Assembly: GCA_017540565.1 (NCBI GenBank)
Contig: JAFYAU010000032.1
Location: 1-64,000, forward strand
Length of the DNA: 64,000 bases
From: Oscillospiraceae bacterium
GTDB taxonomy: Bacteria > Bacillota > Clostridia > Oscillospirales > Oscillospiraceae
Direction of reading: 5' to 3'
Position numbers and translations under genes: made by a program
Part shown: one piece after another, positions 1 through 64,000 of the stretch
Position numbering within the stretch: the stretch's first letter is position 1
Layout: every line of letters starts with the position of its first letter
The notes under the pieces: model-generated
The model's database searches: none
Told to the model about the DNA's origin: nothing
The model's input: the letters and a program-made list of their open reading frames with translations, nothing else

Positions 1-1
1 G

Positions 2-1876
2 CCGGAGGAGCCCGGACGGCAGGACGAACCGCATGAGGCGACGGACAAGACGTCGGAACTCGTGGCGGACATGCTCTCGAAGATGACGACGCGCGGTAAG
101 CTCGCGCAGATGATGATGCCGGATATCCGCTATTACGGGACGGAGGGATCCCTCGTGCCCGTGACGGAACTGACGGAGGAACTCTACGCCGCCGTCAGGG
201 ATCTGGGACTGGGAGGCGTCATCCTGTTTGCCCAGAACATCCAGTCGCCCGCGCAGGCGGCCGCGCTGACGGCGTCGCTGCAGGCGGCGTCGGAGGAGGG
301 CGGCGCCCCCGTGCGCATGCTCATAGCCACGGACCAGGAGGGCGGCGCCGTGACCCGCCTGTCCGCCGGCACACAGATGCCCGGAAACATGGCCCTGGGG
401 GCGATCGGCTCGGACATGGACGCCCGGCAGGCGGGAATGGTGACCGGCGAGGAGCTCGCGGCGATCGGCGTCAATCTGGACTTCGCGCCCGACGTGGACG
501 TGAATTCCGATCCGGAGAACCCGATCATCGGGGTGCGGTCCTTCTCGGACGATCCCGAACTGACGGCCCGCCTCGGCACGGCTTTCGTTTCCGGCCTCCA
601 CAGCAGCATGGTCATGGCGGCCTACAAGCATTTTCCCGGCCATGGGGATACGGACACCGACAGCCACGTCGGGCTCCCGGTCCTGAACAAGACGCTGGAC
701 GAACTGAAGCAGTGCGAACTCGTGCCCTTCGCCGCCGGACGGCAGGCGGACCTGTTCATGTCGGCGCACATCTGCTTCCCGAACATCGAGACGGGAAAAT
801 ACGTATCGAAGTCGACGGGCGAGGAGATCACGCTCCCGGCCACCATGTCCCGCACGATCCTCACGGACGTGCTGCGCGGACAGCTGGGCTATGAGGGCGT
901 CGTGATCACGGACTCCATGGTCATGGGCGCCGTGAAGGATCACTTCGACCAGCTGGACGCCTCCGTGCTGGCCATCAACGCCGGCGCGGACATGATCCTG
1001 ATCCCCGTGGAGCTGGCTCTTGACGGCGGCATCGAGGAGATGAACGGGTATCTCGACGCCCTGGCGGCGAAGGTGGACGACGGGACGATCCCCGCGGAGC
1101 GGATCGACCAGGCCGTGTCCAGGATCCTGAAGCTGAAGCTGCGCTACGGGCTGATGATCGGCGTGGACGCCGGTCCGGCAATCGCCGGAGGATCCCCGGA
1201 GGAGACGGTCGGCTCCCGGTCCCACCACGATATCGAGTGGGAGCTTGCCTGCCGCGCCGTGACCATGGTGAAGAACGACGGAGGCGCCCTGCCCCTGAAG
1301 GGGACGGGACGGACCGTCATCCTGTGCCCCTACGCCAGCCAGCTGAATTCCGTTCAGTACGCCCTGGAGCGGCTCAGGGAGGAGGGCGTGCTGGATCCCG
1401 CGGCAGACGTGTCCGTGGAGGACGGCAGCAGCATCGGCGCGGACCGGGCGCCCGGCCTGGTGGCCGACGCCGACACCGTGATCGCGATCTCGGCGATGTA
1501 CGGGTACGACGAGCTGGATCCCGCCGGGAGCAGCGGCCGCTACGCCGCGGTCCTCGACGCCGTCATGGACACTCTGGCGGAGACTGAGAAGCAGACCGTG
1601 TTCGTCCTGATCAGCAGCCAGCTGCCCTACGACGTCGCCAGATTCCAGGGTGCCTCCGCGATCCTGCTGTGCTACAATGCGCGCGGGATGAGCGGGATCC
1701 CGTCGGACGAAACGGCGTCGAAGGAATACGGCCCGAACGTCCCCGCGGCGGTGTATACCGCGTTCGGAGGCAGCGCTCCGACGGGCACGCTCCCCGTGGA
1801 AATCCCCGCGCTGGACGACGGATACCGGCCCGCGGATACGGTGCTGTACGCCAGGGGCTTCGGCCTTACGTACTGA
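2..1876 (+). CDS. Glycoside hydrolase family 3 beta-N-acetylhexosaminidase (NagZ-like), 5' end outside the window
   Basis: The reading frame is open from the first bases of the window, so the true start and probably a signal peptide or lipoprotein leader lie upstream. The first 20 codons read as an acidic, charged linker. From position 62 on, a GH3 N-terminal barrel is clear: DQEGGAVTRL, then KHFPGHGDT followed by DSHVGLP, which is the NagZ loop with the Asp-His dyad, then GVVITDSMVMGAV, which carries the nucleophile Asp. A GH3 C-terminal domain follows from about residue 390. The family removes terminal GlcNAc from muropeptides or other glycans. A two-domain, probably exported form as in Bacillus fits cell-wall recycling outside the cell. 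The exact substrate cannot be read from the sequence. Confidence 0.88.
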   Translation, partial: PEEPGRQDEPHEATDKTSELVADMLSKMTTRGKLAQMMMPDIRYYGTEGSLVPVTELTEELYAAVRDLGLGGVILFAQNIQSPAQAAALTASLQAASEEGGAPVRMLIATDQEGGAVTRLSAGTQMPGNMALGAIGSDMDARQAGMVTGEELAAIGVNLDFAPDVDVNSDPENPIIGVRSFSDDPELTARLGTAFVSGLHSSMVMAAYKHFPGHGDTDTDSHVGLPVLNKTLDELKQCELVPFAAGRQADLFMSAHICFPNIETGKYVSKSTGEEITLPATMSRTILTDVLRGQLGYEGVVITDSMVMGAVKDHFDQLDASVLAINAGADMILIPVELALDGGIEEMNGYLDALAAKVDDGTIPAERIDQAVSRILKLKLRYGLMIGVDAGPAIAGGSPEETVGSRSHHDIEWELACRAVTMVKNDGGALPLKGTGRTVILCPYASQLNSVQYALERLREEGVLDPAADVSVEDGSSIGADRAPGLVADADTVIAISAMYGYDELDPAGSSGRYAAVLDAVMDTLAETEKQTVFVLISSQLPYDVARFQGASAILLCYNARGMSGIPSDETASKEYGPNVPAAVYTAFGGSAPTGTLPVEIPALDDGYRPADTVLYARGFGLTY

Positions 1877-1895
1877 ATCGCATTGCCCCGAGAAT

Positions 1896-1933
1896 AAAGG
1901 ACGCGCGGGCCTTTGAAGGCTTGCGCGTCCTTT
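1896..1933 (+). terminator. Hairpin after the GH3 gene
   Basis: A perfect 11-bp stem, AAAGGACGCGC with GCGCGTCCTTT, lies 20 bp after the GH3 stop. The 3' arm ends in TTT, but no long T run follows, so termination may be weak. The outer arms are nearly the same as those of the hairpin at 6932-6966. Confidence 0.6.
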
Positions 1934-1965
1934 GCTGCATCTGAGGAAAATCCGGGCCGGCCCGC

Positions 1966-1994
1966 TTGCAGGCCGGGGCTGGAAAGGGTATACT
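1966..1994 (+). promoter_or_regulatory. Possible sigma-A promoter for the large surface protein
   Basis: TTGCAG (1966-1971), a 17-bp spacer and TATACT (1989-1994). The -10 matches 5 of 6 consensus bases and the -35 matches 3 of 6. It would give a leader of about 260 bases before the start at 2262. Apart from this and the hairpin at 1896-1933, the 385-base gap 1877-2261 holds only the Shine-Dalgarno sequence and a short leader ORF. Confidence 0.35.
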
Positions 1995-2229
1995 GTCCGG
2001 CGGGATCCAGCCGAACGTCCGCCGGGGAAACGCCCCGGGCGCTGCTGCTCGGGCAGGTCCGTGACGGGGCGCCCTTCCCGTACCGGAAGACCGGACCGGC
2101 CGTAAAAAATGAATCATCCGTATGTGCTGCCAGCTGCTGCCGGAGACTGCCGGCCTGCCGTATGTTTCAGGCATCCGCAGCCGTTGACAGAACCGAATTC
2201 CAATATAAGGAGGGAAGGCGGCTCCGCCC

Positions 2230-2265
2230 ATGACCGAGATCACGGGGGACCGCCGAATTTCATGA
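2230..2265 (+). other. 11-codon leader ORF overlapping the surface-protein start
   Basis: The only strong Shine-Dalgarno sequence here is AAGGAGGGAAGG at 2207-2218, more than 40 bases before the signal-peptide ATG at 2262. It is correctly spaced for an ATG at 2230. That ATG opens an 11-codon frame (MTEITGDRRIS) whose TGA overlaps the downstream ATG as ATGA. This suggests translational coupling. The peptide itself resembles nothing I know. Confidence 0.4.
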
Positions 2266-5200
2266 AAAAACTGCTTGCGTTTATCCTCGTTCTGCTCCTG
2301 ACCGTGCAGGCGGTGCCTTCCGCCGCCCTGGCGGTGGAGACGGTCCCGGAGAAGGAACCGGCCCCGGAAGCGCCGGGAATAAGCGAACCGGAGCCGGCGG
2401 GGACTGCGGCCCCGAACGGCGTCTCAGGCCCTTTCACCTATGAAATCGTGGGAACAGGCGCCATGATCACAAAGTATACGGGTACCGCGGCGTCCGTGAC
2501 CATTCCTGAGACCATCGGCGGGGGGTATACCGTCACGTCGATCGGCGGAGGCGCGTTCATGCGGAATTCCACCCTGACATCCGTAACGTTCCCGGACAGC
2601 GTCGTCGACATCTATAATGAGGCTTTTTCCAACTGCCCCGCGCTGACCGAAGTGTCCTTCGGGGCAGGACTGAGCTTCATCGCGGCGCGGGCGTTCTATT
2701 CATGCACGGCGCTTGAGACGGTCACTCTCCCCGCATCGGTCTCGATGATCGATTACGAGGCCTTCGGGTACTGTACCGCGCTCACCGAAGTCTTCTTCAA
2801 TGCGGAGGCGGTCAGTGACGGCGCAGCCTCGGCTTTTTCCCATGCCGGACGCGATGCGGGCGGCTTTGCCGTGACGTTCGGGGATACGGTCAGAAGGATC
2901 CCCGGATATATGTTTTCCGACTGTATCTATCTGAAAACTGCGGTCATTTCCTCCAGCGTGACTGAGATCGGGACAAATGCCTTTTTCGGATGCACCGGGG
3001 CGGATTATTTCGTTTACGACGGGACGGCGCTGGAATGGAACCTCATCGAGATCGGCGGAGGGAACGAGATCCTTGATGAGATCACCATCTTCTTCAAAGA
3101 GGGTCCGGGCGATCCGGACTACACCTGGGAGGTCGTCGGCAGATCCGTCGTGATCACGGGATACGCCGGGACGCAGACGGAACTGACGGTTCCCGGGAGC
3201 ATCGCCGGATATCCCGTCTCGGGCGTCGGGACCCGTGCCTTCCAGGGAAAGGACTTTCTCACCTCCGTCACCCTGCCGGAGAGCGTCGGCTCGATCGGGG
3301 CGTTCGCGTTCGAAGGCTGCGGCAGCCTGACGGCTGTGACGGTCATGAACCGGACGGCGGCCATCGACGGGGATGCTTTCAGCGGGGCAGAGGCGCTTTC
3401 GGCCATCCGCGGGATCGACTGCTCCACGGCCCTCTGCTTTGCGATGGAACATGATCTGGAGTTCCAGGCCGTCGGGACAGCGGATCATGTAACCGATCCG
3501 GACGATCCCGGAACGGTTGTGAGGGAGCCTTCGTGCGAGGAAGAAGGCGTACTGGAAAAGGTCTGCCTCATCTGCGGCGGGACGGCAAGGATCCCGATCC
3601 CGGCAACCGGACACACGCCCGGCGCCCCCGTGAGGGAAAATGTGGTGGAACCGACGTACACGGAGGACGGCAGCTGTGACGAAGTGATCCGGTGTACCGT
3701 ATGCGGGAAGGAACTGAGCAGGGAGACGGTCATCCTCCCGAAATACGATCTGAGCGATTTTACCTGGTCGGTAACGGAGGGGGAAGTCACGATCACCGGC
3801 TACACGGGAACGCTGAGCGCCGTGAGCATTCCGGGGCAGATCGGCGGCGACCGTGTTGCGGTGATCGGACGGCACGCTTTTGCCGCGAACGAAACGCTGA
3901 CCGCGGTCAGCTTCCCGGACAGCCTGACCACGATTCAGGAGGGAGCGTTCAGCGGCTGTTCCCGGCTGACGGAAGTTATCCTCCCGAGGGGACTGACCCT
4001 CATCGGACGGGATGCCTTTGCGGGCTGCAGCCGCCTGGAGAAAGTCCTGTGCTATGCGGAAGACCTGACGGTCATGGAGACGGACAGTACGATCCCGAGC
4101 GTGTTTACGGATGCGGGAACGGAAGGACCGGGGATCCTGGTCATTTTCGGGGACAGCGTTGAAAGAGTCCCCGACAGCCTGTTCGCCTCCTGTCAGGGAA
4201 TGAAGGAAGTCCGGATGCCGCATGGCCTGACGGAGATCGGAGAGAACGCATTCCTGGACTGCTCCGGGCTTGTCGAAGTTTCTCTGCCGGACACTCTCGC
4301 AACGATCGGGGAGTACGCTTTTTACGGCTGTACCGGCCTGACGGAAGTGACGCTGCCGGAGGGAGTCAGGAACGTGGGAACGTATGCTTTCTGCGAATGC
4401 ACCGGACTCTCCGAGGTCTATTTCAACGCGGCGGCCGCCGAGGATTCGCCGGATACCTACTACAGCGCGTTTTATGATGCGGGAGCGGAAGACGGGCTGC
4501 GGCTGATCGTGGGCGGCCAGGCAGCGAGGATCCCGTCGGGGCTGGTCTCCCGGTGCGCGAGGCTGACGGAAGTCATCCTGGCGGAAGGTGTCGGCGAGAT
4601 CGGCGCTTCGGCTTTCTCCGGCTGTACGTCGCTCACGGCCATCCGCTTTCCGGAAAGCCTTGCTGCGATCGGGGACAATGCTTTCAGCGACTGCACAGGC
4701 CTGAAGGAACTGACGCTCACCGGGGGCCTGACGGCCGTCGGGAGTTCCGCCTTTTCCGGCTGCAGCGGGATCACGCTGATCAGATACGATGCGGCGGCGC
4801 TGGAAGAGACCGAATCCCTGTTTTCCGGAGTGGGACAGAGTGCCCCGGAGTGCAGGGTCATCTTCGGTGACAAGGTGGACCGTATCCCGGATTCCCTGTT
4901 CAGGGACTGCTCCGGACTGACGGCAGCGACTTTCAGCGCACCGTCGGCGGCCATCGGCGAATATGCGTTTTATCAGTGCACGGGCCTTACGGAAGTATCC
5001 GTGACCGGCGGTATCAGAAGCATCGGGAATTATGCCTTCTGCGGCTGCAGCGGCCTGGCGGAGGCCGTTGTTCCCGACGGCGTCGAGAGCCTGGGCGATT
5101 ACGCCTTCAGCAGATGTACCGGCCTGGCGGAGGTCCGTCTGCCCGGCACGCTGAAAGAATCCGGAAAGTATGCGTTCTCCTACTGTTCCGGGCTGAAAAC

Positions 5201-6923
5201 CGTCTCGGCCTCCGAAGGCGTGGAGAAGATCAGCGTGTGGTCGTTCTACGGCTGTACCGGACTCACAAGCGCCGATCTGTCAAGGACCGTGACCGCCGTC
5301 GATACAAGGGCGTTTTACGGCTGCACCGGCCTGACGCAGATCTCTTTCCCGGATGCGCTGGCCGAGATCGGAAATTCCGCTTTTGAAGGCTGTACGGCGC
5401 TGACGGAGGTGACGGTGCCCGGCAATGTCCGGAATCTGGGCGGAAACGCCTTCAAGGCATGTTCCGGGCTGACCAGGGCCGTCCTGAGCGAGGGCACGGC
5501 CAATATCGGCGCCGGGGCCTTCCGTGACTGCACGGGACTGACGGAACTGGAGCTTCCGGGAACGCTTCTGACCGTGAGCAACTATGCTTTTTCAGGCTGC
5601 ACTTCTCTGAAGGACGTGTATTACAACGGGACCGAAGACGAATGGAGCAGCGTCAGAATAAACGATAACAACGAATGCCTGACGGAAGCGGAAATCCACT
5701 GCACCGGGGCGGCGGGACCGGAGTTTCTCTATGAGATCCGGAACGGGTCTGCTGTCGTTACCGGATACACCGGCAGCAGGACGGATATCGTCATTCCGGA
5801 CACGATCGACGGATATCAGGTGACGGAGATCGCGGAGGGGGCGTTTGCCGGAAATGCCGCGATCACGTCCGTATCCATCCCCGAGAGCGTGACCGGGATC
5901 GGATACGGCGCCTTCCGCAGCTGTACGGGACTTGCGGAGGTGTTCTACGGAGGCTCGCCGACCGCCTGGCATGCCATAACCGTCGCAGAGGGCAACGAGC
6001 CTCTGTCTCAGGCGACGATCCATTACGGGAAGGAGGACCCCGTCCCCGCTTTCAGGTCCCAGTCGCTCGTGCTGTCCGGCCAGATCGGACTGAATTTCTT
6101 CCTGGAACTGCCCGAGATCTACGGCGTGGATTATGCAGAGAGCTACATGACCTTCACCATCGGCAAGGATACCGGGGAGTACAGAGACGGTTTTGACCCG
6201 GACTGCATGAACACTGCCCGCACCCGCTACGGATTTACCTGCTACGTCAATTCCATCCAGATGGCGGATACCATCACCGCCGTTTTCCATTACGGGGACG
6301 GCAAAACGGTCACGAAGGAGTATTCCGCAGCCCAGTACATCGACTTCTTCGAGAAGAACATTGGTTCTTTCAATTCCAAGACGATCTCCCTGATCCGAGC
6401 GATCGCAGACTTCGGCCACTACGAACAGATCTACCTCGCTTCCGTAAACCACTGGACGATAGGGGATACCTACACGGCCATGGACCGCTACTATACTCAG
6501 AGCTTCGATTACGCGTCGATCCTGACGGCGGTGAGCGGGAAGGCTTTTGTAAAGGATATCGAAAGCTCGAAGGTTTCCAAGGCGACGTACAAGCTGCATC
6601 TGGATTCCACGACGACGGTGGACGTCTATCTGACGGTGCCGGCGGGGACGGCCCTGACGGCGTCGGCGACCTTCAACGGGAAGACGTACCGCGCGGCAAA
6701 GCAGCCCGACGGAAGGTACATGGTGCAGATCCCGGACATTGCGGCGCACCAGCTGGGCGATATGATCACGGTCACGGGCAGCGCGGGAGGCGCATTCTCC
6801 GTGATGGTATCCGCACTGTCCTACACGAGGTCGGTACTGGCAAACAACCTTACGGTACCGGAGAAGGACGGGCTGTCGGCCCTGTATCATTACTACAAGG
6901 CAGTGCTGGCATACCGGAATTAA
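2262..6923 (+). CDS. Large secreted BspA-like leucine-rich-repeat protein
   Basis: The start is placed at the ATG opening MKKLLAFILVLLL, a clear Sec signal peptide with a likely cut after SAALA; the protein is about 1553 residues. The body consists of BspA/LRR_5 repeats of about 23 residues, recognised by recurring AFYGCTGLTEVTLP and SVTSIG-like turns. It is interrupted near residues 410-500 by a segment with paired CxxC motifs (CLICGG, CTVCGK) ending in GHTPG-like sequence. The last 300 residues, starting around SLVLSGQIGLNFFLEL, are a non-repeat domain that I associate with clostridial surface proteins. No LPXTG motif or C-terminal membrane anchor is visible, so it is secreted or held non-covalently. 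BspA-like proteins often bind host or matrix proteins; that role is inferred here. It is monocistronic, with hairpins on both sides. Confidence 0.82.
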   Translation: MKKLLAFILVLLLTVQAVPSAALAVETVPEKEPAPEAPGISEPEPAGTAAPNGVSGPFTYEIVGTGAMITKYTGTAASVTIPETIGGGYTVTSIGGGAFMRNSTLTSVTFPDSVVDIYNEAFSNCPALTEVSFGAGLSFIAARAFYSCTALETVTLPASVSMIDYEAFGYCTALTEVFFNAEAVSDGAASAFSHAGRDAGGFAVTFGDTVRRIPGYMFSDCIYLKTAVISSSVTEIGTNAFFGCTGADYFVYDGTALEWNLIEIGGGNEILDEITIFFKEGPGDPDYTWEVVGRSVVITGYAGTQTELTVPGSIAGYPVSGVGTRAFQGKDFLTSVTLPESVGSIGAFAFEGCGSLTAVTVMNRTAAIDGDAFSGAEALSAIRGIDCSTALCFAMEHDLEFQAVGTADHVTDPDDPGTVVREPSCEEEGVLEKVCLICGGTARIPIPATGHTPGAPVRENVVEPTYTEDGSCDEVIRCTVCGKELSRETVILPKYDLSDFTWSVTEGEVTITGYTGTLSAVSIPGQIGGDRVAVIGRHAFAANETLTAVSFPDSLTTIQEGAFSGCSRLTEVILPRGLTLIGRDAFAGCSRLEKVLCYAEDLTVMETDSTIPSVFTDAGTEGPGILVIFGDSVERVPDSLFASCQGMKEVRMPHGLTEIGENAFLDCSGLVEVSLPDTLATIGEYAFYGCTGLTEVTLPEGVRNVGTYAFCECTGLSEVYFNAAAAEDSPDTYYSAFYDAGAEDGLRLIVGGQAARIPSGLVSRCARLTEVILAEGVGEIGASAFSGCTSLTAIRFPESLAAIGDNAFSDCTGLKELTLTGGLTAVGSSAFSGCSGITLIRYDAAALEETESLFSGVGQSAPECRVIFGDKVDRIPDSLFRDCSGLTAATFSAPSAAIGEYAFYQCTGLTEVSVTGGIRSIGNYAFCGCSGLAEAVVPDGVESLGDYAFSRCTGLAEVRLPGTLKESGKYAFSYCSGLKTVSASEGVEKISVWSFYGCTGLTSADLSRTVTAVDTRAFYGCTGLTQISFPDALAEIGNSAFEGCTALTEVTVPGNVRNLGGNAFKACSGLTRAVLSEGTANIGAGAFRDCTGLTELELPGTLLTVSNYAFSGCTSLKDVYYNGTEDEWSSVRINDNNECLTEAEIHCTGAAGPEFLYEIRNGSAVVTGYTGSRTDIVIPDTIDGYQVTEIAEGAFAGNAAITSVSIPESVTGIGYGAFRSCTGLAEVFYGGSPTAWHAITVAEGNEPLSQATIHYGKEDPVPAFRSQSLVLSGQIGLNFFLELPEIYGVDYAESYMTFTIGKDTGEYRDGFDPDCMNTARTRYGFTCYVNSIQMADTITAVFHYGDGKTVTKEYSAAQYIDFFEKNIGSFNSKTISLIRAIADFGHYEQIYLASVNHWTIGDTYTAMDRYYTQSFDYASILTAVSGKAFVKDIESSKVSKATYKLHLDSTTTVDVYLTVPAGTALTASATFNGKTYRAAKQPDGRYMVQIPDIAAHQLGDMITVTGSAGGAFSVMVSALSYTRSVLANNLTVPEKDGLSALYHYYKAVLAYRN

Positions 6924-6931
6924 AAGAAAAG

Positions 6932-6966
6932 AAAGGACGCGTGCGCCGGTGGCGCGCGCGTCCTTT
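6932..6966. terminator. Bidirectional terminator between the surface protein and copA
   Basis: A 16-bp stem (6932-6947 with 6951-6966, one G-T pair) with a 3-base loop and AAA/TTT ends lies in the 68-bp gap between two convergent genes. It can serve both. Confidence 0.8.
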
Positions 6967-6991
6967 GTCGTATCCGGACCGGTATTCAGAT

Positions 6992-9900
6992 TCAGACGAT
7001 CTCCGTGACGGTATATCCTTCGTCTTCCACGGCCGCCTTCAGAACGCTCCCGGGAACGTCTCCGGACAGCGTGATTTCCGCGGTGCCCTCCTCGTGGGAA
7101 ACGTCGGCGGAAACTACGCCTTCGACGGCCTCCAGCGCTTTTTTCACGGCATTCTCGCAGTGGGAGCAGGACATTCCGGAGATACGGATCGTTTTCGTTG
7201 CGGGAAGGGGATCCGCCTCCGAAGCTTCGATGCCGGCGTACGTGTAATCCGCGGCCTCCAGCGCCGCGCGGATGTCCGCCTCGTCCGGAAGCGCTGTGTA
7301 CCCGACGGAGACGCGGCCGGACGCGTGGTCGGCGGAGGCGGAGACGATGCCGTCCAGGGCTTCCAGCGCCTCCTTTACGTGCTTTTCGCACATTTCGCAC
7401 ATCATGCCCTCCACGAGAAGGACCGCGCTCCGGGGAGCGCCTGCCTCCGCGGAAGGGGGTTCCATGCCGGCGTATTCGTAATCCTCCCGCTCGACGGCGT
7501 CGCGGATGAGGTCCTCCGCCGGGAGGTCCGTATATGTTACGGAGACCCGCCCGGTGGTATGGTCCGCGGATGCGCTGACGATGCCGGGAAGCTTCTCCAG
7601 TGCCTCCTTCACGTGCTTTTCACACATCCCGCAGGTCATGCCTCCGACGAGGATCACGGCGTTCCCGGCCGCGGAGACGTTATCTGACTTGTCAGCAGCG
7701 GCTTCGGACGGCTCACCGGCGGGAGCGGGCGTCGCAGCGCTCTCCGGGAGAGCCTGACGGCGCATCCGGCGGTCGCGGGACGCGTCGTGCACGCGGAACA
7801 GATTCAGGCGCAGGGCGTTCATGCACACCGTAAAGGAGGATATGGCCATGGCGGCGGCGCCGAACATGGGATTCATGCGGATGCCGGGGATCAGGCCGGC
7901 GGCCATGGGGATCAGGATCACGTTGTAGGCGAAAGCCCAGAACAGGTTCTGATGGATGTTTCGGAGCGTCGCGCGGGACAGCCGGACGGCGCCCGAGACG
8001 TCCGTCAGCTTCGAGTTCATGAGCACCACGTCCGCGGAGTCGATGGCCACGTCCGTGCCGGCGCCGATGGCGATACCGATGTCCGCCCTTGTCAGGGCGG
8101 GGGCGTCGTTGATGCCGTCTCCGACCATGGCGACCCTGCCGCGCTCCTGGAGGCTGCGGATCACGGCTTCCTTGCCTTCAGGGAGAACGCCTGCGATGAC
8201 GCGGTCCACGCCCGCCTGGGCGCCGATCGCGTTCGCGGTGCGCTCGTTGTCGCCGGTCAGCATCACGACCTCGACTCCCATGTTCCGGAGTTCAATCACG
8301 GCCTGTTCGGAATCCGGCTTGATGACGTCTGCGACCGCGATGATGCCCAGAAGGCTTCCGTCACGTTCGAAATACAGCGGGGTTTTGCCCTGCCCGGCCA
8401 GTTCCGCGCTGCGCGCGGCCAGTTCCTCTCCGACGGAGGCGAGGCCGGAGATGAAGGATCCGGAACCGCCGTGCATGACGGAGCCGTTCACGGTCCCTAC
8501 GAGCCCGTTCCCGGCCAGCGCGGCGAAATCCGACACGGGGGAGGCCTCCAGGCCGAGACCATCTCCGTAGGCGGTCACGGCTCTGGCGAGCGGATGCTCG
8601 GAATACTGTTCCAGGGAATAGGCCGCGGAGAGGAGTTCCTTTTCCGTGACGCCGGGGGCGGGGATCACGTCGGTGACCTCCGGCTTTCCGGCCGTGATGG
8701 TGCCGGTCTTGTCCAGTGCGACGATCTGCGTGCGCCCGGCGGCCTCCACCGCTGCGGACGTCTTGAAGAGGATGCCGTTCCTGGCTCCCATGCCGTTGCC
8801 GACCATGATGGCCACGGGGGTGGCCAGGCCGAGAGCGCAGGGGCAGGAGACGACGAGCACCGAGATCGCGCGCTCCAGCGCGTACACGAGATCCCTGCCG
8901 GCGATCAGCCATCCGATGAAAACGAGGACGGCGATCCCGATGACGGCGGGAACAAACACAGCGGAGACCCTGTCGGCGATGCGCGCGATGGGCGCCTTCG
9001 TCGCGGCGGCGTCCGAGACCATTTTTATGATCTGCGAGAAGGTGGTATCTTCGCCGACGCGCGTGGCGCGGGCGCGAATGAAGCCGGACTGGTTGATGGT
9101 GGCGGCGGAGACCCGGTCTCCCTCCGCCTTGTCCACGGGAATGGATTCTCCGGTGAGGGCGGACTCGTCGACGGCCGTGCTGCCCTCGATGATCTCGCCG
9201 TCCACGGGGATGGAATCCCCGGGCTTCACGAGGAAGACGTCGCCCAAGCGTACGTCGTCGATCCCGACTTCGACGGCGGCGCCGTCACGCTCGACGGTCG
9301 CCGTTTTCGGCGCCATGCGGAGGAGGTTCTTCAGCGCGTCGGTCGTGCGTCCCTTGGAGAGGGATTCCAGCGTTTTCCCGACCGTGATGAGGGCGGGGAT
9401 CATGGCGGCCGCCTCGAAATACAGCTCGCTGTGATAGATCTCCATCAGGTCGGCGTTGGGCACGCCGCGGGTGATCATGACCGTCATCTTGAGAAAGACG
9501 TATGCCGACCAAAGGAAAGAGACCGAAGAACCCAAAGCGACCAGGGCGTCCATGTTGGGAGACAGCCGGAAAAGGCTGCGGAAGCCCGAGGTGAAGAAAT
9601 CCCGGTTGATGTACATCACGATCAGCGCGATCAGCATCTGGATCAGAGCCAGGCCGAGATGGTTGTGCTCGAGGAATCCGGGGACGGGCAGATGGAGCAT
9701 GTTGTGGCCCATGGTCACGTACATGAGGATCACGAGCCAGATCACGGAGCGGATCAGACGGCGCTTCAGGCGGGGCGTCTCCCGGTCCTTCAGGGCGTCC
9801 TCCTCGGCCGCGAGCCGTTCGCTGGCCGAAGCCCTCGTCGTCTCCGCACCCTTCACTTCGGCACCGTATCCGGCGCCTTCCACGGCGCGGATCACCTCCT

Positions 9901-10045
9901 CGGAGGAGGCGGTCCCTTCCACGGACATGGAATTGGTGAGGAGGGAAACGGCCACGGAACTGACGTCCGGAAGGGCTGAGACAGCCTTCTCCACGTGCGC
10001 CTGGCAGGCCGCGCAGGTCATTCCCGTTACGATATACTGTGTCAT
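6992..10045 (-). CDS. copA: Copper-exporting P1B-type ATPase with one N-terminal and three C-terminal metal-binding domains
   Basis: A 1017-residue Cu(I) efflux pump. The N-terminal HMA domain shows GMTCAAC at residues 8-14. The membrane core carries the CPC ion motif (SCPCALGLATP, near residue 400), the phosphorylation loop DKTGT (near 445), SEHPLA, and the hinge GDGINDAPAL. After the last membrane segment come three further HMA domains with GMTCGMC (about 801), GMMCEMC (about 880) and GMSCSHC (about 960). A typical CopA has one or two N-terminal HMAs and none at the C-terminus, which explains the extra length. The first two C-terminal HMAs are close copies of each other. The ATG at 10045 has AAAGGAG upstream, and the gene follows csoR by 13 bp in one operon. 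Confidence 0.95.
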   Translation of the reverse strand: MTQYIVTGMTCAACQAHVEKAVSALPDVSSVAVSLLTNSMSVEGTASSEEVIRAVEGAGYGAEVKGAETTRASASERLAAEEDALKDRETPRLKRRLIRSVIWLVILMYVTMGHNMLHLPVPGFLEHNHLGLALIQMLIALIVMYINRDFFTSGFRSLFRLSPNMDALVALGSSVSFLWSAYVFLKMTVMITRGVPNADLMEIYHSELYFEAAAMIPALITVGKTLESLSKGRTTDALKNLLRMAPKTATVERDGAAVEVGIDDVRLGDVFLVKPGDSIPVDGEIIEGSTAVDESALTGESIPVDKAEGDRVSAATINQSGFIRARATRVGEDTTFSQIIKMVSDAAATKAPIARIADRVSAVFVPAVIGIAVLVFIGWLIAGRDLVYALERAISVLVVSCPCALGLATPVAIMVGNGMGARNGILFKTSAAVEAAGRTQIVALDKTGTITAGKPEVTDVIPAPGVTEKELLSAAYSLEQYSEHPLARAVTAYGDGLGLEASPVSDFAALAGNGLVGTVNGSVMHGGSGSFISGLASVGEELAARSAELAGQGKTPLYFERDGSLLGIIAVADVIKPDSEQAVIELRNMGVEVVMLTGDNERTANAIGAQAGVDRVIAGVLPEGKEAVIRSLQERGRVAMVGDGINDAPALTRADIGIAIGAGTDVAIDSADVVLMNSKLTDVSGAVRLSRATLRNIHQNLFWAFAYNVILIPMAAGLIPGIRMNPMFGAAAMAISSFTVCMNALRLNLFRVHDASRDRRMRRQALPESAATPAPAGEPSEAAADKSDNVSAAGNAVILVGGMTCGMCEKHVKEALEKLPGIVSASADHTTGRVSVTYTDLPAEDLIRDAVEREDYEYAGMEPPSAEAGAPRSAVLLVEGMMCEMCEKHVKEALEALDGIVSASADHASGRVSVGYTALPDEADIRAALEAADYTYAGIEASEADPLPATKTIRISGMSCSHCENAVKKALEAVEGVVSADVSHEEGTAEITLSGDVPGSVLKAAVEDEGYTVTEIV
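7205..7670 (-). repeat. Tandem duplication encoding two C-terminal HMA domains of CopA
   Basis: Two adjacent blocks of about 235 bp encode near-identical modules. Both contain CEKHVKEALE, GIVSASADH and GRVSV at the same spacing and end in YAGME or YAGIE. The likeness over the full module suggests a fairly recent intragenic duplication. The third C-terminal HMA (about 6995-7200) is more diverged. Confidence 0.75.
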
Positions 10046-10058
10046 GCGGGGTACTCCT

Positions 10059-10382
10059 TTACTTCATCAGCTTCTGCAGCATCGCGCAGAACTCGTCGAT
10101 GGCGTCGTCGTCGCCGGCCAGGATGTCCCGCCTCACGCAGCCGTGGATATGGTTGGACAGCAGCTGGCGGTTGAAGCTGTTCAGCGCGCTGGTGGCGGCG
10201 GATACCTGGACCAGGATGTCCGGACAGTAGGCGTCCTTTTCCACCATGCTCTCCAGACCGCGGATCTGACCTTCGATCCTCTTCAGGCGGGAAAGAAGCG
10301 TCTTCTTGACCTCGGGGCTTCGCACCGTATGACGTTCCGCTTCGCATTCGCATCCGGCCATCACGATTTCCTTGTCGTTCAC
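10059..10382 (-). CDS. csoR: CsoR-family copper-sensing repressor
   Basis: A 107-residue all-helical repressor. I start it at the GTG at 10382, which has AAAGGAG 8 bp upstream; extending further would run into the operator DNA. The Cu(I) ligand set Cys-His-Cys is present: the Cys of DAYCPD, then the His and Cys of HIHGCV. LKRIEGQIRGLE is the typical helix-1 signature. In this family Cu(I) binding releases the operator and allows expression of copA, which follows 13 bp downstream. Two G/C-tract pseudopalindromes upstream are the expected autoregulatory sites. A short Cys/His segment at the N-terminus (AGCECEAERH) is an extra that may bind metal. Confidence 0.93.
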   Translation of the reverse strand: MNDKEIVMAGCECEAERHTVRSPEVKKTLLSRLKRIEGQIRGLESMVEKDAYCPDILVQVSAATSALNSFNRQLLSNHIHGCVRRDILAGDDDAIDEFCAMLQKLMK

Positions 10383-10396
10383 GTTCGTCACTCCTT

Positions 10397-10414
10397 TATA
10401 CCCGTGGGGGGTAT
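10397..10414. promoter_or_regulatory. Probable CsoR operator, promoter-proximal copy 1
   Basis: TATACCCGTGGGGGGTAT, a pseudopalindrome of the TACCC/GGGTA type used by CsoR, lies between the -10 box and the csoR ribosome binding site. Confidence 0.75.
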
Positions 10415-10428
10415 CATATTCTGACCGG

Positions 10429-10457
10429 ATTATATACCCCCGGGGGGTTATTGTCAA
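10429..10457 (-). promoter_or_regulatory. Consensus promoter of csoR-copA
   Basis: On the minus strand TTGACA (10457-10452), a 17-bp spacer and TATAAT (10434-10429) match the sigma-A consensus at every position. The spacer is almost entirely the second CsoR site, so bound repressor would block RNA polymerase directly. Confidence 0.93.
10433..10450. promoter_or_regulatory. Probable CsoR operator copy 2, inside the promoter spacer
   Basis: TATACCCCCGGGGGGTTA is nearly a perfect palindrome centred in the -35/-10 spacer of the csoR-copA promoter. It shares the ATACCC...GGGTAT pattern with copy 1. Confidence 0.82.
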
Positions 10458-10482
10458 TGGGGTCACGGAAGGTATTTCAAAG

Positions 10483-10511
10483 AAAAACGGCGACCGCTGG
10501 AGCGGACGCCG
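10483..10511 (-). terminator. Rho-independent terminator after trkH
   Basis: Read on the minus strand, CGGCGTCCGC pairs with GCGGTCGCCG around a 4-base loop, with one mismatch, and five Ts follow. It sits between the trkH stop and the csoR promoter. Confidence 0.82.
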
Positions 10512-10538
10512 CAGGGGGATACGGATTTTTACGCCTGT

Positions 10539-11978
10539 TCAGGATCTGCGCCAGCTGGAGGGCGCGAACAGGATGAGGATCGGCATGACCTCGAGACGTC
10601 CGATCAGCATGAGGAAGGAAAGGACGATCTTGGAGAGGTTGCTGTATCCGGCGAAGTTTCCTACAGGACCGACGACCCCCAGGCCGGGTCCGACGTTGCC
10701 GATGCACGTCAGGGCGGAGGAGAACGTCGTGACGAAGTCGTAGTTGTCCAGGGAGACGATCAGGATGCCGCCGATCAGGCAGAAGATGTAGGCGGGGAAG
10801 AAGCGGAGGACGCTGTGCACCATCTCCACACTGCCCGGGCCGTCGTCCACGCGGATGACGTTGACGGACCGGGGATGGATGATCTGACGGACCTCCTTGC
10901 CGACGGATTTCCCAAGGATCAGCAGGCGGGAGACCTTGATGGCGCCGCCCGTGGAGCCCGCGCAGGCTCCCGTGAAGGTGAGGAGCACGACGACGCACTT
11001 GCTGAAGGTCGGCCATAGCCTGTCGTAGTCCGTCACGACGAAGCCCGTCGTGGAGGAGGTGGAAGCCACGGTGAACAGGGCATGGCGCAGGCCGGTCCAG
11101 AAGCTGCCGTACACCGTGCGGATGTTCACGGCGACGAGAAGCACGGACGCGATGATGATGATGATGAACAGGCGGAACTCCTGATCCTTGAAGATCTGCT
11201 TCACCTTTCCCGTGAGAAGCAGGAAGTACAGGGCGAAGTTCAGGCTGAACAGGAGCATGTAGACGGATACGATGATCTCCACGGCCGCGCTGTAACCGGC
11301 GAGGCTGTCGTTGGTCACGGCGAATCCGCCGGTGCCCGCCGTGGAGAAGCTGATGGTCACGCACTCGTACAGGGCAACGCCGGCGATCTTCAGGCTGATG
11401 ATCTCCAGAAGGATCAGGCCGAAATACATGCCGTACAGGATCTTGTTCGACTGGCTCAGGCGCGGGACCAGCTTGCCGGCGGTGGGGCCGGGCATCTCCG
11501 CCCGCATCATGTGCATGGCGCGGGACTCCCCGTTGGGGATGATCGCCGACACCAGGACCAGGATCCCCATGCCGCCGATCACGTGGGTGGTGCTGCGCCA
11601 CATCAGGATGCCCCTGGGAAGCGCCTCGATCTCGGACAGGACGGTGGAGCCGGTGGTGGTAAAGCCGGAGACCGCCTCGAAGAAGCAGGAGATGTAGTTG
11701 CCGAACCCGCCGTTGATGAAGAAGGGGAGCGCGCCGAAGGCGCTCAGGACGAGCCATACGAGGGCGACCGTCACGTAGCCTTCGCGCGAATAGAAGGCCC
11801 GCTTTTTCGTTTTGATGAAACTCAGCGGGATGCCGATGACGAGCAGGACGGCGATGGTGACGAGAAACGGAACGGGGCTCTCCCGGTACAGGAGGGACAC
11901 CGCCGTCATCAGCACCAGCACGGCCGCCTCCAGGAGCATGGTGCTCCCGGTCGTCTTCAGAAGTACACGGTAACTCAT
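10539..11978 (-). CDS. trkH: Trk/Ktr potassium uptake membrane subunit
   Basis: A 479-residue polytopic membrane protein. The repeated pore-loop pattern of the TrkH/KtrB superfamily is visible, with filter-like segments such as SGFTTTGST, STAGTGGFA, SSTTGFV and CIGNVGPGLG, each following a membrane helix. It imports K+ together with the cytoplasmic RCK subunit encoded 10 bp upstream (trkA). A GAGGAAG Shine-Dalgarno sequence overlaps the trkA stop, so the two are probably co-translated. The gene ends just before a clear terminator. Confidence 0.93.
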   Translation of the reverse strand: MSYRVLLKTTGSTMLLEAAVLVLMTAVSLLYRESPVPFLVTIAVLLVIGIPLSFIKTKKRAFYSREGYVTVALVWLVLSAFGALPFFINGGFGNYISCFFEAVSGFTTTGSTVLSEIEALPRGILMWRSTTHVIGGMGILVLVSAIIPNGESRAMHMMRAEMPGPTAGKLVPRLSQSNKILYGMYFGLILLEIISLKIAGVALYECVTISFSTAGTGGFAVTNDSLAGYSAAVEIIVSVYMLLFSLNFALYFLLLTGKVKQIFKDQEFRLFIIIIIASVLLVAVNIRTVYGSFWTGLRHALFTVASTSSTTGFVVTDYDRLWPTFSKCVVVLLTFTGACAGSTGGAIKVSRLLILGKSVGKEVRQIIHPRSVNVIRVDDGPGSVEMVHSVLRFFPAYIFCLIGGILIVSLDNYDFVTTFSSALTCIGNVGPGLGVVGPVGNFAGYSNLSKIVLSFLMLIGRLEVMPILILFAPSSWRRS

Positions 11979-11988
11979 GCGGTCTTCC

Positions 11989-13356
11989 TCAATCCGTGAA
12001 GATGTCGCTCAGGTTCTGGATCTTCATCGTGCTGCACACGACGGTGACGTCGTCGCCGGGCTCAATCGTGGTTGAGCCCTCGGGGATGATGATCTCTCCG
12101 CCGCGCTGGATGGAGAGGATGAGGACACCGTCCTTCATGCGCCGGCCGAGTTCCTTCAGGGGGATCCCCACGTGGCGGGAGCTCTCGGACACGTTGAACT
12201 CCACGGCCTCAGCCGTGCCGTCCGCGATCTGATACAGCGCGAGCATGGAAGAGCCGTGGCTGGCCTGCTGGGAGCGGATGTATTTCAGGACGCTGTATTT
12301 GGTTACGGCCTGCGGGTTGATGAAATCGTCGATGTTCAGCATGGCGATGATGTTCCGGTAGTTCTGCCGGTTCACCTTCGCGATCGCCTTCTCGACTCCG
12401 GTCTGCTTGGCGTACAGGGAGACGATCAGATTGGACTCGTCGTTCCCCGTCAGGGCGACGAAGGCGTCCGAACGGTCGAGGTTCTCCGTGAGAAGGACCT
12501 CTTGGTCCGTGCCGTCGCCGTGGATGATCATGGCCTTCGGCAGCAGCTGGGTCAGCTTCTGGCAGCGGTCCATGTCCTTCTCGAAGATCTTGACGGACAT
12601 TTTCAGGGAATGGAGCATGCGGGTGAGATAGACGGCCGTGCGGCTGCCGCCGACGATCATCACGTGCCGGATCTTCGGACTGTACCTGCCCAGCGCCCGG
12701 AAGAACTCGTTTACGGCCAGAATCTCGCCTCCGACGTAGACCTTGTCTCCGGCGCGGATCACGGTGCTGCCGTTGGGGATGATGGTCTCGCCGCCGCGTT
12801 CGACGGCGCAGATCAGCACGCGGGAACGGCCGAGGTGCCGCTGCACCTCAAGCAGGCTGCGGTCCGCAAGAAAGTCCGACTGCAGCACGCGGAAGCCGAC
12901 CAGCTCGACGCGGCCGCCGTGGAAGGTGTCGATGTCCAGCGCGGCGGGGAAGCGGAGCAGGCGGGATATGTCCGCCGCCGTATCCTGCTCGGGGTTCAGT
13001 ACGAGATCGATCTCGAGCTCCCGGCCCAGGCTCTCCAGCTGGGTGCCGTACTGGGGGTCGCGGATGCGGGCGACCGTGTGCCTGGCGCCCATGCGGCGGG
13101 CGAAGAGGCAGGCCAGCATGTTCACTTCGTCCTGACGGGTGACGGCGACAAAGACGTCGGCGTCGGCCGTGCCGGCGTTCTCCAGAACGGAACGGTTCAG
13201 GCAGTCCCCGTTCAGCGCGAGCACGTCCAGCGCCTCGTTGGCTCTGGCGGTATGCTCCTCCCTGACGTCGATGCAGGTCACGTCATGTCCTTCGTCGGCC
13301 AGACTGGCCGCCAGGGGATACCCGACCTTTCCGAGGCCGGCGATCACGATCTTCAT
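11989..13356 (-). CDS. trkA: Trk system potassium regulatory subunit with two RCK units
   Basis: A 455-residue cytoplasmic protein with two tandem RCK_N + RCK_C units. The first Rossmann fold begins at once (MKIVIAGLGKVGYPLA), and the second begins near residue 230 with HVMIVGGSRTAVYL. The two TrkA_C domains end in similar IPEGSTTIEPGD and IPNGSTVIRAGD turns. These domains bind NAD(H) or nucleotides and gate TrkH. I chose the ATG at 13356 because AGGAGGGAG lies just ahead of it; an in-frame TTG five codons upstream is inside that Shine-Dalgarno sequence. It is the first gene of the trkA-trkH operon and has its own strong promoter. Confidence 0.93.
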   Translation of the reverse strand: MKIVIAGLGKVGYPLAASLADEGHDVTCIDVREEHTARANEALDVLALNGDCLNRSVLENAGTADADVFVAVTRQDEVNMLACLFARRMGARHTVARIRDPQYGTQLESLGRELEIDLVLNPEQDTAADISRLLRFPAALDIDTFHGGRVELVGFRVLQSDFLADRSLLEVQRHLGRSRVLICAVERGGETIIPNGSTVIRAGDKVYVGGEILAVNEFFRALGRYSPKIRHVMIVGGSRTAVYLTRMLHSLKMSVKIFEKDMDRCQKLTQLLPKAMIIHGDGTDQEVLLTENLDRSDAFVALTGNDESNLIVSLYAKQTGVEKAIAKVNRQNYRNIIAMLNIDDFINPQAVTKYSVLKYIRSQQASHGSSMLALYQIADGTAEAVEFNVSESSRHVGIPLKELGRRMKDGVLILSIQRGGEIIIPEGSTTIEPGDDVTVVCSTMKIQNLSDIFTD

Positions 13357-13421
13357 AGGCTCCCTCCTCAACGGCTGCCGCCGGACGGACGGACAACGCG
13401 CTTCAGATATTTTATCCGATG

Positions 13422-13450
13422 ATTATATATCATGGGAAGGCCGTTGTCCA
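13422..13450 (-). promoter_or_regulatory. Promoter of trkA-trkH
   Basis: On the minus strand TGGACA (13450-13445), 17 bp and TATAAT (13427-13422). This is one base short of consensus and lies about 65 bp before the trkA start. Confidence 0.82.
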
Positions 13451-13544
13451 TCGAAATGAAGGAAATCATGTCAGATTGCGGAGGACGGCGTGTTGTGTTT
13501 TCAAAAAAGAATGTGAAAATATTTTGAAAATCGTTCCTGAAGGG

Positions 13545-13573
13545 TAGACAAACCGCATGGTCTGCGATACAAT
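13545..13573 (+). promoter_or_regulatory. Promoter of the folT-folC riboswitch operon
   Basis: TAGACA (13545-13550), a 17-bp spacer and TACAAT (13568-13573), each 5 of 6 to consensus. Transcription would begin near 13580, about 20 bases before the aptamer. Confidence 0.8.
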
Positions 13574-13598
13574 CCGTCAGTGGAAATGTAAAGTTTCC

Positions 13599-13693
13599 GG
13601 CAGAGTAGAGCTTCCTGCGTCAAGTGCTGTCTGGACGGGGAATTGTCAGACAGACGAAGGGTAACCACGATTAGAAGCTCGTATCCCGCTGCC
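13599..13693 (+). ncRNA. Tetrahydrofolate (THF-I) riboswitch aptamer
   Basis: The conserved elements of the folT-associated THF riboswitch occur in order: AGAGTAG at the start, GCGTcAAGTG, then GAAGGGTA, enclosed by paired strands. The outer stem is GGCAG (13599-13603) with CTGCC (13689-13693). GAGCTTC pairs with GAAGCTC, and CTGTCTG pairs with CAGACAG. The position directly upstream of a folate-type ECF transporter gene and folC is the known context. In this class, binding of reduced folates usually lowers expression of the importer. Confidence 0.9.
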
Positions 13694-13773
13694 ACATACC
13701 GGAGCGCACCTCCAATATGTGGCTCGGCTTGAGTGTACCCTCAGGCAATGGGTACAACACATATTCAGGAGGT
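13686..13773 (+). promoter_or_regulatory. Expression platform of the THF riboswitch that can hide the folT ribosome binding site
   Basis: Segment 13708-13721 (ACCTCCAATATGTG) can pair with 13758-13773, which includes the Shine-Dalgarno AGGAGG, leaving only a CA bulge and enclosing a small hairpin (13734-13740 with 13750-13756). The same segment can instead pair through 13716-13723 with GCCACATA at 13691-13698, which is also the 3' strand of the aptamer outer stem. The two folds exclude each other. Ligand-stabilised aptamer should therefore favour the folded, closed ribosome binding site. Confidence 0.72.
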
Positions 13774-13780
13774 TATTTTT

Positions 13781-14374
13781 ATGCCCGAAAACACCGTGAA
13801 AAAGACAAACCGCGTGCAGCAATTCTTTTCCCCCAGACGCATCTGCGCCATGGCCATGCTGATCGCCCTTCAGATCGTCCTGGCCCGCTTCCTGGGCTGG
13901 CAGGTGTCCGAGGGCCTGCGCATCAGCTTCGAATCCATTCCCGTTCTGATCGCCGGTATGTGGCTGGGACCCGTCGCCGGCCTGATCGTCGGCGTGATCA
14001 GCGACGTGCTCGGCACGGTCATCAGCGGCTACGGCGTGTATTTCGTCCCGCTGGCCATTACCCCGATCGTCAACGGCGTGCTGCCTCCGCTGATCTTCCG
14101 CTATGTGTTCAAGAACAATGTAAACGTCGTCAAGTGCGCGGTGACGCTCGTCATCACACAGCTGATCGCCAGCATGCTGCTCGGCACCTATGCCCTGACC
14201 TGGTACTACAGCCTGTTCGTGCCCAACAAGGACAACGCGTTCACCGTCCTGTTCATCGCGAGGCTCACCAAGCTGGCCACTATCGCCGCTGACACGGTGA
14301 TCGTCACGATCCTGCACATGAGTATGTACAAAAAAGTAATACGGCCCATGTTCGCCGAAAGAAGGAAAGCCTGA
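13781..14374 (+). CDS. folT: Folate-type ECF transporter substrate-binding (S) component
   Basis: A 197-residue membrane protein with about six hydrophobic segments. It has the ECF S-component pattern near the N-terminus (short basic leader, then ICAMAMLIALQIVLARFL) and the GLIVGVISDVLG turn. S components capture a vitamin and dock on a shared EcfAA'T energising module, which is not encoded here. Folate specificity is inferred from the THF riboswitch upstream and folC immediately downstream. The ATG at 13781 has CAGGAGG 8 bp before it. The stop codon directly abuts the folC start. Confidence 0.9.
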   Translation: MPENTVKKTNRVQQFFSPRRICAMAMLIALQIVLARFLGWQVSEGLRISFESIPVLIAGMWLGPVAGLIVGVISDVLGTVISGYGVYFVPLAITPIVNGVLPPLIFRYVFKNNVNVVKCAVTLVITQLIASMLLGTYALTWYYSLFVPNKDNAFTVLFIARLTKLATIAADTVIVTILHMSMYKKVIRPMFAERRKA

Positions 14375-15652
14375 ATGTCATACGAATCCACCCTCGAGTA
14401 CATCGGAAGCGCCAAATGGCAGAGGAGCAAGCCGGGACTGGAAAGGACCCGGGAGCTGTTGCGCTGTCTCGGCAACCCCGAAAAGCAGCTGAAGTTCGTG
14501 CACGTCGCCGGAACGAACGGGAAAGGCAGCACCTGTGCCTGCATTGCGTCCGTGCTGCAGCAGGCCGGCTACAGAACCGGCCTGTACATCTCGCCCTATA
14601 TCAACCGGTTCAACGAACGCATGCAGATCAACGGGGAGGAGATCCCCGACGGCGAGCTTGAACAGATCGTCGACGAGATCCGCCCCTTCGCGGACGCCAT
14701 GGAGGATACCCCGACCGAGTTCGAGGTCATCACCGCCGTCGCGATGAAGTATTTCCTGAACAACAAGGCGGATATCGTGGTGCTCGAGGTGGGACTCGGC
14801 GGAGAACTGGATTCCACGAACGTCATCGACACGCCGGAGGTGGCCGTGATCACGGCCATCGGCCTCGACCATACGGCCCTTCTGGGAAATACGCTCCCCG
14901 AAGTCGCCTCCGCCAAGGCCGGCATCATCAAGGCCGGCGGCCTCGTGTGCGCCTATCCCGCCGACGATGACGTGACGGCGGTCTTCGAAAACAAGTGCCG
15001 CGAGGTCGGCGCCAGCCTGACCATGACGGACATGGGCAGCCTCAATGTGAAGGCCGTCGAACTGGACGGCTGCACCTTCGATTTCGGCGGACTGAAGGAC
15101 GTTTTCGTCCCTCTGGCCGGCAGCTATCAGCCGTGGAACGCGTCGGTTGCCATCACCGCCTGCCGGCTCCTGGCTTCGCGCGGCTGGAAGATCACGGATG
15201 AGGACATCGTGGAAGGACTCGCAAAGGTGAAATGGCCCGGACGGTTCGAGGTCCTGATGAAACATCCGGTGTTCGTCCTGGACGGCGCCCACAATCCCCA
15301 TGGAATCAAGGCGACGGTCGCCAGCCTGAAGGAGCATTTCGGAGACAGGAAGCTCACCTTCGTCATGGGCGTCATGGCTGACAAGGACGTGAGCCATATG
15401 GTCGAGATGATCACGCCTCTGGCGGACCGCGTCTATACGGCCAGGCCGGAGAACTACCGCGCCATGGACGCGATGGATCTGGCGCGCCAGTTCCAGCTCA
15501 GGGGAGCGATGGCGCTGCCCTGTCCGAGCATCCAGAGGGCCGTGGACGAGGCGATCGCCCACGAGGGACCGGACGGCGTCGTGGTAGCTCTCGGATCGCT
15601 CTATTTCTCGAGCGATATCCGGCAGGCCGCCATGAAGCATGTCAAAGACTGA
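14375..15652 (+). CDS. folC: Folylpolyglutamate synthase / dihydrofolate synthase
   Basis: A 425-residue Mur-ligase-like enzyme that adds glutamates to reduced folates and thereby traps them in the cell. The ATP-binding loop HVAGTNGKGSTCA is near residue 45. The expected DSTNVID, AVITAIGLDHTALLGNT and VLDGAHNPHG motifs follow in order. The ATG starts right after the folT stop, with GAAGGAAAG as Shine-Dalgarno, so the two genes form one operon under the THF riboswitch. An uptake plus retention pair is the likely logic. A bidirectional terminator follows. Confidence 0.95.
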   Translation: MSYESTLEYIGSAKWQRSKPGLERTRELLRCLGNPEKQLKFVHVAGTNGKGSTCACIASVLQQAGYRTGLYISPYINRFNERMQINGEEIPDGELEQIVDEIRPFADAMEDTPTEFEVITAVAMKYFLNNKADIVVLEVGLGGELDSTNVIDTPEVAVITAIGLDHTALLGNTLPEVASAKAGIIKAGGLVCAYPADDDVTAVFENKCREVGASLTMTDMGSLNVKAVELDGCTFDFGGLKDVFVPLAGSYQPWNASVAITACRLLASRGWKITDEDIVEGLAKVKWPGRFEVLMKHPVFVLDGAHNPHGIKATVASLKEHFGDRKLTFVMGVMADKDVSHMVEMITPLADRVYTARPENYRAMDAMDLARQFQLRGAMALPCPSIQRAVDEAIAHEGPDGVVVALGSLYFSSDIRQAAMKHVKD

Positions 15653-15667
15653 TCTGACTGAAATATA

Positions 15668-15698
15668 AAAAGAAGAGACCCGCCGGGTCTCTTCTTTT
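15668..15698. terminator. Bidirectional terminator between folC and whiA
   Basis: AGAAGAGACCC (15671-15681) pairs with GGGTCTCTTCT (15685-15695), flanked by A and T runs on the two sides. It serves both convergent operons. Confidence 0.9.
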
Positions 15699-15711
15699 TT
15701 CTTATATGCCG

Positions 15712-16629
15712 TTACGGATCTTGGTCTTCCAGTGCCGCTGCCGCTGCCATGATGTTGCGCAGACGGTGATTGACGCAGGATTTGCTCACCGGGGGATCGT
15801 GGAGCCTTGCCAGTTCGGCGGTCGTCTCGCTGGGATGCTCCAGCCGCAGGCGGGCCGTCTCGCGCTCCTTTTCCGGCAGTGCTGTGAGTTCGGACTTCTC
15901 CTGGATCAGGCGGATCGCCCTCAGCTGCGCCTGGGCAGCGTCCACGGACTTCTTCACGTTGGCGGCGTCGCAGTTCACCTTGCGGTTGACGGTGTTCATC
16001 ATGCCCTTTTCGATCTTTGCGCTCATCAGATCCATGGAGGAGACGCCGGCTCCGAGAAGGGTCAGAAGATCCTCGATGACCGCGCTCTGCTTGAAATACA
16101 GGAGGTTGATGTTCTTCCTGGAGGCCTCCCGCGCGTCGAATCCCAGTTCGCCGAGCAGGGCGTGCGTCTCCCGACTCACGCTGGCGTGATCCGTGGCCAG
16201 CTCCAGATGATATCCCCGCTCGGGGGAGGTGACGCTGCCCCCGGTCAGGAAGGCGCCTTTGAGGAAGCTGATGCGGCAGTGATCCTCCTCGAGCACGCCA
16301 AGGTTCACGTGGAGCACGGGCATCCGTTCCGGATCGTATCCGAAGCGCTCGCATATGGCCGACAGCTTTCCCGGATCCCGGATGACGAAGCTTCGCCTCG
16401 CGTTTTCGGTACGTTTTTCACTGATGCTGTCAAAGCCGAAACCGAAGGTGCGCCGGAAGAGGCGCGGCATGAAGGAGAACAGCTCGTCGCTGGCGGATAT
16501 GATGCGGATCTCGCGCGGAGTGAAGACGCTTCCGTACAGGAGCATCCCGTAGCACATGGCGGTGCAGCAGCACCGGGAGGAGGGGAGGTCCCTGCAGATC
16601 TCTGCTTTCACTTTTGCGGAAAAGGTCAC
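15712..16629 (-). CDS. whiA: DNA-binding protein WhiA
   Basis: A 305-residue protein with the WhiA layout: a degenerate LAGLIDADG homing-endonuclease fold (GAFLTGGSVTSPERGYHLE near residue 130) and a C-terminal helix-turn-helix (HPSETTAELARL then SKSCVNHRLRNI). WhiA acts in sporulation in Streptomyces and in cell division and chromosome segregation in Bacillus. I start it at the GTG at 16629, opening MTFSAKVKAEI, preceded by AAAGGAGG. It is the last gene of the hprK-murB-rapZ-whiA run, but a hairpin separates it from rapZ. Confidence 0.93.
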   Translation of the reverse strand: MTFSAKVKAEICRDLPSSRCCCTAMCYGMLLYGSVFTPREIRIISASDELFSFMPRLFRRTFGFGFDSISEKRTENARRSFVIRDPGKLSAICERFGYDPERMPVLHVNLGVLEEDHCRISFLKGAFLTGGSVTSPERGYHLELATDHASVSRETHALLGELGFDAREASRKNINLLYFKQSAVIEDLLTLLGAGVSSMDLMSAKIEKGMMNTVNRKVNCDAANVKKSVDAAQAQLRAIRLIQEKSELTALPEKERETARLRLEHPSETTAELARLHDPPVSKSCVNHRLRNIMAAAAALEDQDP

Positions 16630-16647
16630 GGCATGCGGACCTCCTTT

Positions 16648-16674
16648 CAAAAACCCGCGGCACATGGCCGCGGG
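16648..16674 (-). terminator. Hairpin with T run between rapZ and whiA
   Basis: On the minus strand CCCGCGGC pairs with GCCGCGGG around a 5-base loop and is followed by five Ts. It sits inside the cluster and would reduce read-through into whiA. The whiA Shine-Dalgarno lies directly downstream of the T run. Confidence 0.75.
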
Positions 16675-16679
16675 CGCGT

Positions 16680-17534
16680 TCATTTGATGTCGCGGTGGTA
16701 CAGCTCCACGGGATAGCCCATGGATCGGATGTCCTCGGCGAGCTTCCTGGCGACCGCCACGGATCGGTGATGGCCTCCCGTGCATCCGACGGCGACGACG
16801 AACGAGGTCTTTCCCTCGGTGATGTAGCGGGGCAGCAGGAAACGGAAAAGGTCCACGAGACGCGTCATGTATTCCTGCGAGTCCGGATGGCTGAAGACGT
16901 AATCATAGACGTCCTGGTCCATGCCGGTCCTCTCTCTGAGCTCCGGGACATAGTAGGGATTGGGAAGAAAACGGACGTCCAGTACCGTGTCCGCGTCGAT
17001 GGGGAGCCCGTACTTGAAGCCGAAGGAACTGACGGTGACCGTCAGGGGCATCCAGGAGGCTTCTTTCATGAAGGCGTTGTACAGCTTCTGGCGGAGCATG
17101 CCTACCGTGAGTCCGGTGGTGTCAATGATCATGTCGGCGCGGTTGCGGAGCGGCTGCATCAGCTTCTGTTCCTCAAGGACCGCGGCCGACAGATCACGGA
17201 ATTCCGTGTCCAGAGGATGGGGCCGGCGCGTCTCCTTGTACCGGCGGATGATCGTCTCCGTCTGCGCCTCCATAAAAAGGACGAAGCAGCGGCATCCCAT
17301 GGCCTCGATCTCGTCGAATGCGCGGAACAGCTCGTCGAAATCCGTGATGGCGCGCACGTCGGTGACAACGGCAACGCGCTTGTATTTGCTGCCTGCGGCG
17401 AGGCAGAGCTCGGCAAACTTCGGCATCATGGATACCGGCATGTTATCCACGCAGTAGAATTCAAAATCTTCGAGGACGTTGACGGCGCGGCTCTTGCCTC
17501 CGCCGGACAGGCCCGTGACAACAACAAATTCCAT
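16680..17534 (-). CDS. rapZ: RNase adapter / nucleotide-binding protein RapZ
   Basis: A 284-residue P-loop protein. Walker A is GLSGGGKS at residues 8-15, followed by ALEDFEFYCVDNMP-type sequence. The C-terminal domain has VGCTGGHHRSVAVA, the RapZ signature. In E. coli RapZ guides the decay of the GlmZ small RNA and so tunes glucosamine-6-phosphate synthesis; in Firmicutes (YvcJ) its role is less clear. Its place between murB and whiA is conserved in the phylum. It has a strong Shine-Dalgarno (AAGGGAGG) and lies 41 bp after murB. Confidence 0.94.
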   Translation of the reverse strand: MEFVVVTGLSGGGKSRAVNVLEDFEFYCVDNMPVSMMPKFAELCLAAGSKYKRVAVVTDVRAITDFDELFRAFDEIEAMGCRCFVLFMEAQTETIIRRYKETRRPHPLDTEFRDLSAAVLEEQKLMQPLRNRADMIIDTTGLTVGMLRQKLYNAFMKEASWMPLTVTVSSFGFKYGLPIDADTVLDVRFLPNPYYVPELRERTGMDQDVYDYVFSHPDSQEYMTRLVDLFRFLLPRYITEGKTSFVVAVGCTGGHHRSVAVARKLAEDIRSMGYPVELYHRDIK

Positions 17535-17575
17535 TCGTTCTGCCTCCCTTCAATGAAAGTTTGTGCCGACCGGGA

Positions 17576-18511
17576 TCAGACCGGTGCAGGGCCGGAGGCG
17601 CGGATGATCCGCACCTCGGGTTCCAGGGAGAATCCCGTTTCCCGCAGGACGACCTCCCGTACATGATCCATGACGGCCATCACGTCGTCAAAGCCCGCCG
17701 TGCCGTCGCTGATGACGAAACCGGCGTGTTTCTCCGAAACGCGTGCTCCGCCGCATGACCAGCCCTTGAGTCCGCACTGATCGATCAGGGCGGCCGCGTA
17801 GGCGCCGGCGGGGCGCTTGAACGTGCTTCCGGCGCTGGGATATTCCAGCGGCTGGCTGGCACGTCGCCTGGAAGCGAGTTCCTCCATCGTTGACCCGATG
17901 GCCTCGGGATCGCCGGGGGAGAGACGGAGCACGGAGGAGAGGGCGACGCCGCCCTGTTCCGAAAACCGGCTCTTCCTGTATCCGAAACCGTGCTCGTCGC
18001 CGGATAACGTAAATACGGAACCGTCCGCGTATACGGAGGTCTGTTCCGTGACCTGGATCATTTCGCCCCCGTAGGCGCCGGCGTTCATGAACAGGGCGCC
18101 TCCCAGCGTACCGGGGATCCCGTGGGCGAATTCCAGGCCGGTAAGGCCGCAGTCTCTGGCAAAGCAGGCGAGCCTTGCCAGGGTGATGCCGCACCCCGCT
18201 TCGATCCGGCCTCCGGGGAGAAGCCGGGCGGCCTCGTTCCCGCTGTGCGTCTGGATGACCGGAAAGGAAAGAGGACGGTCCTCGACGAGAAGATCGGAGC
18301 CGTTCCCGATGAGAAGAGGACGGAGCTCAAGCCCGTCCATCAGACGGCACACGCTCTCCAGCGACTCCGGACCGGAGGGGATGATGAGAAGGGGAGCCGG
18401 GCCTCCGATGCGGAAACTGGTATGCCGGCTCATGGGCTCGTCCGTCAGCAGCCTGACGTCCGGCCATCGTTCGCGGATCGTTCGTTCCGCTGCGGCGATC
18501 CTGTCCGTCAT
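17576..18511 (-). CDS. murB: UDP-N-acetylenolpyruvoylglucosamine reductase
   Basis: A 311-residue FAD enzyme that reduces UDP-GlcNAc-enolpyruvate to UDP-MurNAc. The FAD-binding part shows IGNGSDLLVED and GIPGTLGGALFMNAGAYGGE. The substrate part shows YRKSRF, the catalytic Ser in PSAGSTFKRP, and the late EPEVRIIR glutamate. Its length and lack of the extra tyrosine loop fit the type II MurB of Firmicutes. The ATG overlaps the hprK stop as ATGA, so translation is probably coupled to hprK. Confidence 0.95.
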   Translation of the reverse strand: MTDRIAAAERTIRERWPDVRLLTDEPMSRHTSFRIGGPAPLLIIPSGPESLESVCRLMDGLELRPLLIGNGSDLLVEDRPLSFPVIQTHSGNEAARLLPGGRIEAGCGITLARLACFARDCGLTGLEFAHGIPGTLGGALFMNAGAYGGEMIQVTEQTSVYADGSVFTLSGDEHGFGYRKSRFSEQGGVALSSVLRLSPGDPEAIGSTMEELASRRRASQPLEYPSAGSTFKRPAGAYAAALIDQCGLKGWSCGGARVSEKHAGFVISDGTAGFDDVMAVMDHVREVVLRETGFSLEPEVRIIRASGPAPV

Positions 18512-19449
18512 TTGCCCGAATTCTGCGCGATCTGGCGGTTGATCTGGTCGGTGAACTCCTTCGCCGCGTTGAAACCCATGATCTTCTGCCTGAATTCCAT
18601 GGCCGCGACTTCGATGATGACGGAGAGGCTTCGGCCGGGACGCACGGGGACGGTGTAGCTGTGCAGCTTCACGCCGAGGATCTCCTCGTACATCTCGTTG
18701 AGTCCGAGACGGTCGTAAACTTCGCCCTCCCGCCACTGCTCGAGATGGACCACCAGCGCGATATCCTGGAAGGGCTTGACGGAGCCGACGCCGAACGTGC
18801 GGCGCACGTCGATGATGCCGATGCCCCTGACCTCCACGTAGTAGCGGATCAGCTCCGGAGCGGTCCCCACGAGCTTGTCGATATCCGAACGGCGTATCTC
18901 CACCGCGTCGTCGGCGACCAGACGGTGGCCGCGCTTGATCAGCTCGATGGCGGTCTCGCTCTTGCCTATGCCGCTGTCGCCGAGGATCAGCACGCCGATG
19001 CCGTATACCTCCATCAGCACGCCGTGGCGGGTGATGCGCTGGGCCATGCCGAGGCCGAGAACGCGGAGCACGTTCGTCATCGTCATGGACGTGCCGTCTT
19101 CCGCGCTCAGGACGGTGACGTCGTTGATGCGGGCGCTTTCCAGCAGCTCCGGACCGGGATCGCGGCCCTTGGTAACGATGATCGCAGGGATCCCCTTGGA
19201 GAGAAGATCGTTGTATTTCAGCAGGCGGACCTGGGAGGAATAGGGTTCGAGGAACGCGAGCTCCATGCCGCCGATGATCTGGATGTTGTTCGGATCGAAA
19301 TACGTGAAGAACCCGTCGAGCTGAAGGCCGGGACGGTGCACCTCGGGCGTGTCGAGCAGCTTCTCGTGATAGTCGCTGGATTCGTAGAGCACCTTGTAGT
19401 TGAGCTCCTTCGCGAGATCCTCGAGCTTGTATGTGAATTTCTGTTCCAT
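18508..19449 (-). CDS. hprK: HPr kinase/phosphorylase
   Basis: A 313-residue bifunctional enzyme that adds phosphate to, and removes it from, Ser-46 of HPr, setting carbon catabolite control. The N-terminal domain is followed by the P-loop GDSGIGKSE and by RGHRLVADDAVEIRR, which carries the catalytic His and Asp. The C-terminal signature VRGIGIIDVRRTFG is present. I choose the ATG at 19449 (MEQKFTYKLEDL) with TTGGAGGG upstream, rather than an in-frame start seven codons earlier. It is the first gene of the cluster. Confidence 0.95.
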   Translation of the reverse strand: MEQKFTYKLEDLAKELNYKVLYESSDYHEKLLDTPEVHRPGLQLDGFFTYFDPNNIQIIGGMELAFLEPYSSQVRLLKYNDLLSKGIPAIIVTKGRDPGPELLESARINDVTVLSAEDGTSMTMTNVLRVLGLGMAQRITRHGVLMEVYGIGVLILGDSGIGKSETAIELIKRGHRLVADDAVEIRRSDIDKLVGTAPELIRYYVEVRGIGIIDVRRTFGVGSVKPFQDIALVVHLEQWREGEVYDRLGLNEMYEEILGVKLHSYTVPVRPGRSLSVIIEVAAMEFRQKIMGFNAAKEFTDQINRQIAQNSGK

Positions 19450-19495
19450 GGCGTACCCTCCAACAGGCAAAAATGGGGCTGTTCAATATGTGTAA

Positions 19496-19524
19496 ATTGT
19501 ACACAAATACAGCGGCAATTGCAA
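19496..19524 (-). promoter_or_regulatory. Promoter of hprK-murB-rapZ
   Basis: On the minus strand TTGCAA (19524-19519), 17 bp and TACAAT (19501-19496), about 45 bp before the hprK start. Confidence 0.68.
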
Positions 19525-19602
19525 GAGCGGAGGCATTTTCCGCACGCGTCCGCGTCCCGGCACGGGGCTGAAAAAACATGAAAAAGTTTTTGCAAAAAAC
19601 TC

Positions 19603-19631
19603 TTGCATTCTGATTGTGCGTCTGTTAAAAT
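19603..19631 (+). promoter_or_regulatory. Promoter of rpmB
   Basis: TTGCAT (19603-19608), 17 bp and TAAAAT (19626-19631). It is divergent to the hprK promoter and sits 45 bp before the rpmB ATG. Confidence 0.68.
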
Positions 19632-19675
19632 AACACACGCTGTTTTACAGAGTTTCTGTCAAGGAGGTGCAGCAG

Positions 19676-19864
19676 ATGGCTAAATGTGAGTTTTGCGATA
19701 AGGGCGTTACGTTCGGGATCAAGGTCAGCCACTCCCACAGACGTTCCAACAGGGCATGGAAACCCAACGTCAAGCGCGTGAAGGCTATCGTTGACGGTAC
19801 GCCGCGTCACGTTTATGTTTGTACGCGTTGCCTCCGCAGCGGTAAGGTTACCCGCGCCGTCTGA
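19676..19864 (+). CDS. rpmB: 50S ribosomal protein L28
   Basis: A 62-residue basic protein, full length for bacterial L28. It begins MAKCEFCDKGVTFG and includes SHSHRRSNRAWKPN, the family signature. Two CxxC pairs (CEFC and CTRC) mark the zinc-binding (C+) form of L28. Bacteria that also carry a zinc-free paralogue usually switch between them under zinc limitation; no paralogue is in this window. Shine-Dalgarno AAGGAGGT lies at 19661-19668. The gene is monocistronic, with its own promoter and terminator. Confidence 0.97.
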   Translation: MAKCEFCDKGVTFGIKVSHSHRRSNRAWKPNVKRVKAIVDGTPRHVYVCTRCLRSGKVTRAV

Positions 19865-19881
19865 TCAACATAAAGCCCGAA

Positions 19882-19912
19882 GCTCCGCCGTTCCGGCGGG
19901 GCTTTTCTTTTT
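19882..19912 (+). terminator. Terminator after rpmB
   Basis: GCTCCGCC pairs with GGCGGGGC (one T-G pair) and is followed by TTTTCTTTTTT. Confidence 0.9.
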
Positions 19913-20030
19913 TGCTCATTCTGCGGAATACGCGATAATATACCGCAAAAAGGGACTGTATTTCCGGAAGCGGTGAGAGTAGAATGACAGACAAAAGTAC
20001 AGCCGTTCCGAAACGAAGGAGGGTGAGAGA

Positions 20031-21032
20031 GTGAACGGAAGGATTACCGCCCTTGCAGACAGGCTGGCGGATAACAGGGAAGTTTTGAAGCAGAGCGTGC
20101 ATCTGGAACCGGACAGGATGGTCCTGGCCGGCGCCTCCATCCTGACATGCAGGGGAATGCGCGCCGACCGCGGAGTGATCGACGAGTGCGCGAAGATCCT
20201 GAAGGACAATACCGGCGCGCTGTCCGAATACAGAGGAATGATCCGCGTGCCGCTCATGTGCAAAATGGCGGCCTCCGGAACGCCGGAACATTACATCCGC
20301 TGCGTGCAGGAGATCGAGGACCTGATCCGGCACACGCCGAAGATCAGACACGCGTCGAAGATCTACCGGATCCTCGCGGCGATGACCGTGCAGGACCACA
20401 GCGCAGAGCAGACGGCCTCGGAGACGGTGGACCGCATGCGCGCTCTGTACATGGACATGAAGAATGAACACCCGTGGCTCACCGGCGAAGAGGATCTTCC
20501 GTTCGCCGCCCTGCTTTCTGCTTCAGGAAAGAGCCCTCAGAAGCTTACGGACGATACCGAAGCCTGCTTTTCCATCCTGAGGAACCATTTCAAAAGCGGC
20601 AACGTCCGTCAGACGCTCAGCCACGTGCTGGCGCTGTCCGACGAGGAGCCGGAGGAGAAATGCCTCCGCGCCGCTGACCTGGCCGGAGAACTGAAGCGCA
20701 TCGGGCACAGGATCGGCACGGACAGGGAATCCGTCATCCTGGGGGCGGCCGCCCTTACCGGCGTGTCCGCGCCTGATATGGCGCAGGATATCGCCGAGGC
20801 CGACGAATACCTGAAGCAGAAGAAAGGCTTCGGGAACATCTCCGCGGGAACGCAGCAGCGCCGCATGTTTGCCGGACTTCTTGCCATCTGCTCCGCCGAT
20901 CCCGAGCTCGGGGGCTCCGCCGTGTCCACGGCCGTGGCGGTGCAGACGGCCATTGAGATCCAGATGCAGGTCTGCATGATGATCATGATGAGCACTTCGA
21001 CGGCTGCAGTGACATGCGCCACGTCTTCATGA
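20031..21032 (+). CDS. DUF4003-like protein
   Basis: A 333-residue protein with a GTG start at 20031 and GAAGGAGGG upstream. It appears mainly alpha-helical and soluble apart from a Met/Thr-rich C-terminal tail (TAIEIQMQVCMMIMMS). The order of short blocks (LAGASILTCRG, MAASGTPEHYI, and a helix-rich middle region) matches my memory of the DUF4003 family of Firmicutes, whose function is unknown. It lies 13 bp before the ABC transporter genes on the same strand, so it may be an accessory factor of that transporter. The family call is moderate. Confidence 0.65.
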   Translation: MNGRITALADRLADNREVLKQSVHLEPDRMVLAGASILTCRGMRADRGVIDECAKILKDNTGALSEYRGMIRVPLMCKMAASGTPEHYIRCVQEIEDLIRHTPKIRHASKIYRILAAMTVQDHSAEQTASETVDRMRALYMDMKNEHPWLTGEEDLPFAALLSASGKSPQKLTDDTEACFSILRNHFKSGNVRQTLSHVLALSDEEPEEKCLRAADLAGELKRIGHRIGTDRESVILGAAALTGVSAPDMAQDIAEADEYLKQKKGFGNISAGTQQRRMFAGLLAICSADPELGGSAVSTAVAVQTAIEIQMQVCMMIMMSTSTAAVTCATSS

Positions 21033-21045
21033 AAGGATGATAACA

Positions 21046-21750
21046 ATGCTTGAGATCAACGGACTGACAAAAGTTTACGGAAACACCCGTGCGGTGGACG
21101 ATCTGACGCTTCACATCCGGCCGGGAGAGATCTACGGCTTCATCGGGCACAACGGCGCCGGAAAGACAACGACGCTCAAGAGCGTGGCCGGGATCCTGCC
21201 TTTCGACGAGGGGGAGATCCTGATCAACGGACGCTCCATCAGGACTCAGCCGATGGAGTGCAAGAGGGACATGGCCTATATTCCGGACAACCCGGATATC
21301 TACGAGTTCATGACGGGCATACGCTTCCTGAACTTCGTGGCAGACATCTACCGCGTGCCCGCGGACGCACGGACGGAAAAGATCGGAAAGCTGGCGGACA
21401 TATTCGAAATCAAGGAGAATCTGGCTCAGCCGATCGGCAGCTATTCCCACGGCATGAAGCAGAAGCTCGCGGTGATCTCCGCCTGGATGCACGACCCGAA
21501 GCTGATCCTTATGGACGAGCCGTTCGTCGGGCTCGACCCGAAGGCCTCGCATACCCTCAAGCAGATGATGCGCGAGGTGTGCGACGGCGGCGGGGCCATC
21601 TTCTTTTCAACGCATGTCCTTGAAGTCGCCGAGAAGCTCTGCGACAAGGTGGCCATCATCAAGAGCGGACGCCTGATCCGTGCGGGTACCATGGAAGAGG
21701 TCAAGGGAGACGAGTCGCTGGAATCCGTGTTCCTCGAACTGGAGGAGTAA
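21046..21750 (+). CDS. ABC transporter ATP-binding protein
   Basis: A 234-residue ATPase. Walker A is GHNGAGKTTT near residue 37, the signature is YSHGMKQKL, Walker B is LILMDEPFVGLDP, and the H-loop is FSTHVLE. It resembles ABC-2 exporter ATPases of the CcmA type. I start it at the ATG at 21046 because GAAAGG is 9 bp upstream; an ATG three codons earlier would abut the Shine-Dalgarno. The partner permease starts 4 bp after its stop. Substrate unknown. Confidence 0.92.
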   Translation: MLEINGLTKVYGNTRAVDDLTLHIRPGEIYGFIGHNGAGKTTTLKSVAGILPFDEGEILINGRSIRTQPMECKRDMAYIPDNPDIYEFMTGIRFLNFVADIYRVPADARTEKIGKLADIFEIKENLAQPIGSYSHGMKQKLAVISAWMHDPKLILMDEPFVGLDPKASHTLKQMMREVCDGGGAIFFSTHVLEVAEKLCDKVAIIKSGRLIRAGTMEEVKGDESLESVFLELEE

Positions 21751-21754
21751 GGCC

Positions 21755-23359
21755 ATGCTGAAAGTCCTTCTGAAGAAACAGTTCCTTGAGATGGGCCAGG
21801 GGCTGTTCCGCAGCAGGAAGACGGGGAAGATGCGCTCCCGCGGGGGAACGATCGGTTTCCTGATCCTGTTCGCCTTTCTTTTCCTGTCCATCGCGACTGC
21901 GTTTTACGGATACGCCGATCTTATGTGCGTGCCGCTCGTTGCTCAGGGCAGGGGCTGGCTGTATTTCGCAATGATGGGGCTCATGGCCCTGTTCATCGGC
22001 GTCGTCGGCAGCGTTTTCAACACCTATAACGCTCTGTACAAGTCAAAGGATACGGAACTTCTTCTCTCGATGCCGGTCGCACCGACCGCCATCATCACAT
22101 CCAGAATGGTCAGCGTGTACGCGATGAGCTTACTGTTCACGGGGATCATCTGGGTGCCGACGACCGTCCGGTACATCGTGGCGGCCGGGAGCGGTACGGG
22201 CATCGTGTTCCCGATCCTGATGCTGTTCATCCTGCCTCTCCTCGTCACTGTGCTGACCTGCCTGCTCGGCTGGGTCGTCGCTCTGGTGGCAAGCCATGTC
22301 AGGAGCAAGAACGCGGCGACGGTGGCCGCAACGCTGGTCTTCCTTGCCGTTTACTACGTCGTATACTTCAAACTCAATTCCGTCCTGAACTCCATCGTCC
22401 GGAACAGCGACGCGGTGGCGTCCGTCATGAAGACATGGGGATACCCGCTGTACAGGCTGGGCCTGGCGGCTACCGGCGACGTCCTCAGCATGGTGATGGT
22501 CGTCGTCGTTACGGCGGTCCTGTTCATTCTCCTGTGCCTGATCATGTCCAGAAGCTTCCTCCGACTGTCTCTCGGCGGTAAGCAGGCGAAGGCTGCGGTA
22601 TACCGTGAAAAGCCCCTGAAAGCGGCCGGTATCAATGCGGCCCTGCTGGGAAGGGAGTGGAAGCGCTTTACCGGAACATCGATCTATCTGCTCAACTGCG
22701 GTCTCGGCCTGGTATTCCTCATTGCCGCAGCTGTTGCGGCGGTGATCAAGGCGGACGTGGTGAGGATGGTCGCCGACAACATCGGAGAACTGGTCCCGGG
22801 AGCGGACGGACTGGCGCCGGTCGTGGTGCTGGCGGTCGTCTGCATGTTCACCGGCCTTGATATGATCACGGCCCCCTCCGTATCTCTGGAGGGGAAGGGG
22901 CTGTGGCTGATCCGTTCGATGCCCGTCTCCACCAGGCAGATCCTGCATGCGAAGGAAAAACTGCACGTACTGTTCAACATGATTCCGGGAACGATATTCT
23001 CCGTCGTTTGCAGCATCGTGGCCGGCGCCGACGCTCTGTCAGTCGTGCTGGTCGTGCTCGCCGCCCTCTGTTTCAACTGCGTGATCGCAGCGACCGGCCT
23101 CATGCTGGACCTCAAGAGGCCCAACCTGAACTGGACGAACGAGGCGACTCCCGTCAAGCAGAATCTCTCCATATTCCTTGTAATGATGGTAGAGTTTATC
23201 CTTTCCGCGGCCATTCTCTTCGGCGGCTGGCTGCTGGGAAGCCTTGCCGGTGTGCGGGTGGCGCTGCTGGTCATAACGGTCGTGCTCGGAGCGGTGTTCC
23301 TGCTGCTCCAGCGCTGGATCGACCGCAGAGGGACAGCTGCCTTCGAGACGCTGGCATAA
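21755..23359 (+). CDS. Large ABC transporter permease
   Basis: A 534-residue integral membrane protein with about twelve hydrophobic segments in two clusters (residues 30-270 and 320-530). The region around SKDTELLLSMPVAP resembles the loop seen in ABC-2-type export permeases of Firmicutes. The middle part (residues 280-310) is a basic cytoplasmic loop. It is translationally linked to the ATPase gene, whose end holds its GGAGGAG site. Together they form an exporter of unknown substrate, perhaps a peptide or lipid. A strong terminator follows. Confidence 0.85.
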   Translation: MLKVLLKKQFLEMGQGLFRSRKTGKMRSRGGTIGFLILFAFLFLSIATAFYGYADLMCVPLVAQGRGWLYFAMMGLMALFIGVVGSVFNTYNALYKSKDTELLLSMPVAPTAIITSRMVSVYAMSLLFTGIIWVPTTVRYIVAAGSGTGIVFPILMLFILPLLVTVLTCLLGWVVALVASHVRSKNAATVAATLVFLAVYYVVYFKLNSVLNSIVRNSDAVASVMKTWGYPLYRLGLAATGDVLSMVMVVVVTAVLFILLCLIMSRSFLRLSLGGKQAKAAVYREKPLKAAGINAALLGREWKRFTGTSIYLLNCGLGLVFLIAAAVAAVIKADVVRMVADNIGELVPGADGLAPVVVLAVVCMFTGLDMITAPSVSLEGKGLWLIRSMPVSTRQILHAKEKLHVLFNMIPGTIFSVVCSIVAGADALSVVLVVLAALCFNCVIAATGLMLDLKRPNLNWTNEATPVKQNLSIFLVMMVEFILSAAILFGGWLLGSLAGVRVALLVITVVLGAVFLLLQRWIDRRGTAAFETLA

Positions 23360-23369
23360 TCCAAGATTT

Positions 23370-23405
23370 CCCGCCGGGAGCGCCGGAACGCGCCCGGCGG
23401 GTTTT
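23370..23405 (+). terminator. Terminator after the ABC permease
   Basis: CCCGCCGGG (23370-23378) pairs with CCCGGCGGG (23393-23401), followed by TTTT. Confidence 0.85.
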
Positions 23406-23432
23406 GCATATCCGGGAACAAACAGGTATAAT
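23404..23432 (+). promoter_or_regulatory. Promoter of the Nudix-rlmD pair
   Basis: TTGCAT (23404-23409), 17 bp and a perfect TATAAT (23427-23432), starting inside the T tract of the preceding terminator. Confidence 0.8.
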
Positions 23433-23462
23433 AATCTCAAAGGCATACGGGAGGATGAGGAC

Positions 23463-23891
23463 ATGATCCGGGAAAAGAGCTGCGGCGCCGTCATCTGGCA
23501 TGACGGGGATGATGGAAGAGAGTACCTGATAGAGCATATGGTCAAGGGACATTCCTCTCTGTGCAAGGGACATGTTGAGGGAAAAGAAACGGAACATGAG
23601 ACGGCTGTCCGAGAGATCCGTGAGGAAACGGATCTCCGTGTGGCGTTCTGCCGCGGATTCCGCGAGACGATCTCCTATTCGCCTTATCCCGGATGCATCA
23701 AACTGGTAGTCTTTTTCCTTGCCGAGGCGAAAGAGAAAACTGTCAGGGCCCAGCCGGAGGAGGTCGCCGGGATCCTGTGGCTTCCGCTGGACCGCGCGCT
23801 TGCGGAGCTGACGCACGAGAGCGACAGGGATGTCCTGAGAAAGGCGGATGCCTGGCTGGAACAGAGGGATTCGCGGAGCGGAGGGAGATAG
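23463..23891 (+). CDS. Nudix hydrolase, diadenosine-tetraphosphatase-like
   Basis: A 142-residue single-domain protein. The Nudix box is complete: GHVEGKETEHETAVREIREE, with all catalytic Glu residues. The opening SCGAVIW and the KGHVE context resemble asymmetric bis(5'-nucleosyl)-tetraphosphatases, which cut Ap4A to ATP and AMP; that substrate is inferred. GGGAGGATG-type Shine-Dalgarno sequence lies upstream. rlmD follows 4 bp after the stop, so they are probably one transcript. Confidence 0.85.
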   Translation: MIREKSCGAVIWHDGDDGREYLIEHMVKGHSSLCKGHVEGKETEHETAVREIREETDLRVAFCRGFRETISYSPYPGCIKLVVFFLAEAKEKTVRAQPEEVAGILWLPLDRALAELTHESDRDVLRKADAWLEQRDSRSGGR

Positions 23892-23895
23892 GCCG

Positions 23896-25128
23896 ATGTC
23901 GACGACGTCAAACAGGAAAACGAACCCCGACGCGTGCCCTCACGCGTCCAAATGCGGCGGATGCCAGCTGCAGAACATGACCTACGACAGGCAGCTGCGG
24001 TGGAAGCAGCATCTGGCCGTGAAACTGCTGGGAGAATTCGGTCACGTGGAACCGATCGTCGGGATGGACGATCCGTACCATTACCGGAACAAGGTGCAGG
24101 CGGCGTTCGGACGCAGGCGCGACGGCACGATCGTATCCGGCGTGTATCAGTCTGGTACGCACAGGATCGTACCTGTGGACGACTGTATGATCGAGGACGA
24201 AACGGCGGATGCTATCATTACGGACATCCGGGGCATGCTCCGGGCCTACAGGATCACCGTATACGACGAGAGAAACGGGACGGGTTTTCTCCGGCACGTT
24301 CTCGTGCGCCGCGGGTTTTCCACGGGAGAGGTCATGGTCGTCCTCGTAGCGACGACGGACCGGTTTCCGACGAAGAAGCCTTTTGTCAGCGAACTGCTTT
24401 CGCGTCATCCGGAGATCACCACTCTTGTGCTGAATGTAAATCCGAAAGATACGAACCTTGTCCTCGGAGACCGCGAAACGGTCCTGTACGGCAGAGGCTG
24501 GATCGAAGATGAGCTCTGCGGACTGACGTTCAGGATCTCTCCAGGATCCTTTTACCAGATCAACCCGGTGCAGACAGAGATCCTGTACCGCACTGCCATT
24601 TCCTGGGCGGAGCTCGACGGTGGCAGCACGGTGGTCGACGCCTACTGCGGTATAGGTACGATCGGGCTTGCGGCTGCTTCCGGGGCGGGGCAGGTGATCG
24701 GCGTTGAACTGAACCGCAGCGCTGTAAAGGATGCTATTTCCAATGCCAGAAACAACGGAATCACCAATGCCAGGTTTTATTCCGGAGATGCCGGCGAGTT
24801 CATGAGAGCAATGGCAGAGGACGGGATGAAAGCGGATGTTGTATTCATGGATCCGCCCAGAGCCGGAAGCAGCAAAACTTTCATTGACAGTGTTGCCGTG
24901 TTGCAGCCCGAGAAAGTGGTCTATATTTCATGCAATCCGGAAACTCAGGCAAGAGATCTCAGGTTTTTCGCAGAGAAAGGATACCGTGTGCGGAGGATCC
25001 GTCCCGTTGACATGTTCCCCTGGACGAACCATATTGAGACAGTATGCTGCTTGTACCACCAAAAGAAGGACTTCATTACGGGGCCGTATGAGCCGAAGGA
25101 TGCAATGTATCTGAAACGACCAAAATAG
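23896..25128 (+). CDS. rlmD: 23S rRNA (uracil-5)-methyltransferase, RlmD/TrmA family
   Basis: A 410-residue SAM-dependent RNA m5U methyltransferase. The N-terminal iron-sulfur cysteines are present (CPHASKCGGC, with a fourth in VDDCMIED). The SAM-binding motif is VDAYCGIGTIGLA near residue 250. The catalytic Cys lies in YISCNPETQARDL, and the conserved MDPPRAG motif precedes it. There is no N-terminal TRAM domain, so the protein is shorter than typical RlmD. Which uridine it modifies (747 or 1939 in E. coli numbering) is not decidable here. GGAGGGAG lies ahead of the ATG at 23896. Confidence 0.88.
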   Translation: MSTTSNRKTNPDACPHASKCGGCQLQNMTYDRQLRWKQHLAVKLLGEFGHVEPIVGMDDPYHYRNKVQAAFGRRRDGTIVSGVYQSGTHRIVPVDDCMIEDETADAIITDIRGMLRAYRITVYDERNGTGFLRHVLVRRGFSTGEVMVVLVATTDRFPTKKPFVSELLSRHPEITTLVLNVNPKDTNLVLGDRETVLYGRGWIEDELCGLTFRISPGSFYQINPVQTEILYRTAISWAELDGGSTVVDAYCGIGTIGLAAASGAGQVIGVELNRSAVKDAISNARNNGITNARFYSGDAGEFMRAMAEDGMKADVVFMDPPRAGSSKTFIDSVAVLQPEKVVYISCNPETQARDLRFFAEKGYRVRRIRPVDMFPWTNHIETVCCLYHQKKDFITGPYEPKDAMYLKRPK

Positions 25129-25159
25129 GATTGGTAAATCACGATTTGACGAGGTAAAG

Positions 25160-25681
25160 ATGGTAATTATAATTACGGGCGCATCCCATGTCGGGAAAAC
25201 TGTTCTGGCACAACGGATGCTTGAGAAATATAAATATCCCTGTTTTTCAATTGATCATTTGAAGATGGGGCTTATTCGCAGCGGCATTACTGATCTTACG
25301 CCAGAAGATGATGATGAACTTACAGTATATCTTTGGCCAATAGTACGAGAAATAATAAAGACTGCTATCGAGAATAAGCAGAACCTTATTGTTGAAGGTT
25401 GTTATATACCCTTTGATTGGAGAAATAGTTTTGATGAGCAGTATCTTCAGTCGATAAGATTTCTCTGTCTTGCTATGTCAGATGAATATATAGACTCGCA
25501 TTTTGGAGAAATTAAATCACACGCCTCTGACATTGAAAGAAGGATCAATGATTCTTATTATACAGTTGAACAACTGAAGCAAGACAATCACCAGATCATA
25601 AATGGTTACAATTCTTATGGAGAAAAGATTACTTTGATTACAGAAAGCTATGAGAATTCGTTAAGAGGCATTTTGGATTAA
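25160..25681 (+). CDS. P-loop kinase-like protein in AT-rich DNA
   Basis: A 173-residue protein opening MVIIITGASHVGKT, a Walker A motif at residues 7-14, followed by a small-molecule-kinase-like arrangement (FSIDHLKMGLIR, and NLIVEGCYIP as a likely Walker B strand). It resembles AAA_33/zeta-toxin-type or 2-phosphoglycerate-kinase-like proteins; the substrate is unknown. Its base and codon use (AAT, ATA, TTA, AGA) contrasts sharply with the GC-rich neighbours, and the AT-rich stretch covers about 25129-25725. That points to recent transfer. Shine-Dalgarno GAGGTAAAG precedes the ATG. Confidence 0.75.
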   Translation: MVIIITGASHVGKTVLAQRMLEKYKYPCFSIDHLKMGLIRSGITDLTPEDDDELTVYLWPIVREIIKTAIENKQNLIVEGCYIPFDWRNSFDEQYLQSIRFLCLAMSDEYIDSHFGEIKSHASDIERRINDSYYTVEQLKQDNHQIINGYNSYGEKITLITESYENSLRGILD

Positions 25682-25719
25682 CAAATACCTTGTTGTCGAT
25701 ATATTCCTTATTGAACATA

Positions 25720-25995
25720 GGGTTGGCCATGTTCGCCTTCGACGAGGAGTATGAAGATCCCGACGACAGATACTGGCTGTGGAGATTTATGATCGGAGAA
25801 GAATACCACTGGAAGGGATACGGAGCGGTGGCGCTGCAGGAGATCATCCGGTATTTCAGGGATCACGGGGCGAACAATATCCGCCTGTCGACCAAACAGA
25901 CGAATGCAAAAGCGCTGGCTCTGTACCGCATGGCCGGCTTCCGGGAAACGGGTGAGATGAACGGGGAGGAGATCGTTCTCCAGCTGGATCTGTGA
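25720..25995 (+). pseudogene. C-terminal fragment of a GNAT acetyltransferase
   Basis: From IGLAMFAFDEEYED on, the sequence reads as the second half of a spermidine-type GNAT enzyme. It includes the acetyl-CoA loop (EEYHWKGYGAVALQEIIRYF) and the closing ALALYRMAGF segment. The first 60-70 residues of the family, with the start, are missing, and the GC-rich fragment begins exactly where the AT-rich kinase region ends. No good Shine-Dalgarno serves the first in-frame ATG (25729). It is most simply a gene whose 5' half was lost when the AT-rich segment arrived. Confidence 0.7.
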
Positions 25996-26059
25996 TTCCC
26001 GGTTTTCGGGAAACGCTCGTTTCGACTGGAACGTACGGATGACGGGAGGTGTGCGCCGC

Positions 26060-26383
26060 ATGATGAGCGGAACGGATATGAAGAAAGCGGCAGAGCTCTT
26101 CACGGAACTGAGAGATTATCTGGTCAGCCTGAATGACAGCGGCCTTTATTATCAGACGAGATATGCCTGCGACACCGTCAGAAGCCTTGAAGCGCCGGAA
26201 GACGCGGGAGAGGCCGAGGAGATCATCAGAAGGGCCTTTCGCGGACTGTTTCCGGCGAGAGGAGGCCTCTCGGATGTCGTCCTCTGGGACGGCGACCAGG
26301 AAACCCGGGCTGCGATTAACGAGCCCCTGCGAAGAATAGAAAAGGAACTCCGGACGATCGTCGCTCTACACGCGGCAGACTGA
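26060..26383 (+). CDS. Hypothetical protein
   Basis: About 107 residues, not recognised. It is soluble, helical and acidic, with repeated LxxLRDYL and IIRRAFRGLFPAR-like amphipathic helices. I place the start at the ATG at 26060, with GGGAGGT ahead of it; an earlier ATG at 26039 has no Shine-Dalgarno. It is followed at 13 bp by a small membrane-protein gene and then another unknown gene, all on the same strand and tightly spaced. Confidence 0.6.
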   Translation: MMSGTDMKKAAELFTELRDYLVSLNDSGLYYQTRYACDTVRSLEAPEDAGEAEEIIRRAFRGLFPARGGLSDVVLWDGDQETRAAINEPLRRIEKELRTIVALHAAD

Positions 26384-26396
26384 ATGAGGTGACAGC

Positions 26397-26621
26397 ATGG
26401 ATGACAGGAACGGAAGGAACTCGAAAAAGAACGGCGCCTCGGGCATGGTGCTCGGTATGTGTATCGGTCTCGCGGTCGGCACTGCCGTCGGAGCCGCAAC
26501 GCACAATATCGGGCTGTGGCTTCCGCTTGGACTCTGCGCCGGCCTGTGTCTCGGCCTCGTGACCGGACACGGCGACGATGATGACGGTGAAGACGGCGGA
26601 AACGCATCCGACGGAGAGTAA
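26397..26621 (+). CDS. Small glycine-rich membrane protein
   Basis: 74 residues. It has a short basic N-terminus, two hydrophobic helices rich in Gly, Ala and Cys (GMVLGMCIGLAVGTAVGAA and GLWLPLGLCAGLCLGLV), and a strongly acidic tail (GDDDDGEDGGN). The regular small residues suggest tight helix packing or oligomerisation. Shine-Dalgarno GAGGTGACAGC precedes the ATG. The stop is one base from the next likely start. I recognise the look of small Clostridia membrane proteins but know no function. Confidence 0.65.
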   Translation: MDDRNGRNSKKNGASGMVLGMCIGLAVGTAVGAATHNIGLWLPLGLCAGLCLGLVTGHGDDDDGEDGGNASDGE

Positions 26622-26622
26622 C

Positions 26623-27186
26623 ATGACGGATCTGCATCGCGGGGACGACCGCATGGAACGGGCGAAAGAACTGTTCTTTCAGTATCACGGGAACCGGTTC
26701 CATATGGACCGTGACGGCGCGGGTCCGGAATATGACAGTTTTCATGTGTCCCGGGAAACGGAAGAGCAGTGGACCGGAGAACTCATATCACGGCTTCTGG
26801 AATCGAAGCCGGAAGGCAGGGAAGCGCTTCGCCTCTGCTCGGCCGTATCGGATATGATCGCCCGAGACAGCCGCGGAGATGAATGGGACGCCTGCCTGTA
26901 CTATCCGCTGAAAGCAAAACAGCTGGACGACGTCACCGTGCTCTTTCTTCTGTCCTGCAGCTTCCGTATGGCGGAAAAGGCGGCGAAGAAGCACCTCTTT
27001 TCTCCGCAGGAGGCCGCCGCATACCGGCGCGAACTGGACAGCTTCTGCCGCTCCGTGCTGGAGCGTGCGGACGACGGGACGCTGACGCGCTCGGAAGACT
27101 ACGTCATGCGGGAGTTTTCCGATCCCGTTTATGTGAAAGAGTATATCGACGAACTGAAGACGAAATGGGACGGCCTGTTCCTCTGA
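26623..27186 (+). CDS. Hypothetical protein
   Basis: 187 residues if started at the ATG at 26623; a second candidate is the ATG at 26653 (MERAKELFFQYHG). Not recognised. It has a polar N-terminal part with FHMDRDG and FHVSRETEEQW, then helical stretches, with DEWDACLYYP in the middle. No membrane segment or catalytic motif is visible. The gene follows the small membrane-protein gene with one base between them, suggesting coupled expression. Confidence 0.6.
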   Translation: MTDLHRGDDRMERAKELFFQYHGNRFHMDRDGAGPEYDSFHVSRETEEQWTGELISRLLESKPEGREALRLCSAVSDMIARDSRGDEWDACLYYPLKAKQLDDVTVLFLLSCSFRMAEKAAKKHLFSPQEAAAYRRELDSFCRSVLERADDGTLTRSEDYVMREFSDPVYVKEYIDELKTKWDGLFL

Positions 27187-27247
27187 ACGGGGCCGCTGCC
27201 GGGCGGGAGGATCCCGCCGCTGAAAAGACCGGAAAGGAAACATACCG

Positions 27248-28363
27248 ATGATAGACAGGGAAAGGGTCGTAAGGGAATTCTGCGAACTGGTCTCCGTCGA
27301 TTCGCCCAGCTACGGCGAGCGGGAGATCACGGACGTGCTCAAGAGGAAACTCCGGGAGATCGGGTTCATGGTAACGGAGGACGGCGCCGCAGCGAAGATC
27401 GGAGGCAGCGCGGGCAATATCTGCGCCTACCTGGAAGGAGAAAGAGACGCGGAGCCGATCCTCTTCTGCGGGCACACGGACACGGTGGAGCCGTCGCGCG
27501 GGAAACGCGCGGTTCTTCATGACGACGGCATGATCATGTCCTCGGGGGACACGGTCCTCGGAGGGGACGATCTGTGCGGGGTGACAGAGATCCTGGAAGG
27601 CGTCCGGCATCTTCGGGAGGAGGGGATCCCTCACCGCCCTGTGGAAGTCGTGCTGATGGCGGCTGAGGAGGTCTTCGGCAAGGGCGCCAAGGCCTATGAT
27701 TACGAAAACCGGAGATTCCGCTCGAAGGAGGCTTACGTCCTCGACCTGTCCGGACCGGTCGGATCCGCGGCTCTTGCCGCGCCGACGATGATCGGCTGGG
27801 AGGCCCGGATCACGGGAAAGGCGGCCCACGCGGGGTTCGCTCCGGAGACCGGCGTGAGCGCCATTTCCGCGGCGGCCCGGGCGGTCGCCTCCCTGGCTCC
27901 CGGCTGGATCGGCGATGACACGACGATGAATGTCGGAACGGTCAGAGGCGGAGAAGCCAACAACATCGTTCCGGAGAGGTGCACGGTCACGGGCGAGGTA
28001 AGGAGCCTCGATCACGAAAAGGCGCTGGCGGTCATCGAGCAGATCCGCGGGACCTTCATGGAGCATGCGGGAGACGCAGAGGTGGAGTTTCTCACGGATC
28101 CGCATCTGACCGCCTACCGCATCCCGGAAGAGCACCCCGTCGTCAGACGCTTCCTCAGAGCGTGCGGGAGGCTCGGCCTGCCCGGGGATACGACCGTGAC
28201 GCTGGGAGGCAGCGACAACAACATCCTGCTCCTGCACGGCCTCACTGGCATCGTCCTCTCCTGCGGCATGAGGGCCGTCCACTCCACAGCGGAATACACC
28301 TGCGCGGAGGACCTGGTGAAAGGCGCGGGGCTGGTGGCGGAACTGCTCAAGGACATGGAATAA
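27248..28363 (+). CDS. M20-family metallopeptidase (PepT-like)
   Basis: A 371-residue two-zinc peptidase. The metal ligands and catalytic residues lie in the expected order: HTD in CGHTDTVEP, GGDD, the EE of MAAEEVFG, the Asp of LDLSGPVGS, and the final His of AVHSTAEY. A dimerisation domain lies between about residues 180 and 290 (GKAAHAGFAPE is its landmark). The family trims tripeptides or small acylated amino acids; PepT-like is the closest impression. Shine-Dalgarno GGAAAGGAAA precedes the ATG. A small membrane protein follows 30 bp downstream. Confidence 0.88.
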   Translation: MIDRERVVREFCELVSVDSPSYGEREITDVLKRKLREIGFMVTEDGAAAKIGGSAGNICAYLEGERDAEPILFCGHTDTVEPSRGKRAVLHDDGMIMSSGDTVLGGDDLCGVTEILEGVRHLREEGIPHRPVEVVLMAAEEVFGKGAKAYDYENRRFRSKEAYVLDLSGPVGSAALAAPTMIGWEARITGKAAHAGFAPETGVSAISAAARAVASLAPGWIGDDTTMNVGTVRGGEANNIVPERCTVTGEVRSLDHEKALAVIEQIRGTFMEHAGDAEVEFLTDPHLTAYRIPEEHPVVRRFLRACGRLGLPGDTTVTLGGSDNNILLLHGLTGIVLSCGMRAVHSTAEYTCAEDLVKGAGLVAELLKDME

Positions 28364-28393
28364 CAACTGTCAGGATATGCGGAGGAGATACCT

Positions 28394-28708
28394 ATGATCT
28401 TCGGGTTCATCATCGAACTGGCCGTCGGCCTTCTGTGCATCGTCCTCGGACTGCTCATCTGGCTGAAACGGAAAATATCGCTTCTCCATGACTATCACTA
28501 CCGGCACGTGAAGCAGGAGGATATCCCCGCGTATGTCCGCCTGATGGGGATCGGACTGATCCTGATCGGAGCGGGGCTCTGCGTGACGGGTTTTCTCAAT
28601 CTCCTGGAGTCCTCTCTGTGGTGGGCGCCCCTGGTCATCGGGCTCGCCGCAGGCATCATCGTGATGAGCATAGGGCAGAAGAGATACAACGGGTCCTGGA
28701 TGAGCTGA
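28394..28708 (+). CDS. Small membrane protein, DUF3784-like
   Basis: 104 residues with about three hydrophobic segments (residues 2-22, 49-68 and 74-92). A central loop with ISLLHDYHYRHVKQED matches my memory of DUF3784-type proteins, which are of unknown function. GGAGGAGATACCT lies before the ATG. The 163-base gap that follows (28709-28871) shows no gene or hairpin that I can support. Confidence 0.6.
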   Translation: MIFGFIIELAVGLLCIVLGLLIWLKRKISLLHDYHYRHVKQEDIPAYVRLMGIGLILIGAGLCVTGFLNLLESSLWWAPLVIGLAAGIIVMSIGQKRYNGSWMS

Positions 28709-28871
28709 AGCATGCCATGGAGGGAAGAAAAGCTGCTGTATACATGAAGCCGCTGCTCTCTATGGGTATTCCGGGAGAAATCAATGATACCGATCCGGGC
28801 ATCCGGCGGGCCAGTGAACTTCACGGCCGGTGTCCGGAAGTCCGGCAGAACAGGAAACGGAGGGACCGTAG

Positions 28872-29309
28872 ATGTATATGCCGCGGTTCAGATACGTGAG
28901 GATCCAGGGTAAGGAACTGGCGCGCAACACGATGTTCGCCAAGGGCATATTCAGCATGTGCTGGCAGCTGATCCAGCAGGACGTCATGGAAGAGGAGGAC
29001 GCGGACCTGTTCCGCGAGATCGACGGATGGTTCGCGGAAAAACTCCCGTGGCCGCCTCCCTGCCGGAATCAGGAGCCGGTGGTCTGCTGGTTCAAGACGG
29101 AGAACTCCGAGGAGATGCTGAAGATGATCCGGCCGGCGATGTGGCTGCTGGAGAAGTACGATCATCCGTACTATCTGGTCTACACGAACACGCCCGGCGA
29201 GATCGTCTACGAGGACCAGTACCAGATCGCTGCGAGGACCGACGGCGAGCTGTGCATCGAGGATCTGCAGCCATCCTGGTCCCCGGAGGATGAAGAAAAG
29301 CAGCAGTGA
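28872..29309 (+). CDS. Hypothetical protein
   Basis: 145 residues, not recognised. The N-terminal third is basic (RFRYVRIQGKELARNTMF). The middle has an aromatic, proline-rich stretch (FAEKLPWPPPCRNQEPVVCWFK) and the end is acidic. It is soluble, with no signal peptide. GGAGGGACC lies 8-14 bp before the ATG. The next gene follows at 12 bp. Cys residues occur singly and form no obvious metal site. Confidence 0.55.
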   Translation: MYMPRFRYVRIQGKELARNTMFAKGIFSMCWQLIQQDVMEEEDADLFREIDGWFAEKLPWPPPCRNQEPVVCWFKTENSEEMLKMIRPAMWLLEKYDHPYYLVYTNTPGEIVYEDQYQIAARTDGELCIEDLQPSWSPEDEEKQQ

Positions 29310-29321
29310 GGATTTTAGACC

Positions 29322-30326
29322 ATGATATTGCAGACAGAGCGCCTGATCCTCCGCCCGTGGACGGAGGACGACGCGGAAGAGTGCTACAGATATGCGAAGG
29401 ACCCGGCCGTAGGCCCGGCCGCCGGATGGCCGGTCCATACGGACGTGGAGAACACCCGGCAGGTGATCCGGGACATCCTTTCCGCGCCGGAAACGTACGC
29501 CGTCGTCCTGAAGGAGACGGGGCTTCCCGTGGGAAGCACCGGCCTGCATTTCCACACCGATCTGGTGACCGGAGAGGGCGAGGCGGAACTTGGATACTGG
29601 CTGGGCGTCCCTTACTGGGGCCGGGGCCTCATTCCCGAGGCGACTAGGGAGATGCTCCGCCACGCGTTCGAGGATCTCGGTCTGGACCGGATATGGTGCG
29701 GGCACTATACCGGGAACGGCAAATCCAGGCGGGTCCAGGAGAAACTGGGCTTCCGGTTCGTCCGGACCGCGGCGCATCAGCCCGTGCCGGAGATGGGCAC
29801 CACGCGTGAGGAACAGGTGAGGATCCTCACAAAGGAGGACTGGACGGAAGCGCGCAGGACGGTCACGGCGCATGTCCCGAAACGGGACGAACTCTGGTTC
29901 CGCCGGATGATGATGTCGGACCCGGAAACGATGTCATACAATCACGCCTGGGGCGGGACGATCCCGTTCCCTGAGGAAGACTGGAACGGCTGGTACGACT
30001 GTTGGGTCCGGGAGGCGGACGAGCGGGTCAGATACTACCGCTATCTGAAGGACGGCATGGGAAGACCGCTCGGAGAGATCGCATATCACCGTGACGGCGG
30101 CACAGGAAGGTATATGGCCGACGTGATCGTATACGCGCCATGCCGCGGAAACGGATACGGCGGACAGGGACTGGAGCTCCTGTGCCGGGCGGCCAGGGAA
30201 AACGGCGCGGACGTCCTGTACGATGACATGGCCGCGGACAATCCCGCCCGGGAACTTTTCCTGAGGCACGGATTCACCGCGGCGGACATCACGGACCGGA
30301 TCGTCCTTCTGAAAAGAGAACTGTGA
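29322..30326 (+). CDS. Two-domain GNAT acetyltransferase
   Basis: 334 residues made of two GNAT domains. Residues 1-165 are of the RimJ/RimL type (TERLILRPWTEDDAEECYRY, and YWGRGLIPEATREMLRHAF as the acetyl-CoA loop). Residues 175-334 are a second, different GNAT, with VYAPCRGNGYGGQGLELL as its acetyl-CoA loop and ADNPARELFLRHGF near the end. Both loops look intact, so both halves may be active. Fused double GNATs are known, but the substrates here are unknown. Confidence 0.8.
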   Translation: MILQTERLILRPWTEDDAEECYRYAKDPAVGPAAGWPVHTDVENTRQVIRDILSAPETYAVVLKETGLPVGSTGLHFHTDLVTGEGEAELGYWLGVPYWGRGLIPEATREMLRHAFEDLGLDRIWCGHYTGNGKSRRVQEKLGFRFVRTAAHQPVPEMGTTREEQVRILTKEDWTEARRTVTAHVPKRDELWFRRMMMSDPETMSYNHAWGGTIPFPEEDWNGWYDCWVREADERVRYYRYLKDGMGRPLGEIAYHRDGGTGRYMADVIVYAPCRGNGYGGQGLELLCRAARENGADVLYDDMAADNPARELFLRHGFTAADITDRIVLLKREL

Positions 30327-30358
30327 GAGCAACGGAAAGCGAGAACGGAGGCGGAGCC

Positions 30359-31030
30359 GTGACGAAACAGCTGTTTGTCCAGGCGATGGGGAAGTTCCTG
30401 GCGGGACTCGTTCTGACGGCGCTCCTGCTGTTCCTTCCCGCCGGGACCCTGCGCTACCGCGGCGGCTGGCTGCTGATCGCGCTCCTGTTTCTTCCCATGT
30501 TCCTCGCCGGTCTCGTGATGATGGTCCGGAAGCCGGAACTGCTGAGGAAGCGGCTGAACGCGAGGGAGAGGGAAGACGAGCAGAAGACGGTCGTGGCCCT
30601 GAGCGGGCTCATGTTCGCCGCGGCGTTCATCGCCGCCGGACTGAATCACCGCTTCGGATGGCTCACCGTTCCCGGATGGCTGGTGCGGACGGCGTCCGTG
30701 CTGTTTCTGGCCGCCTATCTGATGTATGCGGAAGTGCTCAGGGAGAACGAATACCTCTCCCGGACGGTGGAGGTGCGCGACGGCCAGAAAGTCGTGGATA
30801 CCGGCCTGTACGGCGTCATTCGGCATCCAATGTACACGGCGACGCTGGTGCTGTTCCTTTCCATGGGGCCCGTCCTCGGCTCCCCGGTGTCATTCATTAT
30901 CCTTCTGGGCTATATCCCCATCATCGTGAAGAGGATACGGAACGAGGAGAGGGTGCTCGTGAGAGAACTTGAAGGCTACGCGGAATACAGAAACAGAGTG
31001 AGATACCGGCTCATCCCTTTCCTATGGTGA
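30359..31030 (+). CDS. Isoprenylcysteine methyltransferase-like membrane methyltransferase
   Basis: 223 residues with four to five membrane segments. The C-terminal part has the ICMT/phospholipid methyltransferase signature GVIRHPMYTATL followed by RNEERVLVRELEGYAEY. This membrane family transfers methyl from SAM to prenyl-cysteine or lipids; in bacteria the substrate is generally unknown. I start it at the GTG at 30359 with GGAGGCGGA ahead. A GTG at 30323, overlapping the previous stop, is the alternative. Confidence 0.82.
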   Translation: MTKQLFVQAMGKFLAGLVLTALLLFLPAGTLRYRGGWLLIALLFLPMFLAGLVMMVRKPELLRKRLNAREREDEQKTVVALSGLMFAAAFIAAGLNHRFGWLTVPGWLVRTASVLFLAAYLMYAEVLRENEYLSRTVEVRDGQKVVDTGLYGVIRHPMYTATLVLFLSMGPVLGSPVSFIILLGYIPIIVKRIRNEERVLVRELEGYAEYRNRVRYRLIPFLW

Positions 31031-31078
31031 TAAGCCCGGCTCCCGGCGGACGGCGCCGGGCATAATGGAGACCCATCT

Positions 31079-31708
31079 ATGCTTGAAAAAGTCAGAACGG
31101 CGGACATGTCCGCCCGGAAAACATACAGATTCCTCTGGCCGATCGTCATTTTCCTCTGCGGAGCCGCGCTCGGCCTCATATCGAAGATCCTCGACGGGAC
31201 GGCAGCAAACGAACTGCCTGCCATTCTGCAGCGGCTGGATATCACGAACTTCCTCGGGCGCTTTGCCGTCTGGATCTTTCTCGCTGCCTGCATCGCCGCG
31301 TACAGCCGCACCCCGAAAAGGGCGGCCCTGAACGTGTTCGTGTTCTTCCTGGGGATGGTCGGATGCTACTATCTCTACAGCGCGCTGGCGGCGGGATTCT
31401 TCCCGCGCACCTACGCGGCGATATGGTTCGGGATCACGGTGATCTCGCCGCTACCGGCCTTCTTCTGCTGGTACGCGAAGGGGAGAGGCTGGCCGGCGGT
31501 CATCCTCTCCGGCCTCATCGTCGGAGCGATCCTGTCGCAGACTGTCCTGCTGCTGCAGGGGATCCGCATCGCCCACGTGCCGGAGCTGATCGTGCTCGCG
31601 CTCGCGCTCATCGTGTTCAGGAGAAAGCCGAAGGAATTCGCCGTCATGACTGCAGCCGCGCTGCTCACCGCCGTTGCCGTGCAGGCACTGCTGCCGGTCT
31701 GGGGATGA
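31079..31708 (+). CDS. Polytopic membrane protein of unknown function
   Basis: 209 residues with about six hydrophobic segments and a short basic N-terminus. It resembles small DUF-type membrane proteins of Clostridia, but I cannot name a family with confidence. No substrate-binding or catalytic motif stands out. GGAGACCC lies before the ATG at 31079. Confidence 0.6.
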   Translation: MLEKVRTADMSARKTYRFLWPIVIFLCGAALGLISKILDGTAANELPAILQRLDITNFLGRFAVWIFLAACIAAYSRTPKRAALNVFVFFLGMVGCYYLYSALAAGFFPRTYAAIWFGITVISPLPAFFCWYAKGRGWPAVILSGLIVGAILSQTVLLLQGIRIAHVPELIVLALALIVFRRKPKEFAVMTAAALLTAVAVQALLPVWG

Positions 31709-31763
31709 CGGAAGGAGCGGCGGCACGCACAGGGAACTTTACCACACGGAAGGACAGAGGGAT

Positions 31764-32525
31764 ATGCATTCCAGATACTATGAGATCAACGAAAACGGGA
31801 ACAACATCCGCTGCAAGGTCTATTACGGTGACAGGCCGAAGGCGGAGAAGGCGGTCGTGTTCTGCACGGGGTTTGCCGGCCACAGGGACAACAACGCCTG
31901 CGCGGGATTTGCCGAGAAGCTTCTGTCGAAAAGGAAGGACGCCGCCGTCATCGTTTTCAACTGGCCGGCGCACGGAGACGACGTGAAGAAAAAGCCGTCG
32001 ATGGCTGACTGCATGACCTATCTCGATTCGGTGATCCGCGACGCGCCGGATCGGTTCGGAGCGGAGGAACTGTACTGCTATGCGACCAGCTTCGGCGGGT
32101 ATCTCGTGCTGAAGTACATCTCCGAGCACGGCGATCCGTTCGTGAAGATCGCCCTGCGGTGCCCGGCGGTCGACATGTACGACGTGCTGACGAAGGCCAT
32201 CATGAGGGACGGCGACGCGGAGAAGCTCGAAAAAGGGAAGGACGTGCAGACGGGCTTCGACCGGAAGATCACCGTATCGGCCGCGTTCCTCGGCGAGCTG
32301 AAGGAGGCCGACCTGAGGAAAAGGGACTTTCTGGAGGAATCCGAAAAGCTCCTGATCCTTCACGGGACCGCTGACGAGGTCGTCCCGTTCGAAGCCGTCC
32401 GGCAGTTTGCGGACGACAATCTGATCGAATTCATCCCGGTGGAAAAGGCGGATCACCGGTTCCAGAATCCGAACCACATGAGCCTTGCGACCAGGGACGT
32501 CATGCGGTTTTTCGGCTTTTCGTGA
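31764..32525 (+). CDS. Alpha/beta hydrolase
   Basis: 253 residues with the alpha/beta hydrolase fold: oxyanion region VVFCTGFAGHRDN, nucleophile elbow YATSFGGYL (Ser flanked by Thr and Phe-Gly-Gly rather than the strict GxSxG), acid in LLILHGTADEVVP and His in KADHRF. This fits peptidase-S9-like or acyl-hydrolase proteins. The substrate is unknown. The start is the ATG at 31764 with GGAAGGACAGAGG upstream. A second, unrelated alpha/beta hydrolase gene follows at 29 bp. Confidence 0.82.
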   Translation: MHSRYYEINENGNNIRCKVYYGDRPKAEKAVVFCTGFAGHRDNNACAGFAEKLLSKRKDAAVIVFNWPAHGDDVKKKPSMADCMTYLDSVIRDAPDRFGAEELYCYATSFGGYLVLKYISEHGDPFVKIALRCPAVDMYDVLTKAIMRDGDAEKLEKGKDVQTGFDRKITVSAAFLGELKEADLRKRDFLEESEKLLILHGTADEVVPFEAVRQFADDNLIEFIPVEKADHRFQNPNHMSLATRDVMRFFGFS

Positions 32526-32554
32526 CGGGAAGGAGAAAGCGGGGAGGCGGGACT

Positions 32555-33229
32555 ATGACCGTTCACGTGAACGGAACGGATCTTATGGTGGAACGGACCG
32601 GAGCGGGAAGACCCCTCGTCATGGTCCACGGCAACGGGGAGGACCACACCATCTTCGACGAGGCCGTCGGCGTTCTGAAAGAGGACTTCGACTGCGTCTG
32701 CCCGGACAGCCGGGGCCACGGCGGGAGCGCTCCCGTATCCGAGTTCCACTATGAGGACATGGCGGAGGACGTGATCGCGCTGATGGAGGCGCTGGATCTG
32801 CGCGACGCCGTCTTTTACGGATTCAGCGACGGCGGGATCGTCGGCCTGCTCGCGGCCGCCCGGTGCAGCCGGATCTCCACGCTGATCGTGAGCGGCGCCA
32901 ACGTGACTCCGCGCGGCGTGTCGCGGCGGATCAGGCTCCTGTTCCGCCTGACGTATCTTGTAAGGAAAGATCCTCTCATCCGGCTGATGATCCGCGAGCC
33001 GCATATCTCAGACGGGACGCTGCGGAGGATCACGGCGCGGACCCTGGTACTCGCGGGGAGCCGGGACATGATCCGCGAGAAGGAGACCCGGCATATCGCC
33101 GAGACGATCCCCGGGGCGGAGCTCCGCATCCTTGACGGGGAGGACCACGGGTCGTATATTGTTCACAGCGAAAAGATCGCGGAGATCATCCGGGCGTTCG
33201 TCCGGGAGGAAGAGGAAACGGAGGGGTAG
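32555..33229 (+). CDS. Alpha/beta hydrolase
   Basis: 224 residues and a compact alpha/beta hydrolase. The motifs are LVMVHGNGEDHTIF, PDSRGHGGS, the nucleophile elbow GFSDGG, the acid in VLAGSRDMI and the His in DGEDHGSY. It looks like an esterase or C-C bond hydrolase of the MhpC/RsbQ-like type; the substrate is unknown. GGGGAGGCGG precedes the ATG at 32555. The VanX-like gene begins one base after its stop. Confidence 0.82.
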   Translation: MTVHVNGTDLMVERTGAGRPLVMVHGNGEDHTIFDEAVGVLKEDFDCVCPDSRGHGGSAPVSEFHYEDMAEDVIALMEALDLRDAVFYGFSDGGIVGLLAAARCSRISTLIVSGANVTPRGVSRRIRLLFRLTYLVRKDPLIRLMIREPHISDGTLRRITARTLVLAGSRDMIREKETRHIAETIPGAELRILDGEDHGSYIVHSEKIAEIIRAFVREEEETEG

Positions 33230-33230
33230 G

Positions 33231-33890
33231 ATGTCGACAGATTTCGAAAAGCGGGCCGCGCTGGACAGTTCCGGGTTCGTGGTCCTGGCCGACCACGTTC
33301 CGGGGGTCGTGCAGGAGATCCGCTACTATTCCACCTACAATTTCGTGGGAGACCGGATTGACGGATACGAGGAGCCGTGCGCGCTGATCACCATCGAGGC
33401 GGCGCGCGCCCTGAAGGCGGTGGCAAACCAGGCGGCGGTCATGGGATACCGTCTGAAGATCTTCGACGCCTACCGGCCGGCCGCCGCCGTGCGCAATTTC
33501 GTGCTCTGGGGCATCGAGGATCTGGACCTGCGGATGAAGCCCTTCTTCTATCCGGACCTGGAGAAGCAGGAACTGTTCAGCCGGGGATACATCGCGAGCC
33601 GCTCCAGCCACAGCCGCGGGAGCACCGTCGACCTGACGCTGCTCGACATGGCGAAGGGCCGGGAGGCGGACATGGGAAGCCCCTTCGATTTCTTCAGTGA
33701 GGTGTCCCATCCGGACAGCACGCTCGTCACGGAGGAGCAGCACGCCAACCGGATGATGCTCCAGGATCTGATGGTCAGGAACGGCTTTGTGCCGATCGAC
33801 TGCGAATGGTGGCATTTCACGCTCGAGAAGGAACCGTATCCGGATACGTATTTCGAGTTTCCCGTCTCCTCCTCCAGCCTCAGGAGATGA
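33231..33890 (+). CDS. D-alanyl-D-alanine dipeptidase, VanX/DdpX family
   Basis: 219 residues. The VanX zinc site is present: SSHSRGSTVDL gives the His and Asp ligands, and CEWWHF gives the catalytic Glu and the third His. The arginine of DAYRPAAAV and the N-terminal EIRYYSTYNFVG also match. The family cleaves free D-Ala-D-Ala. No vanH, vanA or vanRS gene is nearby, so wall recycling or nutrient use (as for E. coli DdpX) is more likely than glycopeptide resistance. It is closely spaced with the hydrolase gene upstream, and a terminator lies 125 bp downstream. Confidence 0.88.
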   Translation: MSTDFEKRAALDSSGFVVLADHVPGVVQEIRYYSTYNFVGDRIDGYEEPCALITIEAARALKAVANQAAVMGYRLKIFDAYRPAAAVRNFVLWGIEDLDLRMKPFFYPDLEKQELFSRGYIASRSSHSRGSTVDLTLLDMAKGREADMGSPFDFFSEVSHPDSTLVTEEQHANRMMLQDLMVRNGFVPIDCEWWHFTLEKEPYPDTYFEFPVSSSSLRR

Positions 33891-34014
33891 AGAACCGTCA
33901 GGGGCACGGGTCCGATACCGTATTTCCCTGGACCGGCGGGACCCCGTCCGCACGGAAGGTGTCCGCGAAGAACCGGAAGGCCTGGTCCCGCCCGTATAAA
34001 CAGCATACAGACGG

Positions 34015-34046
34015 ACACGCCGCAGCTTCATGCCGCGGCGTGTTTT
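34015..34046 (+). terminator. Terminator after the VanX-like gene
   Basis: ACACGCCGC (34015-34023) pairs with GCGGCGTGT (34035-34043), followed by TTT. The 230-base gap 33891-34120 holds nothing else that I can support. Confidence 0.75.
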
Positions 34047-34120
34047 CTGTTGACGAAAAAGCCTATTCGCCGGATAATGGAACATATAGCAAAAAGACGG
34101 CGGGAAAGGAGGACGTGCCT

Positions 34121-34834
34121 ATGATGGAAGGCTTTCTCGGGGAGCGCCATCTGGTCTCCCTTGGCATATATTTCGCCTTCGCGTTCCTCCTGTATCTCTT
34201 TCTGAGGAAACGTTCCGTCCGTGTCAGGAGGACGGTCCTCGGCATTCTCTCCTTCGCGGGACTGCCGGCGCTCGTGTGGTATCCGCTGGCCTGCGGGGAT
34301 CTTCTGCGTTTCCTTCCCCTGGAGCTGTGCTCCTTTACGGCTCTTCTTCTTCCCGCAGCCGTGCTGACGGGGGACCGGAAGCTGAACAACGTACTGCTGC
34401 TGTGGTCGTTCGGATCCTTCTGCGCGATCCTCCTCAATCCGCTGGAGACGGCCTGGTCCCCGGGAGACACGGAGTTCTGGATGTTCTACGCGCCGCACGC
34501 GGCCGAAGCCGCCGTGCCGCCGCTGATGTTCGCGCTGGGACTCGCGGAAAAGGATCCGCGGTGCATCCCCGTCTCCGTCGGAAGCACCTTCGCGGCGTAC
34601 ACCTTTTCCCACGCGTGCAACCGGCTCATCAACGCCTTTTACGCCCGCACTGGCTCCCCGTACCGCGTGAACTACATGTTCGCTGAACGGCCCAAGAATC
34701 CCGTCCTCGACGCCTGCTGGCGCCTGGTGCCGGTGCCGTATCTGTACGCCCTCGTGCTTCTGCCCGGCGTCGTCCTGCTTCTCCTGCTCCTCTATCTTCC
34801 TCAGATCGCGGGAAAGAAACGGAAGAACTGGTAG
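34121..34834 (+). CDS. YwaF/TIGR02206-like integral membrane protein
   Basis: 237 residues with about seven membrane helices. The block LPLELCSFTALLLPAAVLTG and the following LLLWSFGSFCAIL pattern match the YwaF (TMEM164-like) family of Firmicutes, of unknown function. The conserved HACNRLINAFY region is also present. AAAGGAGGA lies 8 bp before the ATG at 34121. The gene stands alone after a terminator. Confidence 0.75.
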   Translation: MMEGFLGERHLVSLGIYFAFAFLLYLFLRKRSVRVRRTVLGILSFAGLPALVWYPLACGDLLRFLPLELCSFTALLLPAAVLTGDRKLNNVLLLWSFGSFCAILLNPLETAWSPGDTEFWMFYAPHAAEAAVPPLMFALGLAEKDPRCIPVSVGSTFAAYTFSHACNRLINAFYARTGSPYRVNYMFAERPKNPVLDACWRLVPVPYLYALVLLPGVVLLLLLLYLPQIAGKKRKNW

Positions 34835-34903
34835 GCGGAACGGCCGTTTTGTGATACAATGGTCGCGCCCGCGTTCGAAGGACGCGGCGGAAGGAGAGCC
34901 GGT

Positions 34904-35752
34904 ATGATACAGGATATCTCGCCGAAGATTTTTCACAACGAATATGATCCCGGGGCGGTCCCCGCGGCGGGAGACCGCTTCATTTTCCTCATCGGCGGCC
35001 GACTGAGCGTGAGGATCGACAGGGAACGGGGAACGGCGGAGATCCCGCGCGCGGACGAGGTGTCCTTCGCCGCGGACGAGCCGGTCTATCTGTTCTCCGT
35101 CGACGGGACGGGATATTACACGGTCCTCGGCGCCGGAGAGGAAAGGATCCCCGCGGGATACGGGCTGCACGGCTTCCGTGAGCTGTTTATGACCCGGCTG
35201 GAGCCGAAGAGCGACGTATTCGCCCTGTTCACGGCCTTCCATCTGATCGAATGGTACGACGGCAGCCGGTTCTGCGGCCGGTGCGGAAAACCGATGCTCC
35301 GCGATGGACGGGAGCGCGCCATGACGTGCTCCGCCTGCGGGAACAGGGTATATCCGCGGCTGAATCCGGCCGTCATCGTCGGCGTGCGAAACGGGAGCAG
35401 GCTCCTGGTCACAAGATACCGGGAAGGGCCGTCGCCCAACGCCCTGATTGCAGGCTTCACGGAGATCGGGGAGACGGTGGAGCAGACGGTGCGCCGCGAG
35501 GTCATGGAGGAAGTCGGACTCCGGGTCAGGAACATCCGCTACTACAAGTCCCAGCCTTGGGGCATCGCACAGGACATCCTGATGGGCTTCTTCTGCGAGG
35601 TGGACGGCCCGGACGAGATCCGGAGGGACGATTCGGAGCTGAAGTACGCGGCCTGGGTCACACCGGAGGAGCTCGAGCTCCAGCCGGCCGACTACAGCCT
35701 GACCAACGAGATGATGTCCCTGTTCAAGCGGGGAGAACTGCCGGAGATATGA
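34904..35752 (+). CDS. nudC: NAD+ diphosphatase / NAD-RNA decapping hydrolase
   Basis: 282 residues. The NudC order is complete: an N-terminal domain; a four-Cys zinc ribbon (CGRCGKP and CSACGN) near residues 128-150; the Nudix box GFTEIGETVEQTVRREVMEE; and the downstream SQPWGIAQDILMGFF, which is the NudC-specific signature. It splits NAD(H) to NMN(H) and AMP and removes NAD caps from RNA. Start ATG 34904, with GGAAGGAGAG upstream. The acetyltransferase gene follows at 14 bp. Confidence 0.92.
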   Translation: MIQDISPKIFHNEYDPGAVPAAGDRFIFLIGGRLSVRIDRERGTAEIPRADEVSFAADEPVYLFSVDGTGYYTVLGAGEERIPAGYGLHGFRELFMTRLEPKSDVFALFTAFHLIEWYDGSRFCGRCGKPMLRDGRERAMTCSACGNRVYPRLNPAVIVGVRNGSRLLVTRYREGPSPNALIAGFTEIGETVEQTVRREVMEEVGLRVRNIRYYKSQPWGIAQDILMGFFCEVDGPDEIRRDDSELKYAAWVTPEELELQPADYSLTNEMMSLFKRGELPEI

Positions 35753-35766
35753 AAGGGGAGAGCGGC

Positions 35767-36249
35767 ATGGACATTCGCAGGGCGAAGGAAAAGGATATGG
35801 ACAAGGTCATGGAACTGCTGTCGCAGGTGCTGGAGATCCATGCGGCCATCCGGCCCGACATCTTCATTCCCGGCACGACGAAATATACGCGGGAGGAGCT
35901 GCTGGACATCTTCGCCGATAACGAAAGGCCCGTCTACGTGGCAGTGGACGGGGACGATTCCGTGATCGGATACGCGTTCTGCCAGGTGAAGAGCCAGCCC
36001 TTTTCGAACAACATGATCCAGTTCCGCTCCCTGTTCATCGACGATCTCTGCGTCGACGCCTCCGCGCGCGGAAGGCATGTGGGACAGGCGCTGTTCGAAC
36101 ACGTGAAGGACGAGGCCCGCCGCATGGGCTGCTACGAAGTCACGCTGAACGTGTGGGAGGGCAACGAGGCCAGGTCCTTCTATGAAAAACTGGGAATGAA
36201 GGTCAAGGAGTCCCAGATGGAATTCATCCTGGGACCGTCCGGATCGTGA
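35767..36249 (+). CDS. GNAT family acetyltransferase
   Basis: 160 residues, a single GNAT domain. The acetyl-CoA loop is DASARGRHVGQALFEHV, and the closing WEGNEARSFYEKLGMKV is typical. The family places an acetyl group on an amine of a small molecule or protein; the substrate is unknown. I start it at the ATG at 35767, preceded by AAGGGGAG. An in-frame ATG overlapping the nudC stop (35749) would add six residues. Confidence 0.85.
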   Translation: MDIRRAKEKDMDKVMELLSQVLEIHAAIRPDIFIPGTTKYTREELLDIFADNERPVYVAVDGDDSVIGYAFCQVKSQPFSNNMIQFRSLFIDDLCVDASARGRHVGQALFEHVKDEARRMGCYEVTLNVWEGNEARSFYEKLGMKVKESQMEFILGPSGS

Positions 36250-36273
36250 GTAATACAGCGGGAGGATATCACA

Positions 36274-36756
36274 ATGCTTGAGGACAAGAGAAAAGACTAC
36301 ATCTCCTGGGACGAGTACTTCATGGGCATCGCGACGCTGTCCGCGCTGCGCTCCAAGGACCCCAACACGCAAGTCGGGGCCTGCATCGTCAGTCCGGAAC
36401 ACAAGATCCTTTCCATGGGATACAACGGGTTTCCCATCGGATGCTCCGACGACGAGTTCACCTGGAGCCGGGAGGGAGAGGACAACAAGTACCTCTACAC
36501 CACCCACAGCGAGCTCAACGCCATCCTCAACTACCGCGGCGGAAGCCTGGACGGCACGACCATTTACGTGACGCTCTTCCCGTGCAACGAGTGCGCCAAG
36601 GCCATCATCCAGTCGGGAATCCGGGAGGTCGTATATGCGTGCGACAAGTATGCGGACACGACCAGCGTGGCGGCCTCCAAGCGCATGCTGCGCACGGCGG
36701 GCGTCGTCCTCCGCGAATACGTGCCCGCGGGCCGCACCGTGACGCTGGAGCTGTGA
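36274..36756 (+). CDS. dCMP deaminase
   Basis: 160 residues with the zinc-dependent deaminase motifs HSELNAI (His ligand and catalytic Glu) and PCNECAK (two Cys ligands). SKDPNTQVGACIV and MGYNGFP are hallmarks of the dCMP deaminase/ComEB branch. It converts dCMP to dUMP on the way to dTMP. GGGAGGATATC lies before the ATG. It is the middle gene of a same-strand set with nudC and two other small genes. Confidence 0.92.
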   Translation: MLEDKRKDYISWDEYFMGIATLSALRSKDPNTQVGACIVSPEHKILSMGYNGFPIGCSDDEFTWSREGEDNKYLYTTHSELNAILNYRGGSLDGTTIYVTLFPCNECAKAIIQSGIREVVYACDKYADTTSVAASKRMLRTAGVVLREYVPAGRTVTLEL

Positions 36757-36762
36757 GACGGC

Positions 36763-37392
36763 ATGGAAACTGTTGATGCGGAGAGGGAATCCCTCCTGAA
36801 CAGGATCCGGGAGCATGAGCCTGCCGTCATAGACGACGACAGGAAGTTCCACTGCGCCGTCTGCATCCCCATGATCCGGACGGACACCGGCTATGACATC
36901 CTGTTCGAGGTGCGGTCCGGGAAGATCCCCGCGCAGCCGGGAGACGTCTGCCTGCCTGGAGGCGCGACGGAGCCCGGGGAGACCCCACTCCAGACGGCTA
37001 TGAGAGAGACCTGCGAGGAGCTCCTTCTGCGGCCGGACCAGCTGATACCCGTTGGTCCCGCGGATGTGCTGAGGGAGGGCGACGTCGTCCTGCGGCCCTA
37101 CGCCGCGCTCCTGTCGGATTACTCCGGTTCCTTCAGCCGGCAGGAGGTGGCGGAGGTCTTCCGCGTGCCTCTGGATTTCTTCCTGACCACCGAGCCCGAG
37201 GTCTACACCTTCCCAATGAGCTACGAGCTGCCGGAGAATTTCCCGTTCCACCGCATCGTCGGAGGCAGGGACTATGCGTGGAGGCAGACCATCCACGAGG
37301 CGCTCTTCTACGAGTACGAAGGAAGGACCATATGGGGCTTTACCGCGCGGGTGATGCGCGCGTTCGCCGCGATGCTCACGCGTCGGGAATGA
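36763..37392 (+). CDS. Nudix hydrolase, CoA pyrophosphatase-like
   Basis: 209 residues. It has CLPGGATEPGETPLQTAMRE followed by TCEELLL, the Nudix box with the upstream LPGG and downstream extension of the UPF0035/NudL group, which cuts CoA to 3',5'-ADP and phosphopantetheine. The spacing from the dCMP deaminase stop is only 6 bp. The CoA substrate is inferred from the family. No signal peptide. Confidence 0.84.
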   Translation: METVDAERESLLNRIREHEPAVIDDDRKFHCAVCIPMIRTDTGYDILFEVRSGKIPAQPGDVCLPGGATEPGETPLQTAMRETCEELLLRPDQLIPVGPADVLREGDVVLRPYAALLSDYSGSFSRQEVAEVFRVPLDFFLTTEPEVYTFPMSYELPENFPFHRIVGGRDYAWRQTIHEALFYEYEGRTIWGFTARVMRAFAAMLTRRE

Positions 37393-37423
37393 CGTTCCCG
37401 CGGTCTCAAACAGGAGGTACGGT

Positions 37424-37777
37424 ATGATCACATTCATCTGCTATCCGAAATGCTCCACCTGCGGAAAGGCCGAAACGTGGCTGCGGGAGCACGGCATCGG
37501 ATATAATACAAGGAACATAAAGGTGGACCGACCGTCCGCCGCTGAGATCGGGAAGTGGCAGGAACGGTCCGGCCTCCCGCTGAGGCGCTTCTTCAACACG
37601 AGCGGACTGCTGTACCGGCAGATGAAGCTGAGCGACAGGCTCGGGGACATGGGCCGGGACGAGCAGCTGGCTCTGCTCGGGAGCGACGGTATGCTCGTAA
37701 AGCGGCCGATCCTTATCGCCGGTGACCGCGTGCTCGTGGGGTTCCGCGAGAAGGAATGGGAAGAGACACTGCTGTAA
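37424..37777 (+). CDS. Spx/ArsC-family thioredoxin-fold protein
   Basis: 117 residues. CSTCGKAETWL near residue 10 gives the CxxC redox pair. LPLRRFFNTSGLLYR and VKRPILI (the cis-Pro region) are family landmarks. This group covers arsenate-reductase-like YffB/MgsR/Spx proteins. The CxxC pair suggests redox sensing or reductase activity. No ars gene is close by, so I give no function beyond the fold. AGGAGG precedes the ATG. Confidence 0.8.
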   Translation: MITFICYPKCSTCGKAETWLREHGIGYNTRNIKVDRPSAAEIGKWQERSGLPLRRFFNTSGLLYRQMKLSDRLGDMGRDEQLALLGSDGMLVKRPILIAGDRVLVGFREKEWEETLL

Positions 37778-37795
37778 AAGAAAGAATAAACAGAG

Positions 37796-37826
37796 AAACT
37801 GCGGAGCCTTCACGGCTCCGCAGTTT
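37796..37826. terminator. Bidirectional terminator
   Basis: AAACTGCGGAGCC (37796-37808) pairs perfectly with GGCTCCGCAGTTT (37814-37826) between convergent genes. Confidence 0.9.
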
Positions 37827-37840
37827 CCGTTTCCGGGGGA

Positions 37841-38848
37841 TCACAGGGAGGACGTTCCGAACACCCTGCGGTTGTACCGGTCGATCTCGTCGATAATGAC
37901 AGGCTCCACGTGTGGATACAGGGAGCCGGGGCCGCCGTAGGTCATGCCGGGCCAGAAGCCCTTCAGATGACCGTACTCCTCGCAGGCGCGCCGCGTCTCC
38001 GCGCGGATATCCTCCTCCGTGGCGTCGGGACGGTCGATGACGGAATCGATGCCGCCCATCAGGAGCATGCGGTCCCCGACGGACTCGCTCAGCGAGCGGA
38101 TGTCGTTCGTCGGGAGAACGCCCTGCCAGATGTCCACGCCGATGTCCGCCATGTCCGCTGCCAGGGGTTCCATGTACGAGTCGCCGTGGTGCATGACGAT
38201 GACCCCGTTTCCGTGCAGATAGTCGTACAGGCGTCGGTAGGGCTCCCGGAAGAACTCCCGCCACACGTCGGCGGAGAAGAACAGGGAGGTCCTGGACCCC
38301 CAGTCGTCGTGGGAGCAGATGACGTCCGGATGCAGATGCTCCACGATGAGCTTCATGTACTCCAGCCGGTATTCGCAGATGGCGTCGATCAGCTCGTGCA
38401 TGGCCTCCGGCTCTATGAGAAAGTTCATGAGCGTGTCCTCGAAGGTCATCAGCATGTGGAGCTGCTCGAAGATGCCCGTGCCCATGACCGTCATGGTGAG
38501 ATAGCGTTCCCTGTCGACGGCGTCGCGGGCGGCGACGGCTTCCTCCCAGCCGTCGGAGCAGGCGGCGCGCAGGTCCGGCACCTTCACGAAGTCCCGCCAG
38601 CGGGAGACGTCCTTCACGACCTGGTTCTCCGCCGTGACGAAGGGGACCGCGGCGGGCGCGTCCTCGGGGAAGAGGATCAGGGTCCCCCAGCGGTCGTACG
38701 AGTCCGTGCCGCGGATGCGGTTCCCCCGGACGTACCGGAAGACGGGATCTCCCGGAATGCCGCGCAGCATCGTAAAGCAGTTGTTCAGATACTCCGGCTT
38801 TCCGCCGGGCTTCAGGGATTCCAGCAGGTTCTCTCTGGGAGTCAGCAT
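37841..38848 (-). CDS. Uroporphyrinogen decarboxylase (URO-D) family protein
   Basis: 335 residues with the URO-D/MtaA-type barrel pattern (FRYVRGNR, HDDWGSRTSLFF, VIVMHHGDSYMEP, MGGIDSVIDR, GPGSLYPHV). In anaerobes most such stand-alone genes encode corrinoid-dependent methyltransferase-like or uncharacterised enzymes and not the haem-pathway enzyme. No haem gene or corrinoid protein is adjacent, so the substrate is open. AAGGAGGA precedes the ATG at 38848, and it has its own promoter. Confidence 0.85.
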   Translation of the reverse strand: MLTPRENLLESLKPGGKPEYLNNCFTMLRGIPGDPVFRYVRGNRIRGTDSYDRWGTLILFPEDAPAAVPFVTAENQVVKDVSRWRDFVKVPDLRAACSDGWEEAVAARDAVDRERYLTMTVMGTGIFEQLHMLMTFEDTLMNFLIEPEAMHELIDAICEYRLEYMKLIVEHLHPDVICSHDDWGSRTSLFFSADVWREFFREPYRRLYDYLHGNGVIVMHHGDSYMEPLAADMADIGVDIWQGVLPTNDIRSLSESVGDRMLLMGGIDSVIDRPDATEEDIRAETRRACEEYGHLKGFWPGMTYGGPGSLYPHVEPVIIDEIDRYNRRVFGTSSL

Positions 38849-38893
38849 GGGGATTCCTCCTTGCGTTCCGTAATCTTGCTCTTTGATAACTCC

Positions 38894-38922
38894 ATTATAC
38901 ACGGGAAATGCCCTGCGTACAA
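38894..38922 (-). promoter_or_regulatory. Promoter of the URO-D-like gene
   Basis: On the minus strand TTGTAC (38922-38917), 17 bp and TATAAT (38899-38894). The 310-base gap 38849-39158 contains this promoter, a divergent one for the NRAMP gene, and A/T-rich DNA in between. Confidence 0.6.
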
Positions 38923-39059
38923 TACGCGGACATGCGGCGGCCCTGGGCCCGCGGGGCGATGAATATGTTTCCGGAGGGCAGGAACGATGCAATTATTTCC
39001 GAATTATGGCACGGCTGCGAATATTTTTCGGCAAAATTTGAAAGCCGGTCATATTTTTG

Positions 39060-39088
39060 TTGCAAAACGCCGTCCTGTGTGTTAACAT
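39060..39088 (+). promoter_or_regulatory. Possible promoter of the NRAMP-like gene
   Basis: TTGCAA (39060-39065), 17 bp and TAACAT (39083-39088); 4 of 6 matches in each box. Confidence 0.5.
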
Positions 39089-39158
39089 AAATTCAATTTT
39101 GAAGCGGCCCCTGCCGCGGAGGAAGAGAGACAGAGAAATACACGAAAGGATGAGAGTT

Positions 39159-40376
39159 TTGAGCAACAACAAGAAATCCAAAGTTGCCGGAGCAGGCGCG
39201 CTCCTTGGCGCCGCGTTCCTGATGGGAACGTCCGCGATCGGACCCGGCTTCCTTACCCAGACCGCAAAATTCACGGGCGACTATCAGGCGAGCTTCGGCT
39301 TCGTCATCCTGGCCACCATCGTTCTTGCGGTCATCGCCCAGGTCAACATCTGGCGCGTGCTCTGTGTGTCCGGCCTGCGCGGCCAGGACGCGGCGAACAA
39401 GCTCCTTCCCGGCCTCGGCTACTTCGTGGCCTTCATGGTCATCCTGGGCGGCCTCGTGTTCAATATCGGCAACGTCGGCGGCGGCGCGCTGGGCTTCAAT
39501 ACGCTGCTCGGCCTTCCCACCTGGCTCGGATATATCCTGGCCGGCGGCCTCGCCATCGTGGTCTTCCTGGTCAAGAACGCGAAAAAGGCCATGGACACCG
39601 TCACCAAGGTGCTCGGCGGCATCATGATCGTCGTCATCTTCATCGTCATCTGCGTCGTCAAGCCGCCCATCGGCTCCGCCATCAAGAACACCTTCGTTCC
39701 TGAGACTGGGTACATGAAGCTCGGCACCGCCATCATCACGCTGCTCGGCGGCACCGTCGGCGGCTATATCACGTTCTCCGGCGCCCACCGCCTGATCGAC
39801 GGCGGCATCACCGGCAAGAACCGCCTGAAGGACATCAACAAGAGCTCCGTCACCGGCATCGCCATCGCGACGGTCGTCCGCATCCTGTTGTTCCTCGCCA
39901 TCCTCGGCGTGGTCGTGAAGGGTGCGACTCTCGACGCGGGCAACCCCGCGGCCGACGCGTTCCGGCAGGGAGCCGGAGAGATCGGCTACCGCTTCGCCGG
40001 CCTGGTCCTGCTGTGCGCGGCCATCACGTCCATCATCGGAGCGGCCTACACCTCCGTTTCCTTCATGAAGACGTTCCATCCCTTCATCGCGAAGAACGAG
40101 AACTGGTTCGTGATCGGCTTCATCACTGTATCCACGCTGATCATGCTGATCCTCGGCAACCCCGCGGCCCTTCTCGTCATCGCCGGCGCATTCAACGGCC
40201 TGATCCTTCCCATCACGCTGGCCGTCTGCCTGATCGTGGCAAAGATGAAGAAGATCATGGGTCAGGATTACTCGCACCCCTGGGTGCTCTGGATCCTCGG
40301 CTGGATCGTCGTGGCCATCTCCGCCTATCTCGGCGTGACCACCTTCATCAGCAACGTCGGAAAACTGATCGGCTGA
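39159..40376 (+). CDS. NRAMP-family transporter (YcsG-like)
   Basis: 405 residues with about eleven membrane helices. It is related to NRAMP metal carriers, but the first-helix metal motif DPGN is replaced by AIGPGFLTQT. In Bacillus the NRAMP-like ycsG lies beside the 5-oxoprolinase gene ycsF/pxpA, and the same neighbourhood is found here. Uptake of 5-oxoproline or a related compound is therefore a reasonable guess, not shown. I prefer the TTG at 39159 as start, with GAAAGGA 8 bp ahead; the ATG at 39150 overlaps that Shine-Dalgarno. A terminator-like hairpin separates it from pxpB. Confidence 0.85.
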   Translation: MSNNKKSKVAGAGALLGAAFLMGTSAIGPGFLTQTAKFTGDYQASFGFVILATIVLAVIAQVNIWRVLCVSGLRGQDAANKLLPGLGYFVAFMVILGGLVFNIGNVGGGALGFNTLLGLPTWLGYILAGGLAIVVFLVKNAKKAMDTVTKVLGGIMIVVIFIVICVVKPPIGSAIKNTFVPETGYMKLGTAIITLLGGTVGGYITFSGAHRLIDGGITGKNRLKDINKSSVTGIAIATVVRILLFLAILGVVVKGATLDAGNPAADAFRQGAGEIGYRFAGLVLLCAAITSIIGAAYTSVSFMKTFHPFIAKNENWFVIGFITVSTLIMLILGNPAALLVIAGAFNGLILPITLAVCLIVAKMKKIMGQDYSHPWVLWILGWIVVAISAYLGVTTFISNVGKLIG

Positions 40377-40387
40377 TCCGTCCGTAC

Positions 40388-40420
40388 AAAGCGCAGCATC
40401 GTGTACGGTGCTGCGCTTTT
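40388..40420 (+). terminator. Terminator between the NRAMP-like gene and pxpB
   Basis: AAAGCGCAGCA (40388-40398) pairs with TGCTGCGCTTT (40409-40419), followed by T and CTTT. The pxp genes may depend on partial read-through or an unseen promoter. Confidence 0.82.
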
Positions 40421-40455
40421 CTTTCACCGTGACAAGAGCAAGGCAGGAGGAAGTT

Positions 40456-41184
40456 ATGCAGAGACCGAAAATACTGGTGGCCGGCGACTCCTCCGTCCTG
40501 ATCGAGTTCGGAAACGAGATCAGGCCGGAGACGAACCGCAGGATCGCGGCCACCGTCCAGCTCATAAGGGAACAGCAGATCGAAGGGATCGTGGACATGA
40601 TCCCGACGTACTGCGCCCTGCTCATCAACTACGATCCCCGCGTGATCCTTTACGATCCGCTGGTGAAGCGCCTTCAGAGCCTTCTGAAGATCGAAGTATC
40701 CGCCGGAGAGGAGAAAAAAAGGATCTATGAGATCCCCGTATGCTACGGGGGAAAATACGGCCCGGACATGGACATCATCGCGAAACATGCCGGGCTCACG
40801 GAGGAGGAAGTGATCCGGATCCACTCCTCCAGGGACTATCTGATCTACATGCTGGGCTTTCTTCCCGGCTTCACGTACCTGGGCGGCCTGGACGAACGGA
40901 TCCACACGCCGCGCCTGCAGACGCCCCGCGTCCGCATCGAGGCCGGGAGCGTCGGCATCGGAGGCTCCCAGACGGGCATCTACCCGCTGGATTCCCCCGG
41001 CGGCTGGAACCTGATGGGGAAGACCCCCGTGAAGACCTACGATCCGGACCGGGAGGTCCCCATCCTTGTGGAGGCGGGAGAGTACATCCGGTTCGTTCCC
41101 GTGACCGAGCAGGAGTACCTGAGGATCGAGGAAGAAGTCAGGAACGGGACCTATCAGGTCACGATCCACGAGGAGGAGGCGTGA
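40456..41184 (+). CDS. pxpB: 5-oxoprolinase subunit PxpB (KipI-like)
   Basis: 242 residues of the KipI/AHS1 family. Landmarks are IPVCYGGKYGPD, MLGFLPGFTYLGGL, VGIGGSQTGIYPLDSPGGWN and the late FVPVTEQEY. In E. coli PxpABC is an ATP-dependent 5-oxoprolinase that opens pyroglutamate to glutamate; PxpB and PxpC are its allophanate-hydrolase-like subunits. GGCAGGAGG precedes the ATG. pxpC starts one base after its stop. Confidence 0.93.
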   Translation: MQRPKILVAGDSSVLIEFGNEIRPETNRRIAATVQLIREQQIEGIVDMIPTYCALLINYDPRVILYDPLVKRLQSLLKIEVSAGEEKKRIYEIPVCYGGKYGPDMDIIAKHAGLTEEEVIRIHSSRDYLIYMLGFLPGFTYLGGLDERIHTPRLQTPRVRIEAGSVGIGGSQTGIYPLDSPGGWNLMGKTPVKTYDPDREVPILVEAGEYIRFVPVTEQEYLRIEEEVRNGTYQVTIHEEEA

Positions 41185-41185
41185 T

Positions 41186-42190
41186 ATGGGGATCCGAGTA
41201 CTGAAACCGGGCATGCTGACGACCGTCCAGGATCTCGGCCGCACCGGATATCAGAGCCAGGGGTTCAGCGTCGCGGGCGTCATGGATGTACGCTCCTTCA
41301 AGATTGCGAATCTTCTCGTGGACAATCCGGAGAACGAGCCCGTCCTGGAGTTTACGCTGATCGGGCCCACGCTGGAGTTCACGTCGGATACCATCATCGC
41401 CATCACCGGCGGCGATTTCAATCCGACGATCAACGGGGAGCCGGCTCCGATGTATACGGCGATCTACATGCACAAGGGAGATATCCTGAAATTCGGCAGC
41501 GCCGTGACCGGAAGCCGCGGATACATCTCCTTTTCCAGCTACCTGAAGGTGCCCACGGTGATGGGAAGCCGCTGCACGAACATGAAGAGCTCCATCGGCG
41601 GATTCAAGGGAAGAAAGCTGCAGGCCGACGACTACATCATGTTCCGCATCAAGAGGCGCTATCTGCCGTTCTTCCTGTCGCGCACGCTGAAGCCCGACGA
41701 GATGGATCAGGAGCAGGTGACGCTCCGCGTCGTGATGGGTCCGCAGGACCACATGTTCACGAAGCAGGGGATCCAGACGTTCCTGAACAGCGCTTATACG
41801 GTGACCAACGAGTTCGACCGCATGGGCTGCCGCCTCGACGGCCCGTTCATCGCGTCGAAGAGCGGTTCGGACATCATCTCCGATGGCATCTGCTTCGGCT
41901 CCGTGCAGGTGCCGAGCCACGGAAAGCCGATCATCCTGCTGGCCGACCGGCAGACCACAGGAGGCTACGCGAAGATCGCCACCGTCGCCTCGGTGGACAT
42001 CCCGAAGCTCGTGCAGCGCAAGACGGACAACAAGGTCCGTTTCAAGGCGATCACGGTCTATGAAGCGCAGAAGCTGCTTCTGGACGAGATGGCCGAATTC
42101 GACGAGATGAGAAAGACGATACACAGGCCCTGCCGGGAGGTCCTCGAATGCCGTCTGACGGCAAAGAGGATCCGCAGCCTGTTTGAATGA
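41186..42190 (+). CDS. pxpC: 5-oxoprolinase subunit PxpC (biotin-dependent carboxyltransferase family)
   Basis: 334 residues of the KipA/AHS2 family: VLKPGMLTTVQDLGRTGYQS at the start, VLEFTLIGPTLEF, SRGYISF and LLADRQTTGGYAKIA. This family also includes the carboxyltransferase-like part of urea carboxylase, which explains its usual product name. It partners PxpB directly (1-bp gap). The biotin carrier and biotin carboxylase genes that follow in the same operon fit that ancestry. Confidence 0.93.
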   Translation: MGIRVLKPGMLTTVQDLGRTGYQSQGFSVAGVMDVRSFKIANLLVDNPENEPVLEFTLIGPTLEFTSDTIIAITGGDFNPTINGEPAPMYTAIYMHKGDILKFGSAVTGSRGYISFSSYLKVPTVMGSRCTNMKSSIGGFKGRKLQADDYIMFRIKRRYLPFFLSRTLKPDEMDQEQVTLRVVMGPQDHMFTKQGIQTFLNSAYTVTNEFDRMGCRLDGPFIASKSGSDIISDGICFGSVQVPSHGKPIILLADRQTTGGYAKIATVASVDIPKLVQRKTDNKVRFKAITVYEAQKLLLDEMAEFDEMRKTIHRPCREVLECRLTAKRIRSLFE

Positions 42191-42203
42191 AGGAGGACGC
42201 AAC

Positions 42204-42647
42204 GTGGATATTTCTACCATTGAGCAGCTGATCAAAGTCATTGAGAATTCCGGGGTGAAGGAGTTTTCCTACAAGGATGAAGAGATGGAGGTCTCCATCA
42301 GCACGCTCGATCATCCGCCCGTGATCGCTCCGGCTTCCGGACCGGCCTACGTGGCGCAGCCCGCGGCTCCGGCGGCGCAGGCGGCGGATGAACCGAAGGG
42401 GGACGAGGAGGAGTACATCACTTCGCCCATCGTCGCCACCTTCTATTCCGCGGCGGCGCCGGACGTTCCGGCCTACGTGCGCGTCGGCGACCGCGTGAAG
42501 GCGGGCGAGACCGTCTGCATCCTGGAAGCGATGAAGCTGATGAACGAGATCGCGGCGGAGTTCGACTGCGAGATCGAGGCCATCCTTGTGAGCAACGAGC
42601 AGCACGTGGAATACGGCCAGCCCCTGTTCCGCGTGAAACGGCTGTGA
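42204..42647 (+). CDS. accB: Biotin carboxyl carrier protein
   Basis: 147 residues. The biotin-attachment motif EAMKLMNEI is in the C-terminal barrel (near residue 112). A short N-terminal domain and an Ala/Pro-rich linker (PAAPAAQAA) precede it, as in AccB. I start it at the GTG at 42204 with AAGGAGG 8 bp upstream. It lies 13 bp after pxpC and ahead of accC. No carboxyltransferase accA/accD genes are near, so it likely serves the Pxp complex. Confidence 0.92.
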   Translation: MDISTIEQLIKVIENSGVKEFSYKDEEMEVSISTLDHPPVIAPASGPAYVAQPAAPAAQAADEPKGDEEEYITSPIVATFYSAAAPDVPAYVRVGDRVKAGETVCILEAMKLMNEIAAEFDCEIEAILVSNEQHVEYGQPLFRVKRL

Positions 42648-42669
42648 TCCCCGCGGGAGGTCTTCGGCA

Positions 42670-44013
42670 GTGTTTACTAAAGTACTGATCGCAAACCGGG
42701 GGGAGATCGCCGTGCGCGTGATCCGGGCCTGCCGCAACATGGGAGTCCCGTGCGTTGCCGTATACTCCAAGGAGGATGCGGACGCCCTGCATGTGAAGCT
42801 GGCGGATCAACGCATCTGCATCGGTGAGGGCAGCTCCAGGGAGAGCTATCTGAACATTGACCGCATCGTGCAGGCCGCTATGAATATGGGCGCCGACGCG
42901 ATCCATCCCGGATACGGCTTTCTTTCCGAGAACAGCGAGTTCGTGCGCCGGTGCGAGGAGAACGGCCTCACGTTCATCGGCCCTCCCGCCGACGTCATCG
43001 ACCGCATGGGGAACAAGTCCGCCGCAAGAAAGACGATGATGGAGGCGGGCGTGCCCGTCGTGCCCGGAACGAAGGAACCCGTATACGACTCCTCCGAGGG
43101 CAGGAAGCAGGCGGACGCCATCGGCTATCCCGTCATGATCAAAGCATCCTCCGGAGGCGGCGGAAAAGGCATGCGCGTGGCCGTCGACGGCGAGGATTTC
43201 GAGCACCAGTTCAATCTGGCGCAGAGGGAATCCGCCAACGCGTTCGGCGACGACACCATGTACATCGAGAAATACATCGAGGAACCGCGCCACGTCGAGA
43301 TCCAGATCATGGCTGACTCCTTCGGAAACGTCGTTTCGCTCGGAGACAGGGACTGCTCCGTACAGCGCAACCATCAGAAACTGATCGAGGAGTCTCCGTC
43401 TCCCGCCGTGAACGCGGAAACCCGACGGAAGATGGAAGAATACGCCGTTCTCGCGGCGAAGACCGCCGGCTACGTCGGCGCCGGCACCATCGAGTTCATC
43501 GTCAGCCCGGACGGGGAATTCTATTTCATGGAGATGAACACGAGGATCCAGGTGGAGCACGGCGTGACGGAGATGGTCACGGGAAAGGACCTGATCATCG
43601 AGCAGATCCGCGTCGCGGCGGGAGAGCCTCTGAGCTTCCGCCAGGAGGATATCCGGCCGGAAGGGCATGCCATCGAGTGCCGGATCAACGCGGAGATCCC
43701 GGAAAAGAACTTCATGCCGTGCCCGGGGAAGGTGACCGCCCTGCATCTGCCCGCCGGAAACGGCGTGCGCGTGGACACGGCCCTGTATACCGGATACCGG
43801 ATCCCGTCGGAATACGACTCGATGATCGCGAAGGTGATCGTACACGCCCCGGACCGCGAGGCCGCCATCCGCAAGATGATTACGGCGCTCGACGAGATGG
43901 TCGTGCTCGGCGTGGAGACGAACCTGGATTTCCAGTATCAGATCATGAGGAACCCCGTCTTCCGCGCCGGAGAGGCGAATACGGGCTTTATCGAGTCCAT
44001 CATGAAAGTGTGA
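42670..44013 (+). CDS. accC: Biotin carboxylase
   Basis: 447 residues, the usual length. Motifs in order: IANRGEIAVRVIRA, HPGYGFLSEN, the ATP-grasp glycine loop KASSGGGGKGMR, HVEIQIM, QRNHQKLIEESPSP and MNTRIQVEHGVTE. It carboxylates biotin on BCCP with ATP and bicarbonate. GTG start at 42670 with GGGAGG ahead. It may be shared with fatty-acid synthesis, but its place inside the pxp operon suggests a dedicated copy. Confidence 0.95.
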   Translation: MFTKVLIANRGEIAVRVIRACRNMGVPCVAVYSKEDADALHVKLADQRICIGEGSSRESYLNIDRIVQAAMNMGADAIHPGYGFLSENSEFVRRCEENGLTFIGPPADVIDRMGNKSAARKTMMEAGVPVVPGTKEPVYDSSEGRKQADAIGYPVMIKASSGGGGKGMRVAVDGEDFEHQFNLAQRESANAFGDDTMYIEKYIEEPRHVEIQIMADSFGNVVSLGDRDCSVQRNHQKLIEESPSPAVNAETRRKMEEYAVLAAKTAGYVGAGTIEFIVSPDGEFYFMEMNTRIQVEHGVTEMVTGKDLIIEQIRVAAGEPLSFRQEDIRPEGHAIECRINAEIPEKNFMPCPGKVTALHLPAGNGVRVDTALYTGYRIPSEYDSMIAKVIVHAPDREAAIRKMITALDEMVVLGVETNLDFQYQIMRNPVFRAGEANTGFIESIMKV

Positions 44014-44025
44014 GGAGGACGCATT

Positions 44026-44793
44026 ATGTACTGTGTCGATCTTAACAGCGACCTCGGAGAGAGCTTCGGTGCCTATACCATCGGATGCGACGAACTGGTT
44101 CTTCCGCTGGTCACGTCCGCGAACGTCGCCTGCGGCTTCCACGCCTCCGACCCCGTCGTGATGAAAAAGACCGTCGAAATGGCGGCGGGAGCGGGGATTC
44201 AGGTCGGCGCCCATCCCGGGTATCCCGACCTCATGGGATTCGGACGCCGGAACATGGCCGTCACGCCGGACGAGGCGAAGGCGTACGTGCTCTACCAGCT
44301 CGGCGCGATGTCGGCTTTCTGCCGGTCCGCCGGCCTTCCCATGCAGCACGTAAAGCCGCATGGTGCGCTGTACAACATGGCTGGGAAGGACTACGCCCTG
44401 TCCAAAGGCATCTGCGAGGCGATACGGGAATTCGATCCCGGACTGATCGTCCTTGCCCTCTCCGGAGGGGAACTGCTCCGGTGCGCCCGCGACATGGGCC
44501 TGCGTGCCGCCAGCGAAGTCTTTGCCGACCGGGCCTACGAGGAGGACGGCAGCCTTGTGAACCGCCGGAAAGAAGGCGCCATGATCACGGACGAGGATCT
44601 GGCGATCGAACGCGTGATCCGCATGATAAAGGAACGGAAGGTAACTGCGGTGACAGGGAAGGACATCCCGATCCAGGCAGATTCCATCTGCGTCCACGGC
44701 GACGGACCGAAAGCTCTGGCATTCGTGCGCAGGATCAGGGAGGCCGTGAAGGCGGAGGGCATCGAACTGCGTCCGCTGAAGGATATCGTCTGA
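44026..44793 (+). CDS. pxpA: 5-oxoprolinase subunit PxpA (LamB/YcsF)
   Basis: 255 residues, with VDLNSDLGESFG at the start, the ACGFHASDP motif, GAHPGYPDLMGFGRR, HVKPHGALYN and the closing CVHGDGPKAL. PxpA is the third subunit of bacterial ATP-dependent 5-oxoprolinase. GTGAGGAGGACG precedes the ATG, 12 bp after accC. It ends the operon before a terminator. The split arrangement pxpB-pxpC-accB-accC-pxpA is a clean functional unit. Confidence 0.94.
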   Translation: MYCVDLNSDLGESFGAYTIGCDELVLPLVTSANVACGFHASDPVVMKKTVEMAAGAGIQVGAHPGYPDLMGFGRRNMAVTPDEAKAYVLYQLGAMSAFCRSAGLPMQHVKPHGALYNMAGKDYALSKGICEAIREFDPGLIVLALSGGELLRCARDMGLRAASEVFADRAYEEDGSLVNRRKEGAMITDEDLAIERVIRMIKERKVTAVTGKDIPIQADSICVHGDGPKALAFVRRIREAVKAEGIELRPLKDIV

Positions 44794-44810
44794 ACAGTAG
44801 ATACGTTTTG

Positions 44811-44838
44811 AGAAACGTCCCGGCAGCGGGACGTTTCT
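44811..44838 (+). terminator. Terminator after pxpA
   Basis: AGAAACGTCCC (44811-44821) pairs with GGGACGTTTCT (44828-44838), followed by TCTTT. Confidence 0.82.
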
Positions 44839-44859
44839 TCTTTGCGGGATATCCGCAGA

Positions 44860-44888
44860 TTGCAATTATCCCTGTTTTATGATACAGT
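44860..44888 (+). promoter_or_regulatory. Promoter of nadE-larB-larC
   Basis: TTGCAA (44860-44865), 17 bp and TACAGT (44883-44888), about 38 bp before the nadE ATG. Confidence 0.6.
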
Positions 44889-44925
44889 TTACCGTGAAAG
44901 ATTGTGTGAACGGAGGCGTTCAGAT

Positions 44926-46845
44926 ATGAAAGACGGATTCGTGAAGGTGTGCGCCGCAACGCCGGAGATCCGGCTGGCGGATACGGTATTCAACGCCGGT
45001 AAGATCTGCGAGCTTATGCGTTCGGCCGCGGAGGCCGGCGCGGCGGTGACCGTGTTTCCCGAACTGTGCGTGACGGGATACAGCTGCGGCGACCTGTTCT
45101 GGCAGACGACGCTCCTCCAGGGCGCGCGCGACGCCCTCGGAAAGATCGCGGCGGAATCTTCCGGCCTCGACGGCCTTTTCTTCGTCGGCCTCCCGGTCGC
45201 GATCAACGGAAAGCTCTACAATATGGCGGCCGCCGTGTCCCGGGGAAGCATCCTCGGGCTGGTCCCGAAACACTATCTGCCGAACTACAACGAGTTCTAC
45301 GAGATGCGCCACTTTACGCCCGGGGACGAACTCACCGTCAGCGGGATCCTCCTGTGCGGTCAGCAGGTGGCCGTGGGAACAGATATCCAGTTCTACTGCG
45401 AGGACATGCCGGCGCTGAAGGTCGGCGCCGAGATCTGCGAGGATCTCTGGGTGCCGATGCCTCCGAGCGTACGCCTGGCGCTCAAGGGCGCCACAGTGCT
45501 CGTGAACCTTTCCGCTTCAGACGAGGTGACAGGGAAGGCCTCCTACCGCAAAGACCTGATCCGCGGGCAGTCCGCGCGCCTCGTGTGCGGCTATATCTAC
45601 GCCTCCGCGGGAGAGGGCGAGTCCACGTCGGATGTCGTGTATTCCGGACACAGGCTCATAGCGGAGAACGGGGCGGTACTGGCATCCTCCGAACCGTTCA
45701 CTACCGGCCTTACCATGACGGAGATCGACGTGGACAAACTGGAGAGCGACCGGCGGCGCATGTCCACCTTCGGCGCCGGAAGCGGAATGAGGATCCCGTT
45801 CCGCCTGGAGAAGAAAGTGACGGAACTTACCCGGCGGATCGATCCTTCGCCGTTCGTCCCGGATGATCCGGAGGAGCGTGCGGTGCGGTGCGAGGAGATC
45901 CTCGCCATCCAGTCCCAGGGGCTGAAGCGCCGGATGCTCCACACCGGATGCCGCACGGCTGTCGTCGGGATCTCCGGCGGCCTGGACTCTACGCTGGCCC
46001 TTCTGGTGATCGCCCGTGCGTTCGACCTGATGGGAAAGGACAGAAAGGACATCATCGCCGTGACGATGCCCGGGTTCGGCACGACCGACCGGACGTATGA
46101 CAACGCGGTAAATCTCATCAGGAGCCTCGGAGCCGAATTCCGGGAGATCAGCATCAGAGACGCGGTGACCGGCCATCTGAAGGATATCGGTCACAGCCTG
46201 GACGACCATGACGTGACCTATGAGAACAGCCAGGCCAGGGAGCGCACGCAGATCCTGATGGACGTCGCCAACCAGACCGGCGGCCTTGTAGTCGGGACCG
46301 GAGACCTGTCGGAGCTCGCGCTCGGCTGGGCGACATACAACGGAGACCACATGTCCATGTACGGGGTGAACGGCTCCGTTCCCAAGACGCTGGTGCGGCA
46401 CCTTGTGCGCTATTATGCGGACACCTGCGGGGATGCCGCTCTTGCGGCGACGCTGAACGACGTGCTCGACACTCCCGTTTCTCCCGAACTGCTTCCTCCG
46501 GAAGGCGGCGTCATCTCCCAGAAGACGGAGGATCTCGTCGGCCCGTACGAACTGCACGAGTTCTTCCTGTATCACATGCTCCGGTTCGGATCCGGCCCCG
46601 CCAAGATTTTCCGGCTGGCCGGGATCGCCTTCGACGGCATCTATGACGACGCCGTCATCCTGAAGTGGCTAAGAGTCTTCTTCAGGCGCTTCTTTGCCCA
46701 GCAGTTCAAGCGCTCCTGCCTGCCGGACGGCCCCAAGGTGGGAACCGTGGCCGTATCACCGAGAGGAGATCTGCGCATGCCTTCCGACGCGTCCGCCCGG
46801 CTCTGGCTGGACGAGGTCGACGCCCTGACGGAGGAGCGCGCATGA
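44926..46845 (+). CDS. nadE: Glutamine-dependent NAD+ synthetase
   Basis: 639 residues in two parts. The N-terminal nitrilase-like glutaminase has its Glu in FPELCVTGY, Lys in PKHYLPNYNEF and the nucleophile Cys in GAEICEDLW. The C-terminal synthetase carries the ATP loop GISGGLDST near residue 345 and GTGDLSELALGWATYNGDH. It turns nicotinate adenine dinucleotide (NaAD) into NAD using glutamine ammonia and ATP. CGGAGGCG precedes the ATG at 44926. Its stop overlaps the larB ATG as ATGA. Confidence 0.96.
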   Translation: MKDGFVKVCAATPEIRLADTVFNAGKICELMRSAAEAGAAVTVFPELCVTGYSCGDLFWQTTLLQGARDALGKIAAESSGLDGLFFVGLPVAINGKLYNMAAAVSRGSILGLVPKHYLPNYNEFYEMRHFTPGDELTVSGILLCGQQVAVGTDIQFYCEDMPALKVGAEICEDLWVPMPPSVRLALKGATVLVNLSASDEVTGKASYRKDLIRGQSARLVCGYIYASAGEGESTSDVVYSGHRLIAENGAVLASSEPFTTGLTMTEIDVDKLESDRRRMSTFGAGSGMRIPFRLEKKVTELTRRIDPSPFVPDDPEERAVRCEEILAIQSQGLKRRMLHTGCRTAVVGISGGLDSTLALLVIARAFDLMGKDRKDIIAVTMPGFGTTDRTYDNAVNLIRSLGAEFREISIRDAVTGHLKDIGHSLDDHDVTYENSQARERTQILMDVANQTGGLVVGTGDLSELALGWATYNGDHMSMYGVNGSVPKTLVRHLVRYYADTCGDAALAATLNDVLDTPVSPELLPPEGGVISQKTEDLVGPYELHEFFLYHMLRFGSGPAKIFRLAGIAFDGIYDDAVILKWLRVFFRRFFAQQFKRSCLPDGPKVGTVAVSPRGDLRMPSDASARLWLDEVDALTEERA

Positions 46846-47597
46846 ATACGGAAGTGAAGGCTCTCCTTGAGAGCGTCAGGGACGGTTCCGTGTCCGTCGA
46901 CGATGCGCTGCTCCAGCTGAAGGAGAAGCCGTTCCACGACATGGGATACGCCAAGATCGACATGCACCGCGGGATCCGCCAGGGAGCCGCGGAGGTGATC
47001 TACGGCGCCGGAAAGACGCCCGGACAGATCCTCGGCATCGTAAATGCCATGAGGGAAAGAGGACAGGAAAAGATCCTCATCACGCGTATGGACGACGGGA
47101 AGGCGGACGCGCTGAAAGAGGTGGATGGATTCGTATACAGGCGCGACGCAAAGATAGGCTATGTGGGGACTCCTCCCGAGCCCGACGGGATCGGGACCAT
47201 CGTCGTCGCAACGGGCGGGACCAGCGACATCCCCGTGGCAGAGGAGGCCGCCCTGACGGCGGAATTCTACGGGAACAGCGTCCTGCGGCTGTATGACGTG
47301 GGCGTATCCGGCGTTCACCGCCTGCTTTCCCGGCTTGACGATATCATGAGCGCGTCCGTCATCATCGCCATCGCAGGCATGGAGGGCGCTCTGGCGAGCG
47401 TGATCGGTGGCCTGGCGGACTGCCCGGTCATTGCGGTGCCGACCAGCGTGGGATACGGGGCGTCTTTTCACGGACTTTCGGCGCTTCTGTCCATGCTGAA
47501 CTCCTGCGCCAGCGGCGTATCCGTCGTGAATATCGACAACGGGTTCGGCGCGGGATACACGGCGAACATGATCAATCACATGGAGGTCAGAAGATGA
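46842..47597 (+). CDS. larB: Nickel-pincer cofactor biosynthesis protein LarB
   Basis: 251 residues. The N-terminal part has VDDALLQLKEKPFHDMGYAK and DMHRGIRQGAAEVIYGAGKT. The C-terminal part is AIR-carboxylase (PurE)-like, with VVATGGTSDIPVAEEAA and VPTSVGYGASFHGLSALL. LarB carboxylates the pyridinium ring of NaAD and cleaves it to start the nickel-pincer nucleotide of lactate racemase and related enzymes. Its start overlaps nadE, and its stop overlaps larC (ATGA both times), so the three are tightly coupled. Confidence 0.93.
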   Translation: MNTEVKALLESVRDGSVSVDDALLQLKEKPFHDMGYAKIDMHRGIRQGAAEVIYGAGKTPGQILGIVNAMRERGQEKILITRMDDGKADALKEVDGFVYRRDAKIGYVGTPPEPDGIGTIVVATGGTSDIPVAEEAALTAEFYGNSVLRLYDVGVSGVHRLLSRLDDIMSASVIIAIAGMEGALASVIGGLADCPVIAVPTSVGYGASFHGLSALLSMLNSCASGVSVVNIDNGFGAGYTANMINHMEVRR

Positions 47598-48874
47598 GAA
47601 CGCTCTTTCTTGACTGCGGCATGGGCGCGGCCGGAGACATGATGTCCGCCGCCCTGTTCGAACTGTGCGAAGACCGTGACGCTGTCCTGGATCTACTCAA
47701 CGGGATGGACATCCCCGGCGTGACGCTGCAGCCTGAACCTTCCGTGAAATGCGGTATCACCGGCACCCATATGAAGGTCCTTGTGGACGGTGAAGAAGAG
47801 GATGAGGAGATGCACGGGCATCACCATGGTCATGAGCATGACCATGAGCACCACCATCATCACGATCGCGTCCATGAACATGAACACCAACATCATGACC
47901 ACGGCCATGAACATGAGCATCATCACGGGGATCATACCCACGGCGTCATGCATGAGATCCGGCACCGGGTGGAACACATGAACGTACCGGAAAAGGTGAA
48001 GAAGGACATCCTTGGCGTGTATGCGATCCTCGCGGATGCGGAGAGCGCCGTACACGGGGTCCCTGTCGATGAGATCCACTTCCACGAGGTGGGGACGATG
48101 GATGCCCTGGCGGATATCGCGATGACCTGCCTGCTGATGGAACATGTTCATCCGGACCGGGTCGTTGCGAGCCCTGTCAGGGTGGGCAGCGGCACCGTGC
48201 GATGCACGCACGGGATCCTTCCAGTACCTGCTCCGGCCACGGCCAGAATACTCGAGGGGATCCCGGTATATGCCGGCGATATCGCTTCCGAGATGTGCAC
48301 GCCTACGGGCGCAGCGCTCCTGAAGTATTTTGCCGGGACCTTTTCGGCCATGCCGGCCATGACCATGGACCGTATCGGCTACGGTATGGGGAAAAAGGAC
48401 TTCGAGACGGCCAACTGCATCCGGGCGATCCTCGGCGAGACCGAGGCGGGCGGCGACAGGGTCGTGGAGATGTCCTGCAACGTCGATGACATGACGGCCG
48501 AGGAGATCGGATACGCCGTGACGAAACTGATGGAAATGGGAGCGCTCGACGTGTATACCGTTCCCGTCGGTATGAAAAAGAACCGGCCGGGGACCATGAT
48601 CTGCGTCCTTTCGGCTCCGGAGAACAGAGATGCGCTGACCGAGGCCGTATTCCGATTCACGACGACGATCGGACTGCGGTATGCGGAAATGGACCGTAGA
48701 GTGCTCGACAGGGAAGCGGTCACGGAGGACACGCCCTGCGGTCCCGTCCGTTACAAGATATCCAGAGGATACGGCGTCGTCAGGAAAAAGCCGGAATACG
48801 ACGATCTGGCTGCGATCGCCGAAAAAAGCGGTACCGGAATACGGGAAGTTCGGGAGAGCCTCGGCAATGCCTGA
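47594..48874 (+). CDS. larC: Nickel insertion protein LarC
   Basis: 426 residues in one uninterrupted frame. It begins FLDCGMGAAGDMMSAALFEL. Residues about 73-115 are an extreme His/Asp/Glu stretch that probably stores nickel. HFHEVGTMDALADI, AGDIASEMCTPTGAALL and SCNVDDMTAEEIGY are LarC landmarks. LarC inserts Ni into the pincer nucleotide in a CTP-dependent step. In Lactiplantibacillus the gene is split and joined by a programmed frameshift; here no frameshift is needed. larA and larE are not in this window. Confidence 0.94.
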   Translation: MRTLFLDCGMGAAGDMMSAALFELCEDRDAVLDLLNGMDIPGVTLQPEPSVKCGITGTHMKVLVDGEEEDEEMHGHHHGHEHDHEHHHHHDRVHEHEHQHHDHGHEHEHHHGDHTHGVMHEIRHRVEHMNVPEKVKKDILGVYAILADAESAVHGVPVDEIHFHEVGTMDALADIAMTCLLMEHVHPDRVVASPVRVGSGTVRCTHGILPVPAPATARILEGIPVYAGDIASEMCTPTGAALLKYFAGTFSAMPAMTMDRIGYGMGKKDFETANCIRAILGETEAGGDRVVEMSCNVDDMTAEEIGYAVTKLMEMGALDVYTVPVGMKKNRPGTMICVLSAPENRDALTEAVFRFTTTIGLRYAEMDRRVLDREAVTEDTPCGPVRYKISRGYGVVRKKPEYDDLAAIAEKSGTGIREVRESLGNA

Positions 48875-48940
48875 TACCCCGTTCCTCAGCAATGACCTCA
48901 CTGCAAGGTGATTACTGAAAAAAATGAAGGAGGAATCCCC

Positions 48941-50080
48941 ATGGCATATCTCGGCGAAAACATCAAGAACCTCGGCTTCGGCCTGATGAGGCTTCCGAGG
49001 AAGGGAGAAGAGTTCGATATCGAGCAGATCAAGCAGATGGTCGACCTGTTTATGGAGGCCGGCTGCACGTATTTCGATACGGCATGGGCCTACAAGGGGT
49101 CCGAGGACGCCATCCGGCAGGCGCTCGTGGAGCGTTATCCCAGAGACAGTTTCCAGCTTGCCACGAAGATGGCGGCCTGGGTGGGCTGCAAGACCAGGGA
49201 GGACGCCATCCGGCAGTTCGACGAATCCCTGAAGAACACCGGAGCCGGATACTTCGATTTCTATCTTCTTCACAATCTCGGAGAACACCGGACACAGGTC
49301 TTCGACAAGTTCGAACTCTGGGACTGGGCGGCCGAGCAGAAGGCAAAAGGACTGATCCGGCATTTCGGATTCTCGTTCCATTCCACGCCCGAAGTCCTCG
49401 ACGAGATCCTCACAGCGCATCCCGAGGTGGAATTCGTCCAGCTGCAGATCAACTATGCCGACTGGGAAAACCCCGCCATTCAGTCGCGTGCGGTATATGA
49501 GACGGCGCGGAAGCACGGGAAGTCCGTCGTTATCATGGAGCCCGTGAAGGGCGGCCTCCTCGCCGCGCCTCCGGAACCGGTGCTGAAGGTACTGAAAGAG
49601 GCGGAGCCTGAGATGTCCGCCGCGTCGTGGGCCGTCCGCTTTGCCGCCGGCCTCGACGGGCTGATCACGGTGCTGTCGGGCATGAGCGATCTGGACCAGA
49701 TGAAGGACAATCTCTCCTACATGCGCGATTTCACAGGACTTACGGACAGGGAGAAGGATGTTCTGGAGAGGGCCAGAGAGGAACTGGCGAAGATCCCCAC
49801 CGTGCCGTGCACGAAGTGCGACTACTGCGCCAAGGTATGTCCGCAGAACATCGGCGTGTCGGCGACGTTCACCGCCGCCAACATGCTGACGCTGTACGGC
49901 AACCTCAAGGCAGCACAGGGCCAGGAGGCCTGGCTGGTGGGAGGACACGGAAAGGCGAATGCGCTGGAGTGCATCAAATGCGGCGCCTGCGAATCGGTAT
50001 GCCCCCAGCATATCAGCATCCGTGATGAACTGGAGAAGGCTGCGAAAGCCCTCGAGCTTGTTCCGGCAAAGAAGGACTGA
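48941..50080 (+). CDS. Aldo/keto reductase with C-terminal 2[4Fe-4S] domain
   Basis: 379 residues. The aldo/keto reductase barrel fills residues 1-280, with FDTAWAYKGSEDAIR holding the catalytic Tyr and LATKMAAW the Lys. The C-terminal part has two ferredoxin-type clusters: CTKCDYCAKVCP and CIKCGACESVCP. Such iron-sulfur aldo/keto reductases are common in anaerobes; the substrate is unknown. AAGGAGGAA lies 8 bp before the ATG at 48941. It follows larC by 66 bp and could be in the same transcript, though no functional link is evident. Confidence 0.88.
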   Translation: MAYLGENIKNLGFGLMRLPRKGEEFDIEQIKQMVDLFMEAGCTYFDTAWAYKGSEDAIRQALVERYPRDSFQLATKMAAWVGCKTREDAIRQFDESLKNTGAGYFDFYLLHNLGEHRTQVFDKFELWDWAAEQKAKGLIRHFGFSFHSTPEVLDEILTAHPEVEFVQLQINYADWENPAIQSRAVYETARKHGKSVVIMEPVKGGLLAAPPEPVLKVLKEAEPEMSAASWAVRFAAGLDGLITVLSGMSDLDQMKDNLSYMRDFTGLTDREKDVLERAREELAKIPTVPCTKCDYCAKVCPQNIGVSATFTAANMLTLYGNLKAAQGQEAWLVGGHGKANALECIKCGACESVCPQHISIRDELEKAAKALELVPAKKD

Positions 50081-50104
50081 GCTCATCCATACCGGATATG
50101 AAGG

Positions 50105-50138
50105 AAGCCGGGAACGCGTCTGCGTTCCCGGCTTTTTT
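50105..50138 (+). terminator. Terminator after the aldo/keto reductase
   Basis: AAGCCGGGAACGC (50105-50117) pairs perfectly with GCGTTCCCGGCTT (50122-50134), followed by TTTT. Its A-rich side may also serve the convergent gene. Confidence 0.92.
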
Positions 50139-50176
50139 CCTGCAGTGAAGCTGTATGCCTTGTCCCGAAACCTGAC

Positions 50177-53100
50177 TCAGTGATTGTATTCGGAGAGCCT
50201 TGTCAGGCCGAGATAGCCGACGAGCGCGCTGCAGTACAGCTGGGCGATCCTGTCCTTATTGCCGAGTATGAGGTTTGCGTCGGATACCGTATCATGATAG
50301 CCGCACTCTACGATGACGGACGGCATCTCCGGCAGTCTGCACTCCTTCAGATAGCTCGCCGTCCTCAGCCCGCGGTTGACGAACAGGGCGGAGAGCTCGT
50401 TCAGGAATGCGGTTGCGAGAGCCTCGCGTTCGTCGCTGTTCTCCTTGTTGGCGTCGTAGTAGACCTCGATCCCGCGGCAGGTGTTCGGCGTAACGTACGC
50501 GTTGGAGTGCATGGCAATGTACACGTCCGCTCCCCACTGGTTGGCTTCTTCCGCCCGGCCGTCCAGGACCATATCGAAATCGGCGATCCTCACATCGCAG
50601 TCGTAATCGGCGAGAAGGTCGGCCAGCCGTACGGCGATATCGTTCCACACATCGCCTTCGTTGGTGTTTCCGGTAATGAAAGTATTCGCATCCTGATTGG
50701 AGGGGGAGAGGTAGATCTTCTTTGAATAGACGGTAAAGGCCTTGCTGCTGTAAAAGGAACTGGTATATTTTCCGTCGTTATCCATGCACCGGACGGTATA
50801 CATGTATGTGGCCCCCAGGACCGCGGTCGAATCCAGGAAGGAATCGGACGCCGTATCTCCGATCCTTGTCCAGCTTCCGTTTATGTCTTTTCGGAATACG
50901 CGGTACTTTTCAGCCCCGTTCACCCTGTCCCAGGTTATCCGCACGGTACCGTTGGCGACACCAAGGCTTTTGATGACAGGCGCCGCGACATAGGTGATGC
51001 TTACTCCCGTCCTGTCATAATCGCTGTTATAAAAGCCGGAAGAATCCACACAGCGTACAGTATAGGTATATGCCTTGCCGCTTTCTGCCGACGTATCAGT
51101 GAAGAAGGTTTTCGCCGTGTCCCCGATCCTTGTCCAGCTGCCGCTTGCGTTCCTGCGGAATACACGGTATGTTTCAGCGCCCGCAGAGCTGTCCCATGAG
51201 ATTTTGACTCCGCCGACCATGTTAGATATGCCGTTCAAAACAGGGACCTCCGCGAGGGAGAGCTTTATGCCGGCCGGATAATAGTCGCTGATCAGAGAAC
51301 CCGAGGAATCCAGACAGCGGACGGTGTACGTGTATCCGGTCTCTTCCTCCGCCGTTCTGTCCGTATAGGAGGCGGCCGTCGTCTCTCCGATCCTGGACCA
51401 GCTGCCGCCGTCCGTCTTCCGGTAGACCCGGTAGGAGGCGGCCCCCGGGACCGGATCCCAGAGGAAGCGTATGCCGCCGTTGGCGGCGCTGATGCTTTTG
51501 AGCACCGGCGCAGCCACAAAGGTGACCGTCCAGCCGCCGGCGTCATACGAGCTGTAATTCCCGGAGGAATCGACGGCACGGACTGTATAACGATACGTCT
51601 TTCCGCTTTCCACGGACGTGTCCGTGTAGGTCACGGCGGCGGTTTCGCCTGTGAACGACCAGCTCCCGGCGTCATTCTTCCGGTATACCCGGTACTTTGC
51701 GGCGCCCGGTATCTTTCCCCAGGAGAGCCTTGTACCGCTGACAGCACTGCGGATATCAGCAATCGAAGGCGCCGCAACATACATGATCTCTTTTCCCGCC
51801 GGATCGTAATCGCTGACCAGTCTGCCGGCGGAATCCAGACAGCGGACCGTATAAATGCAGACGGTGCCGCTTTCCGCTGCCGTGTCCAGGAAAGTGTTTT
51901 CGGCAGTCTCTCCGATCCTGGCCCAGGTACCTCCGGGCGATCTCCTGTATATCCGGCAGGAGACGGCAGAGGAACTCCGGGTCCATGTGATCCTCACACC
52001 TCCGTTGGCTGCGCTCACTTTCGTGATCACCGGTGCGGCAACATAGGTGATCGTCCTGCCTTCGGCATCATATGAACTGAACGTGCCGGACGAATCGATT
52101 GCCCGGACCGTGTAACGGTATGTCATGCCGTCTTCCGCGGCAGTGTCCGTAAAGGAAGCAGCCTCGGTATCCCCGAGAGCGGACCAGCTTCCGCCGGCAC
52201 TCTTCCTGTACACGCGGTATTTAACGGCCCCTGCTATACGGCCCCAGGAAATCCTGGTCCCGGCGACAGTGTTCGTTATGCTGCCGATAACAGGAGCCGC
52301 AAGGTATCGGATCGTTCTGCCGGCAGGGTCGTAAACGCTGGAAAGATTACCCCAGGAGTCGAGGCAACGAACCGTATAGGAGTACTCCGTTCCGCTCGCC
52401 GCCGTGCTGTCCGCATAGACGGCCGAGGATGTCACTCCGATCCTCGCCCATCCGCCGCCGGAGGTTTTTCTGTAAACGCGGTATGATTCCGCACCGGGCA
52501 CTTCTTCCCATGATATCCTGACACCGCCGTAGACGTTGCTGATGCCGGACAGGGAAGGGACGGCGGTCAGCATGAATGATTTTCCCGCGGGATCATAGGA
52601 ACTGATATAGTTTCCGGAAGTGTCGGCACACCGCACCGTATAGACGTATGCGGTGCCTTCCGCAGCTGTTTTGTCGGTAAAGGAAACGGAACTCGTCTCG
52701 CCGATCCTGGTCCAGGAACCGCCGCCGGTCTTTCTGAATACCCGGAACATTGCTGCCCCGTTCACTTTGCCCCATGCGATGTATACCCCGGCATAGTCTG
52801 CGGTGATGCTGGTGATATGGGGAGCTGCCACATACGTAATGCTTTTTCCATCCGGGGAGTAAGCACTGATCAGCACTCCTGCCGAGTCAAGACAGCGGAC
52901 GGTATAACTGTAGGTAGTTCCGCTTTCAACGGCAGTATCCGTATATGAACACGACGATGTATGTCCGATCCTGGACCAGCTGCCATTTCCCGATTTCCGG
53001 TAGACGCGGTATTCCGCCGCGCCGTCTATCCGGCCCCAGGATATCCTCACGCCGTCGACCGTGCCGGTCACGGCGCTGATCTCCGGAGTCGCAGTCATCG

Positions 53101-54094
53101 TGAAAGGCCTGCCGTCCGGATCATAGCCGCTAGCGGCCTGTCCGGAAGGATCGATACAGCAGACAGTATAATGATAAGCTGTCTGTATGGCGGACGCGTC
53201 GTCTGCGTAGGAGTTTCCTGAGGTCTCTCCGAGCGGAACCCATGTTTCGCCCTCCGCTTTTCTGCAGACCCGGTATTTCCAGGCCCCGGGCACTTTTTCC
53301 CAGGTAATATAGATGCCTCCGTTGGTAGCGCTGATGCTGCTGATCACCGGAGCAGATAGGAACGTAATGGAAGCGCCGGCCTCGTCAAAAGAACTTGTCG
53401 GCTGCAGACCGTCCTCGCTGTAACACTGGACAGAATAGGTATATTCGTTACCGCTCTCCACGGAACCGTCGGAATAGGAACAGTATTCCGTATCCGCAAG
53501 GATCATCCAGCCGGAAGCGTCAGACTTCCGGAAGACTCTGTAGATCTGCGCGTCATCGACCGCATCCCATTTCAGGGATACACCTTCTGTAACGCTGGAA
53601 AGAGCTGAAATGACAGGCGCGGCCACGAGTGCGGAAAATGGATTGCCGTTCTGCAGGGCATAGGCTTCGGATGCAGACCCCGGCATTGCAAGGATCCTCG
53701 TGTTCCCGCTGAAAGCGGAAATGCCGATCCTTCCCACCCCGTCAGGGATGACTGCGGAAGATATGCTGCCACAGCAGAAAAAAGAGTAATCGCCGATCCC
53801 CGTGATTTCAGGATCCAGCGAGATACGGGAGATATCCTCCCGTACGTCATACCACGGGACTTCCGTCTCTCCTTCAAAATCGTACATGTCTCCGCTCCCG
53901 GAGATGACCAGCGCGCCGGATTCCAGGCGCCACGTGAGGCTGTCGCCGCAGTATGTAACGGCATCCGCAACTGTCGGAGAGGATGTCTCCTCATCCTCCG
54001 TGATTTCCGTTTCCGTCTCTTCGGCATAAGAGGGGAAAGGGAAGACGGTCATGAGAAGTATTATGGCAATAAGCAGCGAAATGCATTTTTTCAT
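50177..54094 (-). CDS. Secreted multi-repeat protein with C-terminal amidase-like domain
   Basis: 1305 residues. The signal peptide (KCISLLIAIILLMTVFPFPS, cut near SYAEE) is followed by an acidic stretch and a BspA-like domain (residues about 45-150). Then come eleven fibronectin-III-like modules of 87-88 residues (about 155-1121), and a C-terminal domain resembling N-acetylmuramoyl-L-alanine amidase type 3. That domain begins KIYLSPSNQDANTF and contains DVYIAMHSNA and SVIVECGYHDT, which match the zinc His and the catalytic Glu of Amidase_3. The usual first zinc His (normally in DPGHGG) is replaced by SPSNQ, so the metal site is altered or completed by another residue. A cell-wall-acting surface enzyme is likely; its activity is uncertain. 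Confidence 0.8.
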   Translation of the reverse strand: MKKCISLLIAIILLMTVFPFPSYAEETETEITEDEETSSPTVADAVTYCGDSLTWRLESGALVISGSGDMYDFEGETEVPWYDVREDISRISLDPEITGIGDYSFFCCGSISSAVIPDGVGRIGISAFSGNTRILAMPGSASEAYALQNGNPFSALVAAPVISALSSVTEGVSLKWDAVDDAQIYRVFRKSDASGWMILADTEYCSYSDGSVESGNEYTYSVQCYSEDGLQPTSSFDEAGASITFLSAPVISSISATNGGIYITWEKVPGAWKYRVCRKAEGETWVPLGETSGNSYADDASAIQTAYHYTVCCIDPSGQAASGYDPDGRPFTMTATPEISAVTGTVDGVRISWGRIDGAAEYRVYRKSGNGSWSRIGHTSSCSYTDTAVESGTTYSYTVRCLDSAGVLISAYSPDGKSITYVAAPHITSITADYAGVYIAWGKVNGAAMFRVFRKTGGGSWTRIGETSSVSFTDKTAAEGTAYVYTVRCADTSGNYISSYDPAGKSFMLTAVPSLSGISNVYGGVRISWEEVPGAESYRVYRKTSGGGWARIGVTSSAVYADSTAASGTEYSYTVRCLDSWGNLSSVYDPAGRTIRYLAAPVIGSITNTVAGTRISWGRIAGAVKYRVYRKSAGGSWSALGDTEAASFTDTAAEDGMTYRYTVRAIDSSGTFSSYDAEGRTITYVAAPVITKVSAANGGVRITWTRSSSAVSCRIYRRSPGGTWARIGETAENTFLDTAAESGTVCIYTVRCLDSAGRLVSDYDPAGKEIMYVAAPSIADIRSAVSGTRLSWGKIPGAAKYRVYRKNDAGSWSFTGETAAVTYTDTSVESGKTYRYTVRAVDSSGNYSSYDAGGWTVTFVAAPVLKSISAANGGIRFLWDPVPGAASYRVYRKTDGGSWSRIGETTAASYTDRTAEEETGYTYTVRCLDSSGSLISDYYPAGIKLSLAEVPVLNGISNMVGGVKISWDSSAGAETYRVFRRNASGSWTRIGDTAKTFFTDTSAESGKAYTYTVRCVDSSGFYNSDYDRTGVSITYVAAPVIKSLGVANGTVRITWDRVNGAEKYRVFRKDINGSWTRIGDTASDSFLDSTAVLGATYMYTVRCMDNDGKYTSSFYSSKAFTVYSKKIYLSPSNQDANTFITGNTNEGDVWNDIAVRLADLLADYDCDVRIADFDMVLDGRAEEANQWGADVYIAMHSNAYVTPNTCRGIEVYYDANKENSDEREALATAFLNELSALFVNRGLRTASYLKECRLPEMPSVIVECGYHDTVSDANLILGNKDRIAQLYCSALVGYLGLTRLSEYNH
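50730..53628 (-). repeat. Eleven tandem fibronectin-III-like modules (about 264 bp each)
   Basis: Each module opens with VAAPVI-like sequence, has GGVRISW, then GAxxYRVYRK, GSWxRIGET, SYTDTAAESGT and YTVRCLDSSG, and closes with SDYDPAGxxITY. The copies differ throughout, so they are old duplicates. Modules 6 and 8 share YTVRA in place of YTVRC. Confidence 0.85.
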
Positions 54095-54185
54095 GTTGGA
54101 CGCTCCGATCGGGCTCCGTGACTGATGCGCTGTCCGGAGTATAGTGGGGGAGTATCTTGCATTGAGAAGGATCCGAAAATGAGAA

Positions 54186-54206
54186 GAGAGGGGTCAGACC
54201 CCTCTC
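54186..54206 (-). terminator. Terminator-like palindrome after the DtxR-family gene
   Basis: GAGAGGGGTC and GACCCCTCTC form a perfect inverted repeat around one base. Only a broken T run follows on the minus strand. Confidence 0.6.
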
Positions 54207-54216
54207 GATGCCGGTG

Positions 54217-54603
54217 TTATTTGGAAGGAGAGAGACTGCCTATCTCCGAAAGAATTTTCTTGATCGCCTGGAAGGATTCTTCGCTGATCACGTGTTCGAT
54301 CCTGCATGCATCCATCGTCGCGGTCTCTTCATCTATCCCGAGAGAGATCAGCGCCTTTGAAAGGATGGTGTGTCTGTCGTACATGCTCTCGGCGATCCTG
54401 CGTCCGGAATCCGTCAGGGAAATATGGCGGTTCTCGTCAACGTCGATATACCCGTTTTCCTTCAGAAGCTTGACGGCACGGCTGACACTGGGCTTGGAAA
54501 AACCCATATAATCCACAACGTCGATGGAATGCACGTCGGGCTTGGATCTTGTCAGAATGTAGATCGTCTCAAGATACATTTCAGCTGATTCCTGAATGGT
54601 CAT
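54217..54603 (-). CDS. DtxR-family metal-dependent transcriptional regulator
   Basis: 128 residues: an N-terminal winged helix (residues 1-70) and the metal-binding dimerisation domain, without the SH3-like third domain. The candidate ligands are Met-9, Glu-12, His-78, Cys-100, Glu-103 and His-104. The Met and Cys are those of iron-sensing DtxR/IdeR (which has EMYLRTIY and ACRWEHV), not the Asp and Glu of manganese-sensing MntR. I infer iron response. GGAAGGATG precedes the ATG. It lies 35 bp after the CBS-domain gene and probably shares its transcript. Confidence 0.88.
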   Translation of the reverse strand: MTIQESAEMYLETIYILTRSKPDVHSIDVVDYMGFSKPSVSRAVKLLKENGYIDVDENRHISLTDSGRRIAESMYDRHTILSKALISLGIDEETATMDACRIEHVISEESFQAIKKILSEIGSLSPSK

Positions 54604-54638
54604 GATATCATCCTTCCGTCTGTTGTATTATGCAAAAC

Positions 54639-55058
54639 TCAGAGCGATGTGTCATTTTCTGCTGCGGTGCTCTCACGGCGATAGAAGTATTCGAGAATGT
54701 CCCGCCTGGTGATGATCCCGATGAATTTGTTCCTGTCGTCTACGACTGGCACGAAGTTCTGGTTGGCCGCCCGCTCCATCAGATCGTCCATGGTGACGTC
54801 CACGGTCACGGCAGGGTTCCAGCCTGAGCGCAGAAGCGTGCGGAGCTTCGTCGTTTCCGTTTTTGCATCGGGATGATCGTAAAGATACCAGAGGAAGTCT
54901 CCCTCATTGATGCAGCCCACGTAGTCGCCGGAGCGGGTGATCACGGGAATCGCGGTGAATCCGCTGGCCCGCAGGGCCTCCATCCCGCGGCGGACGGTAT
55001 TGTCGTCGTAACAGACGGCCACGGTGGCCTTGCTTTTTAGAAGAAACAGTGCGTTCAT
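54639..55058 (-). CDS. CBS-domain pair protein
   Basis: 139 residues, consisting of two CBS domains (about residues 8-60 and 78-135). The repeated pattern is visible in GFTAIPVITRSGDYVGCINEG and in FVPVVDDRNKFIGIITRRDI. CBS pairs bind adenosine nucleotides and act as energy or ligand sensors. I start it at the ATG at 55058 with CGGGAGGCG 5 bp ahead; an in-frame ATG at 55094 has no Shine-Dalgarno. It is upstream of, and probably co-transcribed with, the DtxR-type regulator. Confidence 0.85.
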   Translation of the reverse strand: MNALFLLKSKATVAVCYDDNTVRRGMEALRASGFTAIPVITRSGDYVGCINEGDFLWYLYDHPDAKTETTKLRTLLRSGWNPAVTVDVTMDDLMERAANQNFVPVVDDRNKFIGIITRRDILEYFYRRESTAAENDTSL

Positions 55059-55093
55059 AAGCGCCTCCCGGATATTGTTTGTTTCTTCTGACA

Positions 55094-55112
55094 TAATAAT
55101 CGAATATTATTA
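55094..55112. repeat. Inverted repeat upstream of the CBS gene
   Basis: TAATAAT, 5 bases, ATTATTA, lying 36 bp before the CBS start in AT-rich DNA. It may be an operator or part of a -10 region for the minus-strand operon. Confidence 0.4.
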
Positions 55113-55138
55113 AAAATGAATCAAGAAGATGTAAAAGT

Positions 55139-55167
55139 TTGGCAAAGACGCAACCTCAATGTATTAT
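55139..55167 (+). promoter_or_regulatory. Distal promoter of the 55292 gene
   Basis: TTGGCA (55139-55144), 17 bp and TATTAT (55162-55167); 5 of 6 in each box. Confidence 0.55.
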
Positions 55168-55240
55168 AACACAGAATGCGGGAAAGCGGAAACAGGATTT
55201 TTGCTTTCAGGCCGCAAGAAAGAAAACATCTGCGGCAATG

Positions 55241-55269
55241 TTGGCATGGATTTCTCCACGTGGTAGAAT
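55241..55269 (+). promoter_or_regulatory. Proximal promoter of the 55292 gene
   Basis: TTGGCA (55241-55246), 17 bp and TAGAAT (55264-55269). Transcription from here would begin near 55276, leaving a leader of only about 16 bases and excluding starts upstream of the TTG at 55292. Confidence 0.65.
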
Positions 55270-55291
55270 AACAGGGAAAGGGGCGTTCGAA

Positions 55292-55681
55292 TTGAGACTG
55301 TTCGGAAATAGGAAAAGCGACAGGAGAGTCCTTGTGCTGATGATGGACAGTGACGCTCACGGTGAGCTCACGCGAATCATGGAGGAGATGACGGAGGAGA
55401 AAAGGGGCTACGCCATGCAGGGCGTATGCCTGAATTTCGTCAAGCTTCTCTACGGGAAAAGGCTCAGACAGTATCAGGAAAAGAATATCAGGGCGCTGTT
55501 TCCCAACCACTGGGATTCACCACTGTACAGATCAGACAGGCCGGATATGGAACAGATCGCCATTGAATGCGCCGCTGATTTCATACGCAAGAATCTTTCT
55601 GCTGTCGCTCCAGAGCAGGCCGTGATATCCGTGGATACATTTCCCGGAAAACCGTTCGCCGGAGTGTTCATCGAATACTGA
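55292..55681 (+). CDS. Hypothetical protein
   Basis: 129 residues from the TTG at 55292, with GAAAGGGG upstream. Not recognised. It begins LRLFGNRKSDRRVLVLMMDSDAHGEL, then has a helical, mixed-charge middle and ends VISVDTFPGKPFAGVFIEY. No membrane segment or known motif. It has two promoters of its own and a GNAT gene 65 bp downstream. The start is not certain. Confidence 0.55.
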   Translation: MRLFGNRKSDRRVLVLMMDSDAHGELTRIMEEMTEEKRGYAMQGVCLNFVKLLYGKRLRQYQEKNIRALFPNHWDSPLYRSDRPDMEQIAIECAADFIRKNLSAVAPEQAVISVDTFPGKPFAGVFIEY

Positions 55682-55746
55682 TCCTTTCCGGCAGCCTCTG
55701 CCATGGCGAGGCCGCGCATACATTCATGGTTTTTATAAGGACGGAG

Positions 55747-56241
55747 ATGATTGGGAATATGATGATCCGTTATGCGGAAACAGGGGACCTTGACGAAATC
55801 GCGGCCGTCGAAGCCGCGTGCTTTCCGAAAAGCAAGGCAGCCACAAGGGAACAGATAAACGAACGGATCTCCGCATGGCCGGATCATTTCTGGCTCCTGA
55901 TTATGGACGGCAGACTTGTGTCCTTCATCGACGGTATGGCTTCGGACGATCCGGATCTGACGGACGAGATGTATGCCGACGCCGGCCTGCACCGCAGGGA
56001 CGGCGCATGGCAGATGATCTTCGGCGTGTGCACCCTTCCGGAATACAGGGGAAAGGGATACGCGTCGATGCTGATGGAGCGCGTGATAGAAGACTCGCGG
56101 ACCAGGAGGAGGAAAGGGATCGTACTGACCTGCCTGGAGCGCATGGTTCCCTTTTACAGACGGTTCGGATTTGCCGGCGAGGGAACATCGGAATCCCTTC
56201 ACGGCGGCGTCCGTTGGGTCCAGATGAGGAAGATGCTGTGA
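55747..56241 (+). CDS. GNAT family acetyltransferase (arylalkylamine-type-like)
   Basis: 164 residues from the ATG at 55747, with AAGGACGG ahead; ATGs at 55759 and 55762 are alternatives. The fold is GNAT: an N-terminal MIRYAETGDLDEIAAVEAACFP strand-helix, then TLPEYRGKGYASMLMERVI as the acetyl-CoA loop and MVPFYRRFGFAGEG near the end. The longer N-terminal region and the VEAACFP sequence are reminiscent of arylalkylamine acetyltransferase-like bacterial GNATs. Substrate unknown. Confidence 0.83.
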   Translation: MIGNMMIRYAETGDLDEIAAVEAACFPKSKAATREQINERISAWPDHFWLLIMDGRLVSFIDGMASDDPDLTDEMYADAGLHRRDGAWQMIFGVCTLPEYRGKGYASMLMERVIEDSRTRRRKGIVLTCLERMVPFYRRFGFAGEGTSESLHGGVRWVQMRKML

Positions 56242-56251
56242 CATCTGATAC

Positions 56252-56280
56252 TTGTAATTCCATCCTCCCCGTTGTATAGT
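56252..56280 (+). promoter_or_regulatory. Promoter of eno
   Basis: TTGTAA (56252-56257), 17 bp and TATAGT (56275-56280), about 47 bp before the eno ATG. Confidence 0.72.
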
Positions 56281-56326
56281 TAAAAAAGAACTTCCGCCGG
56301 TCAGGCGGTAATCGAAAGGAGCAGCC

Positions 56327-57622
56327 ATGTCAGCTATTTCATCGATTCGTGCCAGAGAAGTACTGGATTCCAGAGGCAATCCCACCGTCGCCTGCGTTGT
56401 GGAAACGGCAGCCGGTGCGAAGGGCACGGCATTCGTCCCCTCAGGCGCTTCCACAGGCGTCCATGAAGCTGTTGAGCTCCGTGACGGAGACAAGAGCAGA
56501 TACCGCGGCAAAGGCGTTCTGAGAGCCGTTGCCAACGTGAACGGACCTGTTGCGCAGGCTCTGACCGGATACGACGTTTTCGATCAGATCGGCATCGACA
56601 GGATCATGATCGATCTCGACGGAACTCCAAACAAGGGAAAACTGGGGGCGAACGCCATCCTGGCTGTATCTCTTGCCGCGGCAAGGGCAGCTGCCGATGA
56701 ACTGAACGTTCCCCTGTACCGCTATATCGGCGGCGCCGGCGCCTACACGCTGCCGGTTCCCATGATGAACGTGCTCAACGGCGGCAGCCACGCCGTCTCC
56801 TCCGTGGATTTCCAGGAGTACATGATCGTTCCCGTAGGCGCGGCGACATTCGCAGAGGCCGTCCGCATGGGTGCCGAGACGTTCCACTGCCTGAAGGACG
56901 TCCTGCTCGAGATGGGGCAGACGACGACCGTCGGCGACGAGGGCGGCTATGCTCCTTCCCTCGGCAGCAACGAGGAGCCTTTCGAAGTCATCATGAAGGC
57001 CATCGAGAAGGCGGGTTATGTTCCCGGTAAGGACATCTGCATCTCCTCGGATTTCGCGACCAGCGAGCTGTACGACACCGAAACGAAGCTCTATGATCTG
57101 AAGAGATCCGGCGAAGGGAAGAAGACGACCGACGAGATGATCGATCTCATCGCCGGCTATGTGGAGAAATACCCCATAGTCACGATCGAGGATCCGCTGG
57201 CGGAGGACGACTGGGAAGGCTGGGCGAAGCTGACTGCCCGCATCGGCGACAGGGTCGGCATCGTCGGCGATGACCTGTTCGTTACGAACAAGGAGCGCGT
57301 CGCGATGGGCATCGAGCGCAGGAGCGCGAACGCCGTCCTTATCAAGCTCAACCAGATCGGCTCTCTGTCCGAGACCATCCAGACGATGCGCCTTACGCAC
57401 AACAACTCATGGATGACCGTCGTCTCCCACCGCTCCGGCGAGACGGAGGACACCACGATCGCAGATCTCTCGGTCGCCATGGGCTCCGGCATGATCAAGA
57501 CGGGTTCCATGTCCCGCTCCGAGAGGATCGCGAAGTACAACCGTCTGATGGAAATCGAGGCCGAACTCGGTCAGGATGCCAAGTACCTCGGATGGGACGC
57601 GCTGAAAAAATACAGGAAGTAA
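56327..57622 (+). CDS. eno: Enolase
   Basis: 431 residues, full length. Motifs: the N-terminal ILDSRGNPT-type segment ([15 protein letters not shown]), [30 protein letters not shown], the metal-binding EDP ([11 protein letters not shown]) and DD (VGDDLFVTN), [13 protein letters not shown] and [10 protein letters not shown]. It interconverts 2-phosphoglycerate and phosphoenolpyruvate. AAAGGAGCAGCC precedes the ATG. It is transcribed from its own promoter, and a long hairpin follows. Confidence 0.98.
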
Positions 57623-57635
57623 TGCAATGACCGAA

Positions 57636-57680
57636 ACGCCGGCGCCCTTCCGCATCAGACTGCGGGAGGTCCGCCGGCGT
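57636..57680 (+). terminator. Long stem-loop after eno
   Basis: ACGCCGGCG (57636-57644) pairs with CGCCGGCGT (57672-57680), and inside it CTTCCGCA pairs with TGCGGGAG. Only GCTGTTT follows, so it may be a weak terminator or an mRNA-stabilising hairpin. Confidence 0.55.
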
Positions 57681-57705
57681 GCTGTTTACGGAAGGGAGGG
57701 AGCGC

Positions 57706-58530
57706 ATGTTGAGGGAACCGAACACTTCACCGGATGCCATCCCGGCGTTCCCCGTGCATCCCTACAGGAAGGAAGCGGCGGACCGGATCCTCTTGTGCGC
57801 GGACAGTTATCTGAACAACGCGGGGAGACTGATCTATTCTGGAGGAGGCAGGACGTTCCTCTCGGGATACGACATCTTCGACGAGGAAAACGGCCACAGG
57901 GGAAACATCGACTGCTCCACATTCCTGCTACTTGTCCTTTCCGGGATTCCGTATGAACGCAGTCCTTACGGAACGGGCCGTATAGGCGGCCTTACTGAAG
58001 CCGCAGCACCCTGGGCGGACCGTGCACTCGCGGATTTCAGCGAGCTGCCAGAGACATACAGAGGCATCGCGGAGGTCATCGGCCGTCCGGATCTCGTCGG
58101 AGACGAGGGCGTCGACCTGGAAAAGGCGAAGGCTTCCGGCATCGACTGGGAGGCCGTGCATGAGGAGATGGCCAGAAGCGGGAAGATCCGCAGAGCGCAC
58201 CAGATTGCCAGATATTACTGGGGACGGGGCGAATGCTTTTCCGATGAGGACCACCGGATGCCTGGAGACCTCGTCTTCTACCGGGCTACGCCCAAATGGG
58301 AGGAGGGGTACCGCTTCTTCGGTATCTTCCGTGAGATCGCGCACGTCGGGATCATATCCGGGGATACGGACTGTATGTACAACAGTTCCGGATATATCAG
58401 CAAGGCGAGGAACCTGGAGGAACGCCGGACGGCCGTTTCCCTCGATCCCGTATCCGCGGCGCGCACGCCGGCCTTCTATGCAAGGCCGTGCTATGAACAA
58501 TATGACCGCAAGGTCTTCCTGAACGGATAA
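57706..58530 (+). CDS. NlpC/P60-like cysteine hydrolase
   Basis: 274 residues. The likely catalytic Cys is in GNIDCSTFLLLVLSGIPY and the His in EIAHVGIISG, about 140 residues apart as in NlpC/P60-like papain folds. A middle segment (residues 90-190) is polar and not recognisable. No signal peptide is visible, so it may act in the cytosol or be released another way. The start is the ATG at 57706, with GGAAGGGAGGGAG ahead; in-frame upstream codons overlap the eno hairpin. A peptidoglycan or peptide substrate is inferred only. Confidence 0.7.
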   Translation: MLREPNTSPDAIPAFPVHPYRKEAADRILLCADSYLNNAGRLIYSGGGRTFLSGYDIFDEENGHRGNIDCSTFLLLVLSGIPYERSPYGTGRIGGLTEAAAPWADRALADFSELPETYRGIAEVIGRPDLVGDEGVDLEKAKASGIDWEAVHEEMARSGKIRRAHQIARYYWGRGECFSDEDHRMPGDLVFYRATPKWEEGYRFFGIFREIAHVGIISGDTDCMYNSSGYISKARNLEERRTAVSLDPVSAARTPAFYARPCYEQYDRKVFLNG

Positions 58531-58570
58531 CAGCATCATCTGAACATATTTGCAAGAGGTGAGGAAGGAA

Positions 58571-59120
58571 ATGAGCATCGAGAGATATCCCAATCTGTTT
58601 GCCCCCATCCGCATCGGAAAGACGGCCTTCCGGAACAGGATCTTCGCGGTTCAGAACGGTTGCCAGTATCTTGATTACGGCAACGTGCCTTCGAGATAAG
58701 GCGTCGCGTTCTTTGAGCGGAAGGCCATCGGCGGCGCCGCCGCCGTCACGGTAGTAGAGTGCATCGTGGACTCAAAGACCGGACAGTCGCACGCGTATCA
58801 GATCCTCCTGGACAACCCTCAGGCCCTGCCGCCCATGTCGTCCATGGCGGCGTCGATCTCCCGGCACGGAGCCGTGGCCTCCGTACAGCTGCAGCACTGC
58901 GGGATGTATTCGCATCTCGTCTATGAGCGGGGTGGAGCGTTTCTTCCCGGCCGATACGGTGATCTATGCCGTCGGGCAGAGGCCAAGGACGGAAGAGGCC
59001 ACCGCCCTGAAAAGATGTGCTCCGGAGTTCTATATAGTCGGCGACTGCGTCGCCGCGCGGAACGTCCTTATGGCTACCAGGGAGGCATTCAACGCGGCAA
59101 GAGATATCGGCAGGCTCTGA
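58571..59120 (+). pseudogene. Decayed NADH:flavin oxidoreductase (old yellow enzyme family)
   Basis: GAGGAAGGAA and an ATG open a typical old-yellow-enzyme N-terminus (YPNLFAPIRIGKTAFRNRI, VQNGCQYLDYGNVPSR). A TAA at 58697-58699 then stops it at codon 43. The same frame continues past the stop as GVAFFERKAIGGAA and SVQLQHCGMYSHLVYE until about 58930. There the homology jumps, in another frame, to the family's C-terminal nucleotide-binding end (FPADTVIYAVGQRPRTEE, IVGDCVAARNVL). So the gene has a nonsense codon and a large internal deletion, perhaps 1.3 kb or more. Full-length relatives are multi-domain 2-enoate or dienoyl-CoA reductases. Confidence 0.88.
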
Positions 59121-59133
59121 ATACATAAACGAA

Positions 59134-59180
59134 ACCCGTCCGGGATCGATCGTGGCACGATGATTCCGGACGGGATTTTT
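59134..59180 (+). terminator. Terminator after the pseudogene
   Basis: CCCGTCCGG (59134-59142) pairs with CCGGACGGG (59166-59174), with an inner ATCGTG/CACGAT stem and a TTTTT tail. It survives although the gene ahead of it is dead. Confidence 0.85.
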
Positions 59181-59192
59181 ACTCTTTGTGAT

Positions 59193-59936
59193 CTATAAAT
59201 GTTTTCCCAGATACCACAGCAGGAGAAGATGAAGGGGGTAGACAGCGTAGAATAAATACTTCAAAGCCTTTGACTGTATGAATCCTCTTTTCCCGTTATA
59301 CATGTTTATGATCAGAAATGAAATCAGATATGCCGGCGCATTGTTGACATAGACGCTGCTTCCTGCAAGCGCCTGTTCGACCTTGCGGTTTCTCAGCAGG
59401 TAAACGATCAGTGCGAAACCGACGCCTCTGATTCCGTAATCGGCTTTCAGGAAATAGGCAGCGGCAAACACGGCGAGCAGCGGGAGCAGGTATTTTATCT
59501 CATGCGTATCGTTAAAGCGCTCTGAGAACATAATGACGAGCAGGCCCATAAACAGAGTGAAAAAGACATTCTGGGAGGAAATCATGAAGAGTCTGCCGCT
59601 GTGCACGATGTTCCACGGGATTTCGGAGATCAGGGCAAAGATGAAGAGGCTGAGCGCATATCTGTTTCTGTTCCTGGAATGCAGGAATCCCTCGCAGAGA
59701 AGGAATACATAGATGGGGAAGGCCAGTCTGCCGATCTTACGGAAGATCCAATAGGTGGTGACAGTAACGGAAGCAATCGAAAACAGGGGAGTCATCCCGA
59801 AGACTGTTCTGGAAAGAATGAAGTAACCGACATGGTCGATGATCATCGAGGCCAGCGCAATCAATTTGAGCACGCTTCCTGACAGAATACGGTACTTCTT
59901 TAGGGAACTATCGCTTGCAGTGGTCGACTCATCCAC
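59193..59936 (-). CDS. TraX family membrane protein
   Basis: 247 residues with about seven to eight membrane helices. The N-terminal SGSVLKLIALASMIIDHVGYF and the block LAFPIYVFLLCEGFLHS followed by NRYALSLFIFALISEIPWN are the TraX signature. TraX acetylates F pilin in E. coli, but chromosomal homologues in Firmicutes are of unknown role and no conjugation genes are nearby. GTG start at 59936 with AAGGTG ahead. An extended -10 promoter lies upstream. Confidence 0.87.
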   Translation of the reverse strand: MDESTTASDSSLKKYRILSGSVLKLIALASMIIDHVGYFILSRTVFGMTPLFSIASVTVTTYWIFRKIGRLAFPIYVFLLCEGFLHSRNRNRYALSLFIFALISEIPWNIVHSGRLFMISSQNVFFTLFMGLLVIMFSERFNDTHEIKYLLPLLAVFAAAYFLKADYGIRGVGFALIVYLLRNRKVEQALAGSSVYVNNAPAYLISFLIINMYNGKRGFIQSKALKYLFYAVYPLHLLLLWYLGKHL

Positions 59937-59995
59937 AGTGCGGCACCTTCTTCCTTGTATATGAAGACGGGAATCTCCAGAGATACTTTTGACAG

Positions 59996-60004
59996 ATTAT
60001 AACA
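59996..60004 (-). promoter_or_regulatory. Extended -10 promoter of the TraX gene
   Basis: On the minus strand TGTTATAAT: a perfect TATAAT with the TGn extension and no clear -35. Confidence 0.6.
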
Positions 60005-60044
60005 TGAACAGGAGCTCCCTGCATAATACATTATGAGAATCGAA

Positions 60045-60076
60045 TGCCAGGGACGGGGTTGCGCCCGTCCCTGGCA
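60045..60076 (-). terminator. Hairpin after the large lipoprotein gene
   Basis: TGCCAGGGACGGG (60045-60057) and CCCGTCCCTGGCA (60064-60076) form a perfect 13-bp stem with a 6-base loop. The T run on the minus strand is short. Confidence 0.65.
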
Positions 60077-60089
60077 CAGTTACAGCCGT

Positions 60090-63000
60090 TTATTTTCTTC
60101 CGCGTTTCCTTCCGAGAAGGAATCCGGCTCCGCCGCCGGCAAGGACAACGGGTATGGCGATCAGCCAGAGCAGGGGACTGCCGCCGCGCCTGTCCGACGC
60201 GCCGGGATCGTCCGGCTCATCCGGGGCAACAGGCTCATCCGGCTCGTTCGGTCCGTCACCATCGTCAGGCGTGTCCGGTGTTTCGGGGTCATCTTGTTTT
60301 TTAGAGTCGTCAGGTGTTTCCGAGTCGTCCGGTGCGTCTGGATCAGCCGGCGGTTCGGTATCGTCCGGTACAAACGGAGGCGCTGCCTCTCTTATCGTCA
60401 GATAGGCGACAGCTTCACCGTCGTCGAAACGAATGGTAACCGTATGCGCGCCGACTGTCAGTTTTTCAAGCGAATCGGGACTGAGAATGACGATCGTGCT
60501 GCCCGACGCGGCATAAACGGTCGTCTGCTTTCCGTCGACGAACGTCTCTCTGTAGTGATCGAAACATTTCCCGTCGTCTTCGGAACGGCGCACCCGTATC
60601 GTGTAGGATTTCCGGCTGCCTTTCTCCCATGTGCCGTCAGCGCCTTCGATGATGGTATACGCCACGGGATTTTCCTTCTCTTTCCATCCTGCGTAGACCG
60701 TGATATCCGCCGTAACGGGCCTGGTGAAATCATAAGCCGTTTTGCATTCGCTGTCGGCAAACCAGCCGGTGAAGGTGAAGCCTTCCTTCTCAGGATCCTT
60801 CGGCTTCGTCACGGCCTTGTTTTCCGCAACGGTCTGCGCGGCCACGGCGGAACCGCCTTTTGTATCGAACGTGACCTTGTATCCCTTCAGGACATCGATC
60901 TCCTCGGTCTCTTTCTTTTCGCAGCGGCTGCAGACACGAGCGCGTTCGCCCTTTGCCTCTGTCGTCGGTTCCCTGGTTACTTTCCATTCGCTCCAGTCGT
61001 GGCCGAGAGCCTCGATCTCTTCTTTCCTGGTGTGGGTGGAATCGTTCTGACAGGTGAAGGTTCTTTCACCCTTTTCCTCACAAGTGGATTCTTTCGAAAT
61101 CTTGCCATCGTCCCACTTGTGGCCGAGGGCAGCAAGCTCTTCCTTTTTTGTATGGGCGGAATCGTTTCTGCAGGTGATGGTCTTTTCGCCCTTTTCCTCG
61201 CAAGTGGGTTCTTTCGTTATCCTTCCATCGTCCCAGTCGTGCCCCAGGGCGGCAATATCCTCTTCCTTGGTGTGGGAGGAGTCGATTCTGCAGGTAAAGA
61301 TCTTAATGCCCTTCTCCTCGCAGGTGGGTTCTTTCGTTATCCTTCCGGCGTCCCAGTCGTGCCCCAGGGCGGCAATATCCTCTTCCTTGGTGTGGGAGGA
61401 GTCGTTCCCGCAGGTGAAGGTCTTAACGCCTTCCTCCTCGCAGGTGGGTTCCTTCGTTATCCTGCCGTCGTCCCAGGCATGCCCCAGAGCGGGGATCTCT
61501 TTTGTTTCACGACTGATTTCCTCGTGACATACGGAGCATATGACAACGCTGTCGTAAGAGCCGCTTCCTTCACATGTTGCTTCCTTCTCGTTGTCTTTTG
61601 TTTCGGGACCCGGTGTGTGTCCAAGCGGTTCTCCCTCCGTTATGTGGCATACGGAACAGGTCCTGGCCTCCGTGCAGGTCGCATCGACCCAGGTGTGCCC
61701 GAGAGGTTCCCCTTCGGTAGCACCGCAGACCGAACAGGTGCGGGGTTCCGTACACGTTGCTTCGGTCCAGGTGTGCCCCGGAGGCTCGCTTTCCATGGCG
61801 CCGCATACGGAACAGGTCCTCGGCTCCGTACAGGATACAGCGATCCAGTCGTGTCCGAGAGGATCTCCTTCCGTGGCACCGCACACAGAACATGTCTTCG
61901 GTTCCGTGCAGGTGGCGTCCACCCAGGTGTGCCCGAGAGGTTCCCCCTCGGTAGCGCCGCAGGTAGAACAGGTCCGCGGCTCCGTACAGGTCGCTTCGAC
62001 CCAGTTGTGATCGGCGCCGGCCGGGATCGCGATCTTGTTTAGGGCGGAGGAGTAATCTGTCTTCCTGTCACCGTTGTACTGCTCATTGAAGATGAAGAGC
62101 GTATCACCGTCTGACAGTTTTCCGTCCACGTTGAGGGTCACGCTCCCGGAAGATGAGGTGACCCCGGCGATCCGGCCGTACCAGGTGGCGTCGGCAGCTC
62201 CGTCGAGAATAAGAGCGGAAATATATTCGCCGGGACCGGATACAGCCCCGCTGTATCCGATACGCAAGGTCATCCCGTCACAGGTTGAGACGGAGCCTGC
62301 AGCAAATCCGGAATGACCGGACAGCCCGTCGACGGTTCCGTCGTCCAAAAGCGTCAGTTTCCATTCTCCGACAGCATTCGTCCCGATGGGCTCCAAGGCG
62401 TCAGGCCCTTCAGCCCCGGAGTGCTTTCCGCCCTCAGCCGAGGAAGTCAAAAGAACGGCACGAAGATCGAGGTCGAAAGCCGGACGGATCCCTGCCGGCT
62501 GGGCGGCGGATGTTCCGTTGGCATTCACGGTTCCGTCTCCGCTGACGGTCTGCACGTCCGCGTCGCTCCCGCCGGGGGAGCGCAGCCACCATGAACTGCC
62601 TATTCCGACGGTGGCGATGGAGGAGGGCATGGCGCTTTCTTCTGCGGCAGACAGCGGCCACAATGCCGCGGTAACGGAGTCGCCCTTGACCTTGCTGTCA
62701 TCGTATCCGTCGGCCCCGTAGTTTCCGCTTCCGCCCTCGAGCTGCCTGGGGACGATGGCTTTCTGTTCCGGTTTCTTGAAAACCGCACGGGAATCATCAG
62801 TGGCAAGGCTCCCGAGGTAGCTTTCCATCGCAGAGCCTTTATAGGTATTCCCGGAAGCGTCGCCGAAAGGCGTCTGTTCTTCAGCTGTAACATGGAACAG
62901 TGTAATGACATCCTCTTTCGCGGCAGCCTCGTTTCCTTCGCCGTTATACCCGATGACGTACCAGTTCTGTTCTCCGTACCAGACGATCTGAGCGCCGTCA

Positions 63001-63194
63001 TCTCCCGCATTGGATCTCAGAAGATAGCTGCCCGGACCCATTTCGGCGTTCCCCGACGCGGTCAGACTTCCCGCTAGAGAAGGCATGTCCCTTGTGACTT
63101 CTGATCCGTTGGATGTCTCCGGTGCTGTACTGCCGCATGCGCACAGAGTGACAAGCAGAAGTATGAAAAGGAGTATGGCAGGGAACCTGCGCAT
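60090..63194 (-). CDS. Large surface lipoprotein with Cys-rich repeats and a C-terminal membrane anchor
   Basis: 1034 residues from the ATG at 63194, with CGAGGTG ahead. The signal peptide ends in a lipobox-like LCAC. Residues about 35-240 look like a DUF6273-type domain (WLRSPGG, RPAFDLDL). Five 26-residue repeats with CTEPRTCSVCGATEG and GHTW turns come next, then a longer sixth unit, then four 40-residue repeats (ITKEPTCEEKG, DSSHTKEE). An InlB-type B-repeat (YKVTFDTKGG, FTGWFADSECKTAYDF) and another beta-rich domain follow. The tail is a long Pro/Asp/Glu-rich spacer and one membrane helix with a basic end (GRKRGRK). A double-anchored surface protein is implied. Function unknown; the CxxC repeats may bind zinc. 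Confidence 0.82.
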   Translation of the reverse strand: MRRFPAILLFILLLVTLCACGSTAPETSNGSEVTRDMPSLAGSLTASGNAEMGPGSYLLRSNAGDDGAQIVWYGEQNWYVIGYNGEGNEAAAKEDVITLFHVTAEEQTPFGDASGNTYKGSAMESYLGSLATDDSRAVFKKPEQKAIVPRQLEGGSGNYGADGYDDSKVKGDSVTAALWPLSAAEESAMPSSIATVGIGSSWWLRSPGGSDADVQTVSGDGTVNANGTSAAQPAGIRPAFDLDLRAVLLTSSAEGGKHSGAEGPDALEPIGTNAVGEWKLTLLDDGTVDGLSGHSGFAAGSVSTCDGMTLRIGYSGAVSGPGEYISALILDGAADATWYGRIAGVTSSSGSVTLNVDGKLSDGDTLFIFNEQYNGDRKTDYSSALNKIAIPAGADHNWVEATCTEPRTCSTCGATEGEPLGHTWVDATCTEPKTCSVCGATEGDPLGHDWIAVSCTEPRTCSVCGAMESEPPGHTWTEATCTEPRTCSVCGATEGEPLGHTWVDATCTEARTCSVCHITEGEPLGHTPGPETKDNEKEATCEGSGSYDSVVICSVCHEEISRETKEIPALGHAWDDGRITKEPTCEEEGVKTFTCGNDSSHTKEEDIAALGHDWDAGRITKEPTCEEKGIKIFTCRIDSSHTKEEDIAALGHDWDDGRITKEPTCEEKGEKTITCRNDSAHTKKEELAALGHKWDDGKISKESTCEEKGERTFTCQNDSTHTRKEEIEALGHDWSEWKVTREPTTEAKGERARVCSRCEKKETEEIDVLKGYKVTFDTKGGSAVAAQTVAENKAVTKPKDPEKEGFTFTGWFADSECKTAYDFTRPVTADITVYAGWKEKENPVAYTIIEGADGTWEKGSRKSYTIRVRRSEDDGKCFDHYRETFVDGKQTTVYAASGSTIVILSPDSLEKLTVGAHTVTIRFDDGEAVAYLTIREAAPPFVPDDTEPPADPDAPDDSETPDDSKKQDDPETPDTPDDGDGPNEPDEPVAPDEPDDPGASDRRGGSPLLWLIAIPVVLAGGGAGFLLGRKRGRK
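60990..62010 (-). repeat. Two tandem Cys-repeat arrays in the lipoprotein gene
   Basis: About 61615-62010: five 78-bp units encoding the CTEPRTCSVCGATEGEPLGH pattern. About 60990-61490: four 120-bp units encoding ITKEPTCEEKG and DSSHTKEEDIAALGHDW. Neighbouring units are almost identical at the DNA level, so copy number could vary by recombination. Confidence 0.8.
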
Positions 63195-63212
63195 AAATAT
63201 CACCTCGAAGAA

Positions 63213-63241
63213 ATATTATCATACGCCGCATAGTCTTGCAA
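63213..63241 (-). promoter_or_regulatory. Possible promoter of the lipoprotein gene
   Basis: On the minus strand TTGCAA (63241-63236), 17 bp and TAATAT (63218-63213), with 4 of 6 matches in each box. It lies about 18 bp before the lipoprotein ATG. Confidence 0.4.
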
Positions 63242-63278
63242 TGGAACAAACATAAGAGATTGGAAATGTACGGATATC

Positions 63279-63306
63279 TTGAACAAGATCTCATTAATGG
63301 TATACT
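63279..63306 (+). promoter_or_regulatory. Promoter of the YdcF-like gene
   Basis: TTGAAC (63279-63284), 16 bp and TATACT (63301-63306), 20 bp before the ATG. Confidence 0.55.
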
Positions 63307-63325
63307 GTGAGCGGGAGATGTTCCA

Positions 63326-63937
63326 ATGAGAAAACGACATACGTCTTTGCACGCAGTGCTCCTGCTGGCCGCGATTGTTTTCCTGCTGATGGTTGTCCTC
63401 GCGGCATCTATCTGGACATACGGAAACAGGGACGAAACCAGGAACGCGGATGTTGCGATTGTGCTCGGCGCAGCAGCTTCGGAAAACGGTCCGTCGCCCG
63501 TCTACCGTGAACGTCTGAACCAGGGAATACGGCTCTACCGGCAGGGATATGTGAATAAACTGATACTGACGGGAGGCGTAGCGGAAGGGAATACCCGTTC
63601 CGATGCAGCGATCGGCGGAAAGTATGTCGTGGAACAGGGAGTGCCGCCTGAGGACATACTTCTTGAGGAGTTTTCCACGATCACGGAAGAGAATCTGAAG
63701 TATTCCGCAGATATCATGAGGACCGAAGGATTTGATTCGGCACTGATCGTAAGCGATCCGCTTCATATGAAACGCGCGATGCTCCTGGCGAAAGATGCGG
63801 GCATCGCGGCATATTCCTCCCCGACATCAACGACCAGATACCGGAGCTTCGGCGTAAAACTGCAGTTCCTTGCACGCGAATTGTTTTATTATACGGGATA
63901 TACTGTCGTCCGCCTGTTCCGGCGGCTCAAACTGTGA
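63326..63937 (+). CDS. YdcF/SanA family (DUF218) membrane-anchored protein
   Basis: 203 residues. A basic N-terminus and one membrane helix (residues 9-30, VLLLAAIVFLLMVVLAASI) come first, then a DUF218 domain: ADVAIVLGAA, VYRERLNQGIRLYRQG, KLILTGGV, LLEEFSTITEENLKYS and LIVSDPLHMKRAM. In E. coli SanA and ElyC, relatives affect envelope integrity and peptidoglycan precursor handling. A wall role is likely; the biochemistry is open. GGGAGATG lies upstream of the ATG. The next gene starts 24 bp after its stop. Confidence 0.87.
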   Translation: MRKRHTSLHAVLLLAAIVFLLMVVLAASIWTYGNRDETRNADVAIVLGAAASENGPSPVYRERLNQGIRLYRQGYVNKLILTGGVAEGNTRSDAAIGGKYVVEQGVPPEDILLEEFSTITEENLKYSADIMRTEGFDSALIVSDPLHMKRAMLLAKDAGIAAYSSPTSTTRYRSFGVKLQFLARELFYYTGYTVVRLFRRLKL

Positions 63938-63961
63938 TTACGGAAAGATCGGAGAGTCGAC

Positions 63962-64000
63962 ATGAACAGCATTCTGTTTCTCTGCCACGGCAACATATGC
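63962..64000 (+). CDS. Low-molecular-weight protein tyrosine phosphatase, 3' end outside the window
   Basis: Only the first 13 codons are inside the window: MNSILFLCHGNIC. The FLCHGNIC start is the N-terminus of the CX5R phosphate-binding loop of LMW phosphatases (usually followed by RSP). In Firmicutes these enzymes remove phosphate from Tyr or Arg. The call rests on this motif alone. The ATG follows the YdcF-like gene by 24 bp, and GGAGAG may serve as Shine-Dalgarno. Confidence 0.8.
   Translation, partial: MNSILFLCHGNIC

Follow-up and report, generated by a model that had tools for sequence, protein, structure and literature searches.

The THF-I riboswitch (RF01831) is reportedly a finding of Ames et al. 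in 2010, and crystal structures of its aptamer are said to have been provided in 2011 by Huang et al. and by Trausch et al. For platforms that act on transcription and translation together, Rodionov et al. in 2002 are said to be the source that Barrick and Breaker follow in their survey of 2007. Dual expression platforms of the build considered here are described in that survey, which predates the THF-I class (Barrick and Breaker 2007, PMC2258182). The THF-II class (folE motif) is similar in having THF as its ligand and in hiding the Shine-Dalgarno (SD) sequence in the bound state, but it differs in its aptamer, its occurrence in Rhizobiales and the location of the SD within the aptamer's own P1.

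The window, that is, the whole stretch of 64,000 nucleotides analyzed, carries a leader of the THF-I class. The elements of the leader's aptamer and its surroundings are the following:

11989 to 13371, reverse strand: trkA-like gene.
13545 to 13573, forward strand: promoter-like TAGACA-17-TACAAT ahead of the leader (agrees with the consensus at 10 of 12 positions; judged by consensus only).
13599 to 13693, forward strand: THF-I aptamer (RF01831).
13599 to 13603, forward strand: P1 5' strand, GGCAG (Rfam alignment).
13689 to 13693, forward strand: P1 3' strand, CUGCC, common to the anti-sequestor hairpin (Rfam alignment and segment reading).
13781 to 14374, forward strand: folT, the folate ECF transporter S component (TIGR04518, 100.5 bits, cut-off 60).
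14375 to 15652, forward strand: folC, probably in the same operon (TIGR01499, 386.8 bits).

In the covariance-model search, the aptamer matches the Rfam THF family along the complete model (positions 1-99) with 78.7 bits (E 1.8e-16), the curated cut-off being 36 bits, and this is the only match to the family in the genome. The preliminary description, in which a THF riboswitch in front of folT had been proposed, is borne out on both counts, since the NCBIfam matches place folT and then folC, that is, genes of folate uptake and synthesis, immediately downstream. Throughout the window, no Rfam family other than RF01831 was found at or above its cut-off, the folE-motif (THF-II) aptamer included. 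The FolT protein is 88% identical to FolT of an Oscillospiraceae MAG from sheep omasum.

The sequence features of the THF-I class are present. The aptamer is complete and located upstream of folT, P1 is the switch helix, and the pseudoknot between L3 and J2/1 is represented by GGG at 13637-13639 and CCC at 13685-13687. The ligand residues U7 and U42 correspond to the U at 13606 and the U at 13643, with the THF-I residue numbering mapped onto the leader by eye. Differences stay within the normal variation of the family, for instance a C at the equivalent of U35, as in the Rfam consensus. The leader is an ordinary THF-I riboswitch preceding a folate-uptake gene, and THF is the ligand that its sequence predicts. 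In G004, a genome of the same genus that is 81% complete, no THF riboswitch was found; an assembly gap is possible.

Judging from the promoter-like element at 13545-13573, the leader probably has a length of about 200 nt. The element belongs to a divergent pair of sigma-70-like promoters, the other member of which, TGGACA-17-TATAAT at 13422-13450 on the reverse strand, faces the trkA-like gene.

Downstream of the aptamer, two hairpins compete for the same segment:

13691 to 13723, forward strand: ON hairpin (anti-sequestor and putative antiterminator), pairing 13691-13698 with 13716-13723 and 13701-13704 with 13710-13713 (-17.4 kcal/mol).
13708 to 13773, forward strand: OFF hairpin (SD sequestor and putative terminator stem), pairing 13708-13713 with 13768-13773 and 13714-13721 with 13758-13765 (-28.7 kcal/mol).
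13767 to 13773, forward strand: Shine-Dalgarno AGGAGGT of folT (from the sequence).
13774 to 13780, forward strand: U-tract UAUUUUU between the SD stem and the AUG (from the sequence, and from its enrichment against controls).

In detail, GCCACATA (13691-13698) is the exact reverse complement of TATGTGGC (13716-13723) in eight of eight positions, and ACCTCCAATATGTG (13708-13721) forms 14 pairs with CACATATTCAGGAGGT (13758-13773), complete save for a 2-nt bulge at 13766-13767. The two pairings exclude each other through 13716-13721. Both of them, as well as their exclusivity, had been drawn in the preliminary description and proved exact base for base. Four further pairs of the ON hairpin, between GGAG at 13701-13704 and CUCC at 13710-13713, were absent from that drawing; they extend the hairpin, and therefore the anti-SD core is buried within the ON hairpin itself.

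Such an arrangement is rarely produced by chance. When the linker was shuffled 2000 times with dinucleotides kept, an equally strong duplex in the SD context appeared in 36 shuffles and an equally large gain by the P1 strand in 59, with both together in a single one. A perfect arm of at least 8 covering three P1 bases was found in six of the 2000.

Three further species of the genus (G001-G003) retain the block CACATACCGGAG...CCTCC...ATATGTGGC, and in G066, from another genus, the ON hairpin is kept with G-U changes. When these leaders are aligned as five rows, every row can form the ON hairpin (60 of 60 cells paired); for the SD stem, 88.6% of the cells are paired and the others are register shifts or mismatches. 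Among the close relatives, the SD stem has a single two-sided change and the anti-sequestor has none. The case for the hairpins, as read from the alignment, is one of conservation more than of covariation, covariation proper appearing weak among close relatives. Across 400 genomes of the family, the pattern CACATACCGGAG...CCTCC...TGTGG returned four copies, all from the same genus, so the exact sequence is genus-specific and the architecture is wider.

This wider distribution was examined across the family and order, in the 82 THF-I leaders whose SD could be recognized. When folded in the bound state, 75 of them have a base-paired SD, compared with 46.7 expected if the linkers are shuffled, and 57 possess a competitor that uses the P1 strand, compared with 14.8 expected. 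Therefore, within this family and order, the architecture is the usual one for THF-I leaders. The rows of single leaders are rough because the calls are minimum-energy folds, and it is the shuffles that carry the argument.

In the nearest-neighbor energies, which contain no tertiary terms and in which differences of 2 kcal/mol fall within error, the open-P1 minus closed-P1 difference (aptamer core held) lies between -3.2 and -1.6 kcal/mol as long as the transcript ends at 13730-13770. It becomes +1.8 to +5.2 kcal/mol once 13773 is transcribed, when the SD-stem state is favored. If the P1 strand is blocked, the ON hairpin drops from -17.4 to -7.7 kcal/mol, and the SD stem is worth -28.7. THF is known to stabilize P1 via the pseudoknot (PMC11477058). 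As P1 loses by only 1.6-3.2 kcal/mol in the early interval, a ligand that stabilizes it would shift the early choice towards OFF. At full length the SD stem beats its competitor even without ligand; the switch would therefore have to be kinetic, and the folding suggests such a character. The direction that had been proposed, with THF closing P1 and turning expression off, agrees with the interval energies and with the effect of THF on P1, but static folding of the full leader did not give the two states.

The free minimum-energy fold of 13580-13800, tried as a test of the switch, was rejected for this use, as it yields a third structure that breaks the aptamer. In this global minimum the SD pairs with the 5' strand of P2 (13609-13617 with 13767-13775). 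If that fold were the ligand-free state, the SD would be closed without THF, and the leader would either switch expression on or block it constitutively. The duplex is worth -12.7 kcal/mol in the present leader and -13.0 and -10.7 kcal/mol in G001 and G002, respectively, but it is weak in G003 and G066 (-5.7 and -6.9 kcal/mol). Moreover, a folded aptamer would have to open across 150 nt, and a gene for folate uptake is expected to be repressed by THF and not induced. We regard this reading as very improbable.

For the preferred OFF switch, the following order of events is proposed. Without ligand, the 3' strand of P1 would be drawn during transcription into the hairpin 13691-13723, which would bury the anti-SD, so that RNA polymerase could read on and the SD would remain accessible; this hairpin would have to survive kinetically. 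With THF bound, P1 would retain 13689-13693 and leave a weak upper hairpin, and 13708-13721 would therefore be free to pair with 13758-13773. The resulting stem would hide the SD and, as it leads into UAUUUUU, is also expected to stop transcription immediately ahead of the AUG.

The U-tract had no place in the preliminary description, where the leader was called a translational off-switch. The pairing that sequesters the SD is exact, but "translational" alone does not hold, since the final pair of the OFF stem (A13708-U13773) is followed directly by UAUUUUU and then by the AUG. Within the 10 nt that precede the start codon, five U's are present in 51 of the 91 THF-I leaders (almost every one from a genus of its own); the 178 other genes of this genome with an SD that served as controls (from the window and further stretches) include no such case. 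Whole-genome pattern counts gave two matches to GGAGG-N0-4-TTTTTATG, one of them folT, against about 1200 to GGAGG-N5-9-ATG, chance matches included. The SD stem lies directly on a U-tract that is enriched in THF-I leaders, so a terminator and SD sequestor in one is the best reading, and the OFF hairpin is very probably an SD sequestor that is also built like an intrinsic terminator. No terminator was called here by a consensus scan that allowed only loops of 3-8, because the hairpin is long (66 nt) and has a 2-nt bulge and inner loops.

A purely translational switch, in which the stem would only hide the ribosome binding site and the U's would be a neutral A/U-rich spacer, accords with the SD being wholly paired within the OFF stem and with five relatives that have the SD stem and no U-tract, but the absence of the U5 spacer from the 178 control genes and its rarity genome-wide speak against it, and we think it quite unlikely. 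The five (L034, L069, L019, L080, and L046) are THF-I leaders of the same family and apparent translation-only versions; since leaders without any U-tract exist, such versions are probably also used.

The genome contains one further GGAGG-N0-4-TTTTTATG site, L115 (G000:C19:44350-45100), whose surroundings include an Rfam L10 leader and a tRNA. Five genomes were searched for riboswitches at their few remaining U5-spacer sites; this gave only an L10 leader in the genome of the folT leader and, in one genome, a glycine riboswitch on the opposite strand.

A terminator-like hairpin with a U-tract is found in 64 of the 91 THF-I leaders, with the SD inside it in 50, whereas three of the 178 controls have one near the start. 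In the other 14 leaders the hairpin stands apart from the SD, and therefore termination would recur even where the SD is not involved. Among leaders with a terminator-like hairpin, this separate arrangement is found in 7 of 11 that precede folC or folE, compared with 7 of 53 that precede other genes (Fisher p = 0.001). By these counts, termination is the simplest output that the leaders share, and those in which terminator and SD are fused would hide the SD as well. The same 14 leaders are in line with a purely transcriptional attenuator, in which termination would do all the work and the SD would lie in the stem merely through the compactness of the leader. However, OFF-state read-through RNA would still hold its SD in a 14-pair stem, and some translational effect would be hard to avoid; this reading is unlikely.

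In accordance with the dual platforms known from other riboswitches, the ribosome binding site is within the 3' arm of the regulated hairpin (13768-13773 pairing with 13708-13713), this hairpin with its U-tract ends 7 nt from the AUG, that is, within 10 nt of the start codon, and the competitor hairpin uses the P1 strand. On our own hairpin call, the leader fits the rule of Barrick and Breaker (2007, PMC2258182). The difference is that the platform is counted here for THF-I leaders, within one family and order. In conclusion, this is a known riboswitch class with a platform type already described for other riboswitches, and it is likely that it shuts off folT-folC, by SD hiding and termination together, when reduced folate is abundant. 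We lean, with less assurance, towards a dual platform that recurs in THF-I leaders across the order, mostly before folT, where the U-tract between SD and AUG would turn the SD stem into a start-proximal terminator, the two functions being more often separate in folC/folE leaders and the U5 spacer a possible general marker.

The general view of THF riboswitches is unchanged by this leader. It is a clearly drawn case of a dual platform whose halves could be addressed by separate mutations, in the U-tract on the one side and in the anti-SD on the other. The five-U spacer between SD and AUG may also offer an inexpensive way of spotting regulated start sites in these bacteria.
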